A stretch of DNA of 64,000 nucleotides, from positions 124,001 to 188,000 of the forward strand of contig NZ_BSTM01000010.1 in assembly GCF_030269515.1 (NCBI RefSeq), given 5' to 3'. The position numbers and the translations under genes were made by a program. The stretch comes from Actinomadura sp. NBRC 104412 (GTDB taxonomy: Bacteria; Actinomycetota; Actinomycetes; Streptosporangiales; Streptosporangiaceae). Under the pieces are notes generated by a model, which worked only from the letters and a program-made list of their open reading frames with translations, had not been told where the DNA came from and did not search any database. Of this stretch, positions 1-64,000 are shown piece after piece; position 1 is the stretch's first letter; every line of letters starts with the position of its first letter.

Positions 1-147
1 GACGATGTCGTCCTCGGACATCTCCGCGACCAGCGTCCCGACGAGGAACGCGCCGGCCAGGGCCAGCGCGCCCAGATTGATGGGCAGGACGGTGGCGATG
101 ACGAACATCGCCACCAAGGCGAGGATCGATATCAGTTCGGGTGACAC
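1..147 (-). CDS. SLC13-family (MatC-like) permease, N-terminal fragment
   Basis: The gene starts at GTG 147 and runs off the left edge, leaving 49 codons. The visible residues are almost entirely hydrophobic (ELISILALVAMFVIATVLP, then a second hydrophobic stretch) and end in EMSEDDIV. This resembles the first segments of the SLC13 / MatC-type dicarboxylate carriers, an integral membrane uptake family. A GGAGA ribosome site lies about 9 nt before the GTG. It is the last visible gene of a minus-strand operon, 42 bp after the FAD/Fe-S dehydrogenase, so import of an organic acid oxidised by its neighbours is a reasonable inference. The family assignment rests on a short stretch only. Confidence 0.6.
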   Translation of the reverse strand, partial: MSPELISILALVAMFVIATVLPINLGALALAGAFLVGTLVAEMSEDDIV

Positions 148-189
148 GGTGGGGCGTCTCCGTTCTCCCCCGAATGGCGGTAGGGCGGA

Positions 190-3099
190 TCAGGGCGGGG
201 CGAGCGCGCGGTGCACGAGCTCGACGGGATGGGCGGCGGCGCGGCCGCAGCCGTGCTCGATCTGCTGGCGGCAGGACACGCCGGTCGCGGCGATCAGGGT
301 CTCCGGGGGCTCGGCGGCCACGGCGGGGAACAGCCGCAGCCCTCCGATCCGCATGGACAGGTCGTAGTGCTCGGACTCGAACCCGAACGAGCCGGCCATC
401 CCGCAGCACCCGGCGTCCAGCTCGTGGACGTCGGCGCCGGGGATGCGTTCGAGCAGGGCACGGGTGGACGCGGTGCCGGTGACGGCCTTCTCGTGGCAGT
501 GGCCGTGGAAGAGGATCCTCCGGCCGGCGGGTTCCGCGTCCGGATCGAGGCGCAGGGAGCCGTCGTCGACGGCCTCGACGAGCAGGTCCTGGACGAGCCG
601 CGCCGCGCCCGACACGACGCCGACACGGTCGTCGCCGGGGAGCAGCGCGGCGTACTCGTCCCGCAGCGTGAGCAGGCAGGACGGTTCGACGCCCGCGATG
701 GGGACGCCGGCGGCCGCCGCGGGCGTCAGCGCGTCCAGCATCGCGGCGGCCTGCTCGCGGGCGCGGTCCAGCAGGCCCTTGGACAGCGCGGGTCGTCCGC
801 AGCAGGCGCGGCCCCCGGTCAGCCGCACCCGCCAGCCCGCGCGTTCGAGCAGCTCGACGGCGGCGCGTCCGGTGCCGGGGCCGGTGTAGGCGGTGAAGGA
901 GTCGGCGAGCAGGATCACCTCCCCTCGCGGGAACGGGCCTTCGGGTACGGGCCGCCGCGCGAACCAGCGCGGCAGGGTGTCGCGGCGGAACGCGGGCAGC
1001 GGGCGGTGCCGGCTGATGTCGAGCCCCCGGTCCAGGACGGCGCGCGCGGCGCCCGCCCGTCCCGCCAGGTTGGACAGCGGGGCGAGCAGCGCGCCGAGCC
1101 TGTTGAGCCGCCGGATCGACCCGAACGCGCGGGCGCGCAGCGGCGTGCCGTGCGCGGCGTGGTAGTGGTACAGCGCCTCGCTCTTGAGCGAGGCCATGTC
1201 GACGCCCAGCGGGCATTCGGACTTGCACGCCTTGCACTCCAGGCACAGGTCCAGCACCTCGTGCAGCCGCTCGTCCCCGAGCGCGGCCTTCGGGTCCGGC
1301 TGGGACAGCGCCTTGACCAGCGCGTTGGCGCGCCCGCGCGTGGAGTGCTCCTCCTCGCGGGTGGCCATGTAGGAGGGGCACATCACCCCGGTCGCGTCCT
1401 TGCGGCAGGCGCCGATGTTCTGGCAGCGATCGGCGGCGTCCCGCATCCCGCCCGCGGGGAAGGCGAGCCGGGTGGCCAGCGGGACGGCGGCGGGCAGCGC
1501 GCGGTCGCGCAGGTTGCCGGTCATCGGCGGGGCGTCGACGACCTTGCCGGGATTCAGCCGCCCCTCGGGGTCGAACAGCCGCTTGACCGCCCGCATCGCC
1601 TCGTACCGGTCCGCGCCGAACAGCCGCCGGTTGAACTCCGAGCGGGCCAGGCCGTCGCCGTGCTCGCTGGAGTTGACCCCGCCGTACCGGGCGACCAGCT
1701 CGGAGATCTCCCCGGCGACCGCGCGCATCGTCTCGACCTGGCCGGGTTCCCGCACGTCCACGAACGGGCGGATGTGCAGGCAGCCGACCGAGCAGTGCCC
1801 GTAGAACCCGGCGTGCAGCCCGTGCCGGTCCAGCACGTCCGCGAACTCGCGGACGTAGGGTTCGAGCCGATCGGGCGGGACGGCGGTGTCCTCGACGAAC
1901 GCCAGCGGCCTGCGGGTGCCCGTGCTGGACGCCATCAGCAGCCCGAGCCCGGCCCTGCGCACCTTCCGCACGGCCGCCTGCGTCCCGGGCGTCAGCGCGC
2001 GGAGCGTGTGGTAGCCGTGCCCGCCGCGCTCCCACGCCGCCGCCAGCCTCTCGACCCGCGCGGCGACCTCGCCGTCGTCGTCGCCGAAGAACTCCACGAA
2101 CAGCAGGGCGCGCGGCTCGCCCTCCAGGATCCCCGACAGGCCCGCGTACTCGACCCGCTGCCGGGACAGCCGCAGGATCGTGTCGTCCATCAGCTCGACG
2201 GACGCGGCGTTCAGGGCCAGCGCGTCCCCGGTCGCGGCGATCGCCGCCGGGGTGGACGTGAAGTGCCCGACCGCGATCGCCCGCGCCTTGGGCCGCTCCA
2301 CCAGCCGCACCTCGGCCTCGGTCACGACGGCGAGGGTGCCCTCCGACCCGACGATGAGCTTCGCCGGGTCGAGGCGGGTGCCGTCCCACGCCCGGTCGAG
2401 CCGGTACCCGCCCGAGTGCCGCCAGTACGGCGGGAACCCGTCCGGCTTGGCGGCCCGCTCCAGCAGGCCGGGCAGCTCCCGGTAGATCCGCCCTTCGAGG
2501 CCGCCGCGGGCGCGTCCACGGGCGCGCGCCTCGTCCAGCGCGACCGGTTCGAGCCGCGCCCGCGAGGCGTCGGACAGGACGACCTCCAGCCGCTCCACGT
2601 GGTCGATCGTCGACCCGTACAGCACCGAGTGGCTGCCTGCGGAATTGTTGCCGATCATCCCGCCGAGGGTGGCGCGGTCGCTGGTGGAGGTGTCCGGGCC
2701 GAACACCAGCCCGTGCGCCGCCGCGGCCCGGTTGAGCTGGTCCTGCACGACCCCCGGCTGGACGACGGCGCGCCGCGACCCCGGGTCGATCCGCACGATC
2801 CGGTCCAGGTGCCGGGAGCAGTCGAACACGACGGCCCGCCCGACCGTCTGCCCCGCCAGGCTCGTGCCGCCACCACGCGGCAGGACGGGGACGCCCAGCG
2901 CCCCCGCGGTCTCCACGATCGCGGCGATGTCCCCGGCGTGCCGGGGGAACGCGACCGCGAGCGGCTCGATCGCGTACATGCTGGCGTCGGCCGAGTACAG
3001 GTGGCGGGTGTAGTCGTCGATCCGTACCGAGCCCTCCAGGACGGGCGCGAGCGCGGCGCGGATCTCCTCGGGAGCCGGGGCGTCCGCGGGGGCCGTCAT
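190..3099 (-). CDS. FAD-linked oxidase / Fe-S (GlpC-type) fusion, D-2-hydroxyacid dehydrogenase-like
   Basis: A 969-residue fusion. The N-terminal half is a PCMH-type FAD domain (LPRGGGTSLAGQTVG at about residues 73-87) followed by the FAD-oxidase C-terminal domain. The second half carries two 4Fe-4S clusters (CxxxxxC...C near 558; CLECKACKSECPLG near 616) and two CCG domains (RACCGRP near 760, GCCGMAG near 900). Proteins with this order oxidise D-lactate, D-2-hydroxyglutarate or glycolate at the membrane and pass electrons to quinone; the substrate here is not known. The open frame extends about 100 codons upstream inside the aminotransferase gene, but ATG 3099 overlaps that gene's stop as ATGA and starts a family-like N-terminus, so I chose it. 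Confidence 0.85.
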   Translation of the reverse strand: MTAPADAPAPEEIRAALAPVLEGSVRIDDYTRHLYSADASMYAIEPLAVAFPRHAGDIAAIVETAGALGVPVLPRGGGTSLAGQTVGRAVVFDCSRHLDRIVRIDPGSRRAVVQPGVVQDQLNRAAAAHGLVFGPDTSTSDRATLGGMIGNNSAGSHSVLYGSTIDHVERLEVVLSDASRARLEPVALDEARARGRARGGLEGRIYRELPGLLERAAKPDGFPPYWRHSGGYRLDRAWDGTRLDPAKLIVGSEGTLAVVTEAEVRLVERPKARAIAVGHFTSTPAAIAATGDALALNAASVELMDDTILRLSRQRVEYAGLSGILEGEPRALLFVEFFGDDDGEVAARVERLAAAWERGGHGYHTLRALTPGTQAAVRKVRRAGLGLLMASSTGTRRPLAFVEDTAVPPDRLEPYVREFADVLDRHGLHAGFYGHCSVGCLHIRPFVDVREPGQVETMRAVAGEISELVARYGGVNSSEHGDGLARSEFNRRLFGADRYEAMRAVKRLFDPEGRLNPGKVVDAPPMTGNLRDRALPAAVPLATRLAFPAGGMRDAADRCQNIGACRKDATGVMCPSYMATREEEHSTRGRANALVKALSQPDPKAALGDERLHEVLDLCLECKACKSECPLGVDMASLKSEALYHYHAAHGTPLRARAFGSIRRLNRLGALLAPLSNLAGRAGAARAVLDRGLDISRHRPLPAFRRDTLPRWFARRPVPEGPFPRGEVILLADSFTAYTGPGTGRAAVELLERAGWRVRLTGGRACCGRPALSKGLLDRAREQAAAMLDALTPAAAAGVPIAGVEPSCLLTLRDEYAALLPGDDRVGVVSGAARLVQDLLVEAVDDGSLRLDPDAEPAGRRILFHGHCHEKAVTGTASTRALLERIPGADVHELDAGCCGMAGSFGFESEHYDLSMRIGGLRLFPAVAAEPPETLIAATGVSCRQQIEHGCGRAAAHPVELVHRALAPP

Positions 3100-4256
3100 G
3101 CCCGCTCCAGGACGGACAGCGCGGCCGTCACGCCGCCGCGCTCGATCGGGACGCCCGCGGCGGCGAGGCCCATCTCGACCCCCGCCAGCGTCCCGGCCAG
3201 CGACAGGTCGTCGAACTGCCCGAGATGGCCGATCCGGAAGACCCGCCCGGCGAGCCTTCCGAGCCCGGTGCCGAGCGACATGTCGAAGCGTTCCAGGATG
3301 ATCCGGCGGACCTTGTCGGCGTCGTGGGGCTCCGGCAGCAGCACGGCGGTCAGCGAGCTGGAGTACTCGCGGGGGTCGGCGCACAGCACTTCCAGGCCCC
3401 ACGCGCGCACCGCCGCCCGCGTCGCCTCGGCGTGCCGGTCATGCCGGGCGAACACCGCGGGCAGCCCCTCCTCTTCGAGCATCGTCAGCGCCTCGCGCAG
3501 CCCGTACAGCAGGTTCGTGGGCGGCGTGTAGGGGTAGAAGCCGTTCCGGTTGGCGGCCAGGATCGGCTCCCAGTCCCAGTACGAGCGGGGGAGCCGCGCG
3601 GACCGTGACGCCTCCAGGGCCTTCTCGCTCACGGCGTTCAGCCCCAGCCCCGGCGGCAGCATCAGGCCCTTCTGCGAGCAGCCGACCGTGACGTCCGCGC
3701 CCCATTCGTCGTGCCGGTAGTCCATCGAGCCCAGCGACGAGATCGTGTCGACCAGCAGCAGCGCCGGATGACCGGCCCGGTCGAGGGCGGCGCGCACCTC
3801 CGGGACGCGGCTGCGCACCCCGGTCGAGGTCTCGTTGTGGACGACCATGACCGCCTTGATCGCGTGGGCGGGGTCGGCGGCGAGCCGCTCGCCGATGGCG
3901 TCCGGGTCGGCGCCGTGCCGCCAGTCCCCGGGCAGGAACTCCACCAGCAGCCCCAGCCGCTCGGCCATGTCCCGCCACAGCGTGGCGAAGTGCCCGGTCT
4001 CGCAGGCCAGCACGCGGTCGCCCGGGGAGAGGGTGTTGACCAGCGCGGCCTCCCACGCGCCGGTGCCCGAGGACGGATAGACGATCACCGGGCCGGCGGT
4101 GCCGAACACCGGTCTCAGCCGCTCCAGCAGGTCGAGGGCCAGGGCGGCGAACGCGGGCCCGCGATGGTCGACGGTGGGCGCCGCGATGGCCCGCAGCACC
4201 CGGTCGGGGACGTTGGTCGGTCCGGGGATCTGAAGGTGATGCCGCCCACCGGCCAC
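3096..4256 (-). CDS. PLP-dependent aminotransferase, serine/alanine-glyoxylate type
   Basis: 386 residues, the usual length of the SgaA/AGXT group of class V aminotransferases. The N-terminus IPGPTNVPDRVLRAI is characteristic, the cofactor-binding Asp lies in LLLVDTISSLGSMD, and the Schiff-base Lys lies in CSQKGLMLPPG (about residue 195). Such enzymes move the amino group of serine or alanine onto glyoxylate or a related 2-oxoacid. GTG 4256 follows a GGAGAAGC ribosome site. It is the first gene of the operon, overlapping the FAD/Fe-S dehydrogenase by 4 bp. A link between hydroxyacid oxidation and 2-oxoacid transamination (for example glycolate/glyoxylate) fits but is inferred. Confidence 0.85.
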   Translation of the reverse strand: MAGGRHHLQIPGPTNVPDRVLRAIAAPTVDHRGPAFAALALDLLERLRPVFGTAGPVIVYPSSGTGAWEAALVNTLSPGDRVLACETGHFATLWRDMAERLGLLVEFLPGDWRHGADPDAIGERLAADPAHAIKAVMVVHNETSTGVRSRVPEVRAALDRAGHPALLLVDTISSLGSMDYRHDEWGADVTVGCSQKGLMLPPGLGLNAVSEKALEASRSARLPRSYWDWEPILAANRNGFYPYTPPTNLLYGLREALTMLEEEGLPAVFARHDRHAEATRAAVRAWGLEVLCADPREYSSSLTAVLLPEPHDADKVRRIILERFDMSLGTGLGRLAGRVFRIGHLGQFDDLSLAGTLAGVEMGLAAAGVPIERGGVTAALSVLERA

Positions 4257-4281
4257 GCTTCTCCGCCTCTCCGCTCACCGA

Positions 4282-4326
4282 TGCCGTACCGTGACACGGC
4301 ACACGTTCCGTACAGAGGTACAGGGA
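4282..4326. promoter_or_regulatory. Candidate IclR operator(s) in the divergent promoter region
   Basis: Between the divergent aminotransferase and iclR-type genes lie two inverted repeats. One is TGCCGT-N8-ACGGCA (4282-4301). The other is TTCCGTACAGAGGTACAGGGA-like (4306-4326; 20 bases of it quoted: TCCGTACAGAGGTACAGGGA), whose inner GTAC-N4-GTAC halves are symmetric. The second resembles sites reported for actinobacterial IclR/GylR proteins. The location suggests autoregulation and control of the facing operon; this is inference. Confidence 0.45.
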
Positions 4327-4394
4327 GAGTAAGTTCGTATTCAGATGCCGTCAATGCGTGCCGCCGTCCGGCGGAGTCCTGTCTGGGAGGGCGC

Positions 4395-5138
4395 GTGCAG
4401 AACGTGGTGAACACCCTCCGGATCCTGGAGGAGGTGGCGGTCCGGCAGCCGGCCGGCGTGGGGGAGCTGTCCCGCGTCCTGGACCTGCCCAAAAGCACCG
4501 TCCAGCGGGCGCTGCGCACGCTCGCCACCGCGGGCTGGATCCGCCCGGCGGGAGGCGAGGTCACCCGCTGGGTGCTGACCGCCAAGGCGCTGCACGTGGG
4601 ACGGCACGCCACCGGCGAGCTGAGCCTGCGCGACGCGGCCGTGCCGGTGATGGAGGACCTGCGCCGGCGCACCGAGGAGACCATCCACCTGGCGGTGCCC
4701 GAGGGCGACAGCGCCGTGCTGATCGAACGGCTGGAGACGCCCAAGGTGCTGCGGATCATCCTGCCGCTGGGCAAGGCGCTCCCGGTGCACGCCTCCGCCA
4801 ACGGCAAGGCGATCCTCGCCCACAGCCCGCCCGAGGTGATCGAGCGGCATCTGACGGGCGGGCTGGTCCAGCACACCGCCACCACCATCACCGACCCCGG
4901 CAGGATGCGCGCGGAACTGGCGCTGATCCGCGAGCGCGGGTACTCGACCAACAGCGGCGAGTGGCGCGACGACATCGCGGCGGTCGCGGCGCCGGTCCTG
5001 GGCCGGGACGGCAGGCCGGTGGCCGCGATCAGCGTCTCCGTCCCGTCCATGCGGATGACCGCGGACCTCTACCCCGAGTACGGGCGGCTGGTCATCGCGG
5101 CCGCGGCGACCCTCGCCGAGCGCCTGTCCACACGATGA
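4395..5138 (+). CDS. IclR-family transcriptional regulator
   Basis: 247 residues with the two-domain IclR plan. A winged helix occupies about residues 1-70 (GELSRVLDLPKSTVQRALRTL is its recognition region) and the GAF-like effector domain follows (from about LSLRDAAVPVMEDLRRRTEETIHLAV to the end). GTG 4395 is preceded by GGGAGGG. The open frame continues far upstream without sense, so this start is preferred. It is divergent from the aminotransferase/dehydrogenase/permease operon and probably controls it in response to an organic acid; the ligand is unknown. Confidence 0.85.
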   Translation: MQNVVNTLRILEEVAVRQPAGVGELSRVLDLPKSTVQRALRTLATAGWIRPAGGEVTRWVLTAKALHVGRHATGELSLRDAAVPVMEDLRRRTEETIHLAVPEGDSAVLIERLETPKVLRIILPLGKALPVHASANGKAILAHSPPEVIERHLTGGLVQHTATTITDPGRMRAELALIRERGYSTNSGEWRDDIAAVAAPVLGRDGRPVAAISVSVPSMRMTADLYPEYGRLVIAAAATLAERLSTR

Positions 5139-5182
5139 GCCTTCAGATGAGCACTCATATGAGCACTCAGATGAGCGCTGGA
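5135..5182. repeat. Four 12-bp tandem repeats (ATGAGC plus about CTCAG)
   Basis: Four copies of a 12-bp unit starting ATGAGC (5135, 5147, 5159, 5171), with the second half varying among CTTCAG, ACTCAT, ACTCAG and GCTGGA. The first copy overlaps the iclR stop codon. Read from ATG 5135 it would encode a 26-residue peptide with MSxx periods ending at 5215, but there is no ribosome site specific to it. It lies just upstream of the solute-binding lipoprotein gene and could be a protein-binding array or simple slippage. Confidence 0.6.
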
Positions 5183-5255
5183 GGCGCGCGACCGCGATTC
5201 ATGCCGAATAGGTGATCCATCCCGGACGGGAACCGGCCCCTGGCAGCATTGGCGC

Positions 5256-6230
5256 ATGATCGATCGACTTTGGGGCGTCCGGCCCGCGGCCGTGGCGGCG
5301 GTGGTGGCCGTGGCGGCGCTGGGCCTCTCCGGATGCCTGGTCCCCGAGCCCTTCCGGAACGACGGTGGCGGCGGCGACGCCGGCGCCGGACCCACGTCGG
5401 CGTCGCCCGCGCCCGCCGCTCCGCGCCTGCCGCCCGTGACGGGACCGATGGCGAGGATGCCGCCCGGCACCAAGGTGCCGCTCGTCCGTCCCGGACGGCT
5501 GACGATCTGCGAGGGCTTCGCGGGACCCCCGTACATCGCGCCGAAGGGCGGCTCGACCGTTCCCGGGCAGCAGGGCGGGGGCACCGCGGAGGGCTTCGAC
5601 ATCGACCTGCTGATCCTGGTGGCCGAGCGGCTCGGGGTCACCCCGCTGGTGACGCCCGTCCAGTCGCTCGACCTGGTGCAGGGAACGGCGATGAGGCGCG
5701 GCCGGTGCGACCTGGCCGCCAGCGCCTTCCCCGACAACGCCTACACCAGGAAGCTGTTCCTGCCCAGCGCCCCGTACCTGCGGCGCGGACCGGCCATCCT
5801 CACCGGCGCCGAGGCGCGGCACACCTCGCTGGCCTCCCTCGCCGGCAAGCGCGTCGGCGTCATCGAGGGCGACGTCGTGGGCGAGGAGGCGGTCAAGCGG
5901 CACAATGCCCAGGGAGGCACGCCCATCCTGGTGCAGAGGACCGAGCGGGCGATCATCCAGTACATGCTGATGAACGGCCGGTTGGACGCGGCCGTGGTCG
6001 ACGGCGGCCTCGCCCTGTACCTGGTGAACAGGCGCGTGCGGGACGGCAGGCTGCGCATCGCCGCGGAACTCGGCCCGATGGAGAACGTGGTGTTCGGCAT
6101 CCGCCCCGGTAACAGGGCGCTGGCCAGGCAGGTCAACGCGGCCCTCGCGGACGCGGCCCGCAACGGCCGGTACGCCAGGGCGTACGCGAACTGGTTCGGG
6201 ACCGCCCCGAAATGGGTGCCCACCGGCTGA
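5256..6230 (+). CDS. Family 3 extracellular solute-binding lipoprotein
   Basis: 324 residues. A hydrophobic signal ends in a lipobox (LSGC, Cys27), followed by a Gly/Ala/Pro-rich linker and an SBP_bac_3 fold. Recognisable stretches are EGFDIDLLILVAERLGV, RGRCDLAASAFPDNAYTR and the central LASLAGKRVGVIEGDVV. Such proteins bind amino acids or small organic ligands on the outside of the membrane. No ABC permease or ATPase is adjacent. It is convergent with the glnH-like gene of the PknG operon, so it could be either a receptor or the binding subunit of a distant importer. Confidence 0.8.
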   Translation: MIDRLWGVRPAAVAAVVAVAALGLSGCLVPEPFRNDGGGGDAGAGPTSASPAPAAPRLPPVTGPMARMPPGTKVPLVRPGRLTICEGFAGPPYIAPKGGSTVPGQQGGGTAEGFDIDLLILVAERLGVTPLVTPVQSLDLVQGTAMRRGRCDLAASAFPDNAYTRKLFLPSAPYLRRGPAILTGAEARHTSLASLAGKRVGVIEGDVVGEEAVKRHNAQGGTPILVQRTERAIIQYMLMNGRLDAAVVDGGLALYLVNRRVRDGRLRIAAELGPMENVVFGIRPGNRALARQVNAALADAARNGRYARAYANWFGTAPKWVPTG

Positions 6231-6263
6231 GACCGCCCGGCACGGCCGTTCGCGCCCGGCGGC

Positions 6264-7127
6264 TCAGGAGCAGCCGACGAACTCGGGGACGGTGGTGACG
6301 ACCTCCAGGTCCACCGAACCGAACCACTGTTGGAGCAGGGTCTCGGCGGCGCCGCTCTGGTACATCTCGGTGAGGATCCGGTTGACCCTCTGGCAGCCCT
6401 TCACATCGCCCTTCCTCAGGCCCACCCCGTACCGCTCGCTGGTGAAGGGGGCGTTGACCATCTTGACATCCGTGCGGTCGGCGCCGACGAACCCCGCCAG
6501 GATGAGGTCGTCGGTGGACACCGCGTCGACCCGCCCCCTGACCAGCAGGTCGACGCACGCGCTGTAGGACGGGGACGGCACCAGCCGGGCGTCCACCCCG
6601 CGCTCCTCGGTGACCCGCCGCCACGAATGCGACCCGTCGACCGCGCAGAGCCGCCGGCCTTCCAGGTCCTGGACGGACGCGATCTCGTTCTCGGCGCCGC
6701 GGACGAGGATGTCCTGGCGCGCGACGTAGTACGGTCCGGCGAAGGTGACGAGCTGCTGCCGCTCGGGCGTGATCGAGTAGGTGGCGAACACCAGGTCGAC
6801 GATGCCGTTCCGCAGCACCTCCTCCCGCTCGCTGGACGGCGTCGGATGGAACCTGACGCGGCCGGGCGGCACCCCGAGCCGTCCCGCGACGTACCGGGCG
6901 ACGTCGACGTCGAAGCCCCTGAACGTGCCGTCGGGCAGGCGCAGGCCCAGTCCGGGCTGATCCGGCTTGACCCCGATCACCAGCGAGTCGGCGCCCAGGA
7001 TCGAGGAGCCCGCCGTCATCCGGTCGGGCGGGTGGCCGGGCAGGGCCACCACGACCGCCACGGTGACCAGGACGGCCAGGGCGACGGCGTTCCACGCGGC
7101 GCGCGCCGCCCGCTGTCTCCCGCGCAT
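6264..7127 (-). CDS. glnH: GlnH-like amino-acid-binding protein of the PknG pathway
   Basis: 287 residues with an N-terminal membrane anchor (AVALAVLVTVAVVVALPG) and no lipobox. The family 3 binding fold is visible in LPDGTFRGFDVDVARYVAGRL, DLVFATYSITPERQ and DAVSTDDLILAGF. In mycobacteria and corynebacteria a GlnH of this type senses aspartate/glutamate and signals through the membrane protein GlnX to the kinase PknG. Here the start is one base after the stop of the GlnX-like gene, and pknG is in the same operon, which supports a sensor role rather than import. The symbol rests on this context. Confidence 0.8.
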   Translation of the reverse strand: MRGRQRAARAAWNAVALAVLVTVAVVVALPGHPPDRMTAGSSILGADSLVIGVKPDQPGLGLRLPDGTFRGFDVDVARYVAGRLGVPPGRVRFHPTPSSEREEVLRNGIVDLVFATYSITPERQQLVTFAGPYYVARQDILVRGAENEIASVQDLEGRRLCAVDGSHSWRRVTEERGVDARLVPSPSYSACVDLLVRGRVDAVSTDDLILAGFVGADRTDVKMVNAPFTSERYGVGLRKGDVKGCQRVNRILTEMYQSGAAETLLQQWFGSVDLEVVTTVPEFVGCS

Positions 7128-7128
7128 G

Positions 7129-8664
7129 TCAGCCGTGCTCCTCTCCGCCCGTGGGCGGTGTGCCCAGGTACTCGCGCAGGCGCGGCCACACCCCGGCCAC
7201 CAGCAGCGCGGCGATCACCAGGGCGGACACGGGCAGCGCCCACCTCCAGACCGCCAGCGCCGACTCGCCGCCGCGCACGGTCCGCTCGGTCACGAACCGG
7301 TGGCGCCCGGAGGTGGCGTCCAGTTCCTGATCGTGCTGCCGGAAGGCGGGATGCGGCAGATAGGGAAGGCCGGGATCCAGATGCGTCCTCGCCGCCTGGC
7401 CGGCGCGCTCGGCCGCGGCCAGCCGCCGGACGGCCCGGTCGTTGCTCTGGTACGCCCGGTAGTACGACAGCAGCCGGACGAGCACCCGATGCTCGGCGGG
7501 CGTCGCGACCCTCCGCGCGCGGGCTCCGTAGAAGCCGCCGAAGCCGATCGCTCGCGGGTCTCCGGCATAGCGCGCGAGCCGCTGCTCCAGTTGCGTGTAG
7601 TACTCCTCAAGGTCGCTCACACCGGCGATGTAGAGGATCGCCTGGGACTTCTCCAGGTACGTCTGGTCGTAGCGGTCGGCCTCGCCCGGGTCCAGCAGGG
7701 CCCGGTTACGGTCGGCGTCCAGACTCTTGGCCAGCGACTGCATACGGGACAGTGCGAGCACGGGATCGAAGCCGTCCTCCTTGGCCACGCGCAGCCGGTC
7801 CGCCTCGGTGGCCAGCGCGGACCCGCCCACCACCGCCAGCCCGGCCAGCGCCACGGTCGCCGCCGCCAGCAGCGGGCTGACCAGCCGCCGGAACCGCACC
7901 GCCAGGTAGATCTGCAACGTCACCAGCGCCAGGACCCCCGCGGTGCCCAGGGCGATCACCCTGCCCCGTTCCCACCGGATGGCCGAGCGCTCCTCCTTGT
8001 AGGTGGAGTCGACGATCGCCGCTCCGTCCAGCGTGAGGTTGCCGGCCTTCGGCAGCAGGTCCTGGGTCATCAGCGCGGTCGCCGCCCGGTACTCCGCCGC
8101 CGCGTTCGCCGGGAGCGCCCCGTAGGCGTGCTCGCCGCGGCTGCCCAGCTCCATGGCGGCCTGCACCCGCCGGTCGTACTGGTGCAGCCCGTCCAGCACC
8201 GACTGGACGGTGCGCAGCCGGACGGGGTCGTCCTCGGCCAGCCGCGCCGCCTGGAGCACGGCGCGCTGGGCGTCCTCGCGGCGCAGGTCGTAGGAGTAGC
8301 GGGGCGGGTTGCGCCGGCAGCCGCCGCCGTCCCCGCCGGGCTCGCACAGCCAGCCCTCCTCGTCGCCCGTCATCAGCACGTTGGCGACCTGCGCGTCCAT
8401 GTCGCTGAGCGCCAGGGCGACGTCGCCGGTCGCGACGACCATCGGGCCCTCGTCGTGCCCGACGGCCCGCAGCGCCTCGCGCGCGTCCGCGACGCCGAGG
8501 CCGATGACCGAGCACAGGGCGGTGAGCGAGAGCAGCACCAGCGCGGTCAGCGCCCGCACGCGTCCCGGCGTGGTGCCGACGCGGAAGAGCCGGAGCGCGC
8601 GTGAGATCCGCATGCCGCCGTGCAGCCGCAGGACCCGGGGGAGCCACACCACCTTGGACGCCAC
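7129..8664 (-). CDS. glnX: GlnX-like four-helix membrane signalling protein
   Basis: 511 residues from GTG 8664. Four membrane segments are visible: near the N-terminus (ALTALVLLSLTALCSVIGLG), two in the middle (IALGTAGVLALVTLQIYLAV and LLAAATVALAGLAVVGGSAL) and one near the C-terminus (ALPVSALVIAALLVAGVW). Large, mostly helical extracellular loops lie between 1-2 and 3-4. This matches GlnX, which transmits GlnH binding to cytoplasmic PknG. GTG 8664 lies two bases after the vwa stop with GAGGG in front; ATG 8613 is the alternative start. The gene sits between the vwa and glnH-like genes. Confidence 0.75.
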   Translation of the reverse strand: MASKVVWLPRVLRLHGGMRISRALRLFRVGTTPGRVRALTALVLLSLTALCSVIGLGVADAREALRAVGHDEGPMVVATGDVALALSDMDAQVANVLMTGDEEGWLCEPGGDGGGCRRNPPRYSYDLRREDAQRAVLQAARLAEDDPVRLRTVQSVLDGLHQYDRRVQAAMELGSRGEHAYGALPANAAAEYRAATALMTQDLLPKAGNLTLDGAAIVDSTYKEERSAIRWERGRVIALGTAGVLALVTLQIYLAVRFRRLVSPLLAAATVALAGLAVVGGSALATEADRLRVAKEDGFDPVLALSRMQSLAKSLDADRNRALLDPGEADRYDQTYLEKSQAILYIAGVSDLEEYYTQLEQRLARYAGDPRAIGFGGFYGARARRVATPAEHRVLVRLLSYYRAYQSNDRAVRRLAAAERAGQAARTHLDPGLPYLPHPAFRQHDQELDATSGRHRFVTERTVRGGESALAVWRWALPVSALVIAALLVAGVWPRLREYLGTPPTGGEEHG

Positions 8665-8666
8665 GC

Positions 8667-10019
8667 TCAGCCCTCGGCCCCGCCCTCGCGCTCGGACGGT
8701 GCCTCCGGCGGCGGGCGCATGGACTCGCTCGAATGGGTGTCGAGGCCGACGATGTCGGCCCTGCCGACCTGTCCGGGCGGCTTGAGGATCCCGCTCTCCG
8801 GGTCGGCGAACCGGTCCAGCCTGATCGAGATCTCCTCGCTGCCGGTCTCCGCCGCCAGCCTCCGCGCCCGCGAGTGCTCCGCCGCCGCGGCCCTCGCGTC
8901 GCCCGCCTCGTGCGACCTGAGCAGCCGCTGCGAGGCGTCCGCCAGCTCCTCCAGCTTCTGGTAGTGCACGACCGACGGGTCGTGCAGGGACGACAGCGCC
9001 TCGTCGCCGGTCCAGGTGGCCAGCACCTGACCGGTGGCCCGCGGCCGGTCCGGCGGCTCTCCGGGCAGCACGGCGGAGATGCGGGCGGCCAGCATGGTCT
9101 GGTCCGGCTCGCCGGGCGGCACCGTCACGCACAGGTGGTACTCGCGGTCCTCCACGCCCCAGATGCCGGTCGGGAACTCGGCGGTCTTCGGCCCGGGGGT
9201 GCTCGGTCCCGTCTCGGCCCAGCCGCCGGCCAGATCGCGCAGCGCCGGGTACACCTGCTTGAAGAAGCGCAGCGTGGCGTTGTGCGGCGTCCACACCCGC
9301 AGCGTCACGTCGGCGACCGCCTTGCCCATCGCCTGCTCGATCATCCCGGCGAAGTCGGCGGCCAGGTCCCCGGGGTCGGCGACCATCCCGAACCGGCCGA
9401 GCAGCCGCGCCGACACCCGGCGCAGCTCCGCGGGCTCCCAGTCGGCGCCCACCCCGTGGCTGTCGCACACGAACCGGCCGGCGCAGCGGTCCAGCGCGGC
9501 GTCCAGGTCCTCGGGGGTCTCGTGTTCGTTCTTGCCGTCGGTCAGCAGCACGGCGTGCCTGATCGGGTGGTCGTCCGCGGCGAACAGCTCCGCGGCCAGG
9601 CTCAGCCAGCGGCCGATCCTGGTGCCGCCGCCCGCCGACAGCCGCGAGATCGCCAGATGCGCGTCCCGCCTGGTCGTCTCGGTGAAGCGGGCCAGCAGCC
9701 GGTCGCGGGGATACACCATCGCCGCGTCCGCGGCGCCCGCGATCACGGCGAAGTCGACGCCCGGCCGCAGCGCGTCCACCGCCGCCCGCGCCGCGCGCTT
9801 GGCCGCCACCAGCCGCGCGCCCAGCATCGACCCGGAGGTGTCGACGATGATGACCTCGGCGGCGGGGCGCGGGGCGCCGCGGATGGCCGAGGCGTCGCCC
9901 GTCGCCCGGACCTTCGCGATGGCGTGCACCTCCGTCTCGGCCACGGCGAGATACGGGTTCTGGTGGATCTCGATCGTGAGCTCGGGAGGGTCGCCGGACG
10001 GTCCGCTCATCGTCTGCAT
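8667..10019 (-). CDS. VWA-domain protein of the PknG operon
   Basis: 450 residues. A von Willebrand factor A domain begins with the complete MIDAS motif DTSGSM at residues 60-65, with the later acidic/threonine positions in GGGTRIGRW and LLTDGKNEHE. The C-terminal part is a beta-rich region followed by a charged helical tail. There is no signal peptide or membrane segment, so it is probably cytoplasmic. It starts 7 bp after the pknG stop and is followed by the GlnX-like gene. Its role between kinase and receptor is not established; a scaffold or metal-dependent binding partner is a guess from the fold. Confidence 0.8.
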   Translation of the reverse strand: MQTMSGPSGDPPELTIEIHQNPYLAVAETEVHAIAKVRATGDASAIRGAPRPAAEVIIVDTSGSMLGARLVAAKRAARAAVDALRPGVDFAVIAGAADAAMVYPRDRLLARFTETTRRDAHLAISRLSAGGGTRIGRWLSLAAELFAADDHPIRHAVLLTDGKNEHETPEDLDAALDRCAGRFVCDSHGVGADWEPAELRRVSARLLGRFGMVADPGDLAADFAGMIEQAMGKAVADVTLRVWTPHNATLRFFKQVYPALRDLAGGWAETGPSTPGPKTAEFPTGIWGVEDREYHLCVTVPPGEPDQTMLAARISAVLPGEPPDRPRATGQVLATWTGDEALSSLHDPSVVHYQKLEELADASQRLLRSHEAGDARAAAAEHSRARRLAAETGSEEISIRLDRFADPESGILKPPGQVGRADIVGLDTHSSESMRPPPEAPSEREGGAEG

Positions 10020-10026
10020 GCCGCCT

Positions 10027-12150
10027 TCACAGGAAAGTCATGGGCCGTACCGCGTTGGCCTTGTCCACCAGCGCGTGCTTGGCGTCGGTGTCGGTGGCGA
10101 ACCAGGCCAGCTCGCGGTAGGTGCGCTCCAGCCTGCGCCGCAGGCTGCGCTGGGTCAGCCTGGTGCCGATCAGGTCCGTGTCGGGATGCTCGTCCTGGCC
10201 GGTCTGGATCCAGGCGAGCCCGCCTTCCAGCACCTCGGCCTCCAGCCGCCTGCGCAGCACGCCGTCGATGCGGGAGTGGCCGAGCCGCCGGGCCGCCGCC
10301 AGCAGCGCCTCCCTGGACAGGTCCGAGGACGGGCGCCCGCGCAGGCCCGCCGCCATGGCCGCAAGTTGCGCGGCGCCGTAGTGCCGGGACAGCGACGGCA
10401 CCTCGTCCAGGGCGCGCACCGCGCCGTCCCGGTCGCCCATGGCCAGGCGGACGCGGGCCAGGCCGAAGGCCGCGCTGAGGTAGCCGTGGTCGGTGCGCCA
10501 CACGCTCTCGTAGTGCCGGGCCGCCCCGGCGAAGTCACCGGCGTCCTCGCGGCAGAACGCCAGCGCCAGCTTGGGCGCGGCCTCGCCCGGCATCCGCGTG
10601 TAGAGGTGGTCGAACATCCGCCCCGCGGCCCGGTGCCTGCCCGCCGCCAGGGTGGCGGCCGCCCGGTACCAGTCGACACGCCAGTCCTTGTGCGGGCTCT
10701 CGCCGAGCACGGCGAGCAGCGCCTCGGCCTCCGCCCGGCGGCCCAGGTCCAGGTACGCCCCCGCCAGGACGAGCCGTTCCTCCAGCGAGGAGATCCGCGG
10801 GCCGCGCGGCCCCGTCAGCTTCTCGACGATCTCCCGCGGCTCGTGGCCGGCCAGGTCCGGCAGGCCCGGCGCGCCGTCCGACCCGGACACCACGGGCACG
10901 GGCAGCGCGGTCACCGCCGACCTCGGCGTGAGCGGCGCGGGCGCGGGCGCCGCCGCGCCGGTCGCGATGATGCCCGCGCCGACCACCGCCCGTTCCCGCC
11001 CGAACAGGGTGGACGGCACCGGCCAGGGCTCGGAGTTGCGGGGCGCCGACACGGCCTCGCGCAGCACGCCGAACAACTGCTCCTCCATCTCGGTGGCGTC
11101 GGCGAACCGATCCGCCGGGTCGTCGGCGGTGGCGCGGCGCAGCAGCCGGTAGTAGGAGTCGAACCGCTCCAGCAGCGGCGCCGACGCGCGCCCCGGCAGG
11201 CCGTACTCGGCGTCCTGCATGGGCCCCGGCGGCAGGCTGAGCATGGCCATCGTGCGGCCCACCGTGTACAGGTCCGAGCGGATCGACGGCTGCTCGCCAC
11301 GGATCGCCACCTCGGGCGCCATGAACCTGGGCGTCCCGACACCGTGCGCGGTGCCGTCCATCGGTTGCGCGCCGCCCAGGTCGATCAGGGTGAGCCGCCG
11401 CTCGCACTGCATGACGTTCGACGGCTTGAGGTCGCAGTACAGCAGCCCCTGGGAGTGCAGGTAGGCCAGCGCACGCAGCATCTCGATCCCGTAGGCGATG
11501 ACGTGCTCGACGGGGAGCACCGCGTCCTTGTCCGCCCTGCGCCTCTCGTTCAGCAGGGCCTGCAAGGTGCGGCCGCCGACGTACTCCATCACGATGTAGC
11601 GCTGCACGTCCGCCGGGTCGGTGCCGGGCTCCGGCGCGGGATGCTGGACGAAGTTGTGGATCTTCACGATGTTGGGGTAGTTCACCGCGGCGAGCGCGGC
11701 CCGCTCGGCCTCCGGGACGTCCGCGACGTCGGGGTCGGTCCCGCGCAGGCCCTTCAGCGCCACCCAGTGCCCCACGTTGTTGTCGTAGGCCAGGTAGACC
11801 CAGCCCATCCCGCCGCGCCCCAGGCAGCCCTCGACGCGGTACTGCCCGCCGACCAGCTCGCCCGGCCGCAGCCGCGCGCCCTCGCCCGAGGTCGGGGTGA
11901 GCTTGAGCCTCTTCGGGTCCTGGTACGGGACGGAGTCCACCCCGGCCATCTCCAGCGGGCCGTAACGCGCGAAACGCAGCGGCGCCGGGACCGGGGACTC
12001 CGGTCGCGGTTCCGGCGCGACCGGACGCGGCGTCCCGGTACCGTACCCGCCCGAGCCTCCACGGTCGGCGAGCGGTGGCGGCGCGAACCCGCAGTAGTCG
12101 CAGAAGCCGTTGGTGATGGTGCCCTGGCCGCAACGGGTGCATTCGTTCAT
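10027..12150 (-). CDS. pknG: PknG-type serine/threonine protein kinase
   Basis: 707 residues with the PknG plan. An N-terminal rubredoxin-like zinc/iron site has Cys4, Cys7, Cys17 and Cys20. The kinase core has a glycine loop (LGRGGMGWVYLAY, about 110-122), Lys133 in VALKG, catalytic loop YCDLKPSNVM (Asp240) and DLG at 257-259. A C-terminal TPR-like helical region follows (about 450-700). As in mycobacterial PknG (YNDLKPEN...DLG), the HRD arginine is absent and DFG is DLG. PknG phosphorylates GarA/OdhI and so controls 2-oxoglutarate metabolism; no FHA gene is visible here. ATG 12150 overlaps the upstream stop (ATGA). Confidence 0.93.
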   Translation of the reverse strand: MNECTRCGQGTITNGFCDYCGFAPPPLADRGGSGGYGTGTPRPVAPEPRPESPVPAPLRFARYGPLEMAGVDSVPYQDPKRLKLTPTSGEGARLRPGELVGGQYRVEGCLGRGGMGWVYLAYDNNVGHWVALKGLRGTDPDVADVPEAERAALAAVNYPNIVKIHNFVQHPAPEPGTDPADVQRYIVMEYVGGRTLQALLNERRRADKDAVLPVEHVIAYGIEMLRALAYLHSQGLLYCDLKPSNVMQCERRLTLIDLGGAQPMDGTAHGVGTPRFMAPEVAIRGEQPSIRSDLYTVGRTMAMLSLPPGPMQDAEYGLPGRASAPLLERFDSYYRLLRRATADDPADRFADATEMEEQLFGVLREAVSAPRNSEPWPVPSTLFGRERAVVGAGIIATGAAAPAPAPLTPRSAVTALPVPVVSGSDGAPGLPDLAGHEPREIVEKLTGPRGPRISSLEERLVLAGAYLDLGRRAEAEALLAVLGESPHKDWRVDWYRAAATLAAGRHRAAGRMFDHLYTRMPGEAAPKLALAFCREDAGDFAGAARHYESVWRTDHGYLSAAFGLARVRLAMGDRDGAVRALDEVPSLSRHYGAAQLAAMAAGLRGRPSSDLSREALLAAARRLGHSRIDGVLRRRLEAEVLEGGLAWIQTGQDEHPDTDLIGTRLTQRSLRRRLERTYRELAWFATDTDAKHALVDKANAVRPMTFL

Positions 12151-13220
12151 CGGTCGCCTCCGTGCAAGCCGTTGATGTAGCGCTCCAGTGCCGCCTCGGC
12201 CTCCACCAGGTCGCATGGCTTCGCCTTGAGCAGGTCGCGGACCCGTTCCCGGAGCCGGTCCAGCTGCTTGTCCTCGGCACGGCCCAGGTCGTGGGCCATC
12301 GCCTCGTACGAGGTCAGCCTGCCCCGCAGCTCCTTGTGGTGACGCATCGGCGCCTTGACCGCGCGCAGAGCCTCCCGGGCCTCGCCGAGGGCGGTCTCGG
12401 CGGCGCCCTCGGCTTCGGCGAGACGCACGGTGACGTCCTTCCAGAGGCGGTTCAGGCGCGCCTCGTCCAGCGAGGCGAGGCGGTCGCGTAACACGGCGGC
12501 CGGATCGGGCACCTCGGGCACGGGGGAGCAGATCGCCCGGACGGTCTCCGCCCGCACCCGCCGCGCCTCGGCCAGGGTCTCCTCCACCTCGGCGAGGCGC
12601 TCCTCGACCGGGCCGATCCTCTCCCCGTAGTCGCGGCCCGCCCCGATCTGCGCCGGGCACATGCAGATCCACGCCTCGCAGTCGGTCGCCTTCACCACGA
12701 CCTGGACCCGCCGGTAGTCGCCCGGCAGGTAGCCGCGCCGCTGCCGGATGACCGAGCGGTGGAACTCGGCGGAGCTGATGAACGCCAGGTCGCCGGTCGC
12801 CGTCCGCAGCTCCTCCCGCAGGGCGGGCGCGTCCAGCAGCCGGAACACCAGGTTGAGCTCGGTTCCGACGACGCCCTCGGTGTCGTGCCGCACGTACCCC
12901 GCGTGCAGCGCCACCCGGAGCCTGATGCGGCAGCGCGCGTCCGCCGACCGGTTGTAGCGGCCCAGCTCGGCGGCCAGCTCGAACGGCAGCGGCTCCACCA
13001 GCCGGGCCTGCGGGCCGTCCACCGGGACGAGGAAGAACCCCCCGTCCCCGCGATCCTCGTGGTAGGCGGCGGGGACGTCGGACGCGGCGAAGGCGCGCTC
13101 CAGCGCCGCGTACATCCCCTCCCGCATCCGTATCTGATCGGGGTCGCGGCGGTCGGGACGGGTGAATCCCTCGATGTCGACGCAGACGATCGCCCGGTAC
13201 GTGGCGTGGGGGGAACTCAT
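12147..13220 (-). CDS. Class III nucleotidyl-cyclase-fold protein with coiled-coil tail, coupled to PknG
   Basis: 357 residues from ATG 13220 (GGAG five bases upstream). Residues 8-190 look like a class III cyclase homology domain: VCVDIEGFT with Asp15, RGDGGFF with Asp59 (the two metal Asp positions), and GTELNLVFRLLD with the NxxxR pair Asn123/Arg127. Residues about 205-357 are charged heptad-like helices (ERLAEVEETLAEARRVRAET and on). It is the first gene of the pknG operon and overlaps pknG by 4 bp, so the two are probably co-translated. Whether it makes a cyclic nucleotide or only binds one cannot be read from sequence; the lysine/aspartate base-recognition positions were not assigned. 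Confidence 0.7.
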   Translation of the reverse strand: MSSPHATYRAIVCVDIEGFTRPDRRDPDQIRMREGMYAALERAFAASDVPAAYHEDRGDGGFFLVPVDGPQARLVEPLPFELAAELGRYNRSADARCRIRLRVALHAGYVRHDTEGVVGTELNLVFRLLDAPALREELRTATGDLAFISSAEFHRSVIRQRRGYLPGDYRRVQVVVKATDCEAWICMCPAQIGAGRDYGERIGPVEERLAEVEETLAEARRVRAETVRAICSPVPEVPDPAAVLRDRLASLDEARLNRLWKDVTVRLAEAEGAAETALGEAREALRAVKAPMRHHKELRGRLTSYEAMAHDLGRAEDKQLDRLRERVRDLLKAKPCDLVEAEAALERYINGLHGGDR

Positions 13221-13400
13221 CGCATCTCCGACTCGCGCGAGCGGCGTGACGGCACGCGGGCGCGACCCCGCTCGCGCCGCCGCGCCCAGGCGAATCACCG
13301 GTCATGATAGGGGCGGCATGTCACACAGAGTAGGTCGAACGACACAACCAGGATCCCGGGGGCACCGCGGACTGTCGGTGGGACCTGCGAAGATGTGGCC

Positions 13401-16073
13401 ATGACCGACAGGCCCCGGCTGCTCCTCCTCGACGGACACTCGCTGGCCTACCGGGCCTACCACGCGCTCCCCGTGGAGAACTTCAGCACCACCGGAGGCC
13501 AGCCCACCAACGCGATCTACGGCTTCGCCAACATGCTGGCGAACGTGCTGCGCGACGAGCGGCCGACGCACGCCGCGGTCGCCTTCGACGTGTCCAGGAC
13601 GACGTTCCGCACCGAGGCGTTCCCCGAGTACAAGGCCACCAGGGCGCGGTCGCCGGAGGGCTTCGGCGACCAGATGACGATCCTCGACGAGCTGCTGGCC
13701 GCCATGGGCATCACCACGCTGCGGGTCCCGGGGTACGAGGCCGACGACATCATCGCCACCCTCGCCACACGGGCCGTGCCGGCGGGTCACGAGGTGCTGA
13801 TCATGACCGGCGACCGGGACGCGCTGCAACTGGTCGGCCCCCGGGTCACGGTCCTGTACTTCTACCGGACGGCCTCGGAGCTGATCCGCTACACGCCCGA
13901 GCGGGTCGAGGAGAGGTACGGCCTCACCCCCGCGCAGTACCCCGACTTCGCGGCGCTGCGCGGCGACCCGTCCGACAACCTGCCGAGCATCCCCGGCATC
14001 GGGGAGAAGACCGCGGCCAGGTGGATCCGCGAGTACGGCTCGCTCACCGCGCTGCTCGACTCGGCCGACCAGGTGAAGGGCAAGGCCGGGGAGAGGCTGC
14101 GGGCCGCCGCCGACACCGTGCGGCTGAACCGGCGGCTGACCGAGCTGGTGCGCGACGTCGACCTTCCGGTGACCCTGGACGATCTGCGGCGCCGCCCCTA
14201 CGACCTGCGGACGTTCAGCTCGCTGCTGGACGACCTGGAGTTCCGCAACGCCGGCATCCGGCAGCGGCTGTTCGCCGCCGACCCGGGCGGGGGAGCGGCC
14301 CCTTCCGCGCCCGAGCGCGCGGGAGTCAAGGGTGAGCCGCTGAAGGGCCGCGAGCTGGAGCCGGGCGAACTGCCCGAGTGGTTCCGGACGCGGGCCTCCC
14401 CGGCGGGCGCCGGTGCCGCCGCGATCCCCGTCGCGCTGGCCGCCGAAGGGACCTGGGCACGGGGTGAGGGCGACATCGCCCGCATCGCCCTGGCCACCGC
14501 CGACGGATTCGCCGCGTGCTTCGAGCCCGCGAGGATGACCGAGTCCGACGAGCGCGCGTTCACCGCGTGGCTCGCCGACCCGGGGCGTCCCAAGGCCCTG
14601 CACGACGTGAAGTCGCTGCTGCGCGTGTTCGGGGAACGCGGGTGGCGCCTCGACGGCGTCGCCACCGACACGGCGGTCGCGGCCTACCTGCTGCTGCCCG
14701 GCCTCGCCGCCTACGGCATCCCCGACCTGGCCTCCCGCTACCTCGGACGGCGCCCGCCCGACGAAGGGGCCGCAGGGTGCATGTTGCAGGCGCGGGCCGT
14801 CCTGGAGCTGGCCGACAGGTTCACCGCCGAGCTGGACGGCACCGGCATGGAGGACGTCCTGAACGACGTCGAGCTGCCGCTGGCCGATCTGCTGGCCCGG
14901 ATGGAACGCGCCGGGGTGTGCGTGGACGCGCCGCTGCTGCGCGAGCTGGAACGGCACTTCGAGGGCGAGATGGAACGGGCCGCGGCGGAGGCCGCCGCGA
15001 TCGCCGGGCACCCGTTCAACCCCGGCTCCACCAAGCAGCTCCAGGAAGTGCTGTTCGGAGAGCTGGGCCTGCCCAAGACCAAGAAGATCAAGTCCGGGTA
15101 CTCCACCGACGTGGACGCGCTGACCTGGCTCGCCACCCAGACCGACAACGGGCTTCCGGAGATCCTGCTGCGCCATCGCGACCGGTCCAGGCTGCGGATG
15201 ACCGTGGCCGGGCTGATCCGGGAGATCGGCGCGGACGGCCGGGTGCACACCACGTTCCAGCAGACCGTCGCGGCCACCGGGCGCCTCACCTCCACCGAGC
15301 CCAACCTCCAGGTGATCCCGATCCGCACCGAGGAGGGGCGGCGGATCCGGCGGGCGTTCGTGCCGGGGGAGGGCTACGCGTCGCTGCTGACCGCCGACTA
15401 CGGCCAGCTCGAACTGCGCGTCATGGCCCACCTCTCCCAGGACCCGACGCTCATCGCCGCGTTCGCCTCCGGCGAGGACCTGCACACCACCATGGCCGCG
15501 CAGGTCTTCGGGGTCGCGCCGGGCGCCGTCACCGCCGACCAGCGCCGCAAGATCAAGGCGATGTCGTACGGGCTCGCCTACGGCCTGTCGGCGTTCGGGC
15601 TCGCCCGGCAGCTCGGCATCGCCGTAAGCGAGGCGCGCCCGCTGATGGACGCCTACTTCGAGCGTCTCGGCGGCGTCCGCGACTACCTCGACCACACCGT
15701 CCAGGAGGCCCGCCACACCGGCTACACGCGCACGATTCTCGGGCGCCGCCGCTACCTCCCGCACCTGACCAGCGAGAACCGGCAGCGCCGGGAGACCGCC
15801 GAGCGGATGGCGCTGAACGCCCCCGTCCAGGGCTCGGCCGCCGACATCGTCAAGATCGCGATGCTCCGGGTGGACGCGGCGCTCGCCGAGGCGGGGCTCC
15901 GCAGCCGGCTGCTGCTCCAGGTCCACGACGAGCTGGTGCTGGAGGTGGCGCCCGGCGAGGGCGACACGGTGCGCGAGCTGGTCCATGACCGGATGGCCAC
16001 CGCCTACCCGATCTCGGTCGGCCTGGAGGTCGCCACCGGCATCGGCCCGGACTGGAACGCCGCGGCCCACTGA
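13401..16073 (+). CDS. polA: DNA polymerase I
   Basis: 890 residues. The 5'-3' exonuclease domain occupies about 1-295 (LLLLDGHSLAYRAYHALP, GYEADDIIATLA, TGDRDALQL, IPGIGEKTA). A 3'-5' exonuclease-like region spans about 330-510 without clear catalytic acidic motifs, as in other actinobacterial Pol I. The polymerase domain follows, with motif A TADYGQLELRVMAHLSQDP, motif B RRKIKAMSYGLAYGLSAFG and motif C LQVHDELVLEV. It acts in Okazaki fragment maturation and repair. The start could be GTG 13395, two codons earlier. It is divergent from the cyclase-fold/pknG operon. Confidence 0.97.
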   Translation: MTDRPRLLLLDGHSLAYRAYHALPVENFSTTGGQPTNAIYGFANMLANVLRDERPTHAAVAFDVSRTTFRTEAFPEYKATRARSPEGFGDQMTILDELLAAMGITTLRVPGYEADDIIATLATRAVPAGHEVLIMTGDRDALQLVGPRVTVLYFYRTASELIRYTPERVEERYGLTPAQYPDFAALRGDPSDNLPSIPGIGEKTAARWIREYGSLTALLDSADQVKGKAGERLRAAADTVRLNRRLTELVRDVDLPVTLDDLRRRPYDLRTFSSLLDDLEFRNAGIRQRLFAADPGGGAAPSAPERAGVKGEPLKGRELEPGELPEWFRTRASPAGAGAAAIPVALAAEGTWARGEGDIARIALATADGFAACFEPARMTESDERAFTAWLADPGRPKALHDVKSLLRVFGERGWRLDGVATDTAVAAYLLLPGLAAYGIPDLASRYLGRRPPDEGAAGCMLQARAVLELADRFTAELDGTGMEDVLNDVELPLADLLARMERAGVCVDAPLLRELERHFEGEMERAAAEAAAIAGHPFNPGSTKQLQEVLFGELGLPKTKKIKSGYSTDVDALTWLATQTDNGLPEILLRHRDRSRLRMTVAGLIREIGADGRVHTTFQQTVAATGRLTSTEPNLQVIPIRTEEGRRIRRAFVPGEGYASLLTADYGQLELRVMAHLSQDPTLIAAFASGEDLHTTMAAQVFGVAPGAVTADQRRKIKAMSYGLAYGLSAFGLARQLGIAVSEARPLMDAYFERLGGVRDYLDHTVQEARHTGYTRTILGRRRYLPHLTSENRQRRETAERMALNAPVQGSAADIVKIAMLRVDAALAEAGLRSRLLLQVHDELVLEVAPGEGDTVRELVHDRMATAYPISVGLEVATGIGPDWNAAAH

Positions 16074-16080
16074 GGGCGGG

Positions 16081-16713
16081 TCAGTCCGCGGCGAGGATCA
16101 GGGCCGGGTGGCCGGGATCGTCCATCTTGATCGCCACATCGGCCCGGGCGGTGGGACGCGCCTCGTTCTCGTAACGGGTGTAGGCGGGCAGCGTCCAGCG
16201 TTCGTCGTCGGGCGTGCGGCGGGCCAGGGCGGCGGGGGACATGCTCAGATGGACGGTCAGGTCGAACGGGAGGCCGCGGCCGAGGAGCAGCGACCCGTCC
16301 AGCAGCAGCACGCCGCCCGCGGGGAGGGTCACGTAGCGGGCCCGGGTCGCCCGGTCGCGGACGCTGTCCCACAGGCTGGGCAGCACCTTCCCCGTGCCGC
16401 CGGGCTCCAGCGGTCCCAGGACCTCGCGGACGAGGCCGTTCTCGTCGAGCCATTCGTCGTAGAACACGTCGGGGTCGTACCGTCCGAACTCGTACCGGAG
16501 CGAGGCCGGGCGCAGGAAGTCGCGCGCCGACACCCGCAGGACGGCCCGTCCCCGGGCGCGCACCCGCTCGACCAGGGAGTCGGCGAGGCGTCCGGGACCG
16601 GCGGGCGGGGCCCCGTCCACCGCGACCCGCAGCCACCGGCCGGGCGAGGCCGCCGCGATGCGCTCGCACAGCTCCTCCACGACGAGGCCGGGCGAGATCG
16701 GGCGTGCGCGCAT
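16081..16713 (-). CDS. Uridine kinase-like P-loop protein with degenerate Walker A
   Basis: 210 residues similar in layout to actinobacterial uridine-kinase-like NTPases: an N-terminal strand plus loop (WLRVAVDGAPPAGPGRLADSL), SARDFLRPAS, YDPDVFYDEWLD, and GGVLLLDGSLLLGRG followed by FDLTVHLSMSPAALARRT. The Walker A position reads G-APPA-G-P-G (34-41), so the Lys and Ser/Thr of GxxxxGK[ST] are missing. Phosphate transfer may therefore be lost or altered. It is convergent with polA, ending 7 bp after it. ATG 16713 has AGGA seven bases upstream; an upstream in-frame start at 16731 is possible. Confidence 0.7.
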   Translation of the reverse strand: MRARPISPGLVVEELCERIAAASPGRWLRVAVDGAPPAGPGRLADSLVERVRARGRAVLRVSARDFLRPASLRYEFGRYDPDVFYDEWLDENGLVREVLGPLEPGGTGKVLPSLWDSVRDRATRARYVTLPAGGVLLLDGSLLLGRGLPFDLTVHLSMSPAALARRTPDDERWTLPAYTRYENEARPTARADVAIKMDDPGHPALILAAD

Positions 16714-16792
16714 CCCCTCATCCTGCAACACGCGCCGGTCCGGCTGCGCCCACGCCCGCCTGTGAGCCGCCGGCCGGGGCCTGCCCGTCCCG

Positions 16793-18535
16793 CTACTGGG
16801 CGTCCTGCCGCCCGAAGGCGGTCAGGAACCGGTCGCGGAAGTCGCTCATCCGCCAGACGGGGGAGTCCGGGGCGGGCTTGAGGCCGTCCTGCCAGCCCCA
16901 GCCGGAGATCCTGTCCAGCACGGCCCGGTCCTTGGCCACGATCGTGATCGGCACGTCGTGGCTCGCGCCCGCGCCGGTGATCAGCGGGGCGGGCTGGTGG
17001 TCGCCGAGGAACACCAGCACCAGGTTCTCGTCGCCGTGCCTCTCCACGTAGCCGATCAGGGTGTTCAGCGAGTACTCGATGGAACGCCGGTATTCGCCGC
17101 GCATCTTGTCGCGCGACGGCCAGGCCGCGTTGTAGCCCTTGCCCATGCCGTTGAACGCCGAGCCGTCCCCGACCGCGTTCCAGTCGATGAGGCTCGGGAT
17201 CGACGCCCACGGCGCGTGGCTGGACACCAGTGGGATCGTCGCCATGACGGGCGCGCGGCCACGCCGGTCGCGTTCGAGGCGTTCGAACGCCGCCAGGGTG
17301 TACTGGTCGGGCATGGTGGCGTAGCTGAACCGCGGGCCGCGGTATCCGAGGTCGGACGCGCCGTACACGCGGTCGAAGCCGTAGAAGCGTCCCTCGGGCC
17401 AGGCGCGGGTGATGCCCGGCATGACGGCGACCGTGCGCCAGTCCGCGCGGTGGAAGGCGGCGTTCAGGGTGAAGCGGTCGCCGGCGACCAGGTCGCTGTA
17501 GCGCCGCGGGTTGTCGATCCAGAGCCCCGACAGCAGCGTCGCGTGCGCGAGCCAGCTTCCGCCGCCCGCCGTGGAGGAGGTGAGGAACGCGCTGCGCGAA
17601 CCGTACCCGGCCGCGCGCAGCCTGCGGGTCCCCTCATCGAGCACCGTGCCGACCCGGGGGGCGTACTCGGGGTCCTCGACGGCGTCGCGCCCGTAGCTCT
17701 CGATGAACGCGACGACCACGTCCTTGCCGCGCAGCCCGGTCAGCAACCGGTCGCCCGGGACGCCGCGGAACCGGTCGACGCGTGCCTCCTTGGCGAACGC
17801 CGCCCGGTCGCGCAGACCCTCGTACACCCGGTGTCCCTGGTCGTAGGCGAGCCCGGCGGCGCCGCCCGTCGCGACCGGCACGCCCGGGACGATCTGCGCC
17901 CCGAGCAGCGCGCAGACGGCCCAGAGCGCGCCCAGCACGCCCATGGTGCCGGTCGCGGTGCCGCCGTGCCGGAGCACGGCCCCCGCCAGGCGCCGTACCG
18001 ACAGCGTCATGACGGCGATCATCCCGGCGGCGAGCAGCGCGACCAGCACCACGACGCCGACCTGGCCCGCCGTGCCGTACGAGCTCTTCACGAAGTCCAG
18101 GCCCGCGCCGAGCAGGCTCCAGTCGTGCACCGGGTCGAAGGGCCGCGCCAGCACCCCGCCGAACCCCAGGTCGAAGATCTTCAGGACGGCCAGCAGGCCG
18201 AGCGCCGTCCCCGCCACCACGCCCGCCACGCGCCGTGGCCGCCACCGCGAGATCAGGAGAAGGCCGACGGCCAGGACGGCGTCCGCCGGGATCCGCAGGA
18301 ACGCCGCGGGGGTGAAGTGGTCGAGGTCGTCGGGGACGACCAGCACGAACAGCACGGGCAGCGAGGCCAGGACGGTGAGGGCGCGCCTGACGACGGTGCG
18401 GCGCCGGGAGCGGGCGGGGCGCCCCGCGTCCTCCGTCGTGCCGTCCGCCGTCGTGCCATCGGTGCCGGGACCCTTGAGGGCGGTGGCCGGGGTGTCCTCG
18501 CGGGACTCGCGCTCAAGGAGATTCTCGGTGGTCAG
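16793..18535 (-). CDS. Membrane-anchored sulfatase/LTA-synthase-fold phosphotransferase
   Basis: Several N-terminal membrane helices are followed by an extracytoplasmic sulfatase-fold domain: VVVAFIESYGRDA, STAGGGSWLAHATLLSGLW (putative Thr nucleophile region), SSHAPW and LVFLGDHQPAPLI (metal Asp/His). Related proteins hydrolyse or transfer phospho-alcohol groups in envelope polymers. I place the start at CTG 18535 (580 aa): a perfect GGAGG lies five bases before it, an in-frame TAG lies upstream, and no ATG/GTG/TTG occurs until GTG 18355. Starting at 18355 would cut the first membrane helix (RRALTVLASLPVLFVLVV) in half. If the conventional GTG is used, the protein has 520 residues. Confidence 0.7.
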   Translation of the reverse strand: MTTENLLERESREDTPATALKGPGTDGTTADGTTEDAGRPARSRRRTVVRRALTVLASLPVLFVLVVPDDLDHFTPAAFLRIPADAVLAVGLLLISRWRPRRVAGVVAGTALGLLAVLKIFDLGFGGVLARPFDPVHDWSLLGAGLDFVKSSYGTAGQVGVVVLVALLAAGMIAVMTLSVRRLAGAVLRHGGTATGTMGVLGALWAVCALLGAQIVPGVPVATGGAAGLAYDQGHRVYEGLRDRAAFAKEARVDRFRGVPGDRLLTGLRGKDVVVAFIESYGRDAVEDPEYAPRVGTVLDEGTRRLRAAGYGSRSAFLTSSTAGGGSWLAHATLLSGLWIDNPRRYSDLVAGDRFTLNAAFHRADWRTVAVMPGITRAWPEGRFYGFDRVYGASDLGYRGPRFSYATMPDQYTLAAFERLERDRRGRAPVMATIPLVSSHAPWASIPSLIDWNAVGDGSAFNGMGKGYNAAWPSRDKMRGEYRRSIEYSLNTLIGYVERHGDENLVLVFLGDHQPAPLITGAGASHDVPITIVAKDRAVLDRISGWGWQDGLKPAPDSPVWRMSDFRDRFLTAFGRQDAQ

Positions 18536-18751
18536 GGCTTCCTCCGCGGCGATACATGGCTCGGTCGGGGTCTACCACCTCGTACGTTCGTCCCGCCACC
18601 GGCGGTTCACCCGCGGCCACGTCCCGCGGTACGAGGCGGGGTCCCGTTCACCGCCGATCGTTTACTCGATGATCACGTGCCGCCGGTATTGGCCCGCGCG
18701 CGACCGGGCATGCGCGGACCGAGATCCTAACGATGGGCGGAAAGGTCGGCC

Positions 18752-19963
18752 ATGGCGAACAACCGAGGCGTCGTCTTCATGGGACCGGGCAACGTGGAGG
18801 TCCAGGACTTGCCCTATCCGAAGCTGGAGCTGCCCGAGCAGAACGGCCGCAAGCTGGAGCACGGGGTGATCCTGCGGACCGTCGCCACCAACATCTGCGG
18901 CTCCGACCAGCACATGGTGCGCGGCCGGACCACCGCCCCGCGCGGGCTCACCCTCGGTCACGAAATCACAGGCGAGGTGGTCGAGACGGGCCGGGACGTG
19001 GAGTTCATCAAGGAGGGCGACATCGTCAGCGTGCCGTTCAACATCGCGTGCGGACGCTGCCGCAACTGCAAGGAGCGCAACACCGGGGTCTGCCTGAACG
19101 TCAACCCGGCCAGGGCCGGCGCCGCCTACGGCTACGTCGACATGGGCGGCTGGCACGGCGGCCAGGCCGACTACGCCGTCGTGCCCTGGGCCGACTTCAA
19201 CGCCCTGAAGATCCCGGCCGACCGGGACACGATCCTGGCGAAGATGCGCGACCTGACCATGCTGTCGGACATCTTCCCGACCGGCTACCACGGCGCCTAC
19301 ACCGCGGGCGTCACCACCGGGTCGACCGTGTACGTGGCGGGCGCCGGGCCGGTCGGCCTGGCCTGCGCCACCGCCTGCTTCCTGCTCGGCGCGGCCGTGG
19401 TGATCGTGGGCGACCTGAACGCCGACCGGCTGGCCCAGGCCCGCAGCTTCGGCTGCGAGACCATCGACCTGTCGGAGCATGCCGACGTGGCCGAGCAGAT
19501 CGAGCGGATCCTCGGCGTTCCCGAGGTGGACGCCGCCGTCGACTGCGTGGGCTTCGAGGCGCGCGGGCACGGCCGCGAGCAGTCCGGGGTGGAGCAGCCC
19601 GCGACGGTCCTGAACTCGCTGATGGGGATCACCCGGGCGGCGGGCGCCGTGGGCATCCCCGGCCTGTACGTCACCGGCGACCCCGGCGCCGCCGACGAGC
19701 ACGCCAGGGAGGGCGTGCTCGGGATCCAGATCGGGCTCGGCTGGGCCAAGTCCCTCGGGTTCACCACCGGTCAGTGCCCGGTCATGCGCTACAACCGGCA
19801 GCTGATGATGGCGATCCTGCACGACAGGGTGCAGATCGCGCGGAACGTCAACGCGACCGTCATCCCGCTGGAGCAGGCGCCCGAGGGCTATGTCGAGTTC
19901 GACCAGGGCGCGGCCCGGAAGTACGTGATCGACCCGCACGGGATGCTGGCCGCGGCGAGCTGA
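18752..19963 (+). CDS. fdhA: Glutathione-independent formaldehyde dehydrogenase-like zinc dehydrogenase
   Basis: 403 residues, the length of the FdhA group. The catalytic zinc site is NICGSDQHMV (Cys49) with GHEITGEV; the structural zinc cysteines are in CGRCRNCKERNTGVC. The NAD fold is VYVAGAGPVGLACATAC. The insertion SLMGITRAAGAVGIPGLYVTG and the C-terminal RKYVIDPHGM are typical of Pseudomonas-type FdhA, which oxidises formaldehyde with tightly bound NAD. A GGAAAGG ribosome site precedes ATG 18752. It is divergent from the sulfatase-like gene and followed by a near-perfect palindrome. Related aldehyde or alcohol substrates remain possible. Confidence 0.85.
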   Translation: MANNRGVVFMGPGNVEVQDLPYPKLELPEQNGRKLEHGVILRTVATNICGSDQHMVRGRTTAPRGLTLGHEITGEVVETGRDVEFIKEGDIVSVPFNIACGRCRNCKERNTGVCLNVNPARAGAAYGYVDMGGWHGGQADYAVVPWADFNALKIPADRDTILAKMRDLTMLSDIFPTGYHGAYTAGVTTGSTVYVAGAGPVGLACATACFLLGAAVVIVGDLNADRLAQARSFGCETIDLSEHADVAEQIERILGVPEVDAAVDCVGFEARGHGREQSGVEQPATVLNSLMGITRAAGAVGIPGLYVTGDPGAADEHAREGVLGIQIGLGWAKSLGFTTGQCPVMRYNRQLMMAILHDRVQIARNVNATVIPLEQAPEGYVEFDQGAARKYVIDPHGMLAAAS

Positions 19964-19969
19964 CGACCT

Positions 19970-19991
19970 GCGGCGGAACCGGTTCGGCCGC
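19970..19991. terminator. 22-bp palindrome after fdhA
   Basis: A 22-bp inverted repeat with one mismatch, half-site GCGGCGGAACC, lies 7 bp after the fdhA stop. No T-run follows, as is usual for hairpin terminators at this GC content. An operator for the next gene is the alternative. Confidence 0.45.
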
Positions 19992-20045
19992 TCACCACGG
20001 GTATGGGGGGTGGATCGATCGCATGCGAGGGGGAGGGGTGGTCCC

Positions 20046-20465
20046 ATGCGTCTGTCCATCAGGCCGCGGCACGTGCCGGGCCGGGTCACCACCGGCGTGT
20101 TCATCCTGAATTCCGGGCTGGAGAAGTGGGGAGCCGCCGAGGAGGCCGCACAGGGGTACCACGGCATGGCCGTCGGCGCGTTCCCGTTCCTGGAGAAGGT
20201 GCCGCCGGCCCGGTTCCTGCGGCTGCTGTCGCTCACGGAGGTCGTGGTGGGGTCGGTGGTGCTGGCGCCGTTCGTCCCCTCGGCCGTCGCGGGCGCCGCG
20301 CTGACCGGCTTCTCCGGCGGCCTGGTCGGCCTCTACCTGCGGGCGCCCGGCCTGCGCAAGCCGGGCAGCATCTTCCCGACGCAGTCCGGCGTCCCCCTCT
20401 TCAAGGACTTCTGGATGCTCGGCATCGGCCTGAACCTCATCGCCGACGCCGTCGAGCACCGTTGA
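20046..20465 (+). CDS. DoxX-like small membrane protein
   Basis: 139 residues with about four hydrophobic segments (FLRLLSLTEVVVGSVVLAPF, VAGAALTGFSGGLVGLYL and others) and the motif VTTGVFILNSGLEKWG near the N-terminus. This layout resembles the DoxX/DoxD-like superfamily of actinobacterial membrane proteins of unknown function. ATG 20046 is preceded by GGAGGGG seven bases upstream. It lies between fdhA and an ABC permease gene, with no clear functional link. Confidence 0.65.
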   Translation: MRLSIRPRHVPGRVTTGVFILNSGLEKWGAAEEAAQGYHGMAVGAFPFLEKVPPARFLRLLSLTEVVVGSVVLAPFVPSAVAGAALTGFSGGLVGLYLRAPGLRKPGSIFPTQSGVPLFKDFWMLGIGLNLIADAVEHR

Positions 20466-20554
20466 TCATGGCCTGACTCCATGGCCCGCTGACGGGCCAA
20501 GGGCTACCGTGGTGTTGATCGCAGTTTCCATGGGACGCAACCACGAGGGAAACG

Positions 20555-22186
20555 ATGAGCACCACCGAGCGGCCCGCCGTGGCGCACGAGGATCACAGGG
20601 TTCCGGGGGCGTTCGCGGGGACCGGCACGATGCTGCGGTTCCTGCTGCGCCGTGAGCGGTTCCTGCTGCCGTGGTGGCTGCTCGGCGCCACGTTCCTGTT
20701 CGCCTATCAGTCGGTGGGCAGCCAGAGCGTCTACGACACGCCGCAGGACCTGGCGAACCTGCGGGAGACGCTGGGCGCCAACGCGGCGGTCGTCGCGATG
20801 AGCGGGCCGCAGGAGCTGCTGGAGACGATCGGCGGCGAGGTGGTCTTCGAGGTCTTCGCGTTCCTGTCGGTCGTCGTCGCGCTGATGAACATGTTCCTGG
20901 TCGGGCGGCACACCCGTACCGAGGAGGAGACGGGACGGGCCGAGCTGATCCGCTCGGCGCGGGTGGGGCGGCGCGCCCCGGTGACCGCCGCGCTGTGCCT
21001 GGCGGCGATCGCCGACCTCGCGCTCGGGCTGCTGGTCGTCCTCGCCGGGATCGGCACCGGGCTGCCCGCGGGCGGATCGCTGGTCCTCGGCGCCGCCGTG
21101 GCCGTGGTCGGCCTGTTCTTCGCGGGGCTGGCGGCGGCGGCGATGCAGGTGTTCCAGGGCGCGCGGGCGGCCTACGGCTCCGTCGCCCTCGCCCTCGGAG
21201 CGGCGTTCGCGCTGCGCGCCATCGGCGACGTCGGCGGCGGGGCGGTGTCCTGGGCGTCCCCGATCGGGTGGGGGCAGCGCACGTTCCCCTACGTCGAGAA
21301 CCGGTGGTGGCCCCTGCTGTTCCCGCTGGCCGGGGCGGCGCTGCTGGCGGCCGCCGGGTTCGCGCTGCTCGACCGGCGGGACTTCGGCGCCGGGCTGGTG
21401 GCGCAGCGGGAGGGGCGGCCGGCCGCGCCCAGGTCGCTGGGGTCCCCGCTCGGGCTGGCCTGGCGGCTGCAGCGCGGGACGCTCGCGGGATGGGCGGCCG
21501 GGCTTGCGCTGCTGGGCGTGGGCTTCGGGTCGATCGGCGACACCGTCACCGAGTTCGTCCAGGACAACCCGGAGGTCGCCGACTTCCTCGGCGGGCGGGC
21601 GAACCTGATCGACTCCTACTTCGCCTTCAGCTTTGTGGCGGTGGCCCTGCTCGCCGCGGCCTACGGCGTGGTGAGCGCGATGCGGCTGCGGGCCGAGGAG
21701 ACCTCGGGACGCGCCGAGCCGATCCTGGCGACCAAGGTCAGCAGGCTGTGGTGGCTCTCGGGGCACCTGGTGGTGACGCTGGCGGGGACGCTGGCGCTGC
21801 TGGTGGTGTCCGGGCTCGGCATGGGCGTGGCCTACGCGCTGGCCGCCTCCGACCCCGGGCAGATCCCGCGGCTGATGGGGGCCTCGCTCGTCCACGTCCC
21901 GGCGGTCTGGCTGCTCGTCGGCCTCACCGTGCTGGGCCTGGGCTGGCTGCCCAGGGCCGCCGCCGCCGTGGCCTGGGTGGTGTTCGCGTACTGCGTGTTC
22001 ATCGCGATGTTCTCCGACGCGATCGACCTTCCCGGCTGGACCAAGGCCGTCTCGCCCTTCGCCCACACTCCCGAGCTGCCCTTGGAGAGCCTCACCGCCA
22101 CGCCTCTTGCCGTCACGGCGGCCGTGCTGGCGGCGTTGCTGGCGGGCGGCTATCTGGGCCTGCGGCGCCGCGATCTCGGCTACTGA
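20555..22186 (+). CDS. ABC-2 type exporter permease without a neighbouring ATPase
   Basis: 543 residues with about twelve membrane helices in two similar halves. The marks of tandem ABC-2 exporter permeases are visible: LRRERFLLPWWLLGATFLF early, and RHTRTEEETGRAELIRSARVGR paired with AMRLRAEETSGRAEPILATKVS in the second half. Such permeases in actinomycetes export antibiotics or lipids, usually with an ATPase gene directly upstream. Here the upstream gene is DoxX-like and no ATPase is within several kilobases, so the partner must be encoded elsewhere or has been lost. ATG 20555 has GAGGGAAACG in front. Confidence 0.8.
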   Translation: MSTTERPAVAHEDHRVPGAFAGTGTMLRFLLRRERFLLPWWLLGATFLFAYQSVGSQSVYDTPQDLANLRETLGANAAVVAMSGPQELLETIGGEVVFEVFAFLSVVVALMNMFLVGRHTRTEEETGRAELIRSARVGRRAPVTAALCLAAIADLALGLLVVLAGIGTGLPAGGSLVLGAAVAVVGLFFAGLAAAAMQVFQGARAAYGSVALALGAAFALRAIGDVGGGAVSWASPIGWGQRTFPYVENRWWPLLFPLAGAALLAAAGFALLDRRDFGAGLVAQREGRPAAPRSLGSPLGLAWRLQRGTLAGWAAGLALLGVGFGSIGDTVTEFVQDNPEVADFLGGRANLIDSYFAFSFVAVALLAAAYGVVSAMRLRAEETSGRAEPILATKVSRLWWLSGHLVVTLAGTLALLVVSGLGMGVAYALAASDPGQIPRLMGASLVHVPAVWLLVGLTVLGLGWLPRAAAAVAWVVFAYCVFIAMFSDAIDLPGWTKAVSPFAHTPELPLESLTATPLAVTAAVLAALLAGGYLGLRRRDLGY

Positions 22187-22291
22187 TCCGGGCCCGCCGA
22201 TTCGTACATAAGTGTCAGACCCCTTCTTACGGGCACGAACGCGAACGAAGCACTGTGATCGCGATCGACCAACGCTTGGGGGAATGGGGTC

Positions 22292-23509
22292 ATGAAGGCT
22301 GTGGTGTGGCGCGGTGTCGGGGACATCGCGATGGAGGACGTGCCCGACCCGCGGATCGAGGACGACGCGGACGCCATCGTGCGGATCACGGCGAGCGCGA
22401 TCTGCGGGACGGACCTGCACGTCGTCCGGGGCACGGTGCCGGGGATGCGGCCCGGCACGATCCTCGGCCACGAGGCGGTCGGCGTGATCGAGCAGCTCGG
22501 CCCGCAGGTCCGCAACTTCGCGGTGGGCGACCGGGTGGTGGTCTGTTCCACGATCGCGTGCGGCCGCTGCGTCTACTGCCGGGCCGGCTACTACGCGCAG
22601 TGCGACGTGGCCAACCCCAACGGCCCGGCCGCCGGGACGTCCTTCTACGGCGGCCCCGAGCAGACCGGGCCCTTCGACGGGCTACAGGCGGAGTACGCGC
22701 GCATCCCGTACGCGCATACCAACCTGGTGCCGATCCCTCCGGGGGTCACCGACGAGCAGGCCCTGATGGTCAGCGACATCTTCCCGACCGCCTGGTTCGG
22801 CGCGCGGCTGGCCGAGGTCGCGCCCGGCGACGTGGTGATGGTGATGGGCGCGGGGCCGGTCGGGCAACTGGCCGCGCTGTCGGCCCGGATCCAGGGCGCC
22901 GGGCGCGTCCTGATCGCGGACGGCAACGCCGACCGGCTGGAGGACGCGCGGCTGCAGAACGCCGAGACCATCGACGTCAACATCGAGGACCCGGTCGCCG
23001 CCGCCCGGGAGCTGACCGGCGGCATCGGCCCCGACCGGGTGATCGAGGCCGTGGGGGTGGACGCCGAGACCGCGGAGGCCGGTCCGGCGGCGCACACCGG
23101 TGACGACCCGGCCACCAGGAGGTTCGCCGAGGAGGTGAGGCAGGTGGCGCCCCAGACCAACCCCCATGACGGGCAGTGGAAGCCGGGCGACGCTCCGAGC
23201 CAGGCGCTGCGCTGGGCGGTGGACGCGGTCGCCAAGGCCGGGACGATCGGGATCGTGGGCGTCTACCCGCCCTCCTTCGAGTCGTTCCCGATGGGCAAGG
23301 CGATGCAGCGCAACCTCACGATCAAGTCGGGCAACTGCAATCACCGCCGGTACGTCCCCGGGCTGCTCAGCAGGATCGCCGCGGGCCGCGCCGACCCCAC
23401 CACCGTGGTCGCCCAGGAGGAGCCGATGTCCGACGTCATGCGGGCCTACGAGGCGTTCGACCGCCGCGAGCCCGGCTGGACGAAGGTCGTGCTGGAGGTG
23501 GCGGGCTGA
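22292..23509 (+). CDS. Zinc-dependent alcohol dehydrogenase
   Basis: 405 residues of the medium-chain zinc dehydrogenase family: ASAICGTDLHVVRG and GHEAVGVIEQLG for the catalytic zinc, CGRCVYCRAGYYAQC for the structural zinc, and VVMVMGAGPVGQLAALSA for NAD(P). An extra segment at about 265-305 (TAEAGPAAHTGDDPATRRFA) is typical of FdhA-like or glutathione-independent aldehyde dehydrogenase relatives rather than simple alcohol dehydrogenases. The substrate is unknown. It is probably monocistronic, convergent with an SDR gene; the gap between the two holds three 12-bp repeats. Confidence 0.8.
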   Translation: MKAVVWRGVGDIAMEDVPDPRIEDDADAIVRITASAICGTDLHVVRGTVPGMRPGTILGHEAVGVIEQLGPQVRNFAVGDRVVVCSTIACGRCVYCRAGYYAQCDVANPNGPAAGTSFYGGPEQTGPFDGLQAEYARIPYAHTNLVPIPPGVTDEQALMVSDIFPTAWFGARLAEVAPGDVVMVMGAGPVGQLAALSARIQGAGRVLIADGNADRLEDARLQNAETIDVNIEDPVAAARELTGGIGPDRVIEAVGVDAETAEAGPAAHTGDDPATRRFAEEVRQVAPQTNPHDGQWKPGDAPSQALRWAVDAVAKAGTIGIVGVYPPSFESFPMGKAMQRNLTIKSGNCNHRRYVPGLLSRIAAGRADPTTVVAQEEPMSDVMRAYEAFDRREPGWTKVVLEVAG

Positions 23510-23543
23510 GAGGCGGGCCGAGAGCTGGGCCGAGAGGTGGGCT
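23508..23543. repeat. Three 12-bp direct repeats between convergent genes
   Basis: Three consecutive copies of GAGAG-N-YGGGCY (23508, 23520, 23532) span the end of the zinc dehydrogenase gene and the end of the facing SDR gene. They fill the whole intergenic gap. No function is evident; replication slippage is the simplest explanation. Confidence 0.55.
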
Positions 23544-24288
23544 AGGAGAGGGTCGTGCCGCCGTTGACGGTGAGGGTCTGGCCGGTGATGAACGCGGCGC
23601 GGTCGGAGGCCAGGAACGCCACCGCCTCGCCGATGTCGGAGGGGGATCCCAGGCGCCCCAGCGGGACGTCGCGGGCGTACTCCTCCCTCAGCGAGGCGGG
23701 GATGCCCTGGTGCCGGTCGGTGGGGATCCACCCCGGCGCGACGAAGTTGACGGTGATGCCGTGCGGGCCGAATTCGCGCGCCCAGCTGTGGGCGAGCCCG
23801 AGCTGGGCCGACTTCGCCGCGACGTAGGCGCTGGATTTCGGCGGGCCGAGATGGACCACGTCGGACCCGATGTGGACGATGCGCCCGTGGCCGCGCTCCT
23901 TCATTCCGGGCACGACCTTCCGGACGAGCAGGAGCGGGCTCTTGACAAAGAACTCCATCTGGGCGAGAACGTCCGCCCAGCGCAGTTCCTCGACGGGGAT
24001 ATCCGGCTGCGGCCCGGTGGCGTTGAGCACCAGGACGTCGATCGCGCCGAAGGTCTCGCGCACGCTGTCGCACAGGCGGCCGACGTCGTCCTCGTCGGTG
24101 ACGTCGGCGCGGAAAAGCTCGGCGCGTCCGCCGGCGGCGGTGATCCGCTCGCGCAGGGACGCGGCGGCGGCGCTGTCACGCCGGTAATTGAGCGCGACGT
24201 TCAGTCCGTCGCGGGCGAGCGCGGCCGAGACCGCGGCGCCGAGGCCGCGTGAGGCGCCGGTCACCAAGGCCGTCCTTGGACGGGTCAT
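23542..24288 (-). CDS. SDR-family oxidoreductase (FabG-like)
   Basis: 248 residues. The NAD(P) motif TALVTGASRGLGAAV is at the N-terminus, LNATGPQPD occupies the NNAG position, and the catalytic residues are in VHIGSDVVHLGPPKSSAYVAAK (Tyr/Lys of YxxxK). The C-terminus FITGQTLTVNGGTTL is the usual FabG-type end. The NNAG motif reads LNATG, a modest deviation. Its substrate is not predictable. ATG 24288 lies 20 bp from a GTTTCC-AA-GGAAAC inverted repeat. Confidence 0.85.
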   Translation of the reverse strand: MTRPRTALVTGASRGLGAAVSAALARDGLNVALNYRRDSAAAASLRERITAAGGRAELFRADVTDEDDVGRLCDSVRETFGAIDVLVLNATGPQPDIPVEELRWADVLAQMEFFVKSPLLLVRKVVPGMKERGHGRIVHIGSDVVHLGPPKSSAYVAAKSAQLGLAHSWAREFGPHGITVNFVAPGWIPTDRHQGIPASLREEYARDVPLGRLGSPSDIGEAVAFLASDRAAFITGQTLTVNGGTTLS

Positions 24289-24307
24289 GAGCCCAGATTA
24301 ACAGGCG

Positions 24308-24321
24308 GTTTCCAAGGAAAC
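24308..24321. promoter_or_regulatory. Inverted repeat GTTTCC-AA-GGAAAC upstream of the SDR gene
   Basis: A perfect 6-bp inverted repeat with a 2-bp spacer, starting 20 bp upstream of the SDR start codon, in the position of an operator over the core promoter or leader. A similar GGTTTC/GAAACC pair with an 8-bp spacer occurs at 31058-31077. The bound regulator is unknown. Confidence 0.4.
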
Positions 24322-24988
24322 GCAATGCCCCTTCGCCGGACCCGGTCACTGAGAATAAATAGCCATTGTTTTGCTTGGGTGACGCTTTTCGTGGCGGTGC
24401 TGTTGCCGATATTTCCAGTGGTTATTGCCGTACCGGATCGTGGTGTCCCGGGGTGAGATCGTGCTCACCCGGGCGGGGGTGCGAACCGCGCCCGCTGGTC
24501 AAGTCTTCGCAGGACATGGGCGGACGTCAGCGGTGATATCCCGCGATTGGACCGGCTGGTGATATTTCCTGATCTTATCTGACATGTTCTGGTACGGGGG
24601 CGTGGCCGGTAATATCGCGCCTTCACCGGGGAAGAACGTCGAACGCATTCGATCGACGACCTCCGGAACATCGTTTCTTTACGTTGGCCTGGATGAGTGG
24701 CGCCGACCGCGAGACCCGGGTTACTATTTTCTTCCCCGCGATCGATACCGGTCGACATGACAGTCCTCTTAACATCGAGGTGCGGGAGTGGTCGGGGCCG
24801 GGAATGAATGATCTCGGCCGCGGCCGTAACTACAGATTGGATTTGCCTTCACAGGTCCGGCGCCGGTCGCGTTGGGCGGGCGCGCCCTCGAGGGGCCTTC
24901 GAGGGTTCACGCGGCTGCGTATTCGACCCGCGACACCCATATCGCGCACTGGATTACAGCTGTCAGATCAAGGGAGAGGAGTGCCGGC
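24322..24988 (+). promoter_or_regulatory. AT-richer intergenic leader upstream of the DegT operon
   Basis: About 670 bases without a convincing gene and clearly richer in A/T than anything else in the window (for example the TGAGAATAAATAGCCATTG stretch near 24350). It contains the inverted repeat CCCTCGA-N7-TCGAGGG (24885-24905) about 85 nt before the DegT start. An open frame from about 24684 lacks the third-position G/C bias of real genes here. It probably holds divergent promoters and a long 5' leader, or is transferred DNA. Confidence 0.45.
24885..24905 (+). promoter_or_regulatory. Leader hairpin CCCTCGA / TCGAGGG
   Basis: Perfect 7-bp arms around a 7-base loop (GGGGCCT), about 85 nt upstream of the DegT aminotransferase start. 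It would form a stable hairpin in the mRNA leader; attenuation or an operator are both possible. Confidence 0.4.
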
Positions 24989-26215
24989 ATGACCTACGTG
25001 GTCCCCTACAGCGGGATCTCCAACAGGCCGGGCGACGAGGAGATCAAGGCCGTGACCCAGGCGCTGACCCAGGACACCCTGGCGATGGGTCCCTGCGGCA
25101 AGGAGTTCGAGGCACGGCTGGGCGACTTCCTGGGCGCCCGCCATGTCCAGGCCACCAGTTCCTGCACCACGGCGCTGTTCCTGGCCGCACAGGTGCTGGA
25201 GCTCCAGCCGGGCGACGAGGTGATCACCACGCCCCAGACGTTCTGGGTGACCACCTGGCCGCTCCAGGCCCGCGGCTGCGTGATCAAGTTCGCCGACATC
25301 GACCCCGACAGCCTGAACATCGACCCGGCCACGATCGAGCCGCTGGTCACCGAGCGCACCAAGTCGATCTGGGTCGTCCACTACGGCGGCCAGGCCGTCG
25401 ACATGGACCCGGTGATGGAGATCGCCAGGCGGCACGGGCTGACCGTGGTCGAGGACTGCGCCCATGTCGCCGGCGGCACCTACAAGGGCAGGGCGCTGGG
25501 CACCATCGGCGACATCGGCTGCTTCAGCTTCCACTCGCTCAAGAACATGACCACTGGCGAGGGCGGGGCGTTCGTCACCCGTGACGACCGGTACGCCGAG
25601 ATGGCCCGCGCGCTGGGCACCATCCATGTGTGGGGCCCGATGCGCGAGCGCGACGAGCCCGCCATCGGCCCGTACCGGCAGCCCGCGTACTACCGCGACG
25701 CGCACGTGCTGCGGTCCTACACCCACGACTACGTGGACGGGCGCTACCTGGTCGGCAACAACTTCCGGATGAGCGAGCTGAGCGCCGCGCTGGGCATCGT
25801 CCAGCTCGGCAAGCTGGACCGGCTCAACGGGCGCCGCCGCGAGATCGCCCACCGGCTGGACGAGGGGATCCGGGACGTCCCGGGCATCCGCGTCCAGAAC
25901 GAGAAGCCCTACGCACGCCACGTCTACCACCTGTACACGCTGTTCTACGACCCCGAGACCGTCGGCGCGCCCAAGGACGACTTCATCAAGCACCTGCAGG
26001 AAGAGGAGGGCATCGAGATCGTCGTCCGGTACTTCCCGATCCACCTGCTGCCCGAGTTCCGGTCCCTGGGACACCGCTACGGCGAGTGCCCGGTCGCCGA
26101 GCGGACCTACTTCGAGCACCAGATCCAGCTCCCCATCTATGACCACCTGACCGACGCGCAGGTGGAACACATGATCGGCGCGGTGCACCGCGGGGTCGCC
26201 GCACTGCGCAGCTGA
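24989..26215 (+). CDS. DegT/DnrJ/EryC1/StrS-family aminotransferase
   Basis: 408 residues of the sensory-transduction-like PLP aminotransferase family that aminates keto-sugars or cyclitols. Recognisable parts: the N-terminal VVPYSGISNRPGDEEIKAVTQ, TSSCTTALFLAAQ, VVEDCAHVAGGTYKGRALGT, and the PLP lysine in FHSLKNMTTGEGGAFV. C-terminal RYFPIHLLPEFR and PIYDHLTDAQVEHM are family-typical. ATG 24989 follows GGGAGAGGAG seven bases upstream. It is followed by a sugar-nucleotide-type SDR and an MFS transporter on the same strand, which suggests synthesis of an amino-sugar or amino-cyclitol product and its export. The exact substrate is unknown. Confidence 0.85.
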   Translation: MTYVVPYSGISNRPGDEEIKAVTQALTQDTLAMGPCGKEFEARLGDFLGARHVQATSSCTTALFLAAQVLELQPGDEVITTPQTFWVTTWPLQARGCVIKFADIDPDSLNIDPATIEPLVTERTKSIWVVHYGGQAVDMDPVMEIARRHGLTVVEDCAHVAGGTYKGRALGTIGDIGCFSFHSLKNMTTGEGGAFVTRDDRYAEMARALGTIHVWGPMRERDEPAIGPYRQPAYYRDAHVLRSYTHDYVDGRYLVGNNFRMSELSAALGIVQLGKLDRLNGRRREIAHRLDEGIRDVPGIRVQNEKPYARHVYHLYTLFYDPETVGAPKDDFIKHLQEEEGIEIVVRYFPIHLLPEFRSLGHRYGECPVAERTYFEHQIQLPIYDHLTDAQVEHMIGAVHRGVAALRS

Positions 26216-26357
26216 GACGGGCCGCCCGGGCCCGCGAGGGCCCGGTGCGCGCGGCCGTCCCGAAGAGCGGCCGCCGATCGAGGGTCCCGTCTTCTCCCAA
26301 TCCTGTCTTCGTACCCCCGTGCGCCCTGAAACGGGCGCACAGACCAGGAGTCTCATC

Positions 26358-27362
26358 ATGGACACAACATCGCCGGAGACCGCCGCCCGGAACGACACCG
26401 TCGCCGTCACCGGAGGGTCGGGCTTCGTCGGCGGCCATCTGGTCTCGGCGCTGGCCGGCCAGGGCAGGAGGGTGGTCGTCGTCGATCTGGACGAGCCCTC
26501 GCCCGAGCTGGCCGCCCTGCCCGGCGTCTCGTACCGGCGGGCCGACCTGCGCGACTACGGGGAGACGCTGCTCGCGCTGCGCGGCGTCGACACCGTCTTC
26601 CACCTGGCGGGCAACGCCAGCGGGACGCGCTCGGTCCAGTACCCCAGGTTCGACTTTCAGATCAACGGACTTGGAACGTGCCATGTCGGCAACGCCTGCG
26701 TCGAGATGGGCGTGCGGCGGCTGGTCTACATGTCCTCCGCCATCGTGTACGGAACGCCGCAGCGCTTCCCCATCGACGAGGAGCACCCGACCCGCCCGTT
26801 CCTGCCGTACGGGGCCTCGAAGTTCTCCGGCGAGCTGACCCTGCGCAGCCTGCACGAGGCGGTCGACCTGTCCGTGGTGATGGGCCGCTGCTTCGTCATC
26901 TACGGGCCCGGCGAGGACCCGCGCACCGCCGGCGGCGAGGTCTCCCAGTTCATGCGCTGGCAGCTCAACGACCTGCCGATCCCGGTCGTCGGCGACATCG
27001 ACCGCAAGACCCGCGACTTCGTGCACGTCTCCGACGTCTGCGCCGCGCTGATCGCGATGGCCGAGAACGGGACGCCGGGCGAGGCGTACAACATCGGCAG
27101 CGGGACGGAGACGTCCATGCGCCAGCTCGCGGACGCCGTGGCCACCGCCACCGGCCGCCCGGCCCGGCTGAAGGCCGACACCTCCCAGATGGAGGACAGC
27201 TTCCGCCTGGTGGCCGACATCTCCAAGCTCCGCGGCATCGGATACCGGCCCGCCGTCACGCTGGCGCAGGGCCTGGAGTCCCTCGCCGGCGCGCTCGGCC
27301 CCTTCCCCGAGCTCCCGACCGCGACGGTCGCCTTCCGCCGCGAGGCCGTCGAGCAGACCTGA
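26358..27362 (+). CDS. NAD-dependent epimerase/dehydratase (extended SDR)
   Basis: 334 residues. Rossmann motif AVTGGSGFVGGHLVSAL, catalytic Ser in MSSAIVYGTP, Tyr/Lys in YGASK, and the sugar-nucleotide-side stretch DFVHVSDVCAALIAMAENG...YNIGSG, as in UDP-glucose 4-epimerase-type enzymes. ATG 26358 has GGAG seven bases upstream. It lies 142 bp after the DegT gene. With the aminotransferase it could build a 4-amino or epimerised sugar; no glycosyltransferase is nearby, so the sugar fate is unknown. Confidence 0.85.
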   Translation: MDTTSPETAARNDTVAVTGGSGFVGGHLVSALAGQGRRVVVVDLDEPSPELAALPGVSYRRADLRDYGETLLALRGVDTVFHLAGNASGTRSVQYPRFDFQINGLGTCHVGNACVEMGVRRLVYMSSAIVYGTPQRFPIDEEHPTRPFLPYGASKFSGELTLRSLHEAVDLSVVMGRCFVIYGPGEDPRTAGGEVSQFMRWQLNDLPIPVVGDIDRKTRDFVHVSDVCAALIAMAENGTPGEAYNIGSGTETSMRQLADAVATATGRPARLKADTSQMEDSFRLVADISKLRGIGYRPAVTLAQGLESLAGALGPFPELPTATVAFRREAVEQT

Positions 27363-27426
27363 GCGCCGCGCGCTCGAAACCCCGCCCGGCGGGCCCGGAC
27401 CAGGACCCGCTGAGCGGGCTCCGACG

Positions 27427-27458
27427 CCGCCCGGCAGGATCCGGATCCTGCCGGGCGG
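27427..27458. terminator. Perfect 32-bp palindrome between the epimerase and MFS genes
   Basis: A perfect palindrome with half CCGCCCGGCAGGATCC (27427-27442) mirrored at 27443-27458, 65 bp after the epimerase stop and 58 bp before the MFS start. It would form a 16-bp stem with no unpaired loop in DNA. It may be a partial terminator within the operon or an operator for the transporter gene. Confidence 0.5.
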
Positions 27459-27516
27459 ACCCGGCCCTCGGGGCGGCTCCGGATCCATTCCAGGACTCGA
27501 TCACCAGGGGTACACC

Positions 27517-28791
27517 ATGCTCGAACGCAGGGCCGACGGCGGCGCGCGCACCGCGGACGACGGCGCGACCGGCGACCAACCCCCCGGGACGGGCGCCGTC
27601 CCGGTCCCGTCCGGCAAGAGGTCGGTGCGGGCCTCCGTCGGCGCCGTCTTCTTCGCCAACGGCGCCGCGTTCTCCACCTGGGCGGCCCGCGTCCCCGCCG
27701 TGCGGGACGGCCTCGGCCTGTCGCCCGGTGACCTGTCGGTGGCGCTGACCGGCCTGGCCGTGGGCGCCATCGTGGGCCTGCCGCTGGCGGGCGCGCTGGT
27801 CGCGCGGTTCGGGAGCAGGCGGGTGCTGGCCGGTGCCGTGCTGTATCTCGGGGCGCTGCCGCTGGTGGCGATGGCGCCCCAGCTCGTCTACCTCACCGCG
27901 ATGCTGGCCCTGTTCGCGATCGGCAACAGTGCCCTCGACGTCGCCATGAACACCCAGGGCGCCCTGGCCGAGCGGGCGTTCCAGCGTCCCCTCATGGGCG
28001 GCTTCCACGCCATGTTCAGCCTGGGCGGTGTCATCGGCGCGGGGATCGGCGGCCTGGCCGCGCACGCGGGGGTGGACGTCCACCTGCACTTCCTGGCGGC
28101 CACGGTCGTGCTGCTGGCGGTGTGCCTGGTCGCCGCGAGGCTCCTGCCGCACGACCCGCCCTCGGGCCGGCCCGCGGACCGGCAGATCGCGCTGCCCGTG
28201 CGCGGGCTGTGGGCGCCCGGCGCCATCGCCTTCTGCGCGCTGATGGCCGAGGGGCTGATGAACGACTGGGGGTCGGTGTACCTGCACGACGTCGCCCACG
28301 TCACGCACTTCACGGCGGCGGCGGGCGTCGCGGTCTTCTCCGCGGGGATGGTGACGGGCCGGCTGGCGGCCGACCGGATCCGCGCGCAGATGCGTCCCGA
28401 CCGGTTCCTGCGCGGCTGCGCCCTGGTCGCCGCGTCCGGCGCCGCCCTCGCCGTCACCCTGCCCTGGGAGTGGACGGGCCTGGCCGGCTACATCCTGATC
28501 GGGCTGGGGCTGGCGGCCATCATCCCGGTGACCTTCAGCCACACCGCCGGGCGCTTCCCGGACAAGCCGGGCGCCTCGATCGCCGCGGTCTCGACGGTCG
28601 GCTACGTCGGGTTCCTGGTCGGCCCGCCGGTGATCGGCCTGGCCGCCGAGTCGGCCGGGCTGCGCGCGGTCATGGCCGTCTTCCTGGCGCTCATGGTGTC
28701 GCTGATGTGCCTGACCCCCGCGGTGCGTCCCGCCGTGCCGGGGGACGCACCGGAAAGGGAACGGGTCAGGACGCGCGGGGACGGGCGTTGA
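27517..28791 (+). CDS. MFS transporter
   Basis: 424 residues with about twelve membrane helices. A hydrophilic N-terminus of about 35 residues precedes SVGAVFFANGAAFSTWAARVP; the loop RFGSRRVLAG and the helix GNSALDVAMNTQGALAERA resemble the YbjJ/fucose-permease-like branch of MFS. RIRAQMRPDRFLRG lies in the central/second-half loop. It follows the aminotransferase and epimerase genes and could export their product. The N-terminal extension is unusual, but a suitable AGGGG site precedes ATG 27517. Confidence 0.85.
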   Translation: MLERRADGGARTADDGATGDQPPGTGAVPVPSGKRSVRASVGAVFFANGAAFSTWAARVPAVRDGLGLSPGDLSVALTGLAVGAIVGLPLAGALVARFGSRRVLAGAVLYLGALPLVAMAPQLVYLTAMLALFAIGNSALDVAMNTQGALAERAFQRPLMGGFHAMFSLGGVIGAGIGGLAAHAGVDVHLHFLAATVVLLAVCLVAARLLPHDPPSGRPADRQIALPVRGLWAPGAIAFCALMAEGLMNDWGSVYLHDVAHVTHFTAAAGVAVFSAGMVTGRLAADRIRAQMRPDRFLRGCALVAASGAALAVTLPWEWTGLAGYILIGLGLAAIIPVTFSHTAGRFPDKPGASIAAVSTVGYVGFLVGPPVIGLAAESAGLRAVMAVFLALMVSLMCLTPAVRPAVPGDAPERERVRTRGDGR

Positions 28792-28816
28792 GCCCGTCCA
28801 GCGGGCGCGCCGGCTC

Positions 28817-29821
28817 TCAGGCCGGAGGCTCGACGCCCAGGAAGCGGAAGGCGTTGTGCCAGGTGATGTCCTCCAGTACGGCGTCGGGCAGGTCCATGGT
28901 GCGCAGCGAGCGGCCGGCGGGCTCCTCGCGCGGCATCGCGGGGAAGTCCGAGCCGACCAGGATCCGGTCGTGCCCGAGCAGGTCGATGATGTACCGCAGC
29001 GCCCGCCTGTCGAACACCATCGAGTCGTAGTAGAACCGGCGCGCGTACTCCAGCGGTGACGGGCCGTCGTCCGGCATGACGGCGCGCTCCTTGACGGGCG
29101 GCTCCTCGTTCCACGTGCCGCCCCAGAAGTACTGGGCGCGCGGCACCATCAACGGGAAGCCGCCCGCCGCGTGGCTGAACGAGATCCGCAGGTCCGGGCA
29201 TCGGGCCGCCGTGCCGCCGGTGATCAGCGACGCGGCGGCCAGCGCGCCCTCCAGGCCCACCACGTAGGTGCCCATCGCGGCCCTGGGCAGCCGGTCGGTC
29301 GGGGTCGGCAGCGCGTGCACGAAGATCGGCAGGTCGAGCCGCTCGGCCTCCTCGAAGAACGGCAGGAACCGCTCGTCGCCGATGGACGCGCCGTTCACGT
29401 TGGAGGCGATCTCGACGCCGTGCAGCCCCGCCTCGCGGATGGCGGTCAGCTCCTTGGCCGCCGTCTCCGGGTCCTGCATCGGCACCAGCCCGAACCCGAT
29501 CAGCTTGGACGGGTCGGCCGAGCACAGGGCGGCGGTGGCCTCGTTGATGTGCCGGGCCAGCGACAGCGCGTCGGGCAGCGGCAGGTCGTAGCGCAGCAGC
29601 GGCGGCATGGGCGTCAGCACCTCGACGTCCACCCCGGACGCGGCCATCTCCTCGATCCTGCGCTCGGCCTCGAAGAACACGTCCCGGGCCGTGAATCTCA
29701 CGGCGCCGAACAGCAGCGTGCGCGCGGTGTCCCCGTCGATGGGCTCCATCTTCGGGAAGCACTCGGGGGCGTCCGCCGGGTAGTCGCGGGGCAGCAGGTG
29801 GGCGTGCGCGTCGACGAGCAT
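28817..29821 (-). CDS. Amidohydrolase (ACMSD-like decarboxylase family)
   Basis: 334 residues of the amidohydrolase_2 / 2-amino-3-carboxymuconate-semialdehyde decarboxylase-like family. Metal-binding motifs are VDAHAHLLP at the N-terminus (His6, His8), IFVHALP near 172, FSHAAGG near 217 and LVGSDFP near 290. Members decarboxylate or hydrolyse aromatic-ring or lactone intermediates in catabolism. It lies 13 bp after a zinc dehydrogenase gene in the same operon, facing the large ABC/dehydrogenase gene set. The substrate is not predictable. Confidence 0.85.
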   Translation of the reverse strand: MLVDAHAHLLPRDYPADAPECFPKMEPIDGDTARTLLFGAVRFTARDVFFEAERRIEEMAASGVDVEVLTPMPPLLRYDLPLPDALSLARHINEATAALCSADPSKLIGFGLVPMQDPETAAKELTAIREAGLHGVEIASNVNGASIGDERFLPFFEEAERLDLPIFVHALPTPTDRLPRAAMGTYVVGLEGALAAASLITGGTAARCPDLRISFSHAAGGFPLMVPRAQYFWGGTWNEEPPVKERAVMPDDGPSPLEYARRFYYDSMVFDRRALRYIIDLLGHDRILVGSDFPAMPREEPAGRSLRTMDLPDAVLEDITWHNAFRFLGVEPPA

Positions 29822-29834
29822 TCGGGGCCTCCGG

Positions 29835-30941
29835 TCAGCCGTTGGGGTGGATGGAGACGTGGATCGCCTCCTCGCCGGGCACCTCGCCGGCCAGCGTCTC
29901 GATGGCCCGCGCGCAGTCGTCCAGCCCGAAGGTGTGGGTGTGCATCCGCTCCAGCGGGAACCGGCCGGACTCGATGATCGCGATCGCCTCCTCGTTGGCG
30001 CGGGCGTCCACCCCGAACGCGCCGACCACGTTGAGCGCCCGGTTGATGATCAGGTCGGTGCGCAGCGGGATCTCCTTGCCGCCCTTCAGCCCGGCCAGCA
30101 CCACCCGGCCGCCGTGCCGGGCGGCCAGCAGCGCGTCGGTCACCGGCTGCGCGGCCATCGGGGTCAGCTCCAGGACGACGTCCGCCATCGCGCCGTCGGT
30201 GATCTCGCGGACCCGCTCGACGGTGTCCTCCCCGCCGTCACCGTCCACCGTGATCGTGTGGTCGGCGCCGAACTCGCGGGCCAGCGCCAGCTTGTGCGCG
30301 TCCGCCTCCAGCCCGGTGACGATGATCGTCCCGGCGCCGGCGGCGCGCGCCGCGACGACGCAGGCCAGGCCGCGCTGCCCGGCGCCCAGCACCAGCACGG
30401 TGTCGCCGAGGCCGACGCCGCCGAGGTGCGCCGCCCAGCGCACCCCCGCGCCGAGCGGGTTGTACATGGCCGCGACCTCGGCCGGCAGATTCTTGTCGAT
30501 CTTGTGGACGACCGTGCCGGGCGATAGGTACAGGTACTCGGCGAACCCGCCCCACAGCGCCGGCTCCAGGTCGATGGGACTCACGCCGTGCCCGGCCCTG
30601 CGGTTGGGACAGGACTGGTAGCGGCCGGTGAGGCAGTGCTGGCAGTAGTGGCACGGCACGATGACCTCCAGCGCCACCCGGTCGCCCGGCTGCACGCCCC
30701 ACCGCGCCGCGGCCTCGTCGCCGATCTCCTCGATGATGCCCAGCGGCTCGTGCCCGGGGATCGTCGGCTTGGTGCGGTCACGGCCCAGATGGCCCCGGTA
30801 GGTCTCGACGTCGCTGCCGCAGATGCCGTTGGCCTCGACGCGCAGCAGCCCGTCGTCCGCTCCGATCGTGGGACGGGGGAACTCGCGTATCTCGATCTTT
30901 CCCGGGCCCACCTGGACGGCGGCGCGGACGGTCTCTCCCAT
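29835..30941 (-). CDS. Zinc-dependent alcohol/polyol dehydrogenase
   Basis: 368 residues of the medium-chain dehydrogenase family: ANGICGSDVETYRGH and PGHEPLGIIEEIG for the catalytic zinc, CHYCQHCLTGRYQSC for the structural zinc, and VLVLGAGQRGLACVVAARA for NAD. The latter departs from the usual GxGxxG pattern only by Q/R choice. ATG 30941 follows GAAAGG; an upstream open extension of 43 codons has no coding character. It is the first gene of a two-gene operon with the amidohydrolase. It is divergent from the ABC importer operon, with 360 bp between. Confidence 0.85.
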   Translation of the reverse strand: MGETVRAAVQVGPGKIEIREFPRPTIGADDGLLRVEANGICGSDVETYRGHLGRDRTKPTIPGHEPLGIIEEIGDEAAARWGVQPGDRVALEVIVPCHYCQHCLTGRYQSCPNRRAGHGVSPIDLEPALWGGFAEYLYLSPGTVVHKIDKNLPAEVAAMYNPLGAGVRWAAHLGGVGLGDTVLVLGAGQRGLACVVAARAAGAGTIIVTGLEADAHKLALAREFGADHTITVDGDGGEDTVERVREITDGAMADVVLELTPMAAQPVTDALLAARHGGRVVLAGLKGGKEIPLRTDLIINRALNVVGAFGVDARANEEAIAIIESGRFPLERMHTHTFGLDDCARAIETLAGEVPGEEAIHVSIHPNG

Positions 30942-31301
30942 GGCAGGCGGCCTTTCTTCGGGGGTGGATCTCGGGCGGCGGCTCGGGGCGCGCGGCGCGG
31001 GTGCGAACCGGCCGGCCGTCCCCACCCTGTCCCGCTCCCGCGGCCGGACGCGACGGGGGTTTCGCGTCACGGAAACCGAGGTCGCCGCCCGGGTGGCGGC
31101 CGGGCGCTTGTCTTCCGTCCCACGAAAGGGCGCTATGCCAGCCAGGGGCCGTGTGGTGACCTCGCCCTAAGCGCATCAGTGAGCCAGGCCACATTGGGGG
31201 GTGGGCGGGCTCCATCTCCGAGGTCCCCGGCCCTCCGCCCGGGCCCTCCGCGGAACCGACAACGGTCATTGCGTCTCGGTCACTGAAGCAGGAGGACGCA
31301 G
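30942..31301. promoter_or_regulatory. Divergent promoter region with inverted repeat GGTTTC-N8-GAAACC
   Basis: A 360-bp gap between divergent operons. It carries a perfect 6-bp inverted repeat, GGTTTC (31058-31063) and GAAACC (31072-31077), spaced 8 bp, in the style of IclR or similar dimer sites. No small gene with coding character is seen. A GGAGG ribosome site ends the region before the solute-binding protein gene. Confidence 0.45.
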
Positions 31302-32906
31302 GTGAGAAGAAAGATCCAGCTGATGGCTGGACTCCTGGCGGTGGCGCTCGCCGCCACCGCGTGCAGCCAGCAGGGAGCCTCCACCGAGGGCTCCCCGTCC
31401 GCCGGACCCCCGCAGCGGGGCGGCCAGATCACGGTCCTCAAGGACGCCTCCTTCGACGGCAGCTGGCCGTCGGGACTCGACCCCGCCACCAACACCACGG
31501 GCGGGGCCAACATCGCCCAGATGGCGGCGATCTACGGCGGGCTGTTCGTCATCTCCGCCAACCCGGACGGCACCGGCGCGAAGGTGGTGCCCCACCAGGC
31601 CGAGAGCTACCAGGTCCTGGACCAGGGCAGGACCCTCAAGATCAAGATCCGGCAGGGCATCAAGTTCACCGACGGCACCCCGTTCGACGCCGAGGCGGTG
31701 CGGTTCAACATCGACCGCAACATGAAGTCCACCTGCACCTGCCGGCCGATCTGGCAGCTCGCCAAGAACGGCATCAGCACCGAGGGCAGCGACACCGTGG
31801 TGCTGCGCTTCACCCAGCCCACCGCGTCGGCGATCAACAACATCCCCATCTCCAACGTCAACTGGATCGTCTCGCCGGCCGCGCTGAAGCGGATGGGCGA
31901 GGCCAAGTTCCGGGTCACCCCGGTCGGCGCGGGACCGTTCAAGGTCGTGTCCAACCGGCTCAGCTCGGAGCTGGTGCTGGAGCGCAACCCCGACTACTTC
32001 AAGAAGGGCCTGCCCTACCTCGACCGGCTGACCTTCAAGTCGATCGGCGGGGACCAGGCCGCCTACCAGGCGCTGCTGGCCGGCCAGGCGGATGCGTTCG
32101 AGGGGATGACCACCACCCCGCTGCTGGACCAGGCGACCAAGAACGACAGGCTCACCGTGACGGTGCAGCCGCCGACCTCCCCGTACGTCATCCAGCTCAA
32201 CACCCAGATCGCGCCGTTCAACAACGAGAAGGCGCGGCAGGCGATCTACTACGCGACGGACTTCCAGGCGATCGCGCGGGGCGTGTTCAAGGGCAGGTTC
32301 CCGGTGAGCCAGACCTTCACCGCGCCCGGCGGGCTCTTCCACCACAAGGAGGGCGTGCCCGGCTACCGCACCTACAACCTGAACGAGGCCAAGCGGCTCG
32401 TGCAGGAGGTCGGCGGCATCACCGTCACGCTGGGCACGCTGGGCGACTACGTCGCGCGGCAGGTGAACATCGCACTACAGACCCAATGGCGGCAGGCCGG
32501 CATCAACGTCAAGATCGAGGACTACCAGCTGAATCGGCTGGTCGAGGCGTTCAACAGCGGTAAGTGGCAGGCGATGCTCCAGACCGCCGGGGCGTGGGAT
32601 CCCGCCGCGGGCGTCGGCGTCGCGTTCCGGTTCGCCTCCACCTCGCCGTTCACCGGCGTGAAAGACCCGAAGCTGGACCAGATGCTGAACCAGGCCGCGG
32701 CCGAGGTCGACCCGGCCAAGCGGGACAAGCTGTACGCCGACGCCGGCAAGTACATCAGCGACAAGGCGTACGCGCCGTTCGGCCTCGCCTTCGCCCCGGC
32801 CAACCTGGCGGTCAAGGGCGTGTACGGCCCGGGTCTCACCACCAAGATCCCGCCGCTGGTCGTCAACTCCGGCATCCTCTGGGACGAGGTCTGGAGGGCC
32901 AAGTGA
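31302..32906 (+). CDS. Family 5 (dipeptide/oligopeptide-type) solute-binding lipoprotein
   Basis: 534 residues, typical for SBP_bac_5. The lipoprotein signal ends at ATACS (Cys21). Family stretches include GRTLKIKIRQGIKFTDGTPF, FNIDRNMKS, VGAGPFKVVSNRLSSELVLERNPDYFKKG and, near the end, KYISDKAYAPFGLAF. GTG 31302 is preceded by GGAGG at six bases. It is the first gene of a five-gene ABC import operon. Because alcohol and aldehyde dehydrogenases follow, the ligand may be a non-peptide carbon compound; this is inferred from context. Confidence 0.9.
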   Translation: MRRKIQLMAGLLAVALAATACSQQGASTEGSPSAGPPQRGGQITVLKDASFDGSWPSGLDPATNTTGGANIAQMAAIYGGLFVISANPDGTGAKVVPHQAESYQVLDQGRTLKIKIRQGIKFTDGTPFDAEAVRFNIDRNMKSTCTCRPIWQLAKNGISTEGSDTVVLRFTQPTASAINNIPISNVNWIVSPAALKRMGEAKFRVTPVGAGPFKVVSNRLSSELVLERNPDYFKKGLPYLDRLTFKSIGGDQAAYQALLAGQADAFEGMTTTPLLDQATKNDRLTVTVQPPTSPYVIQLNTQIAPFNNEKARQAIYYATDFQAIARGVFKGRFPVSQTFTAPGGLFHHKEGVPGYRTYNLNEAKRLVQEVGGITVTLGTLGDYVARQVNIALQTQWRQAGINVKIEDYQLNRLVEAFNSGKWQAMLQTAGAWDPAAGVGVAFRFASTSPFTGVKDPKLDQMLNQAAAEVDPAKRDKLYADAGKYISDKAYAPFGLAFAPANLAVKGVYGPGLTTKIPPLVVNSGILWDEVWRAK

Positions 32907-32946
32907 CCGTGCCGAAGACGCACCGGGCGACCGGGCGGGAGGCGCA

Positions 32947-33969
32947 GTGACGGCGGTCGTCGCCAAGCGGCGGACGGGCGACCGGGGCATCTGGGCCCAG
33001 ATGCTCCGGTCGCCCGCCGTGCGGCTGGTGGTCAAGAGGCTCCTGCTCGCGATCCCCATCATGCTGGGGGTCACCATCCTGACCTTCTGGGTGATCAACC
33101 TGATCCCCGGCAACCCGGCCCAGGCGCTGCTGGGCCCGGAGGCCACCCCGGACCAGATCCGGGCGATGGAGATCCAGATGGGGCTCGACCGCCCGGCCCA
33201 CGAGCGGTATCTGGAGTGGCTCGGCGGCGCGGTCCAGGGCGACCTGGGCACGTCCCTGATCAACCGGCAGCCGGTGGCCACGCAGATCGTCGACCGGCTG
33301 GCGGTGACCGGTGAGCTGGTCACGCTGACGCTGGTCGGCGCGCTGGCGTGCGCGGTGCCGCTGGCGCTGGTCGCGGCGCGCAGGCCCGGCGGCCCGTTCG
33401 ACCGGCTGGTCACCGTCGTCAACGTGACCGGCCTGTCGATGGCCAACTACGTGCTCGCCCTGCTGCTGGTGCTGGTGTTCTCCGTCACGCTCGGGGTGCT
33501 TCCGGCCATCGGGTTCGTGCCGCTGACGGAGAGCGTCGGGCGCAACCTCAGCTCGATGGTCCTGCCGTCCGTCGCGCTCGGCTTCCCGCTCATGTGCGTG
33601 TACACCCGCTTCCTGCGCGCCGACCTGGTGGACCAGATGCAGGGCCAGGACTACGTCGTCACCGCACGGGCCAAGGGCGTCAACCCCTGGCAGGTCCTGG
33701 TGCGGCACGCCCTGCGCAACTCCTCCTACGGCCTGATCGCGCTGGTCGGGCTGAACATGGGCACGCTGATCGGCGTCACCGTGATCATCGAGCAGATCTT
33801 CGCGCTGCCCGGGACCGGGCAGTTGCTGCTCTCGGCCATCAACTCCCGCGACGTCGTGCTCATCCAGGGCGTGGTCGTGTTCTTCGCCGTGGTGACGGTG
33901 CTCGGGAACCTCGCGGCCGACCTGCTCCAGACCGTTCTCGACCCGAGGATCCGCTATGGCGATCGCTGA
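32947..33969 (+). CDS. ABC importer permease, DppB type
   Basis: 340 residues. About 26 N-terminal residues precede RLLLAIPIMLGVTILTFWVI, the classic first helix of DppB/OppB. Further marks are LGLDRP-like MGLDRPAHERYLEWLGGAVQGDLGTS and the EAA loop TARAKGVNPWQVLVRHALRN. GTG 32947 gives the listed length. It forms the transmembrane channel with the next gene, overlapping it by 14 bp. Confidence 0.92.
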   Translation: MTAVVAKRRTGDRGIWAQMLRSPAVRLVVKRLLLAIPIMLGVTILTFWVINLIPGNPAQALLGPEATPDQIRAMEIQMGLDRPAHERYLEWLGGAVQGDLGTSLINRQPVATQIVDRLAVTGELVTLTLVGALACAVPLALVAARRPGGPFDRLVTVVNVTGLSMANYVLALLLVLVFSVTLGVLPAIGFVPLTESVGRNLSSMVLPSVALGFPLMCVYTRFLRADLVDQMQGQDYVVTARAKGVNPWQVLVRHALRNSSYGLIALVGLNMGTLIGVTVIIEQIFALPGTGQLLLSAINSRDVVLIQGVVVFFAVVTVLGNLAADLLQTVLDPRIRYGDR

Positions 33970-34825
33970 GACCGCGCCGGCCGTCACCGCACCGGCCGCG
34001 GAGGCGCCGCGGCGCGCGTGGGTGCGGCGGCTGGGCGTCCTCATCCCCGCCGGGCTGGTCGCGCTGGTGGCCCTGGCCTGCTTCCTGGGGCCGCTGGTGC
34101 TGCCGATCCCGAAGCCGACCGGCGGCAACATCGTGGACGCCTACCTGCCGTCCTTCTCCGCCGGGCACCTGCTCGGCACCGACCCCAACGGCAACGACAT
34201 CCTGGCGCGCATCCTGTACGGCGGGCGCAACTCGCTGACCGTGGCGATCGCGGTGAACGTGATCGGCATGGCGATCGGCGGCTCGTTCGGCGCGCTGTCG
34301 GCGTACTTCGGCGGCACCACCGACATGCTGATCATGCGCGTGTTCGACGTGCTCATCGCGTTCCCCTCGCTGGTGCTGATCCTGGCGGTGGCGCAGAGCC
34401 TGGGCCCGAGCCGGATCAACACGATCCTGGCGCTGGGGTTCTTCAGCATCCCGGCGATGGCCCGTATCGCGCGGGCCGCCACGCTGAGCCTGTGCGAGCA
34501 GCCGTTCATGGCGGCGGCGAAGCTGTGCGGCACGCCCACCTGGCGGATGCTGCTGCGGCACATCGCGCCGAACGTGGCGCCGCAGCTCCTCACGTTCAGC
34601 ATCCTCGGCATGGGTCTGATCATCGTGATCGAGGGGGCGCTGAGCTTCCTCGGCCTGGGCATCGCCCCGCCCGCGCCGAGCTGGGGAAACATGATCTCCG
34701 AAGGGCAGGCGAGCCTGTCGGCGACGCCGATGCTGGTGATCTGGCCCAGCCTGATGCTCTTCATCACCGTGCTGGCCTTCAACCTGCTGGGCGACGCCCT
34801 GCGCTCGCGATGGAGTTCCCGATGA
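33956..34825 (+). CDS. ABC importer permease, DppC type
   Basis: 289 residues with the OppC/DppC layout: an N-terminal helix (LIPAGLVALVALACFLGPLVLP), then HLLGTDPNGNDILARILYGGRNSL and the EAA-type loop MAAAKLCGTPTWRMLLRHIAPN. The C-terminal LSFLGLGIAPPAPSWGNMI is diagnostic. It overlaps the DppB-type gene by 14 bp and pairs with it. Confidence 0.93.
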   Translation: MAIAETAPAVTAPAAEAPRRAWVRRLGVLIPAGLVALVALACFLGPLVLPIPKPTGGNIVDAYLPSFSAGHLLGTDPNGNDILARILYGGRNSLTVAIAVNVIGMAIGGSFGALSAYFGGTTDMLIMRVFDVLIAFPSLVLILAVAQSLGPSRINTILALGFFSIPAMARIARAATLSLCEQPFMAAAKLCGTPTWRMLLRHIAPNVAPQLLTFSILGMGLIIVIEGALSFLGLGIAPPAPSWGNMISEGQASLSATPMLVIWPSLMLFITVLAFNLLGDALRSRWSSR

Positions 34826-34841
34826 ACCGATGGAGTCGCCC

Positions 34842-35996
34842 ATGAGCTCCGCCCCAGACGCCGCCCCCGGCACCAGCCGGCGACTGCTCGAGGTGCGGGA
34901 CCTGCGGGTCACCTTCACCCAGGGCGCCCGCCTGGTGCACGCCGTCAACGGGCTGTCGTACACGCTGGACGAGGGCGAGATCCTCGCGATCATCGGTGAG
35001 TCGGGGTCGGGCAAGACCGTCGCGTCCCGGACGCTGATGGGGCTGCTGCCGCCCTCCGCGCGGATCTCCGGATCGGTGCGGTTCGACGGCGACGAGCTGA
35101 TCGGGCTGCCGGAGCAGGCCATCAGGCGCTACCGCGGCTCGGAGATCGCGATGGTGTTCCAGGACCCCGCGCGCTCACTGAACCCGACCATGAAGATCGG
35201 CACGCAGATCACCGAGGCGATCCGCCGGCACTCCGACCTGGATCGGGACGCGGCGAAGAAGCGCGCGATCGAGCTGCTCAAGCTGGTGCACCTCCCGGCG
35301 GCCGAGCGCCGCTTCCACGAGTACCCGCACCAGATGTCCGGCGGGATGCGGCAGCGGGTGGTGATCGCGATCGCGCTGGCCGGGGAGCCCCGGCTGCTGA
35401 TCGCCGACGAGGCCACCACCGCGCTGGACGTGACCACCCAGGCGCAGATCATGGAGCTGCTGCTGGACCTGCGCGAGCGGCTCGGCATGGCGATCGTCCT
35501 GATCAGCCACGACCTGGGCCTGGCGGCCAGCTACGCGCAGCGCGTGGTGGTGATGTACGCGGGCCGCGCGGTCGAGTACGCCTCCGCCGACCTGCTGTTC
35601 GCCGACGTGCGGATGCCGTACACGCGGGCGCTGCTCGGCGCCATCCCGCTGCTGGACCGCCCGCCGCACGGGGAGCTGCCGGTGATCTCCGGGCAGCCGC
35701 CGGACCCGGCCGCGCTGCCGGACGGCTGCCCGTTCCGGCCGCGCTGCGATCTGGCGACCGACAGGTGCGCCGAGGCGCCGCCGTTCCAGGAGCACGAGCC
35801 CGACCACTGGTGGGCGTGCTGGAACACCGCGGCGGCCGTCCCGGCGTCGGCGACCCCGAGCGCTGGCGGCGGAGCCGTTCGGGGGGTCTGGGGGACCGCC
35901 CCCAGAAATGACACGAGCGCCGGCGGCGGAGCCGTTCGGGGGGTCTGGGGGACCGCCCCCAGAGATGACACCAGCGAGGACGGAGCAGGCCGATGA
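34842..35996 (+). CDS. ABC importer ATPase, DppD type, with repeat-derived C-terminus
   Basis: 384 residues. Walker A GESGSGKT, Q-loop VFQDPARSLNP, signature QMSGGMRQRV and Walker B LLIADEATTALD are intact, as is the oligopeptide-type CPFRPRCDLATDRC motif. After WWACWNTAAAVPASATPS the family would normally end. Here two 19-residue units follow (each GGGAVRGVWGTAPR plus DTS and flanks), encoded by two copies of a 57-bp repeat found as an array at 38316-38599. Because 57 is divisible by three, the frame stays open. ATG 34842 is chosen over 34830 for its GGAG spacing. It overlaps the next ATPase by 4 bp. Confidence 0.92.
   Translation: MSSAPDAAPGTSRRLLEVRDLRVTFTQGARLVHAVNGLSYTLDEGEILAIIGESGSGKTVASRTLMGLLPPSARISGSVRFDGDELIGLPEQAIRRYRGSEIAMVFQDPARSLNPTMKIGTQITEAIRRHSDLDRDAAKKRAIELLKLVHLPAAERRFHEYPHQMSGGMRQRVVIAIALAGEPRLLIADEATTALDVTTQAQIMELLLDLRERLGMAIVLISHDLGLAASYAQRVVVMYAGRAVEYASADLLFADVRMPYTRALLGAIPLLDRPPHGELPVISGQPPDPAALPDGCPFRPRCDLATDRCAEAPPFQEHEPDHWWACWNTAAAVPASATPSAGGGAVRGVWGTAPRNDTSAGGGAVRGVWGTAPRDDTSEDGAGR
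35858..35971 (+). repeat. Two in-frame copies of the 57-bp hairpin repeat
   Basis: Units start at 35858 and 35915 and share GGCGGAGCCGTTC, GGGGGTCTGGGGGA and the stem-loop CTGGGGG-ACCG-CCCCCAG. Both lie inside the 3' end of the DppD-type ATPase gene. The same family forms the array at 38316-38599. Confidence 0.85.
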
Positions 35997-37120
35997 CCGC
36001 CCCCGTGAACGTCTCCAAGAACGCTTCCAAGGACGTCTCGAAGGAGAGGGACGAAGCCAAGGCCCCCGCGGGCCTTGAGGGTCTGGAGCCGCGCGCCCCC
36101 GGTGAGCCGCTTCTGGAGGTGCGCGACGTCGTCCAGGAGTTCGCCGTACGCGGCCCCGGCGGCGTCAAGGGAGCCGTGGTGCACGCGGTGTCGAACGTGT
36201 CGTTCGACATCGCCGGCGGGGAGACCCTGGGCATCGTCGGCGAGACGGGCTCGGGCAAGTCCACGCTGGCCCGGTCGATCATTCAGGAGCCGCGCCCGAA
36301 ATCGGGCGAGGTGCACCTGCTCGGCACGGACCTGATGCGGCTGCGCCGCAAGGCCCTCACCCGGGCGCGGCGCCACGTCCAGATGGTCTACCAGGACCCG
36401 TTCGGCTCCCTGAACCCCAAGTGGCGCGTCACCGAGCTGGTCGAGGAGCCGCTGGTCGGGTACGGCGTCAAACCGGCGGAGAAGCGCCGCCGGCGGGTCG
36501 CCGAGCTGCTCGACCTGGTCGGCCTCGACCCGTCGGTGTACGGCAGGCGGCGCCCGCACGAGCTGTCGGGCGGCCAGTGCCAGCGCGTCGCCATCGCCCG
36601 CGCCATCGCGCTGAACCCGGCGCTGGTCGTCTGCGACGAGCCGGTGGCCTCGCTGGACGTGCTGATCCAGGCGCAGGTGCTCAACCTGTTCGAACGGCTG
36701 CGCTCGGAGCTGGGCCTGTCGTACCTGTTCATCTCGCACGACATGGCGCTGGTCAAGCAGGTCAGCGACCGGGTGGCGGTGATGCACCTCGGACAGATCG
36801 CCGAAATCGGCCCGTCCGAGGTCCTGTACCGCAAGCCCCTGCACCCCTACACCTCGGCGCTGCTCAACTCCATCCCCGGGCTCGACCCGGCCACCGGGAA
36901 GGTGCGCCGCCCGGCGCCGCCGCCCGGCGAGCCGCCGTCGCCGATCGACCCGCCCAGCGGCTGCCGGTTCCGCACCCGCTGCCCGTTCGCCCAGGACCGG
37001 TGCGCCACCGAGACGCCGCCGCTGCGCGAGGTCGGGCCCCGGCGGCAGGTCGCCTGCCATTTCCCGCTCGACGGGGAGGCCGGCGACGCCACGCCGCCCC
37101 CCGCGGCTTCCGCGTCATGA
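35993..37120 (+). CDS. ABC importer ATPase, DppF type
   Basis: 375 residues. A Lys/Glu-rich N-terminal extension (about 1-38) precedes the ATPase: Walker A GETGSGKST, Q-loop MVYQDPFGSLNPKW, signature HELSGGQCQRVAIARA and Walker B LVVCDEPVASLD. The signature carries Cys where Arg/Gln is usual after LSGGQ, a mild change. The CRFRTRCPFAQDRC motif near the C-terminus marks the oligopeptide/dipeptide group. ATG 35993 overlaps the previous stop (ATGA). It completes a five-component importer. Confidence 0.92.
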   Translation: MTAPVNVSKNASKDVSKERDEAKAPAGLEGLEPRAPGEPLLEVRDVVQEFAVRGPGGVKGAVVHAVSNVSFDIAGGETLGIVGETGSGKSTLARSIIQEPRPKSGEVHLLGTDLMRLRRKALTRARRHVQMVYQDPFGSLNPKWRVTELVEEPLVGYGVKPAEKRRRRVAELLDLVGLDPSVYGRRRPHELSGGQCQRVAIARAIALNPALVVCDEPVASLDVLIQAQVLNLFERLRSELGLSYLFISHDMALVKQVSDRVAVMHLGQIAEIGPSEVLYRKPLHPYTSALLNSIPGLDPATGKVRRPAPPPGEPPSPIDPPSGCRFRTRCPFAQDRCATETPPLREVGPRRQVACHFPLDGEAGDATPPPAASAS

Positions 37121-37211
37121 AAGAGATATCGATCCCATGGTCGCCCGCTCTGCATAGTCATAGTGAGAACGGCGAGCCGGCCGGCGACCGGAACAATGGA
37201 ACGAGGCTCCA

Positions 37212-38321
37212 ATGGGAATGATCACCCGAGCCGCGATCTGCCGGGAGCCCGGCAGGCCGTGGGAGATCGCCGACGTCGAGCTGGACGAACCGAAGGCCAA
37301 CGAGATCCGCATCAAATTCATGGCGGCCGGACTCTGCCATTCCGACGACCATATCCAGAAGGGCGACGCACCCATGCGGATGCCCGTCGTGGGTGGTCAC
37401 GAGGGTGCCGGCATCGTGGACGCGGTCGGTGAAGGGGTGACCAGGGTCGCGGTCGGTGATCATGTGACCTGCTCCTTCATTCCGGCCTGCGGTTCGTGCC
37501 GTTACTGCTCGACCGGACGGCAGAATCTGTGCGACGCCGGATTGAACGCGGGCACCGGAATGTTCCCCGACGGCACGTTCCGCTTCCATCTCGACGGCGA
37601 GGATCTGGGCGGGCTGTGCGTTCTTGGAACGTTCTCCCAGTACGCGGTCGTCTCCGAGTTCTCCGCCATCAGGATCCCCGATGACATTCCGTTCGACGTG
37701 GCCGCTCTGGTGGCCTGCGGGGTGCCGACCGGCTGGGGCTCGGCGGTGTACGCCGCGGGCGTCCGGCCGGGCGACACGGTGGTGATCTACGGCGCCGGGG
37801 GAGTGGGCAGCAACGCGGTGCAGGGCGCCCGGTTCGCCGGGGCCAAGAACGTGATCGTGGTGGACCCCGTCCCGTTCAAGCGGGAGATGGCCGAGGTGTT
37901 CGGCGCCACCCACACCTTCGCCGACGCCGCCAAGGCGCACGACTTCGTCGTCGAGACCACCTGGGGCGAGCTGGCCGACCACGCGATCATCACGGTCGGG
38001 GTGCTGCACGACGAGGTGATCCACAACGCGCTGAACGTGGTCGGCAAGAGCGGCCAGGTGACCATCACCGCGGTCGGCGGCGGCACGCTGGACGTCCACC
38101 CCGGCATGCTGATCGGCTACCAGCGGCGGGTGCAGGGCGCCATCTACGGCGGTTGCCGCCCGCTGCACGACGTGCCCCGCCTGCTGGGCCTGTACCGCTC
38201 GGGCGACCTCAAGCTCGACGAGCTGATCACCCGCCGCTACCGGCTGGACGAGGTCAACCAGGGTTACCAGGACATGCTGGACGGCAAGAACGTCCGCGGC
38301 GTGATCATCCATGAACACTGA
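37212..38321 (+). CDS. NDMA-dependent (mycofactocin-type) alcohol dehydrogenase
   Basis: 369 residues of the zinc dehydrogenase group named for activity with the artificial acceptor NDMA, whose bound NAD is recycled through mycofactocin. Catalytic zinc: AGLCHSDDH (Cys42) and GGHEGAG (His63-Glu64). Structural zinc: CGSCRYCSTGRQNLC (93, 96, 99, 107). NAD fold: VVIYGAGGVGSNAVQGARFAG. The strings NAGTGMFPDGTFRFHLDGED and TTWGELADHAIIT are group-typical. A paralogue lies at 41133-42254. It would oxidise an alcohol to an aldehyde for the following dehydrogenase. The last codons lie in the first unit of the 57-bp repeat array. Confidence 0.9.
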   Translation: MGMITRAAICREPGRPWEIADVELDEPKANEIRIKFMAAGLCHSDDHIQKGDAPMRMPVVGGHEGAGIVDAVGEGVTRVAVGDHVTCSFIPACGSCRYCSTGRQNLCDAGLNAGTGMFPDGTFRFHLDGEDLGGLCVLGTFSQYAVVSEFSAIRIPDDIPFDVAALVACGVPTGWGSAVYAAGVRPGDTVVIYGAGGVGSNAVQGARFAGAKNVIVVDPVPFKREMAEVFGATHTFADAAKAHDFVVETTWGELADHAIITVGVLHDEVIHNALNVVGKSGQVTITAVGGGTLDVHPGMLIGYQRRVQGAIYGGCRPLHDVPRLLGLYRSGDLKLDELITRRYRLDEVNQGYQDMLDGKNVRGVIIHEH

Positions 38322-38599
38322 CGGCGGAGCCGTTCTGGGGGTCTGGGGGATCGCCCCCAGGGGTGGCAGGGGCACTGACGGCGGAGCCGTTCTGGGGGTC
38401 TGGGGGACCGCCCCCAGGGGCGGCACGGGCACTAGCGGCGGAGCCGTTCTGGGGGTCTGGGGGACCGCCCCCAGGGGCGGCACGGGCACTAGCGGCGGAG
38501 CCGTTCTGGGGGTCTGGGGGATCGCCCCCAGGGGTGGCACGGGCACTGACGGCGGAGCCGTCCGGAACGTCTGGGGGATCGCCCCAGGAACGACACGAG
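38316..38599 (+). repeat. Five-unit tandem array of the 57-bp hairpin repeat
   Basis: Units begin with CACT at 38316, 38373, 38430, 38487 and 38544, exactly 57 bp apart; the last is degenerate and about 56 bp. Each has GGCGGAGCCGTTCTGGGGG, the stem-loop CTGGGGG-A(T/C)CG-CCCCCAG and a GGCACGGG-like tail. The array starts inside the stop codon of the alcohol dehydrogenase gene and ends just before the aldehyde dehydrogenase ribosome site, so it fills the whole 301-bp gap. It could act as a processing or termination element, or have spread by slippage. Confidence 0.9.
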
Positions 38600-38622
38600 C
38601 ATTGAGGGCCTAGGGAGCAGGC

Positions 38623-40098
38623 ATGACGACCGTGCTGTCCGATGCGGCGAAGGACGCGCTGCGGGTGGACAACGCCCATCTGATCGGCGGCGAGTGGGTT
38701 CCCGCCAGGAGCGGTGAGACCATCGAGGTGATCAACCCGGCGACCGGGGAGACGCTGGCGCATGTGCCGCGGGGCACCGCGGAGGACGTGGACGACGCCG
38801 TGCGCGCGGCCACGGCCGCGTTCCCCGCGTGGCGCGACACCAGCGCCACCGCGCGGGCCGAGCTCATCATGAAGTGGGTGCGGCTCATCCAGGAGCATGA
38901 GACCGAGCTGGACCGGTTGGAGTCGCAGGACGTCGGCAGGCCGCACTGGGGCCCGATCGCGCCGATCAGGATCCTGACGTTCATCGCCGGGCAGGCCGAC
39001 AAGGTGCTCGGCACCTCGATGCCGACGCACTCCCCGGACGTGATCGGGCTGACGCTGCGCGAGCCGTACGGCGTGGTCGGCAGCGTCATCCCGTGGAACG
39101 CGCCCGCGGCGATGTTCTCCAACGACGTCGGCGCGGCCATCGCGGCCGGCAACACCATCGTGATCAAGCCCGCGGAGGACGCGCCGCTGGCCCCGCTGGC
39201 GCTGGCCAAACTGGCGATGGAGGCCGGCATCCCGGCCGGGGTCGTCAACGTCGTCACCGGGTACGGGCCCGAGGCCGGCGCCGCCATCCCCGCGCACCCC
39301 GGCGTCCACCGGATGAGCTTCACCGGCTCGCCGCAGACCGGCCAGGCGGTGATGGAGGCGTGCGCCAAGAACCTCACCCCGCTGCATCTGGAGCTGGGCG
39401 GCAAGTCCCCGCAGGTCGTCTTCGACGACGCCGACCTGGACGCCGCGATCCCCGCGATCGTCGCCGGCATCACGCTGAACACCGGCCAGGTGTGCGCCGC
39501 CGGGTCCCGCGTCGTGGTGGACCGGAGCGTCCACCAGGAGGTCGTGCGCCGGCTGGCCGAGCGGATGAAGCAGGTCAAGGTGGGGCCGTGGCACAAACCG
39601 GTGCAGATGGGCCCGCTGATCAACGCCAAGCAGCACGACCGCGTGATGGGCTACGTGCGGCTGGGCCAGGAGGAGGGCGCCGAGCTGGTGCTGGGCGGCG
39701 GCGTGCCGTCCGGCGAGGAGTTCGAGCGCGGCTACTTCGTGGAGGCCACGCTGTTCGACCAGGTGCGGCCGGACATGCGGATCGCCCAGGAGGAGATCTT
39801 CGGCCCGGTCCTCGCGGTGATCCCGTTCGACGGCGAGGCCGAGGCGCTGGAGGTGGCCAACGGCACCGAGTACGGGCTCGTCGCCTCCGTGTGGACGCGG
39901 GACGTCGGGCGCGCGGTGCGGATGTCGCGCGGCATCCAGGCGGGCCAGGTGGCGGTGAATGCGGCGCTCGGTCCCGGTGTGATCGGCGCGCCGTTCGGCG
40001 GCTACAAGCGCAGCGGCTTCGGCCGGACCATGAGCGCGGACGCGGTCAAGGAGTACACGCACGTGAAGGCGGTGTCGCTTCGTGGCACCGCGCTCTGA
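38623..40098 (+). CDS. Aldehyde dehydrogenase
   Basis: 491 residues of the NAD(P)-dependent aldehyde dehydrogenase superfamily. PWNAPAAMFSNDVGAAIAAG and the NAD Lys in IVIKPAEDAP are present, with general base Glu in LHLELGGKSP (about 258) and nucleophile Cys in NTGQVCAAGSR (about 290). EEIFGPVLAVIPF and FGGYKRSGFGR complete the pattern. GGGAGCAGGC precedes ATG 38623. Its place between two NDMA-type alcohol dehydrogenases suggests it oxidises their aldehyde product to the acid. Confidence 0.93.
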   Translation: MTTVLSDAAKDALRVDNAHLIGGEWVPARSGETIEVINPATGETLAHVPRGTAEDVDDAVRAATAAFPAWRDTSATARAELIMKWVRLIQEHETELDRLESQDVGRPHWGPIAPIRILTFIAGQADKVLGTSMPTHSPDVIGLTLREPYGVVGSVIPWNAPAAMFSNDVGAAIAAGNTIVIKPAEDAPLAPLALAKLAMEAGIPAGVVNVVTGYGPEAGAAIPAHPGVHRMSFTGSPQTGQAVMEACAKNLTPLHLELGGKSPQVVFDDADLDAAIPAIVAGITLNTGQVCAAGSRVVVDRSVHQEVVRRLAERMKQVKVGPWHKPVQMGPLINAKQHDRVMGYVRLGQEEGAELVLGGGVPSGEEFERGYFVEATLFDQVRPDMRIAQEEIFGPVLAVIPFDGEAEALEVANGTEYGLVASVWTRDVGRAVRMSRGIQAGQVAVNAALGPGVIGAPFGGYKRSGFGRTMSADAVKEYTHVKAVSLRGTAL

Positions 40099-41101
40099 CG
40101 ACCGAGACGCGGGCGAGGCCCGCGAGGCCGGGGCCACCACGGGGGTCCGGCTCCGCGTCCTGATGGAGCCCCGGCACGGGGCCCGGTACGACGAGATCCT
40201 CGCGCTCGCCCTGGCCGTCGAGGAGGCCGGGTTCGACGCGTTCTTCCGCTCCGACCACCTGTTCGGCGTGGACCCCGAGGACCGGACGTTCCGCCCGACC
40301 GACTGCTGGACGACGATCGGCGGGCTCGCCAGGGACACCCGGCGGGTGCGGCTCGGCGCGCTGATGGGCGCGGCCACGTTCCGCCACCCGGGCCTGCTCG
40401 CCAACATCGTCGCGTCCGCGGACGAGATGAGCGGCGGCCGGGTCGAGCTGGGCCTGGGCACCGGCTGGTACGAGCGCGAGCACGAGGCGTTCGGCATCCC
40501 GTTCCCCCCGACGGCCGGTGAGCGGTTCGACCGGTTCGAGGAACAACTGGCCATCATCAAGGGGCTGTGGACCGTCCCGGAGGACGACACGACGGGCTTC
40601 TCCTTCGACGGCGTCCACTGGCAGGTGAAGAACAACCACGCGCCGCCCCGTCCCACGCAGTCGCCGCACCCCCCGATCCTGATCGGAGGGTCCGGGCCCA
40701 AGCGCACCCCCGCGCTGGCCGCCCGCTACGCCGACGAGTTCAACACGGCGCTGGGCGACGACGACGCGGTACGGGAGCGGCACGAACGCTTCTCCCGGGC
40801 CTGCGAGGCGATCGGCCGCGACCCCGCCGAGGCGCGCCGGTCCTCGGTGGTGCCGGTCGCCTGCGGGACCACCAAGGACGAGGTGGACCGGCGGGCGGAG
40901 ATCATCGGCTCGGACTTCATGCGGAGGCACGCGGCGATCGGCTCCCCCGAGCTGGTCACCGAGCGCATCGCGGCCCTGGCCGCTCTCGGCGCGGACACCG
41001 TCTACCTGCACATCTATGACATCCACGATTTGGACCACATCGCGCTGATCGGCGCCGAGGTACTGCCGCACACGGCGTCCATGAAGGTCGGAGCGCCATG
41101 A
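40082..41101 (+). CDS. LLM-class (F420-type) flavin/deazaflavin oxidoreductase
   Basis: 339 residues of the luciferase-like monooxygenase superfamily: RLRVLMEPRHGARYDEILA for the first strand, AFFRSDHLFGVDP, VELGLGTGWYEREHEAFGIPFP and HPPILIGGSGPKRT. The GTGWY string is typical of F420-dependent actinobacterial members. GTG 40082 overlaps the aldehyde dehydrogenase end by 17 bp; the first 22 or so residues are charged and may be a tail. It probably reduces or oxidises an intermediate of the same pathway. The cofactor is inferred from family, not proven. Confidence 0.85.
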   Translation: MAPRSDDRDAGEAREAGATTGVRLRVLMEPRHGARYDEILALALAVEEAGFDAFFRSDHLFGVDPEDRTFRPTDCWTTIGGLARDTRRVRLGALMGAATFRHPGLLANIVASADEMSGGRVELGLGTGWYEREHEAFGIPFPPTAGERFDRFEEQLAIIKGLWTVPEDDTTGFSFDGVHWQVKNNHAPPRPTQSPHPPILIGGSGPKRTPALAARYADEFNTALGDDDAVRERHERFSRACEAIGRDPAEARRSSVVPVACGTTKDEVDRRAEIIGSDFMRRHAAIGSPELVTERIAALAALGADTVYLHIYDIHDLDHIALIGAEVLPHTASMKVGAP

Positions 41102-41132
41102 GCACTGCGTTACTACGAGCAGGGAGGACGCG

Positions 41133-42254
41133 ATGAGCACGCTCACCACCCACGCCGCCATCGCCCGCGAGCCGCACCTCGGCTGGGAGCTGGCCGACCT
41201 CCGTCTCGACCCGCCCAAGGAACACGAGGTGCGGGTCAGGTTCCACGCGGCGGGATTGTGCCACTCCGACCACCACATCACCAAGGGCGACGCCCGGGTG
41301 CGGCTGCCCGTCGTCGGCGGGCACGAGGGCGCCGGAGTCGTGGAGTCCGTCGGCCCGCACGTGCGGCGGGTCAAACCGGGCGACCGCATCGTCTGCTCCT
41401 ACATCCCCGCGTGCGGCGCGTGCCGGCCCTGCTCGACCGGGCATCAGAACATGTGCGTCAAGGGCCTGAACGCGGGCACCGGCATGTTCCTCGACGGCAC
41501 GTTCCGGTTCCACCTGGACGGCGAGGACCTGGGCGGGTTCTGCACCCTGGGCACGTTCTCGCAGTACGCGGTGGTGTCGGAATGGGCGTGCATCCCGCTG
41601 CCCGACGACATCCCGTTCGAGATCGGCGCGCTCGTCGGGTGCGGCGTGCCGACCGGCTGGGGCTCCGCGGTGTACGCGGCCGGCGTCCGCGCCGGCGACA
41701 CCGTGGTGATCTTCGGTGCGGGCGGCGTGGGCAGCAACGCCGTGCAGGGCGCGCGGTACGCGGGCGCCAAGAACGTGGTGGTCGTGGACCCCGTCGAGTT
41801 CAAGCGGGACATGGCCAAGACGTTCGGGGCCACGCACGCCTTCGCCACGGCGGGCGAGGCGCACGACTTCGTCGTCGAGACCACCTGGGGGCAGCTGGCC
41901 GACCACGTCATCTGCACCCCCGGCGTGGTCACCCAGGAGATCGTCGAGGCGGCCGTGCTGATGACCGGCAAGGGCGGCAAGGTCACCATCACCGCCGTCG
42001 GCAAGGCCACCGAGAAGGCCGTCCACATGCGCGCCGGCCTGCTCATCAGCTACCAGCGGCAGGTGCGCGGCGCCCTGTTCGGCGACTGCAACCCGCTGTA
42101 CGACGTCCCGAAACTGCTCGGCCTCTACCGGGCCGGCGACCTCAAACTGGACGAGCTCATCACCCGCAAGTACCGGCTCGACCAGGTCAACGACGCCTAC
42201 CGGGACCTGGAGGAAGGCAAGAACATCCGCGGCGTCATCGTCCACGAGCACTGA
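41133..42254 (+). CDS. NDMA-dependent (mycofactocin-type) alcohol dehydrogenase, second copy
   Basis: 373 residues and a close paralogue of the gene at 37212-38321, sharing for example HLDGEDLGGFCTLGTFSQYA and CGVPTGWGSAVYAAGVR. Catalytic zinc: AGLCHSDHH (Cys43), GGHEGAG (64-65). Structural zinc: CGACRPCSTGHQNMC. NAD fold: VVIFGAGGVGSNAVQGARYAG. GGAGG precedes ATG 41133. Two paralogues in one operon may handle different alcohols or two steps of one pathway. Electron transfer through mycofactocin is expected from the family and from the mft genes at the right edge. Confidence 0.9.
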   Translation: MSTLTTHAAIAREPHLGWELADLRLDPPKEHEVRVRFHAAGLCHSDHHITKGDARVRLPVVGGHEGAGVVESVGPHVRRVKPGDRIVCSYIPACGACRPCSTGHQNMCVKGLNAGTGMFLDGTFRFHLDGEDLGGFCTLGTFSQYAVVSEWACIPLPDDIPFEIGALVGCGVPTGWGSAVYAAGVRAGDTVVIFGAGGVGSNAVQGARYAGAKNVVVVDPVEFKRDMAKTFGATHAFATAGEAHDFVVETTWGQLADHVICTPGVVTQEIVEAAVLMTGKGGKVTITAVGKATEKAVHMRAGLLISYQRQVRGALFGDCNPLYDVPKLLGLYRAGDLKLDELITRKYRLDQVNDAYRDLEEGKNIRGVIVHEH

Positions 42255-42288
42255 ACGTCGGCGCTCCCACCGTCCGGAAGGAACTCTC

Positions 42289-43581
42289 GTGAGCAAGCCT
42301 GGCTTCGTCGCCGATGAGGACAGGGACGCCGTGACGGCGATGCTCCGCGCGCAGTTGGAGGGCCTGCCCGCGCGCTCCCCGTTCTACGCCGACCTGTTCG
42401 CCGCGCACGGAGTGGACGCCGGCGCGCTGGAGTCCCTGGACGACCTGCGCAAACTACCGTTCACCGGCAAGCAGGAACTGCGCGAGTCGCAGGCGGCGGC
42501 GCCCCCGCTCGGCCGGCACGCCGGCGTGGACCTCACCGAGGTGATCCGGGTGCACGCCTCCACCGGCACCACCGGAACGCCGAGCTGGGTCGGGGTCACC
42601 CGGCGCGACTCGGAGGCGTGGACCGAAATGGTGGCGCGGGCGTTCCGCACCATGGGCGCCACACGCGAAGACGTGGTGCTGCACGGCGCGGGCCTGACGC
42701 TGTTCGTCGGCGGGCTGCCGATCCGGGACGCCATCGAACGGATCGGCAGCACGATGGTCCCGATCGGGACGGGCGCCTCGGAGAAGGCCGTGCTGGCGCT
42801 GGAGACCCTCGGGATCACGGCGCTGCACGCCACCCCCTCCTACGTCCGCTACCTCGCCGAGTACATCAGGGAGCGCAAGGGCCGCGACCCCCGCGAGTTC
42901 GGCATACGGAAGATCTTCGTGGGCGGCGAGCCCGGCGGCGGCGAACCCGCGTTCCGCGCCCACGTGGAACGCGAGTGGGGCGGCAAGGTCACCGAGGGCC
43001 TGGGCAACGCCGACATGGCCCCCGTGCTGTTCGGCGAGGCCCCCGGCACCGACGGCATGCGCTTCACCGGCGGCCGCCACGTGGTGGTGGAACTCATCGA
43101 CCCGGACACCGGTGAACCCGTCGACCCCGAACCCGGCGCCACCGGCGAACTCGTCTACACCTCCGTGGACCGCGAATGCTGCCCGCTGGTCCGGTTCCGC
43201 ACCAGGGACCGGATCGTGGTCACCGGCCTCGCGCACGACGGAGCCCCGCTGATCCGCTGCGTGGGACGCACCGACGACATGCTCATCGTCCTGGGCGTCA
43301 ACGTGTTCCCCACGGCGGTCCGCGACCTCGTCCAAACCCTCCACCCCCGCACCAGCGGAGTCGTGCAGATCATCCGGCCCGACCGCAGCGGCCACCGCGT
43401 CGACCCGCCGCTGCGCGTCGAAGCGGAATGGGGCGCCGAACCCGGCGACCACGACACGCTGCGCCGCGACATCGAGGACCTGATCAGAACGCGGCTGACG
43501 GTGCCCGCGGCGGTGACGCTCGTCCCACCCGGCACCATCGCCCGCTCGGAGATGAAGTCCCAGCTGACCCGCGTCGAATGA
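42289..43581 (+). CDS. PaaK-like AMP-dependent carboxylate-CoA ligase
   Basis: 430 residues of the phenylacetate-CoA ligase family. Core motifs are HASTGTTGTPSWVGVT (ATP-binding loop), FVGGEPGGGEPAFR, VTEGLGNADMAPV, GATGELVYTSV, LVRFRTRDRI and GRTDDMLIVLGVNVFPTAV. The C-terminal lysine-containing end (SEMKSQLTRVE) is present. It would activate the carboxylic acid made by the aldehyde dehydrogenase to its CoA ester. GTG 42289 has AAGGAAC in front. The acid is unknown; aromatic or cyclic acids are common in this family. Confidence 0.88.
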   Translation: MSKPGFVADEDRDAVTAMLRAQLEGLPARSPFYADLFAAHGVDAGALESLDDLRKLPFTGKQELRESQAAAPPLGRHAGVDLTEVIRVHASTGTTGTPSWVGVTRRDSEAWTEMVARAFRTMGATREDVVLHGAGLTLFVGGLPIRDAIERIGSTMVPIGTGASEKAVLALETLGITALHATPSYVRYLAEYIRERKGRDPREFGIRKIFVGGEPGGGEPAFRAHVEREWGGKVTEGLGNADMAPVLFGEAPGTDGMRFTGGRHVVVELIDPDTGEPVDPEPGATGELVYTSVDRECCPLVRFRTRDRIVVTGLAHDGAPLIRCVGRTDDMLIVLGVNVFPTAVRDLVQTLHPRTSGVVQIIRPDRSGHRVDPPLRVEAEWGAEPGDHDTLRRDIEDLIRTRLTVPAAVTLVPPGTIARSEMKSQLTRVE

Positions 43582-43606
43582 CCGGGCCGACCAGAAAGGC
43601 ACACCG

Positions 43607-44440
43607 ATGACGGACGACCCGCTGATCGATCCGTTCGCCGACGCGGGGCCGCGCTGGATGGAAGGCCGCACCGCCCTGGTCGCGGGAGGCGGCCAGAACA
43701 CCGCCTACCCCGGCGTCGGCTACGCCATCTGCATGCTCCTCGCCGCCCACGGCGCCCGGGTCGCCGTGCTCGACCGCGACAAGGACGCCGCCGCCCGCAC
43801 CGTCGACCGCATCACCGCGGACGGCGGCGAGGCCATACCCGTGATCGCCGACGTCACCTCCGACCGGGCCTGCGCCGACGCCGTCGCCGAGACCGTCTCC
43901 CACTTCGGACGGCTCGACACCCTCGTCCACACCGTCGCCGTCGGCGACCGCGCCGGAGTCTTCGAAGTGACCCCCGAGCGGTTCGACGAACTCATGGACG
44001 CCAACTTCAAATCGGCGTGGAGCATCACCCGGCATGCGGTGCCCGTACTGCCCCGCGGAAGCTCCATCGTCACCATCTCATCGGTCGGCGCCCGCTACCG
44101 GGGCCCAGGAATGGTCTACTGCGTCGCCAAAGCCGCGCTGGAGAACTTCACCGAAGGCGCCGCGACCACACTCGGCCCCCAAGGCATCCGCGTCAACTGC
44201 GTCCAAGTCGGCGCTATCTACGGCGCGTTCGCCGCCCGCGGCGGAATGCCACAGGAAATGCGCAAACCGCGCTTGGAAGCGACCTCACTGAAGACCGAGG
44301 GCACCTCCTGGGACATCGCCTACGCCGCACTGTTCCTGCTGAGCGACCGCGCCAAGTGGATCTCCGGCCACATCCTCACCGTGGAAGGCGGCCCCCCACA
44401 CCGCTACCCGGTAGGAAAACCCATCACCTCTGTGCCGTGA
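43607..44440 (+). CDS. SDR-family oxidoreductase
   Basis: 277 residues. An N-terminal extension of about 17 residues precedes the nucleotide motif TALVAGGGQNTAYPGVGYAI, in which GxxxGxG is spread by an insertion (GGGQNTAYPGVG). VHTVAVGDRAG takes the NNAG place. The catalytic Ser is in TISSVGARYRG and the Tyr/Lys are in YCVAK. KWISGHILTVEGG is the typical end. It is the last gene of the large catabolic gene set. It could oxidise a hydroxyacyl-CoA or an alcohol; the altered cofactor loop is worth noting. Confidence 0.85.
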   Translation: MTDDPLIDPFADAGPRWMEGRTALVAGGGQNTAYPGVGYAICMLLAAHGARVAVLDRDKDAAARTVDRITADGGEAIPVIADVTSDRACADAVAETVSHFGRLDTLVHTVAVGDRAGVFEVTPERFDELMDANFKSAWSITRHAVPVLPRGSSIVTISSVGARYRGPGMVYCVAKAALENFTEGAATTLGPQGIRVNCVQVGAIYGAFAARGGMPQEMRKPRLEATSLKTEGTSWDIAYAALFLLSDRAKWISGHILTVEGGPPHRYPVGKPITSVP

Positions 44441-44486
44441 CATATGTGGGGGGCTGTGACATGTGTGGGGGGGCGACCCCCCACAC
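44437..44486. terminator. Direct repeat and strong GNRA hairpin after the SDR gene
   Basis: Two 17-bp direct repeats (GTGACATATGTGGGGGG at 44437; GTGACATGTGTGGGGGG at 44456) differ by one base. The second forms the left arm of a perfect 10-bp stem GTGTGGGGGG-GCGA-CCCCCCACAC (44463-44486) with a GCGA tetraloop. The position right after the SDR stop suggests a terminator. Confidence 0.65.
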
Positions 44487-44558
44487 CCCCCGGTGCGGGG
44501 CGGGATGCCGCGTCCCTGCGCTCGTAGAACTCGCTCCGGGCCACGGCCTCCCACCCCG

Positions 44559-44625
44559 GTAGGGGCTCCGCCCCTACGACCCCGGCAGGGGGCTCCGCCC
44601 CTGCACCCCCCTGGGGCTTCGCCCC
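44559..44625. terminator. Three consecutive G/C hairpins between convergent genes
   Basis: GTAGGGGC-TCC-GCCCCTAC (44559-44577), GCAGGGG-N6-CCCCTGC (44585-44604) and GGGGC-TTC-GCCCC (44613-44625). They sit between the convergent SDR and iclR genes and would act as bidirectional terminators. A short T-run (CCCTTTTGG) follows the last one. Confidence 0.6.
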
Positions 44626-44639
44626 TTGCCCCCTTTTGG

Positions 44640-45563
44640 TCAGGGGGTTTGCTTGGCTGTGCGGGGTTGGCGGGGGCGGGTTGGGACGGTGCGGCGGGCT
44701 TCTGTGGGGATGGTGCGCCGGGTTTCGGGTGGGACGGGGCGTCCCAGGCCGCGGGTGTGGCGGGGGGTGGCGACGGTGCGGCCCTGGGTTCCGCCGGCGG
44801 AGGGGGCTCCCAGGGTTCTCGAGATGCCTCGGGCGGTCGCGGCCAGGGCGGGGACCAGCGCGTGCGGTGGCATGTCGGTGGGGGTGGTGAGGCCCACGGC
44901 GGCGATCACGCGGTCGCGGGGGCCGCGGATCGGGACGGCGATGGCGCGGGCGTCGTAGGTGAGCTGGTTCTCGATGATGGCCACGCCGGATCTGCGGATC
45001 TCGGCGAGCCGGTGCCGTAGTGCGTCCGGATCGGTCGGGGTGTACTCGGTGAAGCGGCGCAGCTTGGAGGACAGGACCTCCTCCTGGAACTCCTGTGGTG
45101 CGAACGCCAGCAGGACGAGTCCGGTGCCGGTGGCGTGCATCGGCCAGCGCCCGCCCAGGCGGCTGGGTACGGGGACGCCCTCGCGGGCGCGCAGTGACTC
45201 GATGTAGATGACATCGTGGCCGTCGGCGACCGCTAGATGGATGTTGGCCCGGACGGCGTGCTGGAGGTCTTCGAGGAAGGGCAGCGCGACCTCGCGCAGG
45301 CGCAGGCCCTGCGACGTGGTGCCCAGTTCGAGGATGCGGAGCCCGATGCTGTATTTGCCGTCGGCGTCACGGTCCAGCGCACCCCAGACGCGGAGCTCGT
45401 TGACGAGCCGGTGGGTGGTGCTGAGCGTGAGGCCGGTGCGTCTGCTGATCTCGCTGAGAGAAAGCGCGGCATTGTCGATATCGAAGACCCCCAGGATCGA
45501 GAGCACCCGCTGCGCAGCAGTGAGGCGATTCGGTCCCGCGGGGCCGGTTGCCTGGACGGTCAT
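44640..45563 (-). CDS. IclR-family transcriptional regulator
   Basis: 307 residues. The winged helix is at about 12-75 (LSLSEISRRTGLTLSTTHRLVNELR), then the effector domain (NIHLAVADGHDVIYIESL, HATGTGLVLLAFAP, GVAIIENQLTYDARAIAVPI). The last 55 residues are an Arg/Pro/Thr-rich low-complexity tail not expected for the family (usual length about 250). ATG 45563 is preferred over GTG 45569. It is convergent with the catabolic gene set and divergent from the UGSC module; either could be its target. A perfect ACACATGTGT palindrome lies 39 bp upstream. Confidence 0.85.
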   Translation of the reverse strand: MTVQATGPAGPNRLTAAQRVLSILGVFDIDNAALSLSEISRRTGLTLSTTHRLVNELRVWGALDRDADGKYSIGLRILELGTTSQGLRLREVALPFLEDLQHAVRANIHLAVADGHDVIYIESLRAREGVPVPSRLGGRWPMHATGTGLVLLAFAPQEFQEEVLSSKLRRFTEYTPTDPDALRHRLAEIRRSGVAIIENQLTYDARAIAVPIRGPRDRVIAAVGLTTPTDMPPHALVPALAATARGISRTLGAPSAGGTQGRTVATPRHTRGLGRPVPPETRRTIPTEARRTVPTRPRQPRTAKQTP

Positions 45564-45878
45564 ACCCACTCACCCACTTGTCCCGCCCATGTGACCCAGG
45601 TTACACATGTGTGAACGAGGCTACATAAATCGCTGGGCTTGGGGAAGTCATGAAAAAGGTTCGGAAAAGTCTTCCATCCATCGGAAATGGTATTTTCGGT
45701 GCCCTTCCGTCTGTGGTTGGGGGGTGAATTGCCTGTTTCCTTCCGCGTCGCGAAAGGGGCGGTCCGCGTGGGGGCGGTGCCGACCTACAGTGCTGTGACA
45801 GGGCCGGAGCCCGCCCGCTCCCCAGCGCGGCCTCGCCCCGGCCGTCGGAACTGCCGGACACGAATGAGGCGGTGAGGG
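45564..45878. promoter_or_regulatory. Divergent promoter region with ACACATGTGT palindrome
   Basis: A 315-bp gap between iclR and the UGSC module, locally A/T-richer. It has the perfect 10-bp palindrome ACACATGTGT (45603-45612) flanked by GTT and GAAC, and GGAA-N5-TTCC at 45663-45675. Both are candidate IclR sites. The same ACATGTGT core appears in the repeat at 44459-44466. No small gene with coding bias is seen. Confidence 0.45.
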
Positions 45879-46424
45879 ATGTTCGACCACATCCTCGACC
45901 CCACCGGACAGTCGCAGCGGACCGCCGTGCAGGAGCGGGCGGTCGCGCGCCGGCTGCCGAGCCTGGCGGGCGCCCGGGTGGGACTGCTGGACAACACCAA
46001 GAAGAACGCGGCGCCGCTGCTGGCCGAGCTGGGCCGGCTGCTGGAACGCGAACACGGCGCCACGGTGACGATCCAGCGCACCAAGCACGCGTTCGCCTTC
46101 CCGGTGGACGATCCGCTGCTGAAGGAGATCGCGGCCGTCAGCGACGTGGTGGTCACCGGGGTGGGCGACTGCGGCTCGTGCAGCGCCTCCGCGGCGGCGG
46201 ACGGCATCGCGTTCGAGCGGGCGGGCCTGCCCACCGCGGTCATCTGCAGCGACGCCTTCGAGGTGACCGCGCGGGCGATGGCGGACGTGCACGGTGACGC
46301 GGAGTTCGAGTTCCTGCTGACGCCACACCCGGTGGCCGTGCTGAACCCCGAGCAGGTGAAGGCGCGCGCCAAGGAGCTGCTGCCGGTGGTGGTGGCGCGG
46401 GTCACCGAGCAGGCGTCCCGATGA
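45879..46424 (+). CDS. UGSC-family redox protein (Cys form)
   Basis: 181 residues. VVVTGVGDCGSCSA carries C98-G-S-C101, the cysteine version of the UGSC motif first noted in selenoproteins (U at the first position in some bacteria). ARVGLLDNTKKNAAPLLAEL at 32-51 and DGIAFERAGLPTAVICSDAF are family-typical. A CxxC-like redox-active pair is therefore expected; the reaction is not established. ATG 45879 follows GAGGCGGTGAGGG. The stop overlaps the next gene as ATGA, so the two are probably one functional unit. Confidence 0.8.
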   Translation: MFDHILDPTGQSQRTAVQERAVARRLPSLAGARVGLLDNTKKNAAPLLAELGRLLEREHGATVTIQRTKHAFAFPVDDPLLKEIAAVSDVVVTGVGDCGSCSASAAADGIAFERAGLPTAVICSDAFEVTARAMADVHGDAEFEFLLTPHPVAVLNPEQVKARAKELLPVVVARVTEQASR

Positions 46425-47503
46425 CCGAGCAGGCCCTGGACGGGGCGGACGCCGCGGAGCTCACCGAGCTCGCGTGCAAGTCGATCGAGTACGTCTACGA
46501 GCGGGGCTGGACCGACGGCCTGCCCGTGGTACCGCCGACGCGCGCGCGGGCCGACGAGTTCCTGGCCACCACGTCCCGTCCCGCCGATGAGGTGATCGGC
46601 CGGCTCGACCATCTCAAGCGGGAGGTGACCGTCGAGCTGGCCGCCATCAACGCGATCATGGCGGGCTGCCTTCCGGAGCACTTCCCGGTGGTGCTGGCCG
46701 CCTGGGACGCGCTGATGCTGGAACGCGCGGTGGTGGGGGGCGGCTGGCAGAGCACCAGCGGCCCCGCGCCGCTGATCGTCGTGAACGGCCCGGTGCGGCA
46801 CCGGCTGGGGTTCAACAGCACCGGCGGCGTGTTCGGCCCCGGGTTCCGCGCCAACGCCACCGTGGCCCGCGCCATCGGCCTGATCGTCCGCAACGCGCTC
46901 GGCGTCGTCCCGCACGTCCTGGAGCAGGCCACGCAGGGCATCCCCGGACGGTGGGCGCAGTGCATCGCCGAGAACGAGGAGGAGAGCCCCTGGGAGCCGC
47001 TGTCGGTGGACGGCGGCGTCACGGCGGGCTGCGACGCGGTGTCCACGACGCTGCTGCGCACCAGCGAGTACATCGACAACCGGCACACCGACGACCCGGA
47101 GAAGGTGCTCGCCGACTTCGCCGACACCCTGTCGCGCACCGGAAGCTGGATCTTCCGCAACGCCAGCGCCGGGGTGGTGTTCTGCCCCGAGCACGCGCAA
47201 CTACTGGCCAAGGCGGGCATGTCCAAGGAGGACGTGCGGACCTGGCTGGTGGAGCGCTGCGGGCGGCCGAAGGCCGACTTCCACCGCGTCGGCAAAAGCC
47301 TGAACGCGCAGGGCCGCAGGGGCGACTACGAGGACGCCGAACTGGAGGGCTTCGACCCGATGTTCTCCGAGGACTCGCCCAAGCACCTGCCGATCGTCGT
47401 GGCGGGCGCCCGCAACGCCGGCATCTCGATGGTGGTCCGGTTGTTCTCCGGCACCGGCTGGTCGGGCATCTCCGCCCGGGTGGAGAAGCCCCGGAACGGT
47501 TAG
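46421..47503 (+). CDS. Conserved protein of unknown function paired with UGSC protein
   Basis: 360 residues, no signal peptide or membrane segment. I do not recognise a characterised family. Striking strings are SIEYVYERGWTDGLPVVPPT near the N-terminus, AAINAIMAGCLPEHFPVVLAAWDA, NGPVRHRLGFNSTGGVFGPG and RANATVARAIGLIVRN in the middle, and HLPIVVAGARNAGISMVVRLF near the end. The Gly/Asn-rich central motif looks like a binding or active site. The 4-bp overlap with the UGSC gene suggests a two-subunit enzyme or substrate/redox partner. Its TAG stop overlaps the convergent DUF305 stop. Confidence 0.75.
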   Translation: MTEQALDGADAAELTELACKSIEYVYERGWTDGLPVVPPTRARADEFLATTSRPADEVIGRLDHLKREVTVELAAINAIMAGCLPEHFPVVLAAWDALMLERAVVGGGWQSTSGPAPLIVVNGPVRHRLGFNSTGGVFGPGFRANATVARAIGLIVRNALGVVPHVLEQATQGIPGRWAQCIAENEEESPWEPLSVDGGVTAGCDAVSTTLLRTSEYIDNRHTDDPEKVLADFADTLSRTGSWIFRNASAGVVFCPEHAQLLAKAGMSKEDVRTWLVERCGRPKADFHRVGKSLNAQGRRGDYEDAELEGFDPMFSEDSPKHLPIVVAGARNAGISMVVRLFSGTGWSGISARVEKPRNG

Positions 47504-48171
47504 GCCGGGTCCTCCAGCAGGCGGGTCATCGCCTCGATCTCGGCGCTCTGCTCGTTGATGATGTGCTTGGCCAGGTTGCGGATGTAGACGTTGCGACCGA
47601 CGCGCAGCACGGCGCGCGCCATGGTGATGGCGCCACGGTGGTGTTCGATCATCCCGCGCAGGTAGAGGCGGGTCGCGTGCCTCCCGTCCGTGGCCGACTC
47701 CAGCGCGGACAGGCGGGCCTTGCCGAGCATCCCGTGGCCGTCTCCGTGGAGCTTGGCGGCGCGCGGGTCGTCCTGCCTGACCACGGGTTTCCTCCAGGCG
47801 GCCAGCCACCGGTTCATCTCGTCGATCTCGCGCTGCTGGTCGGTACGGATGAAGCCGGCGACGGCGGCGGCCCGCTCGGGGACGTCCCGCTTGCCCAGCA
47901 GCGTCCGGCTCATCCATACCGCCTGGCCATGGTGGACGATCATCATGGCCGCGAACGTCACGTCCTGCGAGTTGGGCGGCGCGACGGAGGCCGTGGCGGT
48001 GGGCGGCGCGGGCGCGCTTCTCGGTTGCGCGAACGCGGCGGTGCGCCCGCCGGGGTCGCCTTCCGCGGGCGGCTCGGCGGCGCAGCCGGACAGGGCGAGC
48101 GCCGCGGCCACGGCGAGGCCCGTCCCGCGCCGGAAGGAGGCGCGGGACGGGCGGTGGGGGAGACGGGTCAC
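47500..48171 (-). CDS. DUF305 lipoprotein
   Basis: 223 residues. The signal ends in a lipobox (LALSGC, Cys30). The DUF305 domain has its two histidine-pair helices, MMIVHHGQAVWM and MIEHHRGAITMA, plus a Met/His-bearing linker (KLHGDGHGML). DUF305 proteins are often found with copper-handling genes; histidine/methionine-rich helices suggest metal binding outside the membrane. GTG 48171 overlaps the upstream copper amine oxidase-like stop as GTGA, so it is the third gene of that operon. Confidence 0.85.
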   Translation of the reverse strand: MTRLPHRPSRASFRRGTGLAVAAALALSGCAAEPPAEGDPGGRTAAFAQPRSAPAPPTATASVAPPNSQDVTFAAMMIVHHGQAVWMSRTLLGKRDVPERAAAVAGFIRTDQQREIDEMNRWLAAWRKPVVRQDDPRAAKLHGDGHGMLGKARLSALESATDGRHATRLYLRGMIEHHRGAITMARAVLRVGRNVYIRNLAKHIINEQSAEIEAMTRLLEDPA

Positions 48172-49475
48172 GCCGTGCCGTTCCCGTCGACGCCGTCGCC
48201 GTTGACGGGAAGGCGGTCGTCGGGGATCAGCGGGTTCTGCGCGCTGAAGTCGCGCGGGACCAGCTCGAACCCCTGCCAGTGGACGGGCATCGGGCTCTGG
48301 TCCTCGTCCCTGGGGACGTGGTGGAAGCCGATCCGCACCCACGCCACCGGGTCGGTCATCGTCTCGCCGTCGGTGTAGTCGAGGATGGACGTGCCGGGGC
48401 ACTCGGGGTCCTGGTTGAACGTGGCGAACTTCTCGCAGGGCCTGTACTGCGTGAAGGTCACGTCCGGCATGGTCTCCGGGTGCTCCTCGTAGGCGTCGGA
48501 GGTGCCCAGCTCCAGCTCGTAGGAACGCGGGTGGTCGTCGGCGTTGCGGCTGTCCGGCGACACGACCCGCCACCAGCGGCGCAGAGCGGTGTTGAGGTTG
48601 TCCTCGGTGGTGATGTCCTTCTTCCTCGTCTTGTAGATCGCGGCGCGGCGGCCCCGCTCGCCGGTCGGCGCGGTGTCGTACTGCTCCACCTTCTGGTTCG
48701 CGCCGATGCCGAAGTCCACCTTCCAGAACGCGCTGTGGTAGTGGTTCACCGAGTAGTCGCTCTGGCCGGGTCCGATCGGCCAGCCCTCGTCCGGGGTGGT
48801 GTAGTCGCGCGGCGCCAGGTCACCGGTCGCCCCCAGCCGGACGCTGATCTGCCCGTCGTCGGCCAGCCGGTACTCGGTCAGGTACTCGTACCAGCCCACC
48901 TTCGAGATCGTCTTCAGCACCAGGTCGTGGCCCATCCTGGCGTACGGCTTGGTGGGCGACGGGCCCTGCAGCCGGTACGCCAGGCCCGTCTCCTGCTCGC
49001 TGACGCACAGGACCCTCTTGGAGTCCTCGCCGGCGCCCGTCCACGCGGCGCGGCGCTTGCCCTCGCAGTCGTCCCCGTCCATCGGCTCCATGAAGTCCCC
49101 GCCGAAGCCGTAGGAGGTGATGTCGTTCCATTCGTTGAAGCCGGAGTCGTAGGGCACGTTGAGCTGAGCCATCGTGATCGAGTCCAGGACGTTCAGCAGG
49201 GCCTTGTCCCGCGGGCCCCTGAACGCCACCTTCTCCAGCACCAGGCCGGTCTTCTCGTCCACGTGCCAGCACAGCTGCCACCGGCTGCCGTTCGGCAGCT
49301 TCTCCTCGACCATGGCGTTGTCGCCGCAGTACTCGGCGCGGTCGCGGTCGGGCGCTGCGGCGGCCGGGGCCGCCGCAGCGCCCGTGCCGGCCATGGCCAG
49401 CGCCACGGCCGCGGCGCCCCATCTCCATCTGCGCGGCCTCCGGGCCGCCGGTGTCTGTCGCGCGTTCGGATACAT
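48168..49475 (-). CDS. Copper amine oxidase catalytic domain, short form
   Basis: 435 residues against about 650 for full bacterial copper amine oxidases. A twin-Arg-rich signal (RRPRRWRWGAAAVALAMAG) leads to a catalytic-domain-like sequence: putative base Asp110 (YDSGFNEWND), topaquinone Tyr196 in VGWYEYLTEY, copper His245/His247 in NHYHSAFWKVDFG and the third His near 385 in FHHVPRDEDQSPMP. The residue before the topaquinone Tyr is Trp rather than the usual Asn. The missing N-terminal domains seem to be supplied by the gene just upstream. It would be extracytoplasmic, oxidising a primary amine to an aldehyde, if active. Confidence 0.75.
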   Translation of the reverse strand: MYPNARQTPAARRPRRWRWGAAAVALAMAGTGAAAAPAAAAPDRDRAEYCGDNAMVEEKLPNGSRWQLCWHVDEKTGLVLEKVAFRGPRDKALLNVLDSITMAQLNVPYDSGFNEWNDITSYGFGGDFMEPMDGDDCEGKRRAAWTGAGEDSKRVLCVSEQETGLAYRLQGPSPTKPYARMGHDLVLKTISKVGWYEYLTEYRLADDGQISVRLGATGDLAPRDYTTPDEGWPIGPGQSDYSVNHYHSAFWKVDFGIGANQKVEQYDTAPTGERGRRAAIYKTRKKDITTEDNLNTALRRWWRVVSPDSRNADDHPRSYELELGTSDAYEEHPETMPDVTFTQYRPCEKFATFNQDPECPGTSILDYTDGETMTDPVAWVRIGFHHVPRDEDQSPMPVHWQGFELVPRDFSAQNPLIPDDRLPVNGDGVDGNGTA

Positions 49476-49482
49476 CGGGCTC

Positions 49483-50277
49483 CTACCTCAGGCGGGCCAC
49501 CGTGCGACCGGACAGGTCGATCACGATGTCGGTGATGTCGATGAAGGGACCGTTCGGCACGCGCGTGAACAACTGCACGCACCGGCTGGCGCCGCACTGG
49601 TCCGCACCCGTGTCGGCGGGCCGCGCGGTGTAGGTGGTGGCGGTGGCCTGGACCTGCGCGGCCGAGGTGAACGCGCGGCCCGCCGCCCGTCCGAACCTGG
49701 CCTTGAAGTCGGCGCTGAGGGGGTGGGCCAGGAAGATGGCCACGGCCTCGGCGGTCTCCCGCTCCGAGGGCGGCGGCTGCATCCTGCCGCGGCTGAAGGT
49801 GCCCTCGACCGCGCCCGTGCGCAGGTTCACCACCCGTTTGATCAGCTTCTCGGACGTGTAGTCGTAGAAGTAGACTGCCGCGCGCCTCGGCGCGTCCGGG
49901 CCGTCCTCGCCCGGCTTGGGCGCGGCCAGCTCGAACGACAGGTACTCCGGCCCCGGAGCCCCCTTGACGTCGGTGCCGGTCAGCCCGTTCGCGGCGGCCG
50001 TCTTCGCCTGTCGCAGCTCGGCCGGTGTGAGCTGGTCGCGGCCGAATCCGCCGCCGGCCGGCGGCGCGGTGGCCGTCGGCTCCGCGACACCCGCGGTGGA
50101 CGCCGGTGAGGCGGCGCCGTCGGTGTCCGGTGGCGCCGACGCGGTCGCGCCGACGATCCCGCTGAGGCCCAGCGCCACCACGGCGGTGGAGGCCGCCGCG
50201 ACCATCCCCCATCGCAACCGCTGGGCCCTCGATCTCCAGGGCGGAGCGCGATGCTCGCGCTCGTCCGCCTCGTCCAT
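49483..50277 (-). CDS. Exported protein resembling the N2/N3 region of copper amine oxidase
   Basis: 264 residues. A cytoplasmic charged start (DEADEREHRAPPWRSRAQRL), one membrane/signal helix (GMVAAASTAVVALGLSGIVGA) and a Pro/Ala/Thr-rich linker come first. A globular part from about residue 80 follows: LTPAELRQAKTAA, YLSFELAAPKPGEDG, KRVVNLRTGAVEGTFSRGRM and PPPSERETAEAVAIFLAHPL. These follow the pattern of the small N-terminal domains of copper amine oxidases (a residue preparing Vdl..g.v, then a G-x-QPP/eE string). It ends 7 bp before the short oxidase gene. I infer a split oxidase; direct family proof needs a profile search. Confidence 0.6.
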   Translation of the reverse strand: MDEADEREHRAPPWRSRAQRLRWGMVAAASTAVVALGLSGIVGATASAPPDTDGAASPASTAGVAEPTATAPPAGGGFGRDQLTPAELRQAKTAAANGLTGTDVKGAPGPEYLSFELAAPKPGEDGPDAPRRAAVYFYDYTSEKLIKRVVNLRTGAVEGTFSRGRMQPPPSERETAEAVAIFLAHPLSADFKARFGRAAGRAFTSAAQVQATATTYTARPADTGADQCGASRCVQLFTRVPNGPFIDITDIVIDLSGRTVARLR

Positions 50278-50487
50278 GGCCCCTCCCGAAGGTGAGTAAG
50301 GAACGGCCTCACCTTCGGCCGGGCCGGTTTCGCCGCCGTTACCCGGCCGAAAAGAATCCGGCGCGGTGAACGGGAAAGCACGGCGCCGTCCTTCTCACTC
50401 GCCGCGTCGCCTGCCGTAACACGGGCGCAACCCGGGGGTGACGCCGATCACCTAGCTTCATGATCGCTACGGCGCGGGGAGGATCAT
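50278..50487. promoter_or_regulatory. Divergent promoter gap (amine oxidase operon / APC permease)
   Basis: A 210-bp gap between divergent operons. No small gene or clear operator was recognised beyond the GGGGAGGATCAT ribosome site of the permease. It presumably holds both promoters. Confidence 0.35.
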
Positions 50488-51969
50488 GTGAGCGCACTCG
50501 CCACCGCCATCGCCGAGGCCCTGAGCAGGAGCGACACCCCGGTCTCCGGGCCGCGGGGCGGGCGCGGCCTGGACCGTCGCCGGCTCGGCGTGCTGCCCGT
50601 CGCGGCGCAGGCCGTCGCCACGGTCGCGCCGTCCCCCGGGATGGTGTCCGCGACCGGCCTGGCCACCTCCCTGGGCGCCGTCGCGGTGCCCGTGCTCGGC
50701 CTCGCCGCCCTGCTGATGGTGCTGGTCTCGCTGGCCATCGCCCAGTTCGCGCGGCGCATCACCGCGGCCGGGTCGCTCTACACCTACGCGGCCAAGGGGC
50801 TCGGCCCCGCCGGGGGCTTCCTCACCGGCTGCCTGCTGCTCCTCGCGTACGGGGCGCTGGTGGTGATGTGCCTGTTCGGCGCGGGCCGCCGGACCGCCGG
50901 GTTCCTGACCGAGGCGGGCGTGCCGCTCCCGGCCGGAGGGGACGGTCCCACCCTGCTCGCGGCGGCGCTCCTCGGGACGGTCATGACCGCCTGCGTCATC
51001 CGCGGCGTGCGGATCTCGGCGTCCCTGACGCTGCTGCTGGAGGCGTGCTCGGTCATCACCGTGCTCGCCGTCCTGCTGCTGTCGGCGGCGACCGGGGCGC
51101 CCGGCCTTCCCGCCGCCTCCCACGCCTCCGGCACGGCGGCCTCCGCGCTGATCGTCTCGGTCACGGCGCTGGTCGGGTTCGAGAGCGGCTGCGGTCTCGG
51201 AGTGGAGACGCGCCGCCCGTTCGCCGTCGTCCCGCGCGTGGTGATTTGGACGCCGGCGGGCTGCGGGCTGCTCTTCGTCCTCGCGGGCGCGCTGCACCTG
51301 GCCGGACCGGGAGGCGCCGGGCCGCCCGGTGAGGGACCGGCGCCGTTCCTGCCGGGGCTGCTGCACCTCGGGCTGGCCTCGTCGCTGTTCGCGTGCGCGA
51401 TGGCGTCCGGGAACGCGGTCACCCGCGTCCTGTTCACCATGGGGCGCGAAGGGATGCTTCCAGCGGTGCTCAGCCGGACCCATCCGCGCCGCCGCACCCC
51501 GCACGCCGCCGCGTACGCGATGACGCCGTTCGCGATCGCGCTGCCCGGCGCGCTGTGGGCGATGGGCCTGCCGCCCGGGCCGCTGTCCGGCGCGCTGTCG
51601 GCGCTGACCGTTCTCGCGTTCCTGGCCGCCTACCTGCTGGTCTGCGCCGCCGCCCCGCTCTTCCTGCACCGGATCGGCGAGCACGTCCCGGCCACGACCG
51701 GCACGGCGGTGCTGGCGGCCTGCGCGTCCGCCGCCGTCCTGGCCGGTGTGGTGGTCACCATGGCGGGGGAGGGACGCGTCCGCCTGCTCGGCCTGTTCGG
51801 CCTGACGCTCGTCCTGGGCATGGCCTGGTTCCTGCGGGTCCGCCGCCGCGCGCCGCACCGGGCCGCGGCCATCGGGTACTTCGACCCGGCCGCGCCGGAG
51901 GACGTGCTGCCCGGAGCGCTGCCCGAAGGCCCGTCCTGGGGCGAGCGGAGCCGCCATGGCCGCCACTGA
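50488..51969 (+). CDS. APC-family amino acid/amine permease
   Basis: 493 residues with about twelve membrane helices. The APC start is recognisable: LPVAAQAVATVAPSPGMVSA, then QFARRITAAGSLYTYAAKGLGPAGGFLTG; LIVSVTALVGFESGCGLGVET and FTMGREGMLPAVLSRTHPRR are also typical. It takes up amino acids or amines by cation symport. GTG 50488 has GGAGG upstream. The next gene, an IclR regulator, overlaps it by 14 bp. A link to the divergent amine-oxidase-like operon is possible because both would handle amines, but this is inference. Confidence 0.88.
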   Translation: MSALATAIAEALSRSDTPVSGPRGGRGLDRRRLGVLPVAAQAVATVAPSPGMVSATGLATSLGAVAVPVLGLAALLMVLVSLAIAQFARRITAAGSLYTYAAKGLGPAGGFLTGCLLLLAYGALVVMCLFGAGRRTAGFLTEAGVPLPAGGDGPTLLAAALLGTVMTACVIRGVRISASLTLLLEACSVITVLAVLLLSAATGAPGLPAASHASGTAASALIVSVTALVGFESGCGLGVETRRPFAVVPRVVIWTPAGCGLLFVLAGALHLAGPGGAGPPGEGPAPFLPGLLHLGLASSLFACAMASGNAVTRVLFTMGREGMLPAVLSRTHPRRRTPHAAAYAMTPFAIALPGALWAMGLPPGPLSGALSALTVLAFLAAYLLVCAAAPLFLHRIGEHVPATTGTAVLAACASAAVLAGVVVTMAGEGRVRLLGLFGLTLVLGMAWFLRVRRRAPHRAAAIGYFDPAAPEDVLPGALPEGPSWGERSRHGRH

Positions 51970-52714
51970 CCTGCCGCCCGTCGGCCGCCAGCCGAACGCG
52001 ATCCACAACGCCCTCAGCGTCCTGGAGGAGGTCGCGCGGGCGGGACCCGGCGTGACCGCCAAGGAGATCTCCACCGCGCTCGGGCTGCCGCCGGCCACCA
52101 CGTACCGGCTGGTCAACCAGCTCGTGGCCGAGGAGTATCTGGTGCGGCTGCCCGATCTGCGCGGCTTCACGCTGGGCCGCAAGGTGATCGAGCTGGCCGG
52201 CGCGGTCGCGCCGCCGCGCCTGCCCGGCCCGGCCGCGGACGCGCTGGCCGGGCTGCGCTCCGAGGTCCGCCTGGCGATCAACCTGGTCTCCTACCGGCGC
52301 GGACGGCTGCGGATGCTGGACTCCGACCCCGACCACCCGCCGACGTCGGACGCCGTCCTGTCCCGGCACCCGCACGCCTCGGCCTTCGGGAAGCTGCTGC
52401 TCGCCGAGCACGGCGACTGGCGGTCGCCGGCCGGCGGCGGCCGTCTGCGCCGGCTCACCGCGCGCACGATCGCCGATCCCGTGGCGCTGGACCGCGAGCT
52501 GGACCGTGTACGGAACGAGGGCTTGGCCAGGCAGTGCGAGGAGTTACGCGCGGGCCGCGGCTGCCTGGCGGTCCCCGTACGGGACGCCTCGGGCACGCTG
52601 GTGGCGGGGCTCGCGGTCAGCGGCCCGCCGGATCGCATCACCGCCTTGGAGACACCGATCCTGCGGCGGGTACGCGACTGCGCGGCCGATCTGAGCCACC
52701 TGCTGCCGCGCTGA
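51956..52714 (+). CDS. IclR-family transcriptional regulator
   Basis: 252 residues. The winged helix spans about 15-75 (TAKEISTALGLPPATTYRLVNQLVAEEYL) and the effector domain follows (SEVRLAINLVSYRRGRLRML, HASAFGKLLLAEHG, LARQCEELRAGRGCLAVPVR). ATG 51956 lies inside the permease gene end. The two are co-transcribed, so the regulator likely controls the permease. Its last 77 bp overlap the end of the convergent CopD-like gene. Confidence 0.87.
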   Translation: MAATDLPPVGRQPNAIHNALSVLEEVARAGPGVTAKEISTALGLPPATTYRLVNQLVAEEYLVRLPDLRGFTLGRKVIELAGAVAPPRLPGPAADALAGLRSEVRLAINLVSYRRGRLRMLDSDPDHPPTSDAVLSRHPHASAFGKLLLAEHGDWRSPAGGGRLRRLTARTIADPVALDRELDRVRNEGLARQCEELRAGRGCLAVPVRDASGTLVAGLAVSGPPDRITALETPILRRVRDCAADLSHLLPR

Positions 52715-54350
52715 CCCTTTTCTGGAAGAGCAGGACACCCGCGGCCAGGAACGCCAGGTTCACGGCCAGATGTCTCAGTTCCCCCCGCCGGAGCCCGTCA
52801 CCCAGCGGGGTCAGGTACAGGAGAAGCGAGCCCGTGACGAGCAGCCCGGCCCCCACCGCCCGGCCGGCTCCGCGCGCGCGGACCAGAAGGAGCAGCCATT
52901 CGCGCGGACCCCGGTCCCCATCGATCCGCGCGGGACGCACCACGTCCAGCGCGAGCCGTATCGGCGCGCCCGCCACCAGGAGGGACGAGGCCAGACCCGT
53001 CAGCAGCGCCTGCTGGACGACCAGTGCGCCCGTCTCCTCGAACGCGTACCGCGCGACCCCCGACTGCGTCGCCACAACGACGACGAGCAGGCTCGCGTAC
53101 CAGGCCAGGACGCGCGACTTCGGCCAGCTACGGCTCCGCGCGACCCCGGCCACGTAAAGACCGGCCAGCACCACGACAAGGACGGCGAAGAAGAGGTCGA
53201 ACCGCCACAGCGTCGCGAGCCGCCCCAGCGTCGGCTCCGCGAGCGGAGCCTGACCCAGCAGCGCCTGGACCGCGCCCTCCTCGACCGCCGCCTCGGACGG
53301 TGCGGTACGGCTCAGCGCGACGGCCAGCCCCATCGCGGCGGCCATCACCACCGTCTCCACCGTCGCGAGCCGGGCGAACCCGTAGACGGAGCCGGCGGCG
53401 ACAGCGGGGAGCGTGTGCCTCCGATGCCACCAGCCGAACCACCCCAGGACCGCGAACGCGACCCCTTTGGCGATGGCGAGCCGGCCGTAGTCGCCCGCCA
53501 CCAGATCTGCGACGCTCGGTGTGCGGGTGGCCAGGTTGGCGACGCCGCTGAGGCCGACCGCGAGAAAGCACCACGGGGCCATCCGCCCGAACCGCTCGCA
53601 CATCACCTCGATCCGCGGCCCGCGCCGTGCCGCGTGCGCGACGAGTACCACCAGCCCGCCCACCCAGAACGCCACCCCGACGACGTGCAAGGCCAGGGAC
53701 GTCACCGCCGCCCCATGGTTGGTCGCCGCAGCCGAATGCCCGGTGAGCGGCGGGGGCAGCAACGCGACCCCTGCGAGCGCCAGCGCCCCCAGCGCGCCGC
53801 CTGGCGTACGCCGCGTCCATGTCAGCACGGCGAGGGCGAGTGTCAGTGCCACGACGAGCGCGAGTGCGTTTCCTTGCGGCAGGTCCCTGATCTGCTGGAG
53901 GACGCTACCGGTGGTGAGCACCCGTCCAAGCGGCTCCCCGAGCACGTCGGACAGCGTGAGGGCGAGCGTCGCCGCCGCGGCCAGAGCCCACCCGCTCGAC
54001 AGCCACGCCGCCGCACGGAGGTGGCGCGCCGCCGCGGGGGCCAGCCTCCCGCCGTCGAGCGGGATGAGCACCGCCGCCGCGAGCACGGCGCCCACCGTCA
54101 GGACCGCGAGCCCGTCCAGGGCCAGCCGCACGGCGGGGAGCCCCCAGCCGGTCAGCCGTCCCGCCTCGTCCAGACCGGGGACGACCTGCGCGCCGTCGCC
54201 GGAACCGCCGCCGGCGAGCGCCACCGCCAGGACCGACGCCGCCACACCGGCGGCGACCGCCGCGACACCTCCGGCGCGCAACGCGAACCCGCTCACCTGG
54301 GTGGCCCGAAGCAGATCGTCGACCCCATGGCGCCGCTCCCTCGCCCTCAA
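52638..54350 (-). CDS. CopD/CtaG-like copper membrane protein with degenerate C-terminus
   Basis: 570 residues from TTG 54350, or 552 from GTG 54296. The N-terminal half is a CopD-like multi-helix domain (TGHSAAATNHGAAVTSLALHVVGVAFWVGGLVVL is its His-bearing core, here in two pieces of under 20: TGHSAAATNHGAAV and LHVVGVAFWVGG). The second half resembles CtaG/caa3 assembly proteins (LWRFDLFFAVLVVVLAGLY, YLTPLGDGLRRGELRHLAV). The His pairs expected in its VHMxQHM-type helix are replaced by LVVQQALLTG, and the last helices are missing: the frame ends in Arg/Ser-rich sequence antisense to the iclR end. Probably decaying or truncated. Confidence 0.7.
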   Translation of the reverse strand: MRARERRHGVDDLLRATQVSGFALRAGGVAAVAAGVAASVLAVALAGGGSGDGAQVVPGLDEAGRLTGWGLPAVRLALDGLAVLTVGAVLAAAVLIPLDGGRLAPAAARHLRAAAWLSSGWALAAAATLALTLSDVLGEPLGRVLTTGSVLQQIRDLPQGNALALVVALTLALAVLTWTRRTPGGALGALALAGVALLPPPLTGHSAAATNHGAAVTSLALHVVGVAFWVGGLVVLVAHAARRGPRIEVMCERFGRMAPWCFLAVGLSGVANLATRTPSVADLVAGDYGRLAIAKGVAFAVLGWFGWWHRRHTLPAVAAGSVYGFARLATVETVVMAAAMGLAVALSRTAPSEAAVEEGAVQALLGQAPLAEPTLGRLATLWRFDLFFAVLVVVLAGLYVAGVARSRSWPKSRVLAWYASLLVVVVATQSGVARYAFEETGALVVQQALLTGLASSLLVAGAPIRLALDVVRPARIDGDRGPREWLLLLVRARGAGRAVGAGLLVTGSLLLYLTPLGDGLRRGELRHLAVNLAFLAAGVLLFQKRVSAAAGGSDRPRSRVPAAGSVSPRR

Positions 54351-54396
54351 GCCCGCCTGAAGACGATCACGCTAACGCCCGTTTGCTTCGCCCCTG

Positions 54397-54427
54397 TTAC
54401 GTTGTGCGCACCCCTTACGTTGTGCGC
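54397..54427. promoter_or_regulatory. Two 13-bp direct repeats upstream of the CopD-like gene
   Basis: TTACGTTGTGCGC occurs at 54397-54409 and again at 54415-54427, an 18-bp period. The pair lies in the 84-bp gap between the CoxG-like stop and the CopD-like start, about 50 bp upstream of the latter. It is a candidate binding site, for example for a metal-responsive regulator; this is inferred from position. Confidence 0.5.
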
Positions 54428-54434
54428 CGCGGGG

Positions 54435-55106
54435 TCAGGTGCGGGAGCGTCCCCTCAGCCGTGCGAACAGGCGGCGGAACATGCCGGCCACCATCACCTT
54501 CAACAGCGTGGTGCCCTTGATCGCCGAGGCCGGCTGCTCGGCCGGCTTGGTCTCGGTGGCCGCCTTGGGCTCGGCGGTCTTCGGCTCGGCGCCTTCGGAG
54601 GTGGCGGCCTGCTCGGCGGCGGGCTCGGCCTCTGCCGCCGCGGGCTTCCGCTCGCCCTGCTCGGCCTCGATGCGCTCCTGGACGCACTTGGCCATGTCGC
54701 CGACCATGCGTGCGGACACGTCCGCCATGATGCCCCGGCCGAACTGCGCGAGCCTGCCCGAGACGGTCAGGTCCGTCTCCAGGAAGACCTGCGCGCCGTT
54801 CCCCGAGGGCTCCACGCGCATCTTCGCCTTCGCCTGGGCGGTGCCCGCGCCCCTGGCGTCCTTGCCCTTCGCGCTCAGCACGGCGGTGCGCGCCTTCTCG
54901 TCCAGCTCGACGATGGTGGCCGTCCCGGTGAACGACGCGGTGACCGGGCCGAGCTTCACCTTCACCTTGCCCCGGAAGGAGTCGTCGCCGAGTTCCTCGG
55001 TGAGCTCCGCCCCTGGGAAGCACGCCGCGACGTTGTGCGCGTTCTGCAGGAAGGCGAAGACCACGTCGGGATCGGCCTCGACCTCGAAGGTGTTCTCAAT
55101 GAGCAT
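54435..55106 (-). CDS. CoxG-family (SRPBCC) protein
   Basis: 223 residues. The first 150 follow the CoxG pattern: MLIENTFEVEADPDVVFAFL, VAACFPGAELTE, FRGKVKVKLGPVTASFTG and GRLAQFGRGIMADVSARMV. An Ala/Glu/Pro/Lys-rich linker (about 155-195) then leads to a short basic, partly hydrophobic end (LLKVMVAGMFRRLFARLRGR) that could attach to the membrane. CoxG proteins are associated with molybdenum CO-dehydrogenase-type hydroxylases, but no coxLMS genes are present here. ATG 55106 with GGAGGACGGCCC upstream. Confidence 0.85.
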   Translation of the reverse strand: MLIENTFEVEADPDVVFAFLQNAHNVAACFPGAELTEELGDDSFRGKVKVKLGPVTASFTGTATIVELDEKARTAVLSAKGKDARGAGTAQAKAKMRVEPSGNGAQVFLETDLTVSGRLAQFGRGIMADVSARMVGDMAKCVQERIEAEQGERKPAAAEAEPAAEQAATSEGAEPKTAEPKAATETKPAEQPASAIKGTTLLKVMVAGMFRRLFARLRGRSRT

Positions 55107-55251
55107 GGGCCGTCCTCCAGGGGGTCGCCGAGAATCTCGGGTGTCTTGACCTTAATGGCACGCGCTCCGCTCGCCTAGGTGCGATCCAAGGATTCGGCAA
55201 CGCCCGTCCGGCAGGACGGACCGGTACCGGGGTGTCGGCCATGCTGGGGGC

Positions 55252-57936
55252 ATGTCCGCGGAGACGATCATCCGTGCGCTGGACGGAATCTACACCCGTG
55301 GCGCGGCGATCCTCCTGAGGGGTCCGGCGGGGATCGGCAAGTCCGCGCTTCTTGCGGAGGCACGGCGGCGGGCCGCCGAGCGCGGCGTGCGCGTGCTGAC
55401 CACGGCGGGGGCGCGGGCCGAGAGCGGGCTGCCGTTCGCCGGGCTGCACCGGCTCCTGCGGCCGCTTCTCGACCGGGTGGACGACCTGCCCGCCCCGCAG
55501 CGCGACGCCCTGCGGACGGCGTTCGGCATGGCGGAGACCGTCGCGACCCCCGGCCCGTTCCTCATCGGGTTAGGCACGCTCGGGCTGCTCGGCGCCGAGG
55601 CCGCCGGCGGGCCGCTGCTCCTGACCGTCGAGGACGCGCAATGGCTGGACCGGCCGACCGCCGACGCGCTGGCGTTCGCGGGACGGCGGCTCGGCCCCGA
55701 AGCGATCGTGCTCGTCGCCGCCATCCGCGACGGGTACGAGAGCCCGCTGTGGGAGGCGGGGCCGGTGGAGGTCCGGCTCGGCGGGCTTCCGCGCGAGGCG
55801 GCGCGGCGGCTGCTCACGTCGAGGTTCCCGGGCCTGCCGCCCGGCGTCCGCGAACGCGTTCTGGACGAGGCGGACGGCAACCCGCTGGCGCTGCTGGAAC
55901 TCCCGCAGGCCCTCGACCACGCGGCCCCCGGCGAGGAGGAGACGCCGCCCGCCCGTCTGCCGCTGACCCCGCGGCTTCAGCGGGCGTTCGGTGCGCGGGC
56001 CGCCGAGCTGCCCGCCCCGACCCGTACCGTGCTGCGCGTGGCGGCGCTGGAGGAGGACTGCCCGCTGGCCCCGGCGCTCGCCGCGGCCGGGATCGTCGAC
56101 GGGGCGCCGCGCGGTGTCGAGCACCTGGCCCCGGCGGTACGGGCCGAGCTGATCGAGACCGGCGACCGTACGGTCCGGTTCCGCCATCCCCTCTACAGGG
56201 CGGCCATCCGCCAGGCGGCGAGCCTGGCCGAGCGGCATGCGGCGCACCGGGCGCTGGCCGAGGCGCTGGAGGGCGACCCCGACCGGCGCGTGTGGCACCT
56301 GGCGGAGGCCGCGGTCGGGCCGGACGAGGCGGTCGCCGCCGAACTGGCCGAGGCCGGGCGCCGGGCGCTCCGGCGCGGGGCGATCGGCACCGCCGAGGCG
56401 GCCTTCGAGCGGGCCGCCGCGCTGGCACGCGACCCCGCCCGCCGGGGGCGCCTGCTGCTGGACGCGGCGGCGGCGGCGAACGACCGGGGACGCGGCGGGA
56501 CGGTGCTCCGGCTCCTGCGCGAGACCGAGCATCTGGAACTCGGCCCGGAGGAGCACGCCTACCGGATGTGGATCGAGGACGACCTGCCGCTGCGCGACAC
56601 CGGGCGGGTGCGGGCCCTGGTGGACGAGGCCCGCCCTGGAGATCGTGACCTCGCGTTGAACCTCCTCATGGCGGCCGCCGCGCGTTGTTATTGGGGCGAC
56701 CTCCGGGACGAGGGCCGTGAGGTGGTGCGCGCCGCGGACGCGCTCGGCGTCGCCTGCCGAGATGACCGGCTGCTGTGCGTCCACGCGCTCGCGGCACCGA
56801 TCGAGCGGGCGCCGTCCGTCCTGTGCGGTCTGCGCCAGGCCGTGCCGGGAGAGGACCCCACCGCGCTGTACTCGCGGGCCATCGCCGCGTTCGTGGTGGG
56901 AGCGTTCGACCGGGCGCTTCCGCTGCTGTCCGCGTCCGTCCGCAGGCTGCGCGAGCAGGGGCGGGTGCGCATGCTGGCGCACGTCCTTCCGATGCAGGCG
57001 TGGGCGGCGCTGGAGGTAGGGGACTTGGGTGTCGCGGCGGCGGCCTCGGACGAGGCGAGCAGGACCGGGCGGCCCCTGTGGCAGGCCGCGGGACGGGTCG
57101 CCGGGGCGGGCCTGGCCGCGCTGCGCGGCGATCGGACGGGTGTCGAGAGGCTGACGGCCGAGGCCGAGCGGGTGGCGCTTCCGGCCGGCGCGACGGCGCT
57201 GCTGGCCCTCGTCCAGCACACGCGCGGACGACTGGAGCTGGCCGAGGGACGCCACGCCGCCGCCTACGAGGAACTGCGCCGCATCTTCGAGCCCGGTGAC
57301 CCGGCCGCTCACGCCCCGGCCCGTCGGCACGCGATCGGTGACTTCGCCGAGGCCGCGGCGCACAGCGGTCACCGCGACGAGGCGCTGGCGCGGCTCGCCG
57401 AACTGGAGCAGGACGTCCCTCAGGCACCGGCGTCATGGGTCCACGCCCAGTCGCTCTTCGCCAAGGTGCAGCTTGCCGCCACCGGCGACGGCGAGGCGGC
57501 GGAGCGCGCCTTCCGGCGGGCGCTCGGCGAAGGCGGGCAGGCCACGGCCTTGATGCGGGCGAGGCTCCTGCTCACCCAGGGCGAGTGGCTGCGGCGCCGG
57601 CGGCGGCTGATCGAGTCACGCGCCCCCCTCCGCGCCGCACGCGACGCCTTCGACGCCCTGGGGATAGGCCCGTGGGCCGAGCGTGCCCGCCGCGAACTGC
57701 GCGCGACGGGCGAGCGGAGCCGGCGGCGCGAGCGCCACTCGCCGGTCGAGCTCACGCAACAGGAGCTCCAGATCGTCCAGATGGCCGCACAGGGCCTCTC
57801 CAACCGGGAGATCGCGCAGCGCCTCTATCTCTCCCACCGCACGATCGAGTCGCACCTGTACCGGGTGTTCCCGAAGCTGGGCGTCGCCTCCCGCGCCGAA
57901 CTCGCCGGCGCGCTCGGCGACCACCCGTCCTCATGA
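55252..57936 (+). CDS. LAL-type LuxR-family regulator with AAA ATPase
   Basis: 894 residues, typical for the large LuxR (LAL) group. Walker A GPAGIGKS (24-31), Walker B-like LLLTVEDAQWLDRP (about 122-135), a long helical, TPR-like middle region, and a C-terminal LuxR helix-turn-helix (LTQQELQIVQMAAQGLSNRE, IAQRLYLSHRTIESHLYRVF). These activate carbohydrate or secondary-metabolite genes in an ATP-dependent way. It is divergent from the CoxG-like gene. Its stop overlaps the ATG of a small gene remnant. Confidence 0.9.
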   Translation: MSAETIIRALDGIYTRGAAILLRGPAGIGKSALLAEARRRAAERGVRVLTTAGARAESGLPFAGLHRLLRPLLDRVDDLPAPQRDALRTAFGMAETVATPGPFLIGLGTLGLLGAEAAGGPLLLTVEDAQWLDRPTADALAFAGRRLGPEAIVLVAAIRDGYESPLWEAGPVEVRLGGLPREAARRLLTSRFPGLPPGVRERVLDEADGNPLALLELPQALDHAAPGEEETPPARLPLTPRLQRAFGARAAELPAPTRTVLRVAALEEDCPLAPALAAAGIVDGAPRGVEHLAPAVRAELIETGDRTVRFRHPLYRAAIRQAASLAERHAAHRALAEALEGDPDRRVWHLAEAAVGPDEAVAAELAEAGRRALRRGAIGTAEAAFERAAALARDPARRGRLLLDAAAAANDRGRGGTVLRLLRETEHLELGPEEHAYRMWIEDDLPLRDTGRVRALVDEARPGDRDLALNLLMAAAARCYWGDLRDEGREVVRAADALGVACRDDRLLCVHALAAPIERAPSVLCGLRQAVPGEDPTALYSRAIAAFVVGAFDRALPLLSASVRRLREQGRVRMLAHVLPMQAWAALEVGDLGVAAAASDEASRTGRPLWQAAGRVAGAGLAALRGDRTGVERLTAEAERVALPAGATALLALVQHTRGRLELAEGRHAAAYEELRRIFEPGDPAAHAPARRHAIGDFAEAAAHSGHRDEALARLAELEQDVPQAPASWVHAQSLFAKVQLAATGDGEAAERAFRRALGEGGQATALMRARLLLTQGEWLRRRRRLIESRAPLRAARDAFDALGIGPWAERARRELRATGERSRRRERHSPVELTQQELQIVQMAAQGLSNREIAQRLYLSHRTIESHLYRVFPKLGVASRAELAGALGDHPSS

Positions 57937-58055
57937 GCCGGCTTCAGCTCACCCTCGCCGTGGGCGACCACGACATCACCCGTCCGCTGATCGATTCCCG
58001 CACCGCCTACGACCATCCCATACGTCCGTCGAAGACGGGGGACGCCTCAGCCTGA
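57933..58055 (+). pseudogene. Remnant of a 4,5-dihydroxyphthalate decarboxylase/SBP-like gene
   Basis: A 40-codon reading frame starting MSRLQLTLAVGDHDITRPL. This resembles the start of 4,5-dihydroxyphthalate-decarboxylase-like proteins (pattern LxLTLAxGDYDRTRxLxDG, usually about 320 residues). After IDSRTAYDHPIRPSK the similarity stops and the frame ends. ATG 57933 overlaps the LuxR stop (ATGA), so it was once probably translated with it. It is either a truncated relic or a small coupled peptide; I favour the relic. Confidence 0.5.
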
Positions 58056-58099
58056 CCAGGCCGGCCGCCGCTGGAGTCGGGCAGATAGGATCACGTCGC

Positions 58100-59206
58100 G
58101 TGGATGAGGTTCTCAGCAGGTCGCGGCTCAACCGGGCGGCGCTGGCACGGCAGATGCTCCTGGCCCGTCAGGAGGTGACGGCGGCCGCGGCCGTGGAGCG
58201 GCTGCTGGTGATGCAGGCGCAGGAGGCCAGGCCCCCGTTCGTCGGTCTGTGGAGCCGTGTCGCGGGGTTCTCCGCCGACCTGCTGCGCCAGGCCCTGCAC
58301 GGGCGTGAGGTCGTGCGCGCCACGCATGTGCGGGGCACGCTGCACCTGCTGAGCGCGGCCGACTACCTCGCCTTCCGGGCGCCGGTGCAGCCGGTGCTGA
58401 CCGCCTCCGCCGCGTCGATCGCCAAGCGGCTCGGCGGGCCGCTGCCGGAGCAGGGCGAGCTGCTGGCCGCCGCGCGGGCGATCCTGGAGAAGGGCCCCGC
58501 GGATTTCGGGACGATCCGCGAGGGGCTGCGGGAGCGGTTCCCGCAGGTCAACGAGCGCGCGCTGGGTTACGCGGTGCGGATGCAACTGCCGCTCGTGATG
58601 GTGCCGACCGGCGACCCGTGGGCCTTCCCGGCGAACGCGGACTTCACGCTCGCGGAGCTGTGGCTGGGCGAGCCCATCGCGCCCGACGAGTCACCCGCTC
58701 CCCTGGTCCTGCGCTATCTGGCGTCCTATGGGCTGGCCGGCGTCGCCGACATGCAGACCTGGTCCGGGTTGAAGGGCCTGAAGCCGGTCTTCGAGGAGCT
58801 GCGCCCGCGGTTGCGGGTCTTCCGGGACGAGAACGGGAGGGAACTGTTCGACCTCCCGGACGCGCCGCGCCCGGAGGCGGAGGTCGCCGCGCCCGCCCGG
58901 TTCCTGCCCGAGTTCGACGGCCTGGTGCTGGCGTACGCGGACCGCGGCCGGATCGTGTCCGAGGAGCACCGGCCGCGCCTGGTGACCAAGAACCTGCGGG
59001 TCCCCGCCTCCTTCCTGTGGGACGGCTTCGTGCGCGGCACGTGGAAGGCCGCGATCAGGAAGACCTCGGCCACGCTCGTCCTGACGCCGTTCGAGCCGCT
59101 GCCCGGCGCGGCCCTGGCGGAGCTGGAGGAGGAGGGGCGCGGGCTCCTCGGGTTCCTGGCGCCCGGCGTGGCCACGACCGACGTCCGTGTCGACCCCGCC
59201 GGCTAG
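58100..59206 (+). CDS. Winged-helix DNA-binding protein of the AlkZ-like (HTH_42) family
   Basis: 368 residues. The N-terminus LSRSRLNRAALARQMLLARQ and VERLLVMQAQEARPPFVGLW are characteristic, followed by VRATHVRGTLHLLSAADYL and the glutamine-containing motif region. RFLPEFDGLVLAYADRGRIV is near the C-terminus. Relatives include AlkZ/YcaQ DNA glycosylases that unhook crosslinks and protect producers from DNA-damaging metabolites; many remain uncharacterised. GTG 58100 is the chosen start; the open frame continues upstream antisense to nothing and overlaps the LuxR end without coding character. Confidence 0.8.
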   Translation: MDEVLSRSRLNRAALARQMLLARQEVTAAAAVERLLVMQAQEARPPFVGLWSRVAGFSADLLRQALHGREVVRATHVRGTLHLLSAADYLAFRAPVQPVLTASAASIAKRLGGPLPEQGELLAAARAILEKGPADFGTIREGLRERFPQVNERALGYAVRMQLPLVMVPTGDPWAFPANADFTLAELWLGEPIAPDESPAPLVLRYLASYGLAGVADMQTWSGLKGLKPVFEELRPRLRVFRDENGRELFDLPDAPRPEAEVAAPARFLPEFDGLVLAYADRGRIVSEEHRPRLVTKNLRVPASFLWDGFVRGTWKAAIRKTSATLVLTPFEPLPGAALAELEEEGRGLLGFLAPGVATTDVRVDPAG

Positions 59207-59235
59207 CCAAGATCCCTTTCCTCCCTTGTTTCTTT

Positions 59236-59250
59236 TGGCACCGAGTGCCA
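59236..59250. promoter_or_regulatory. Inverted repeat TGGCAC-CGA-GTGCCA upstream of the mycofactocin SDR
   Basis: Perfect 6-bp arms with a 3-bp spacer, 51 bp before the SDR start codon, in the gap after the AlkZ-like gene. The symmetry and place suggest a TetR-type operator. Whether the mycofactocin regulator binds it is unknown. Confidence 0.45.
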
Positions 59251-59301
59251 TCCTGTTGTGGCTGATAAAGGCCGGCGTGGGGGAAGTCACGGAGGACAGC
59301 C

Positions 59302-60108
59302 ATGGGACGCTTGACGGGCAAGGTCGCATTCATCACCGGCGCGGCGCGCGGGCAGGGCCGCGCGGAGGCCGTACGGCTGGCGGCCGAGGGCGCGGACATC
59401 ATCGCCGTCGACCTCGCCGAGTCGGCCGGCCCGGACGTCCTCTACCCGCCGGCCACGCAGGCCGACCTGGACGAGACGGCCAGGCTGGTGAAGGAGCAGG
59501 GGCGGCGCGTCCTGGCGCGCAAGGCCGACGTCCGCGACCTGGGCGCGCTGGAGGCGGCCGTCCGCGACGGCGTCGCCGAGCTCGGGCGGCTGGACATCGT
59601 GGTGGCCAACGCGGGCATCGTCAACTACGGCCGCGCCTGGGAGATCACCGAACGCCAGTGGCAGGACGTGATCGACGTCAACCTCACCGGGGTGTGGAAG
59701 ACGGTCAAGGCCACCGTGCCGACGCTGATCGAGCAGGGCGAGGGCGGATCGGTCATCATCACCAGCTCGGTGGCGGGCCTGAAGGGGCTGCCGCTGCTGG
59801 CCCACTACGCCAGTTCCAAGCACGGCGTGACCGGTCTGGCCAAGGTGCTGGCCAACGAGCTGGCCTCGTACGACATCCGGGTCAACAGCATCCACCCGCA
59901 CGGCGTGCGGACGGGCATGACCGACACCTCGATGCAGGAGCTGCTGGACGTGGAGCCCGCCTACGGCCCCATCTACATGGCCGGCCTGCCGTACGAGATG
60001 GTCGAGCCGGAGGACATCGCCAACATGGTCGCCTTCCTGGCCTCCGACGAGGCCAAGTACATCACCGGCTCGCAGATGCGCGTCGACCTCGGGGCCCTCA
60101 ACCGCTGA
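59302..60108 (+). CDS. Mycofactocin-coupled SDR oxidoreductase
   Basis: 268 residues with the insertion-bearing pattern of mycofactocin-coupled SDRs: FITGAARGQGRAEAVRLAAE, IIAVDLAESAGPDVLYPPAT, VVANAGIVNYG, ITSSVAGLKGLPLLAHYASSK and IHPHGVRTGMT. The catalytic Tyr/Lys is in YASSK. Enzymes of this subgroup keep NAD bound and depend on mycofactocin for turnover. A GGAGGACAGCC site precedes ATG 59302. Its stop overlaps the convergent mftF by 11 bp. The location next to the mft genes supports the assignment; the substrate is unknown. Confidence 0.9.
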   Translation: MGRLTGKVAFITGAARGQGRAEAVRLAAEGADIIAVDLAESAGPDVLYPPATQADLDETARLVKEQGRRVLARKADVRDLGALEAAVRDGVAELGRLDIVVANAGIVNYGRAWEITERQWQDVIDVNLTGVWKTVKATVPTLIEQGEGGSVIITSSVAGLKGLPLLAHYASSKHGVTGLAKVLANELASYDIRVNSIHPHGVRTGMTDTSMQELLDVEPAYGPIYMAGLPYEMVEPEDIANMVAFLASDEAKYITGSQMRVDLGALNR

Positions 60109-61576
60109 GCCCTCCGCCGCCGGGCCGCCTCAGGCGGCGCACCCACCGGTCCAGCCCGTCGGGGAGACGGACCTCGGGACGCAGGGGAGCGGCGGTACGC
60201 GCACGGGCCGCTGCCGCCGTCACCCCCGATCCGTACGCGGCGTCCTCCGCGAGCCGCAGCAGCGTGTACCGGACGGGATCGACATCCGGTCGTTCCCGCA
60301 CCCACTCCAGGGCGATGGGCGCGAGCATGGCCAGCACGGCGCCGCGCGCCAACCGGCTGCGCCCGCAAGCGCCCATCGCGAGCAGTCCCAAAGGCCACCA
60401 CTCGCGGCGCAGCGCATGCCCGATCGCCGCACCATCGGCCACGACGCCCTTGGCGACGACGGCCGCAGCCAGGCTCCAGCCGGTGGGCAGCGATGACAGC
60501 CTCCTGGCCAGCAGCGCCGAGGCGACACCCTGGCACACCGCGGCCGAACCGAAGTTCCCCCGCGCGAGCAGGCCGAGCACGGCGAGGTTCCACGCGGACG
60601 GACGCGCCGGTGCGAGCCGGCCGGGGTGGCGCAGCGCCAGATCGGCCGCGGACGTGCCGTACTCGTGGCGGCGGCGTGCCCACTCCACCGGGCGCAGCCG
60701 TGGCGTGTGGGCGACCTGGACGGCGGGCTCGTAGCGCACGTTCCAGCCGAGGTCGCCGAGCCGCCACACGAAGTCGACGTCCTCGCCCAGCCGCAGCGCC
60801 TCGTCGAAGGCGGCGGCCTCCTCCAGCGCCGCCACCCGCACGACCAGGGTCGCGGTGGGGACGAAACCGAGCCTGCCGCCCGGCCTGACCAGCGCGGGCC
60901 GCCGTCCCATGTCCAGGGCCGACCGCGCGGCCTCGTACCGTGCCAGCAGGCGCGGGTCGCCGGACCGGGGCACGATCCGCGGAGCGACGGCGCCGACGCG
61001 CGGGTCGTCGAAGTGCGGCATCAGCACGTCGAGCCAGCCGGCGGCGGGGCGGCAGTCGGAGTCCACGAACGCGACGAACGGGGTCCGCGCGAGCCGCGCC
61101 CCGGCGTTGCGCGCGGCGGCGGGACCGCGGTTGCGGTCCAGCCGCACCAGCCGGGCGCCGTGCGCGTCGGCGGTCTCGCGCAGCGGACCCGGGTCCGGCG
61201 AGCCGTCGTCCACGACGATCACCGGGACGTCCTTCAGGGCGGCCAGGGTCCGGTCCAGTTCGCCGGCCCGTCCGAAGGCGGGCACCACGACCGTCACGTC
61301 ATGCGGCCCCGGCCGGGGCGCCGGCACCGGATGGGCCAGGCCGTGGTCGAGGAGCCGCCGGGCCAGGGCGCGTTCGACGGGCGACGCGACGGCCAGGCCG
61401 CCGGCGCCCGCGCGGCGCAGCGCCGCCAGGTGCGGCAGCGCGGCCTCGCCGAGGCGCACGACCTTCCACGGCGAGCCGCCGGTGATCACCCGTCCGCCCG
61501 ACCACGGCGACGCGTACCGGTCCAGCGCCACCCGGAAGCCCACGGGAAGCACGGCCGGACGCCTCTCGCTCACCAC
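60098..61576 (-). CDS. mftF: Mycofactocin glycosyltransferase MftF
   Basis: 492 residues. An N-terminal domain (RPAVLPVGFRVALDRYASPW, GGSPWKVVRL) is typical of MftF. The GT2 core has VTVVVPAFGRAGELDRTL, VIVVDDGSPDP, FVAFVDSDCRP and the EDVDFVWRLGDLGW acceptor/base region. A hydrophobic C-terminal part (LLARGNFGSAAVC, SLAAAVVAKGVVADG) suggests membrane association. MftF adds a chain of glucose units to mycofactocin. GTG 61576 follows AAAGGG; a second GTG is the next codon. It lies 28 bp after mftE and is the last mft gene here. Confidence 0.9.
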   Translation of the reverse strand: MVSERRPAVLPVGFRVALDRYASPWSGGRVITGGSPWKVVRLGEAALPHLAALRRAGAGGLAVASPVERALARRLLDHGLAHPVPAPRPGPHDVTVVVPAFGRAGELDRTLAALKDVPVIVVDDGSPDPGPLRETADAHGARLVRLDRNRGPAAARNAGARLARTPFVAFVDSDCRPAAGWLDVLMPHFDDPRVGAVAPRIVPRSGDPRLLARYEAARSALDMGRRPALVRPGGRLGFVPTATLVVRVAALEEAAAFDEALRLGEDVDFVWRLGDLGWNVRYEPAVQVAHTPRLRPVEWARRRHEYGTSAADLALRHPGRLAPARPSAWNLAVLGLLARGNFGSAAVCQGVASALLARRLSSLPTGWSLAAAVVAKGVVADGAAIGHALRREWWPLGLLAMGACGRSRLARGAVLAMLAPIALEWVRERPDVDPVRYTLLRLAEDAAYGSGVTAAAARARTAAPLRPEVRLPDGLDRWVRRLRRPGGGGLSG

Positions 61577-61604
61577 GCCCGGAACCCTTTCACGGCTCCG
61601 CCCC

Positions 61605-62360
61605 TCATGGGGGCGGCCCAGGCGACGCCACACCCGGATCGATGAGGCGTCCGCTCTCCTCCACGCGCCCGCCGCCGATCCGCGCGGCGACCGTCGACGC
61701 CATGGCGGCCACGATCGCGCGTCCCCGCTCGGCCGAGGACCCGGCCGGGTCGCCCAGGACACCCGACGGCGACACCGCGCGCACGCCCTTGGCCACGAGG
61801 TCGGGCATGATCTCCGCCAGCGGGCGGGTGTCCCCCTCGACCTCGCCGAACGGCTGTACGAGGTGGGGCGCCAGGTACAGCATCACGGAGGTCTCGGTCA
61901 CGCCCGCGTGCGCGTCGCCTCCCGGGGCCTCACAGCCGATCCACGCGGCCTCGTGCCCTTCGGCGCGCAGCCGGCCCACCGCGGCGTCGAGCGTGCGGAC
62001 GTTGCCGCCGTGCCCGTTGACCAGGACGACCCGCCCCGCCCACAGTGCCAGCGAGCGGACGGTCTCCACGATCACCGCGTACAGCGCGGCGTGCCCGATC
62101 GAGATCGTCCCGGGGAAGCCGGCGTGCTCGCCGCTGGCCCCGTACGGCATCGCCGGGGCGACGAGCACCTGCCCGGCGGTGCGTCCGCGCAGGATCCCGG
62201 CGGCGCGCTCGGCGACGGCCTGGGCGATCACGGTGTCGGTGGACAGGGGCAGGTGCGGCCCGTGCTGCTCGGTCGAGCCGACTGGCAGCAGGACCAGCGG
62301 GTCCGCCAGGACGTCCGGCCAGGCGGCTCCCGCCAGGTCGTGCTCCCCGAGGCTCGGCAT
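61605..62360 (-). CDS. mftE: Mycofactocin peptidase MftE (creatininase family)
   Basis: 251 residues. Metal and catalytic motifs of the creatininase family are present: LLPVGSTEQHGPHLPLSTDT, YGASGEHAGFPGTIS, VLVNGHGGN and DAHAGVTETSVM. In the pathway it removes the C-terminal Val-Tyr derived part (AHDP) from the modified MftA. It starts one base after the mftD stop. Confidence 0.95.
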   Translation of the reverse strand: MPSLGEHDLAGAAWPDVLADPLVLLPVGSTEQHGPHLPLSTDTVIAQAVAERAAGILRGRTAGQVLVAPAMPYGASGEHAGFPGTISIGHAALYAVIVETVRSLALWAGRVVLVNGHGGNVRTLDAAVGRLRAEGHEAAWIGCEAPGGDAHAGVTETSVMLYLAPHLVQPFGEVEGDTRPLAEIMPDLVAKGVRAVSPSGVLGDPAGSSAERGRAIVAAMASTVAARIGGGRVEESGRLIDPGVASPGPPP

Positions 62361-62361
62361 G

Positions 62362-63555
62362 TCAGCCGGCGGACCCGGTCCCGTCCCCGAGCGTCACGCG
62401 GAAGCCGGGCGGGATGTGCAGGTCCGCCGGGGACAGGTCGTGGACGCTGGAGTGGCCGAGGCCGAGCACGGCGGAGTCGAGGCCGCCGCGCATGATGTCC
62501 AGCACGTTCTCCACCCCGGCCTGCCCGTTGGCGGCCAGGCCCCACAGGTAGGCGCGGCCGATGAGCACGGCCCGTGCGCCCAGGGCGAGCGCCTTGGCCA
62601 CGTCGCCGCCGCGCCGCACCCCGCCGTCCAGCAGCACCTCGATCTGGTCGCCGACCGCCTCGGCGATGGACGGCAGCAGCCGGATCGTGGCGGGCGTGGT
62701 GTCGAGGTTGTTGCCGCCGTGGTTGGAGACCGACAGGGCGGTGACCCCCGCGTCGACGGCCCTCTTGGCGTCGTCCACCCTCGTGACGCCCTTGAGCAGG
62801 AAGGGTCCTCCCCATTCCTTGCGGAGCCAGGCCACGTCCTCCCAGGTGGGAGGCGGTGTCTGCATCCACTCGCCGTAGGCGCCGAAGAAGGTGGGCGCCT
62901 CGCCGCCGGGCGGCGTGAGGTTGGGCGTGGTGAGGTCGGGGATGCGGCCGGTCCTGGCGAACCGCCACAGCCAGCCCGGGTGGGGCAGGACGCCGGGCGC
63001 CATTTTCACCGCGGTCTTGAGGTCGATCCTCTCGGGGATCATCGGGCTGCCCCAGTCGCGGCCGTTGGAGAACGACCAGTCCAGGGTGGCGATGAGCGCC
63101 TTGGCGCCGGCCTTTCGCGCGCGCTCCATGCGGTGGAGCATCGTGTCGCGGTCCCCGCTCCAGTACATCTGGAAGAAGACGTTGGGGTTGGCGGCGGCGA
63201 CCTCTTCGATGGGCTTGCTGGCGAACGAGCTCAGCCCCATGATCACGCCCCGGTTGGCCGCGGCGCGCGCCACGGCGACCTCACCCTCCGGGTGGACGGC
63301 CTGCACGCCGGTGGGGGAGATGACCACGGGCAGGGCCGTCTCGACGCCCATCACGGTGGTGGACAGGTCCCGGTGCGCCTTGTGGCCCGCGACCTTGGGC
63401 GCGAAGCCGAGCTCGGCGAACGCCCCGGTGTTGTCGGCGATGGTCCGGCCGCGCTCCGACCCGGCGAGCAGCGCCCCGTACACCATCCACGGCAGCCGTT
63501 TCTTGGCCCGCCGCTGCGCCTCGGCGACGGTCTCGAACCAGGGGTTCCTGAACAT
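62362..63555 (-). CDS. mftD: Mycofactocin FMN-dependent oxidase MftD
   Basis: 397 residues of the LldD/alpha-hydroxyacid oxidase-like FMN family: VVISPTGVQAVHPEGEVAVA, FFQMYWSGDRD, FLLKGVTRVDDAKRAVDAGV, SVSNHGGNNLDT and the phosphate-loop GARAVLIGRAYLWGLAA. MftD oxidatively deaminates AHDP to premycofactocin. ATG 63555 has AGAGACAGCAG in front. It lies 27 bp after mftC and one base before mftE. Confidence 0.95.
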   Translation of the reverse strand: MFRNPWFETVAEAQRRAKKRLPWMVYGALLAGSERGRTIADNTGAFAELGFAPKVAGHKAHRDLSTTVMGVETALPVVISPTGVQAVHPEGEVAVARAAANRGVIMGLSSFASKPIEEVAAANPNVFFQMYWSGDRDTMLHRMERARKAGAKALIATLDWSFSNGRDWGSPMIPERIDLKTAVKMAPGVLPHPGWLWRFARTGRIPDLTTPNLTPPGGEAPTFFGAYGEWMQTPPPTWEDVAWLRKEWGGPFLLKGVTRVDDAKRAVDAGVTALSVSNHGGNNLDTTPATIRLLPSIAEAVGDQIEVLLDGGVRRGGDVAKALALGARAVLIGRAYLWGLAANGQAGVENVLDIMRGGLDSAVLGLGHSSVHDLSPADLHIPPGFRVTLGDGTGSAG

Positions 63556-63582
63556 CTCTGCTGTCTCTTCTCGATCCGGTCG

Positions 63583-64000
63583 TTACGGGACGCGCAGGCC
63601 GGCCAGCGGATCCTCGGCGCACTCGCTCACCGGTGGCCGTTCCGGTCCGGGACGGCGGGTGAGGAGCCGGACGGGCACCGGGCCGCGCCGTGCGGGCGCG
63701 GTGCGGTGGGAGTGGTCGGCCGAGGGCTTGGGGATGCCGGCCCGGTCCGCGGGCCGCTTGGCCAGCAGCGCCTCGCCGTGGCCCTGGACGCATTCGGGGT
63801 CCGGGCCGTCCAGCGGCAGTCCGGTGAAGAACTTCGCGGCCATGCAGCCGCCCTTGCAACTGTCGTAGAACCCGCAGGACGTGCACGCGCCACCGTGCTG
63901 CGGCTCACGCAGCCTGCGGAACAGCTCCGACTCGCGCCACACCCCGGCGAACCCGCCGGAGTCCCGGACGTTCCCGGCGAGGAATTCCTCGTGGATGGCG
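63583..64000 (-). CDS. mftC: Mycofactocin radical SAM maturase MftC, C-terminal part
   Basis: The gene enters from the right edge; 139 codons are visible. The C-terminal SPASM region has the auxiliary-cluster cysteines in ACTSCGFYDSCKGGCMAA and again in GPDPECVQGHG. HEEFLAGNVRDSGGFAGVW and FFTGLPLDG match MftC, the enzyme that crosslinks the Val-Tyr end of MftA. After residue HGE a Pro/Arg-rich tail of about 50 residues follows. Genes mftA, mftB and a regulator are expected further right, outside the window. Confidence 0.92.
   Translation of the reverse strand, partial: AIHEEFLAGNVRDSGGFAGVWRESELFRRLREPQHGGACTSCGFYDSCKGGCMAAKFFTGLPLDGPDPECVQGHGEALLAKRPADRAGIPKPSADHSHRTAPARRGPVPVRLLTRRPGPERPPVSECAEDPLAGLRVP

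Follow-up and report, generated by a model that had tools for sequence, protein, structure and literature searches.

The PknG operon of Actinomadura sp. NBRC 104412 contains a gene, here called cyc, whose product appears from sequence comparison to be the usual helical partner of the kinase, in which a class III cyclase domain has taken the place of the N-terminal half. The operon lies in the 64,000-nucleotide stretch of DNA that we analysed (hereafter the window). PknG is a nutrient-sensing kinase, and its output is an FHA metabolic regulator. We estimate at about 0.5 the probability that the operon of the window encodes a signalling chain across the membrane whose output is enzymatic, namely cyc. 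The genes, their order, domains, folds, conserved residues, exchanges and phylogeny given below were all computed.

The original prediction had placed the known GlnH-GlnX-PknG set in a single minus-strand operon, and the gene order, coordinates and family matches bore this out. As read from the open reading frames of the window, five genes follow one another on the minus strand in the order cyc, pknG, VWA, glnX, glnH. The cyc gene (12147-13220) begins with an ATG at 13220 and ends with a TGA at 12149-12147, overlapping by 4 bp (ATGA) the pknG gene (10027-12150), which starts with an ATG at 12150. The VWA gene (8667-10019) is separated from pknG by 7 bp and from the ATG of glnX (7129-8613) by 53 bp, a GTG at 8664 being a possible alternative start of glnX; a single base pair lies between glnX and glnH (6264-7127). 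Upstream, polA is divergent from cyc and starts at 13395. At the other end, a second SBP_bac_3 gene (5256-6230, plus strand) is convergent to glnH and encodes a product with a lipobox-like Cys; none of the other window-type loci searched showed a counterpart of this gene beside the operon.

The pknG product, with kinase and TPR domains, matched PknG_TPR (PF16918) with 291 bits (cut-off 27) as well as Pkinase, and aligned with M. tuberculosis PknG (2pzi) with an E value of 4.1e-114. The catalytic Lys and two Asp are kept, with roles that we take to be those of the M. tuberculosis enzyme. The N-terminus carries two CxxCG motifs and PF16919 (rubredoxin-like) was not among its Pfam matches; in the text of PMC8546545, the rubredoxin-like domain of PknG is defined by either PF16919 or two CxxCG motifs. 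The product of glnX, a membrane signal transducer of the GlnX family, scored 227.2 bits over nearly the full length of model NF058618, for which the curated cut-off is 250, and its position in the operon fits GlnX. The glnH product, an SBP_bac_3 solute-binding protein, aligned with M. tuberculosis GlnH (6h1u) with an E value of 2.2e-27, and no lipobox cysteine was seen at its N-terminus. According to the text of PMC6069109, six side chains of M. tuberculosis GlnH contact Asp and Lys161 contacts it via water. With the register set by hand from the numbering of the DIGSN loop, the glnH product keeps five of the six, Trp232 being replaced by Tyr, and has Ala for Lys161. An acidic amino acid likely remains the ligand of this protein. 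The protein encoded between pknG and glnX matched VWA_3, VWA_2 and VWA in Pfam, and the MIDAS motif that had been predicted for it can be read off the sequence (DTSGS ... T ... TDG). No cNMP-binding domain was found among the Pfam matches of the operon proteins.

Searches with cyc in Pfam, NCBIfam and PADLOC gave no informative match, with neither a Pfam cyclase nor DUF2652 among the results, and a single-sequence search of the PDB returned artificial helical proteins, apolipoprotein E and one other protein, none of them a cyclase. A family profile (25 members) was therefore used; this profile matched class III cyclases in the PDB, with 3mr7 as the best match (E 1.2e-6). The predicted structure of residues 1-190 (12651-13220, minus strand) is that of a class III nucleotidyl cyclase homology domain (CHD), with a mean pLDDT of 93.0 and a pTM of 0.84, and its best structural match in the PDB was the guanylyl cyclase Cya2 (Z 16.7, rmsd 2.7, 174 aligned residues). 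Thus the cyclase fold, the overlap of cyc with pknG and the positions of the metal residues Asp15/Asp59 and of Asn123/Arg127 were all as the original prediction had described them. D15, E55, D59 and R127 are present in 44 of the 44 CHDs compared and G116 in 43. N123 was found in all 8 window-type proteins, in a divergent relative from A. chibensis described below and in 19 of the 35 others, and F126 in the same 8, in that relative and in 25 of the 35. The two metal Asp and the transition-state Asn/Arg are accordingly kept in 8/8 window-type proteins, as are the base-pocket positions of guanylyl type.

In the text of PMC4215837, base selection in Ma1120 is ascribed to three residues: K101, which precedes the second metal Asp by four positions, and D157 and A167, which lie seven residues ahead of the Asn position and three behind it, respectively; the K101E/D157G and K101E/D157G/A167Y mutants have increased guanylyl activity, with adenylyl activity remaining. 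In cyc these positions are occupied by E55, G116 and F126, Phe standing where Cya2 has Tyr, and this occupancy suggests GTP as the substrate. The genome of the window contains 13 matches to cyc, consisting of cyc itself, 10 CHDs and 2 helical domains. Elsewhere, a CHD-helical protein lacking the second metal Asp is encoded in L157/L160 of genome G100 (11842-12999 of L160, minus strand). No PknG was found near its gene (none in 19 kb), and the protein is likely a decayed or regulatory copy.

The C-terminal part of cyc, about 170 residues (191-357; 12147-12650, minus strand), is a separate helical domain without a Pfam family, which reached a pLDDT of 95.0 when modelled alone. Foldseek returned no structure for this domain alone at E <= 0.001, and its best VIA match was EzrA (4uy3; Z 10.4, rmsd 3.8, 159 aligned residues), within the range that the tool flags for helical bundles. 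When 24 genomes were scanned (that of the window and 23 others of the genus), 46 of 52 matches to the helical domain lay on the same strand as PknG and at most 2.5 kb upstream of it; five of the remaining six were on contigs without a listed PknG and one was in a VMAP locus. The same scan gave 54 PknG places, eight of which had no helical match: one belongs to another family, four are on contigs that are short or near whose end they lie (C211, C74, C214, C245), and three are PknG-GlnX loci. The domain was also present in 29 of 47 genomes from 45 other genera, a non-random sample drawn from genomes already matching cyc. In the 30 loci of these other genera the N-terminal slot was filled by the standard N-terminal half (hN) in 26 cases, by a CHD in two and by a trypsin-like domain in one; in the last, the helical domain was fused to PknG. 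PknG was visible in 27 of the 30 short stretches around these loci.

The helical domain and PknG are a single protein in L158/L159. In L159 this fusion is followed by VWA, GlnX-like, SBP_bac_1-like and Trypco1-like genes; the N-terminus of the fusion lies off the contig, and its label as a trypsin form rests on Trypco1. Such a fusion supports contact between the helical domain and PknG. The original prediction had regarded cyc as an extra gene built into the operon. The cyclase-fold protein is real; the gene itself, however, seems to be that of the usual helical partner in modified form. We also noted, in the 4-19 kb stretch of L162 (G126), genes for an hN-helical protein, a PP2C and a VWA protein in a row, with no PknG match between or near them.

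Full-length matches to cyc, with 52-60% identity, were found in at least 7 of 65 genomes of the genus, including that of the window, and window-type cyc in at least 8 of 345 genomes of the order, one of them from another genus. Both counts are lower bounds, up to 56 candidates per genome having been scored in one of the searches and up to 5 in the other. Besides the window, the carriers are Actinomadura sp. J1-007, A. spongiicola, sp. KC216, sp. KC06, A. pelletieri, A. soli and a Thermomonosporaceae MAG. The order of the five genes is complete in four further genomes (L098, L099, L100, L101), which is beyond chance; in three others the sequence stops in or after pknG and the cyc-pknG pair can be seen. 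Five carriers have similar upstream flanks, and those of the window and J1-007 match none (the MAG was outside this comparison). Six window-type kinases formed one clade with support 100/100, in a tree that leaves out J1-007 and the MAG because PknG reads as broken or truncated there. In J1-007 (L100) the pknG match falls into three pieces and that of VWA into two, and the frames look broken or the sequence poor. A frame of 1186 residues in G110, a candidate cyc-pknG fusion, was rejected as two genes split by a stop. The rarity of cyc beside pknG in relatives, on which the original prediction could have foundered, turned out to be half the picture: the window-type form is rare, with the divergent A. 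chibensis genome (G009) to be added to its few carriers, but it is conserved where present.

The usual cassette reads hN-helical protein, pknG, (PP2C), VWA, FHA, glnX, glnH, and two such cassettes (L078, L079) accompany the window operon in its genome. The VWA gene, which had also been taken for an insertion, is therefore a standard component: among the PknG loci of the same family (f1) that were covered far enough, it is absent only from L092, L095 and L096. These three loci have a GlnX-family gene after pknG but neither SBP nor VWA; in L096 the pair is flanked by DUF3159 and an amino-acid permease. Because the VWA gene is also found in a locus from another family of the class (L062, GlnX-SBP3-pknG-PP2C-VWA-FHA), we consider it an old partner of PknG; a locus from a third family (L061) has GlnX-SBP3-pknG only. 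Of 30 complete hN cassettes, 29 contain FHA and 19 contain PP2C. The one cassette lacking FHA, L058, has no PP2C either, and no CHD. FHA was found in none of the six complete CHD cassettes and none of the six trypsin cassettes. In 12 enzyme-type loci and L159, no FHA or PP2C match exceeded 33 bits in a search made without composition correction, and the matches of the window fell inside cyc and pknG. Since the window types form one clade, their loss of FHA and PP2C is one event.

Exchanges at the same slot were observed in other lineages. The divergent A. chibensis locus (L083, G009) contains a CHD-helical gene, pknG, VWA, a GlnX-family gene (95 bits, cut-off 250) and SBP_bac_1; its CHD keeps D15, E55, D59, N123, F126 and R127 and has Thr for G116. 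In L097 (G007) a Trypsin_2-helical gene precedes pknG and VWA, and SBP_bac_11, a GlnX-family gene (180 bits, cut-off 250), SBP_bac_3 and Trypco1 are divergent from these. L161 (G138) has the same gene set by similarity, and a search of 345 genomes, with four candidates scored in each, added L166-L169, giving at least six trypsin loci in five genomes. All six carry PknG, VWA, GlnX, an SBP and a Trypco1-like gene, the latter in 4/4 of the added loci; the SBPs of these four are SBP_bac_1-like in three and SBP_bac_3-like in one. Detection of the helical domain in L166 required the L097 query. L083 grouped weakly with six trypsin forms in the kinase tree (85/54) and was set apart from the window clade by a branch with support 100/99. 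A single clade of all CHD-linked kinases was rejected (AU p 5.07e-6), and by this comparison the PknG adaptors of two kinase lineages carry a CHD, whether the domain was drawn from the CHD family once or twice. A single clade of the CHDs themselves was not rejected (AU p 0.235), so that separate double recruitment of the domain is not established.

These exchanges bear on the role of cyc. The original prediction proposed that nucleotide or metal input joins the amino-acid signal. On such a reading the CHD would bind or make a nucleotide that regulates PknG, and the intracellular nucleotide level would be combined with the external cue. The position of cyc upstream of pknG, their overlap and the link of the helical domain to PknG agree with this proposal, and according to the text of PMC7159879 several cyclase domains of conflict systems are catalytically inactive and perhaps only bind nucleotides. 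However, a nucleotide input hardly accounts for a trypsin-like protease in the same slot, GlnH-GlnX already provides a sensor, and the active-site positions are kept in 8/8. We regard an input role as rather unlikely; an output agrees better with the protease exchange and with the lack of FHA and PP2C. It is very improbable that cyc is an ordinary cyclase sharing PknG transcription by chance, with no physical or functional tie. The CHD family is indeed large, with 10 further matches in the genome, and fused to many partners, but cyc is fused to a helical domain that marks PknG loci, the cyc-pknG pair is co-inherited, and CHDs joined PknG loci in two kinase lineages.

An output module is thus the reading that fits best, because enzymes of different chemistry replace the regulatory half of the helical protein, always in the same position ahead of the PknG-linked domain, the sensor is kept, and FHA and PP2C are absent. 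How the proteins dock, what is catalysed and made, and which way the signal runs are inferred as follows. An extracellular acidic amino acid would bind to GlnH, GlnX would relay this signal across the membrane, and PknG would be turned on in the cytoplasm. Through its helical C-terminal domain, cyc would dock on the PknG/VWA module, and its class III cyclase domain would act as output, probably making cGMP from GTP in the active complex and replacing the FHA/PP2C output of the standard cassette. The chassis would be modular at both ends, accepting another output (the trypsin-like protease with Trypco1) and other solute-binding proteins. Several observations weigh against an output role: the loss of FHA and PP2C counts once, and L058 lacks both without having a cyclase; the CHD of L157/L160 has lost the second metal Asp and has no PknG nearby, and in L103 the helical domain, too, occurs in the absence of PknG; the Pfam matches of the operon include no cNMP-binding domain that could receive the product; G116 is not kept in L083; and the carriers are few.

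Some partners of the CHD family suggest a link to conflict systems. Members are fused to EAD2 (L006, L023), NB-ARC (L012, L013, L016), TPR (L020) and SBP_bac_11 (L005); in three further CHD proteins the scan revealed no additional domain. The L005 protein, in which a CHD is joined to a binding domain of SBP_bac_11 type, is encoded on contig C37 of the window genome. The VMAP locus L103 (G021, 3.5-11.7 kb) encodes one protein that combines VMAP-C, VMAP-M8 and Trypsin_2, with a Trypco1-like match beside it, and a second, of 1694 residues, that combines FtsK, the PknG-type helical domain and a CHD. The operon could accordingly be imagined as a defence or cell-fate system in which the SBP senses a foe or stress and the cyclase triggers the response. 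The EAD2 and NB-ARC fusions, the Trypco1 of the trypsin forms and the presence of both cyc domains in L103 are in line with this idea. We nevertheless consider it improbable, as GlnH keeps its amino-acid pocket, no Trypco part was found in the operon by Pfam, and cyc had no PADLOC match. For Pycsar, too, PADLOC gave no match among the 25 of 33 PknG matches listed. VMAP, a MoxR AAA partner and EAD were likewise without a Pfam match in the five operon proteins and the flanking SBP protein, and because of this we did not assign the operon to the VMAP/EAD conflict systems.

Returning to cyc as output, we tentatively extend this reading, with more doubt than belief, to a general scheme in which SBP-GlnX-PknG is a modular transmembrane receptor-kinase chassis of filamentous actinomycetes. 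A PknG-bound helical adaptor would carry exchangeable enzymes (guanylyl-type cyclase, or trypsin with Trypco1) from the pool that also supplies conflict systems, the SBP would also be exchangeable, and the window would encode a cGMP synthase gated by extracellular Asp/Glu. If so, a single domain exchange would wire the PknG sensor chain to second-messenger synthesis or to proteolysis, and bacteria would have a receptor-kinase system whose inputs and outputs are both interchangeable. PknG signalling would be tied to the parts list of conflict systems, Asp/Glu would become a candidate cue for a cyclase family otherwise without a known signal, and a PknG-linked helical domain absent from Pfam would be named as a likely docking module.

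Comparison with described systems shows both likenesses and differences. Like Cya2 and the Ma1120 mutants (in the text of PMC4215837), cyc has a class III fold, two metal Asp, the Arg, and Glu/Gly/aromatic residues at the base-selecting positions; unlike them, it belongs to another family (16-17% identity), has Phe instead of Tyr, lacks a Pfam cyclase match and carries the helical PknG-linked domain. DUF2652 proteins, as presented in PMC4886424, also have an uncharacterised actinobacterial class III cyclase-like domain, but with a Lys-Glu pair and Ile for Asn where cyc has Glu-Gly and Asn. Kaur et al. 2020 (PMC7159879), whose main text does not contain the name PknG, count cNMP cyclases, trypsins, Trypco1 and EAD2 among the components of conflict systems, and also report a kinase-PP2C-vWA theme from the GAP1-N2 neighbourhoods of actinobacteria. 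The latter resembles the standard cassette, a zinc-ribbon kinase adjoining PP2C and a stand-alone vWA. The VMAP/EAD systems of the same text share with the window type and its relatives exchangeable cNMP cyclase, trypsin, Trypco1 and EAD2, and differ from the window operon, which is without VMAP, MoxR or EAD and has SBP-GlnX-PknG as its core. No paper joining PknG with a cyclase, Trypco1 or VMAP was found among open-licence PMC articles (one query loose, best 10 of 501), and the paper search found none on TerY-kinase-PP2C sets. The closest known system is GlnH-GlnX-PknG of Mycobacterium and Corynebacterium (in the texts of PMC6069109, PMC9769921 and PMC8546545), which likewise has an SBP, a GlnX-family protein and PknG in one operon, with the same kinase and TPR domains and most of the Asp-contact residues of GlnH. 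That operon has three genes and acts on GarA/OdhI, whereas the operon of the window adds the VWA gene, which is standard here, and cyc.
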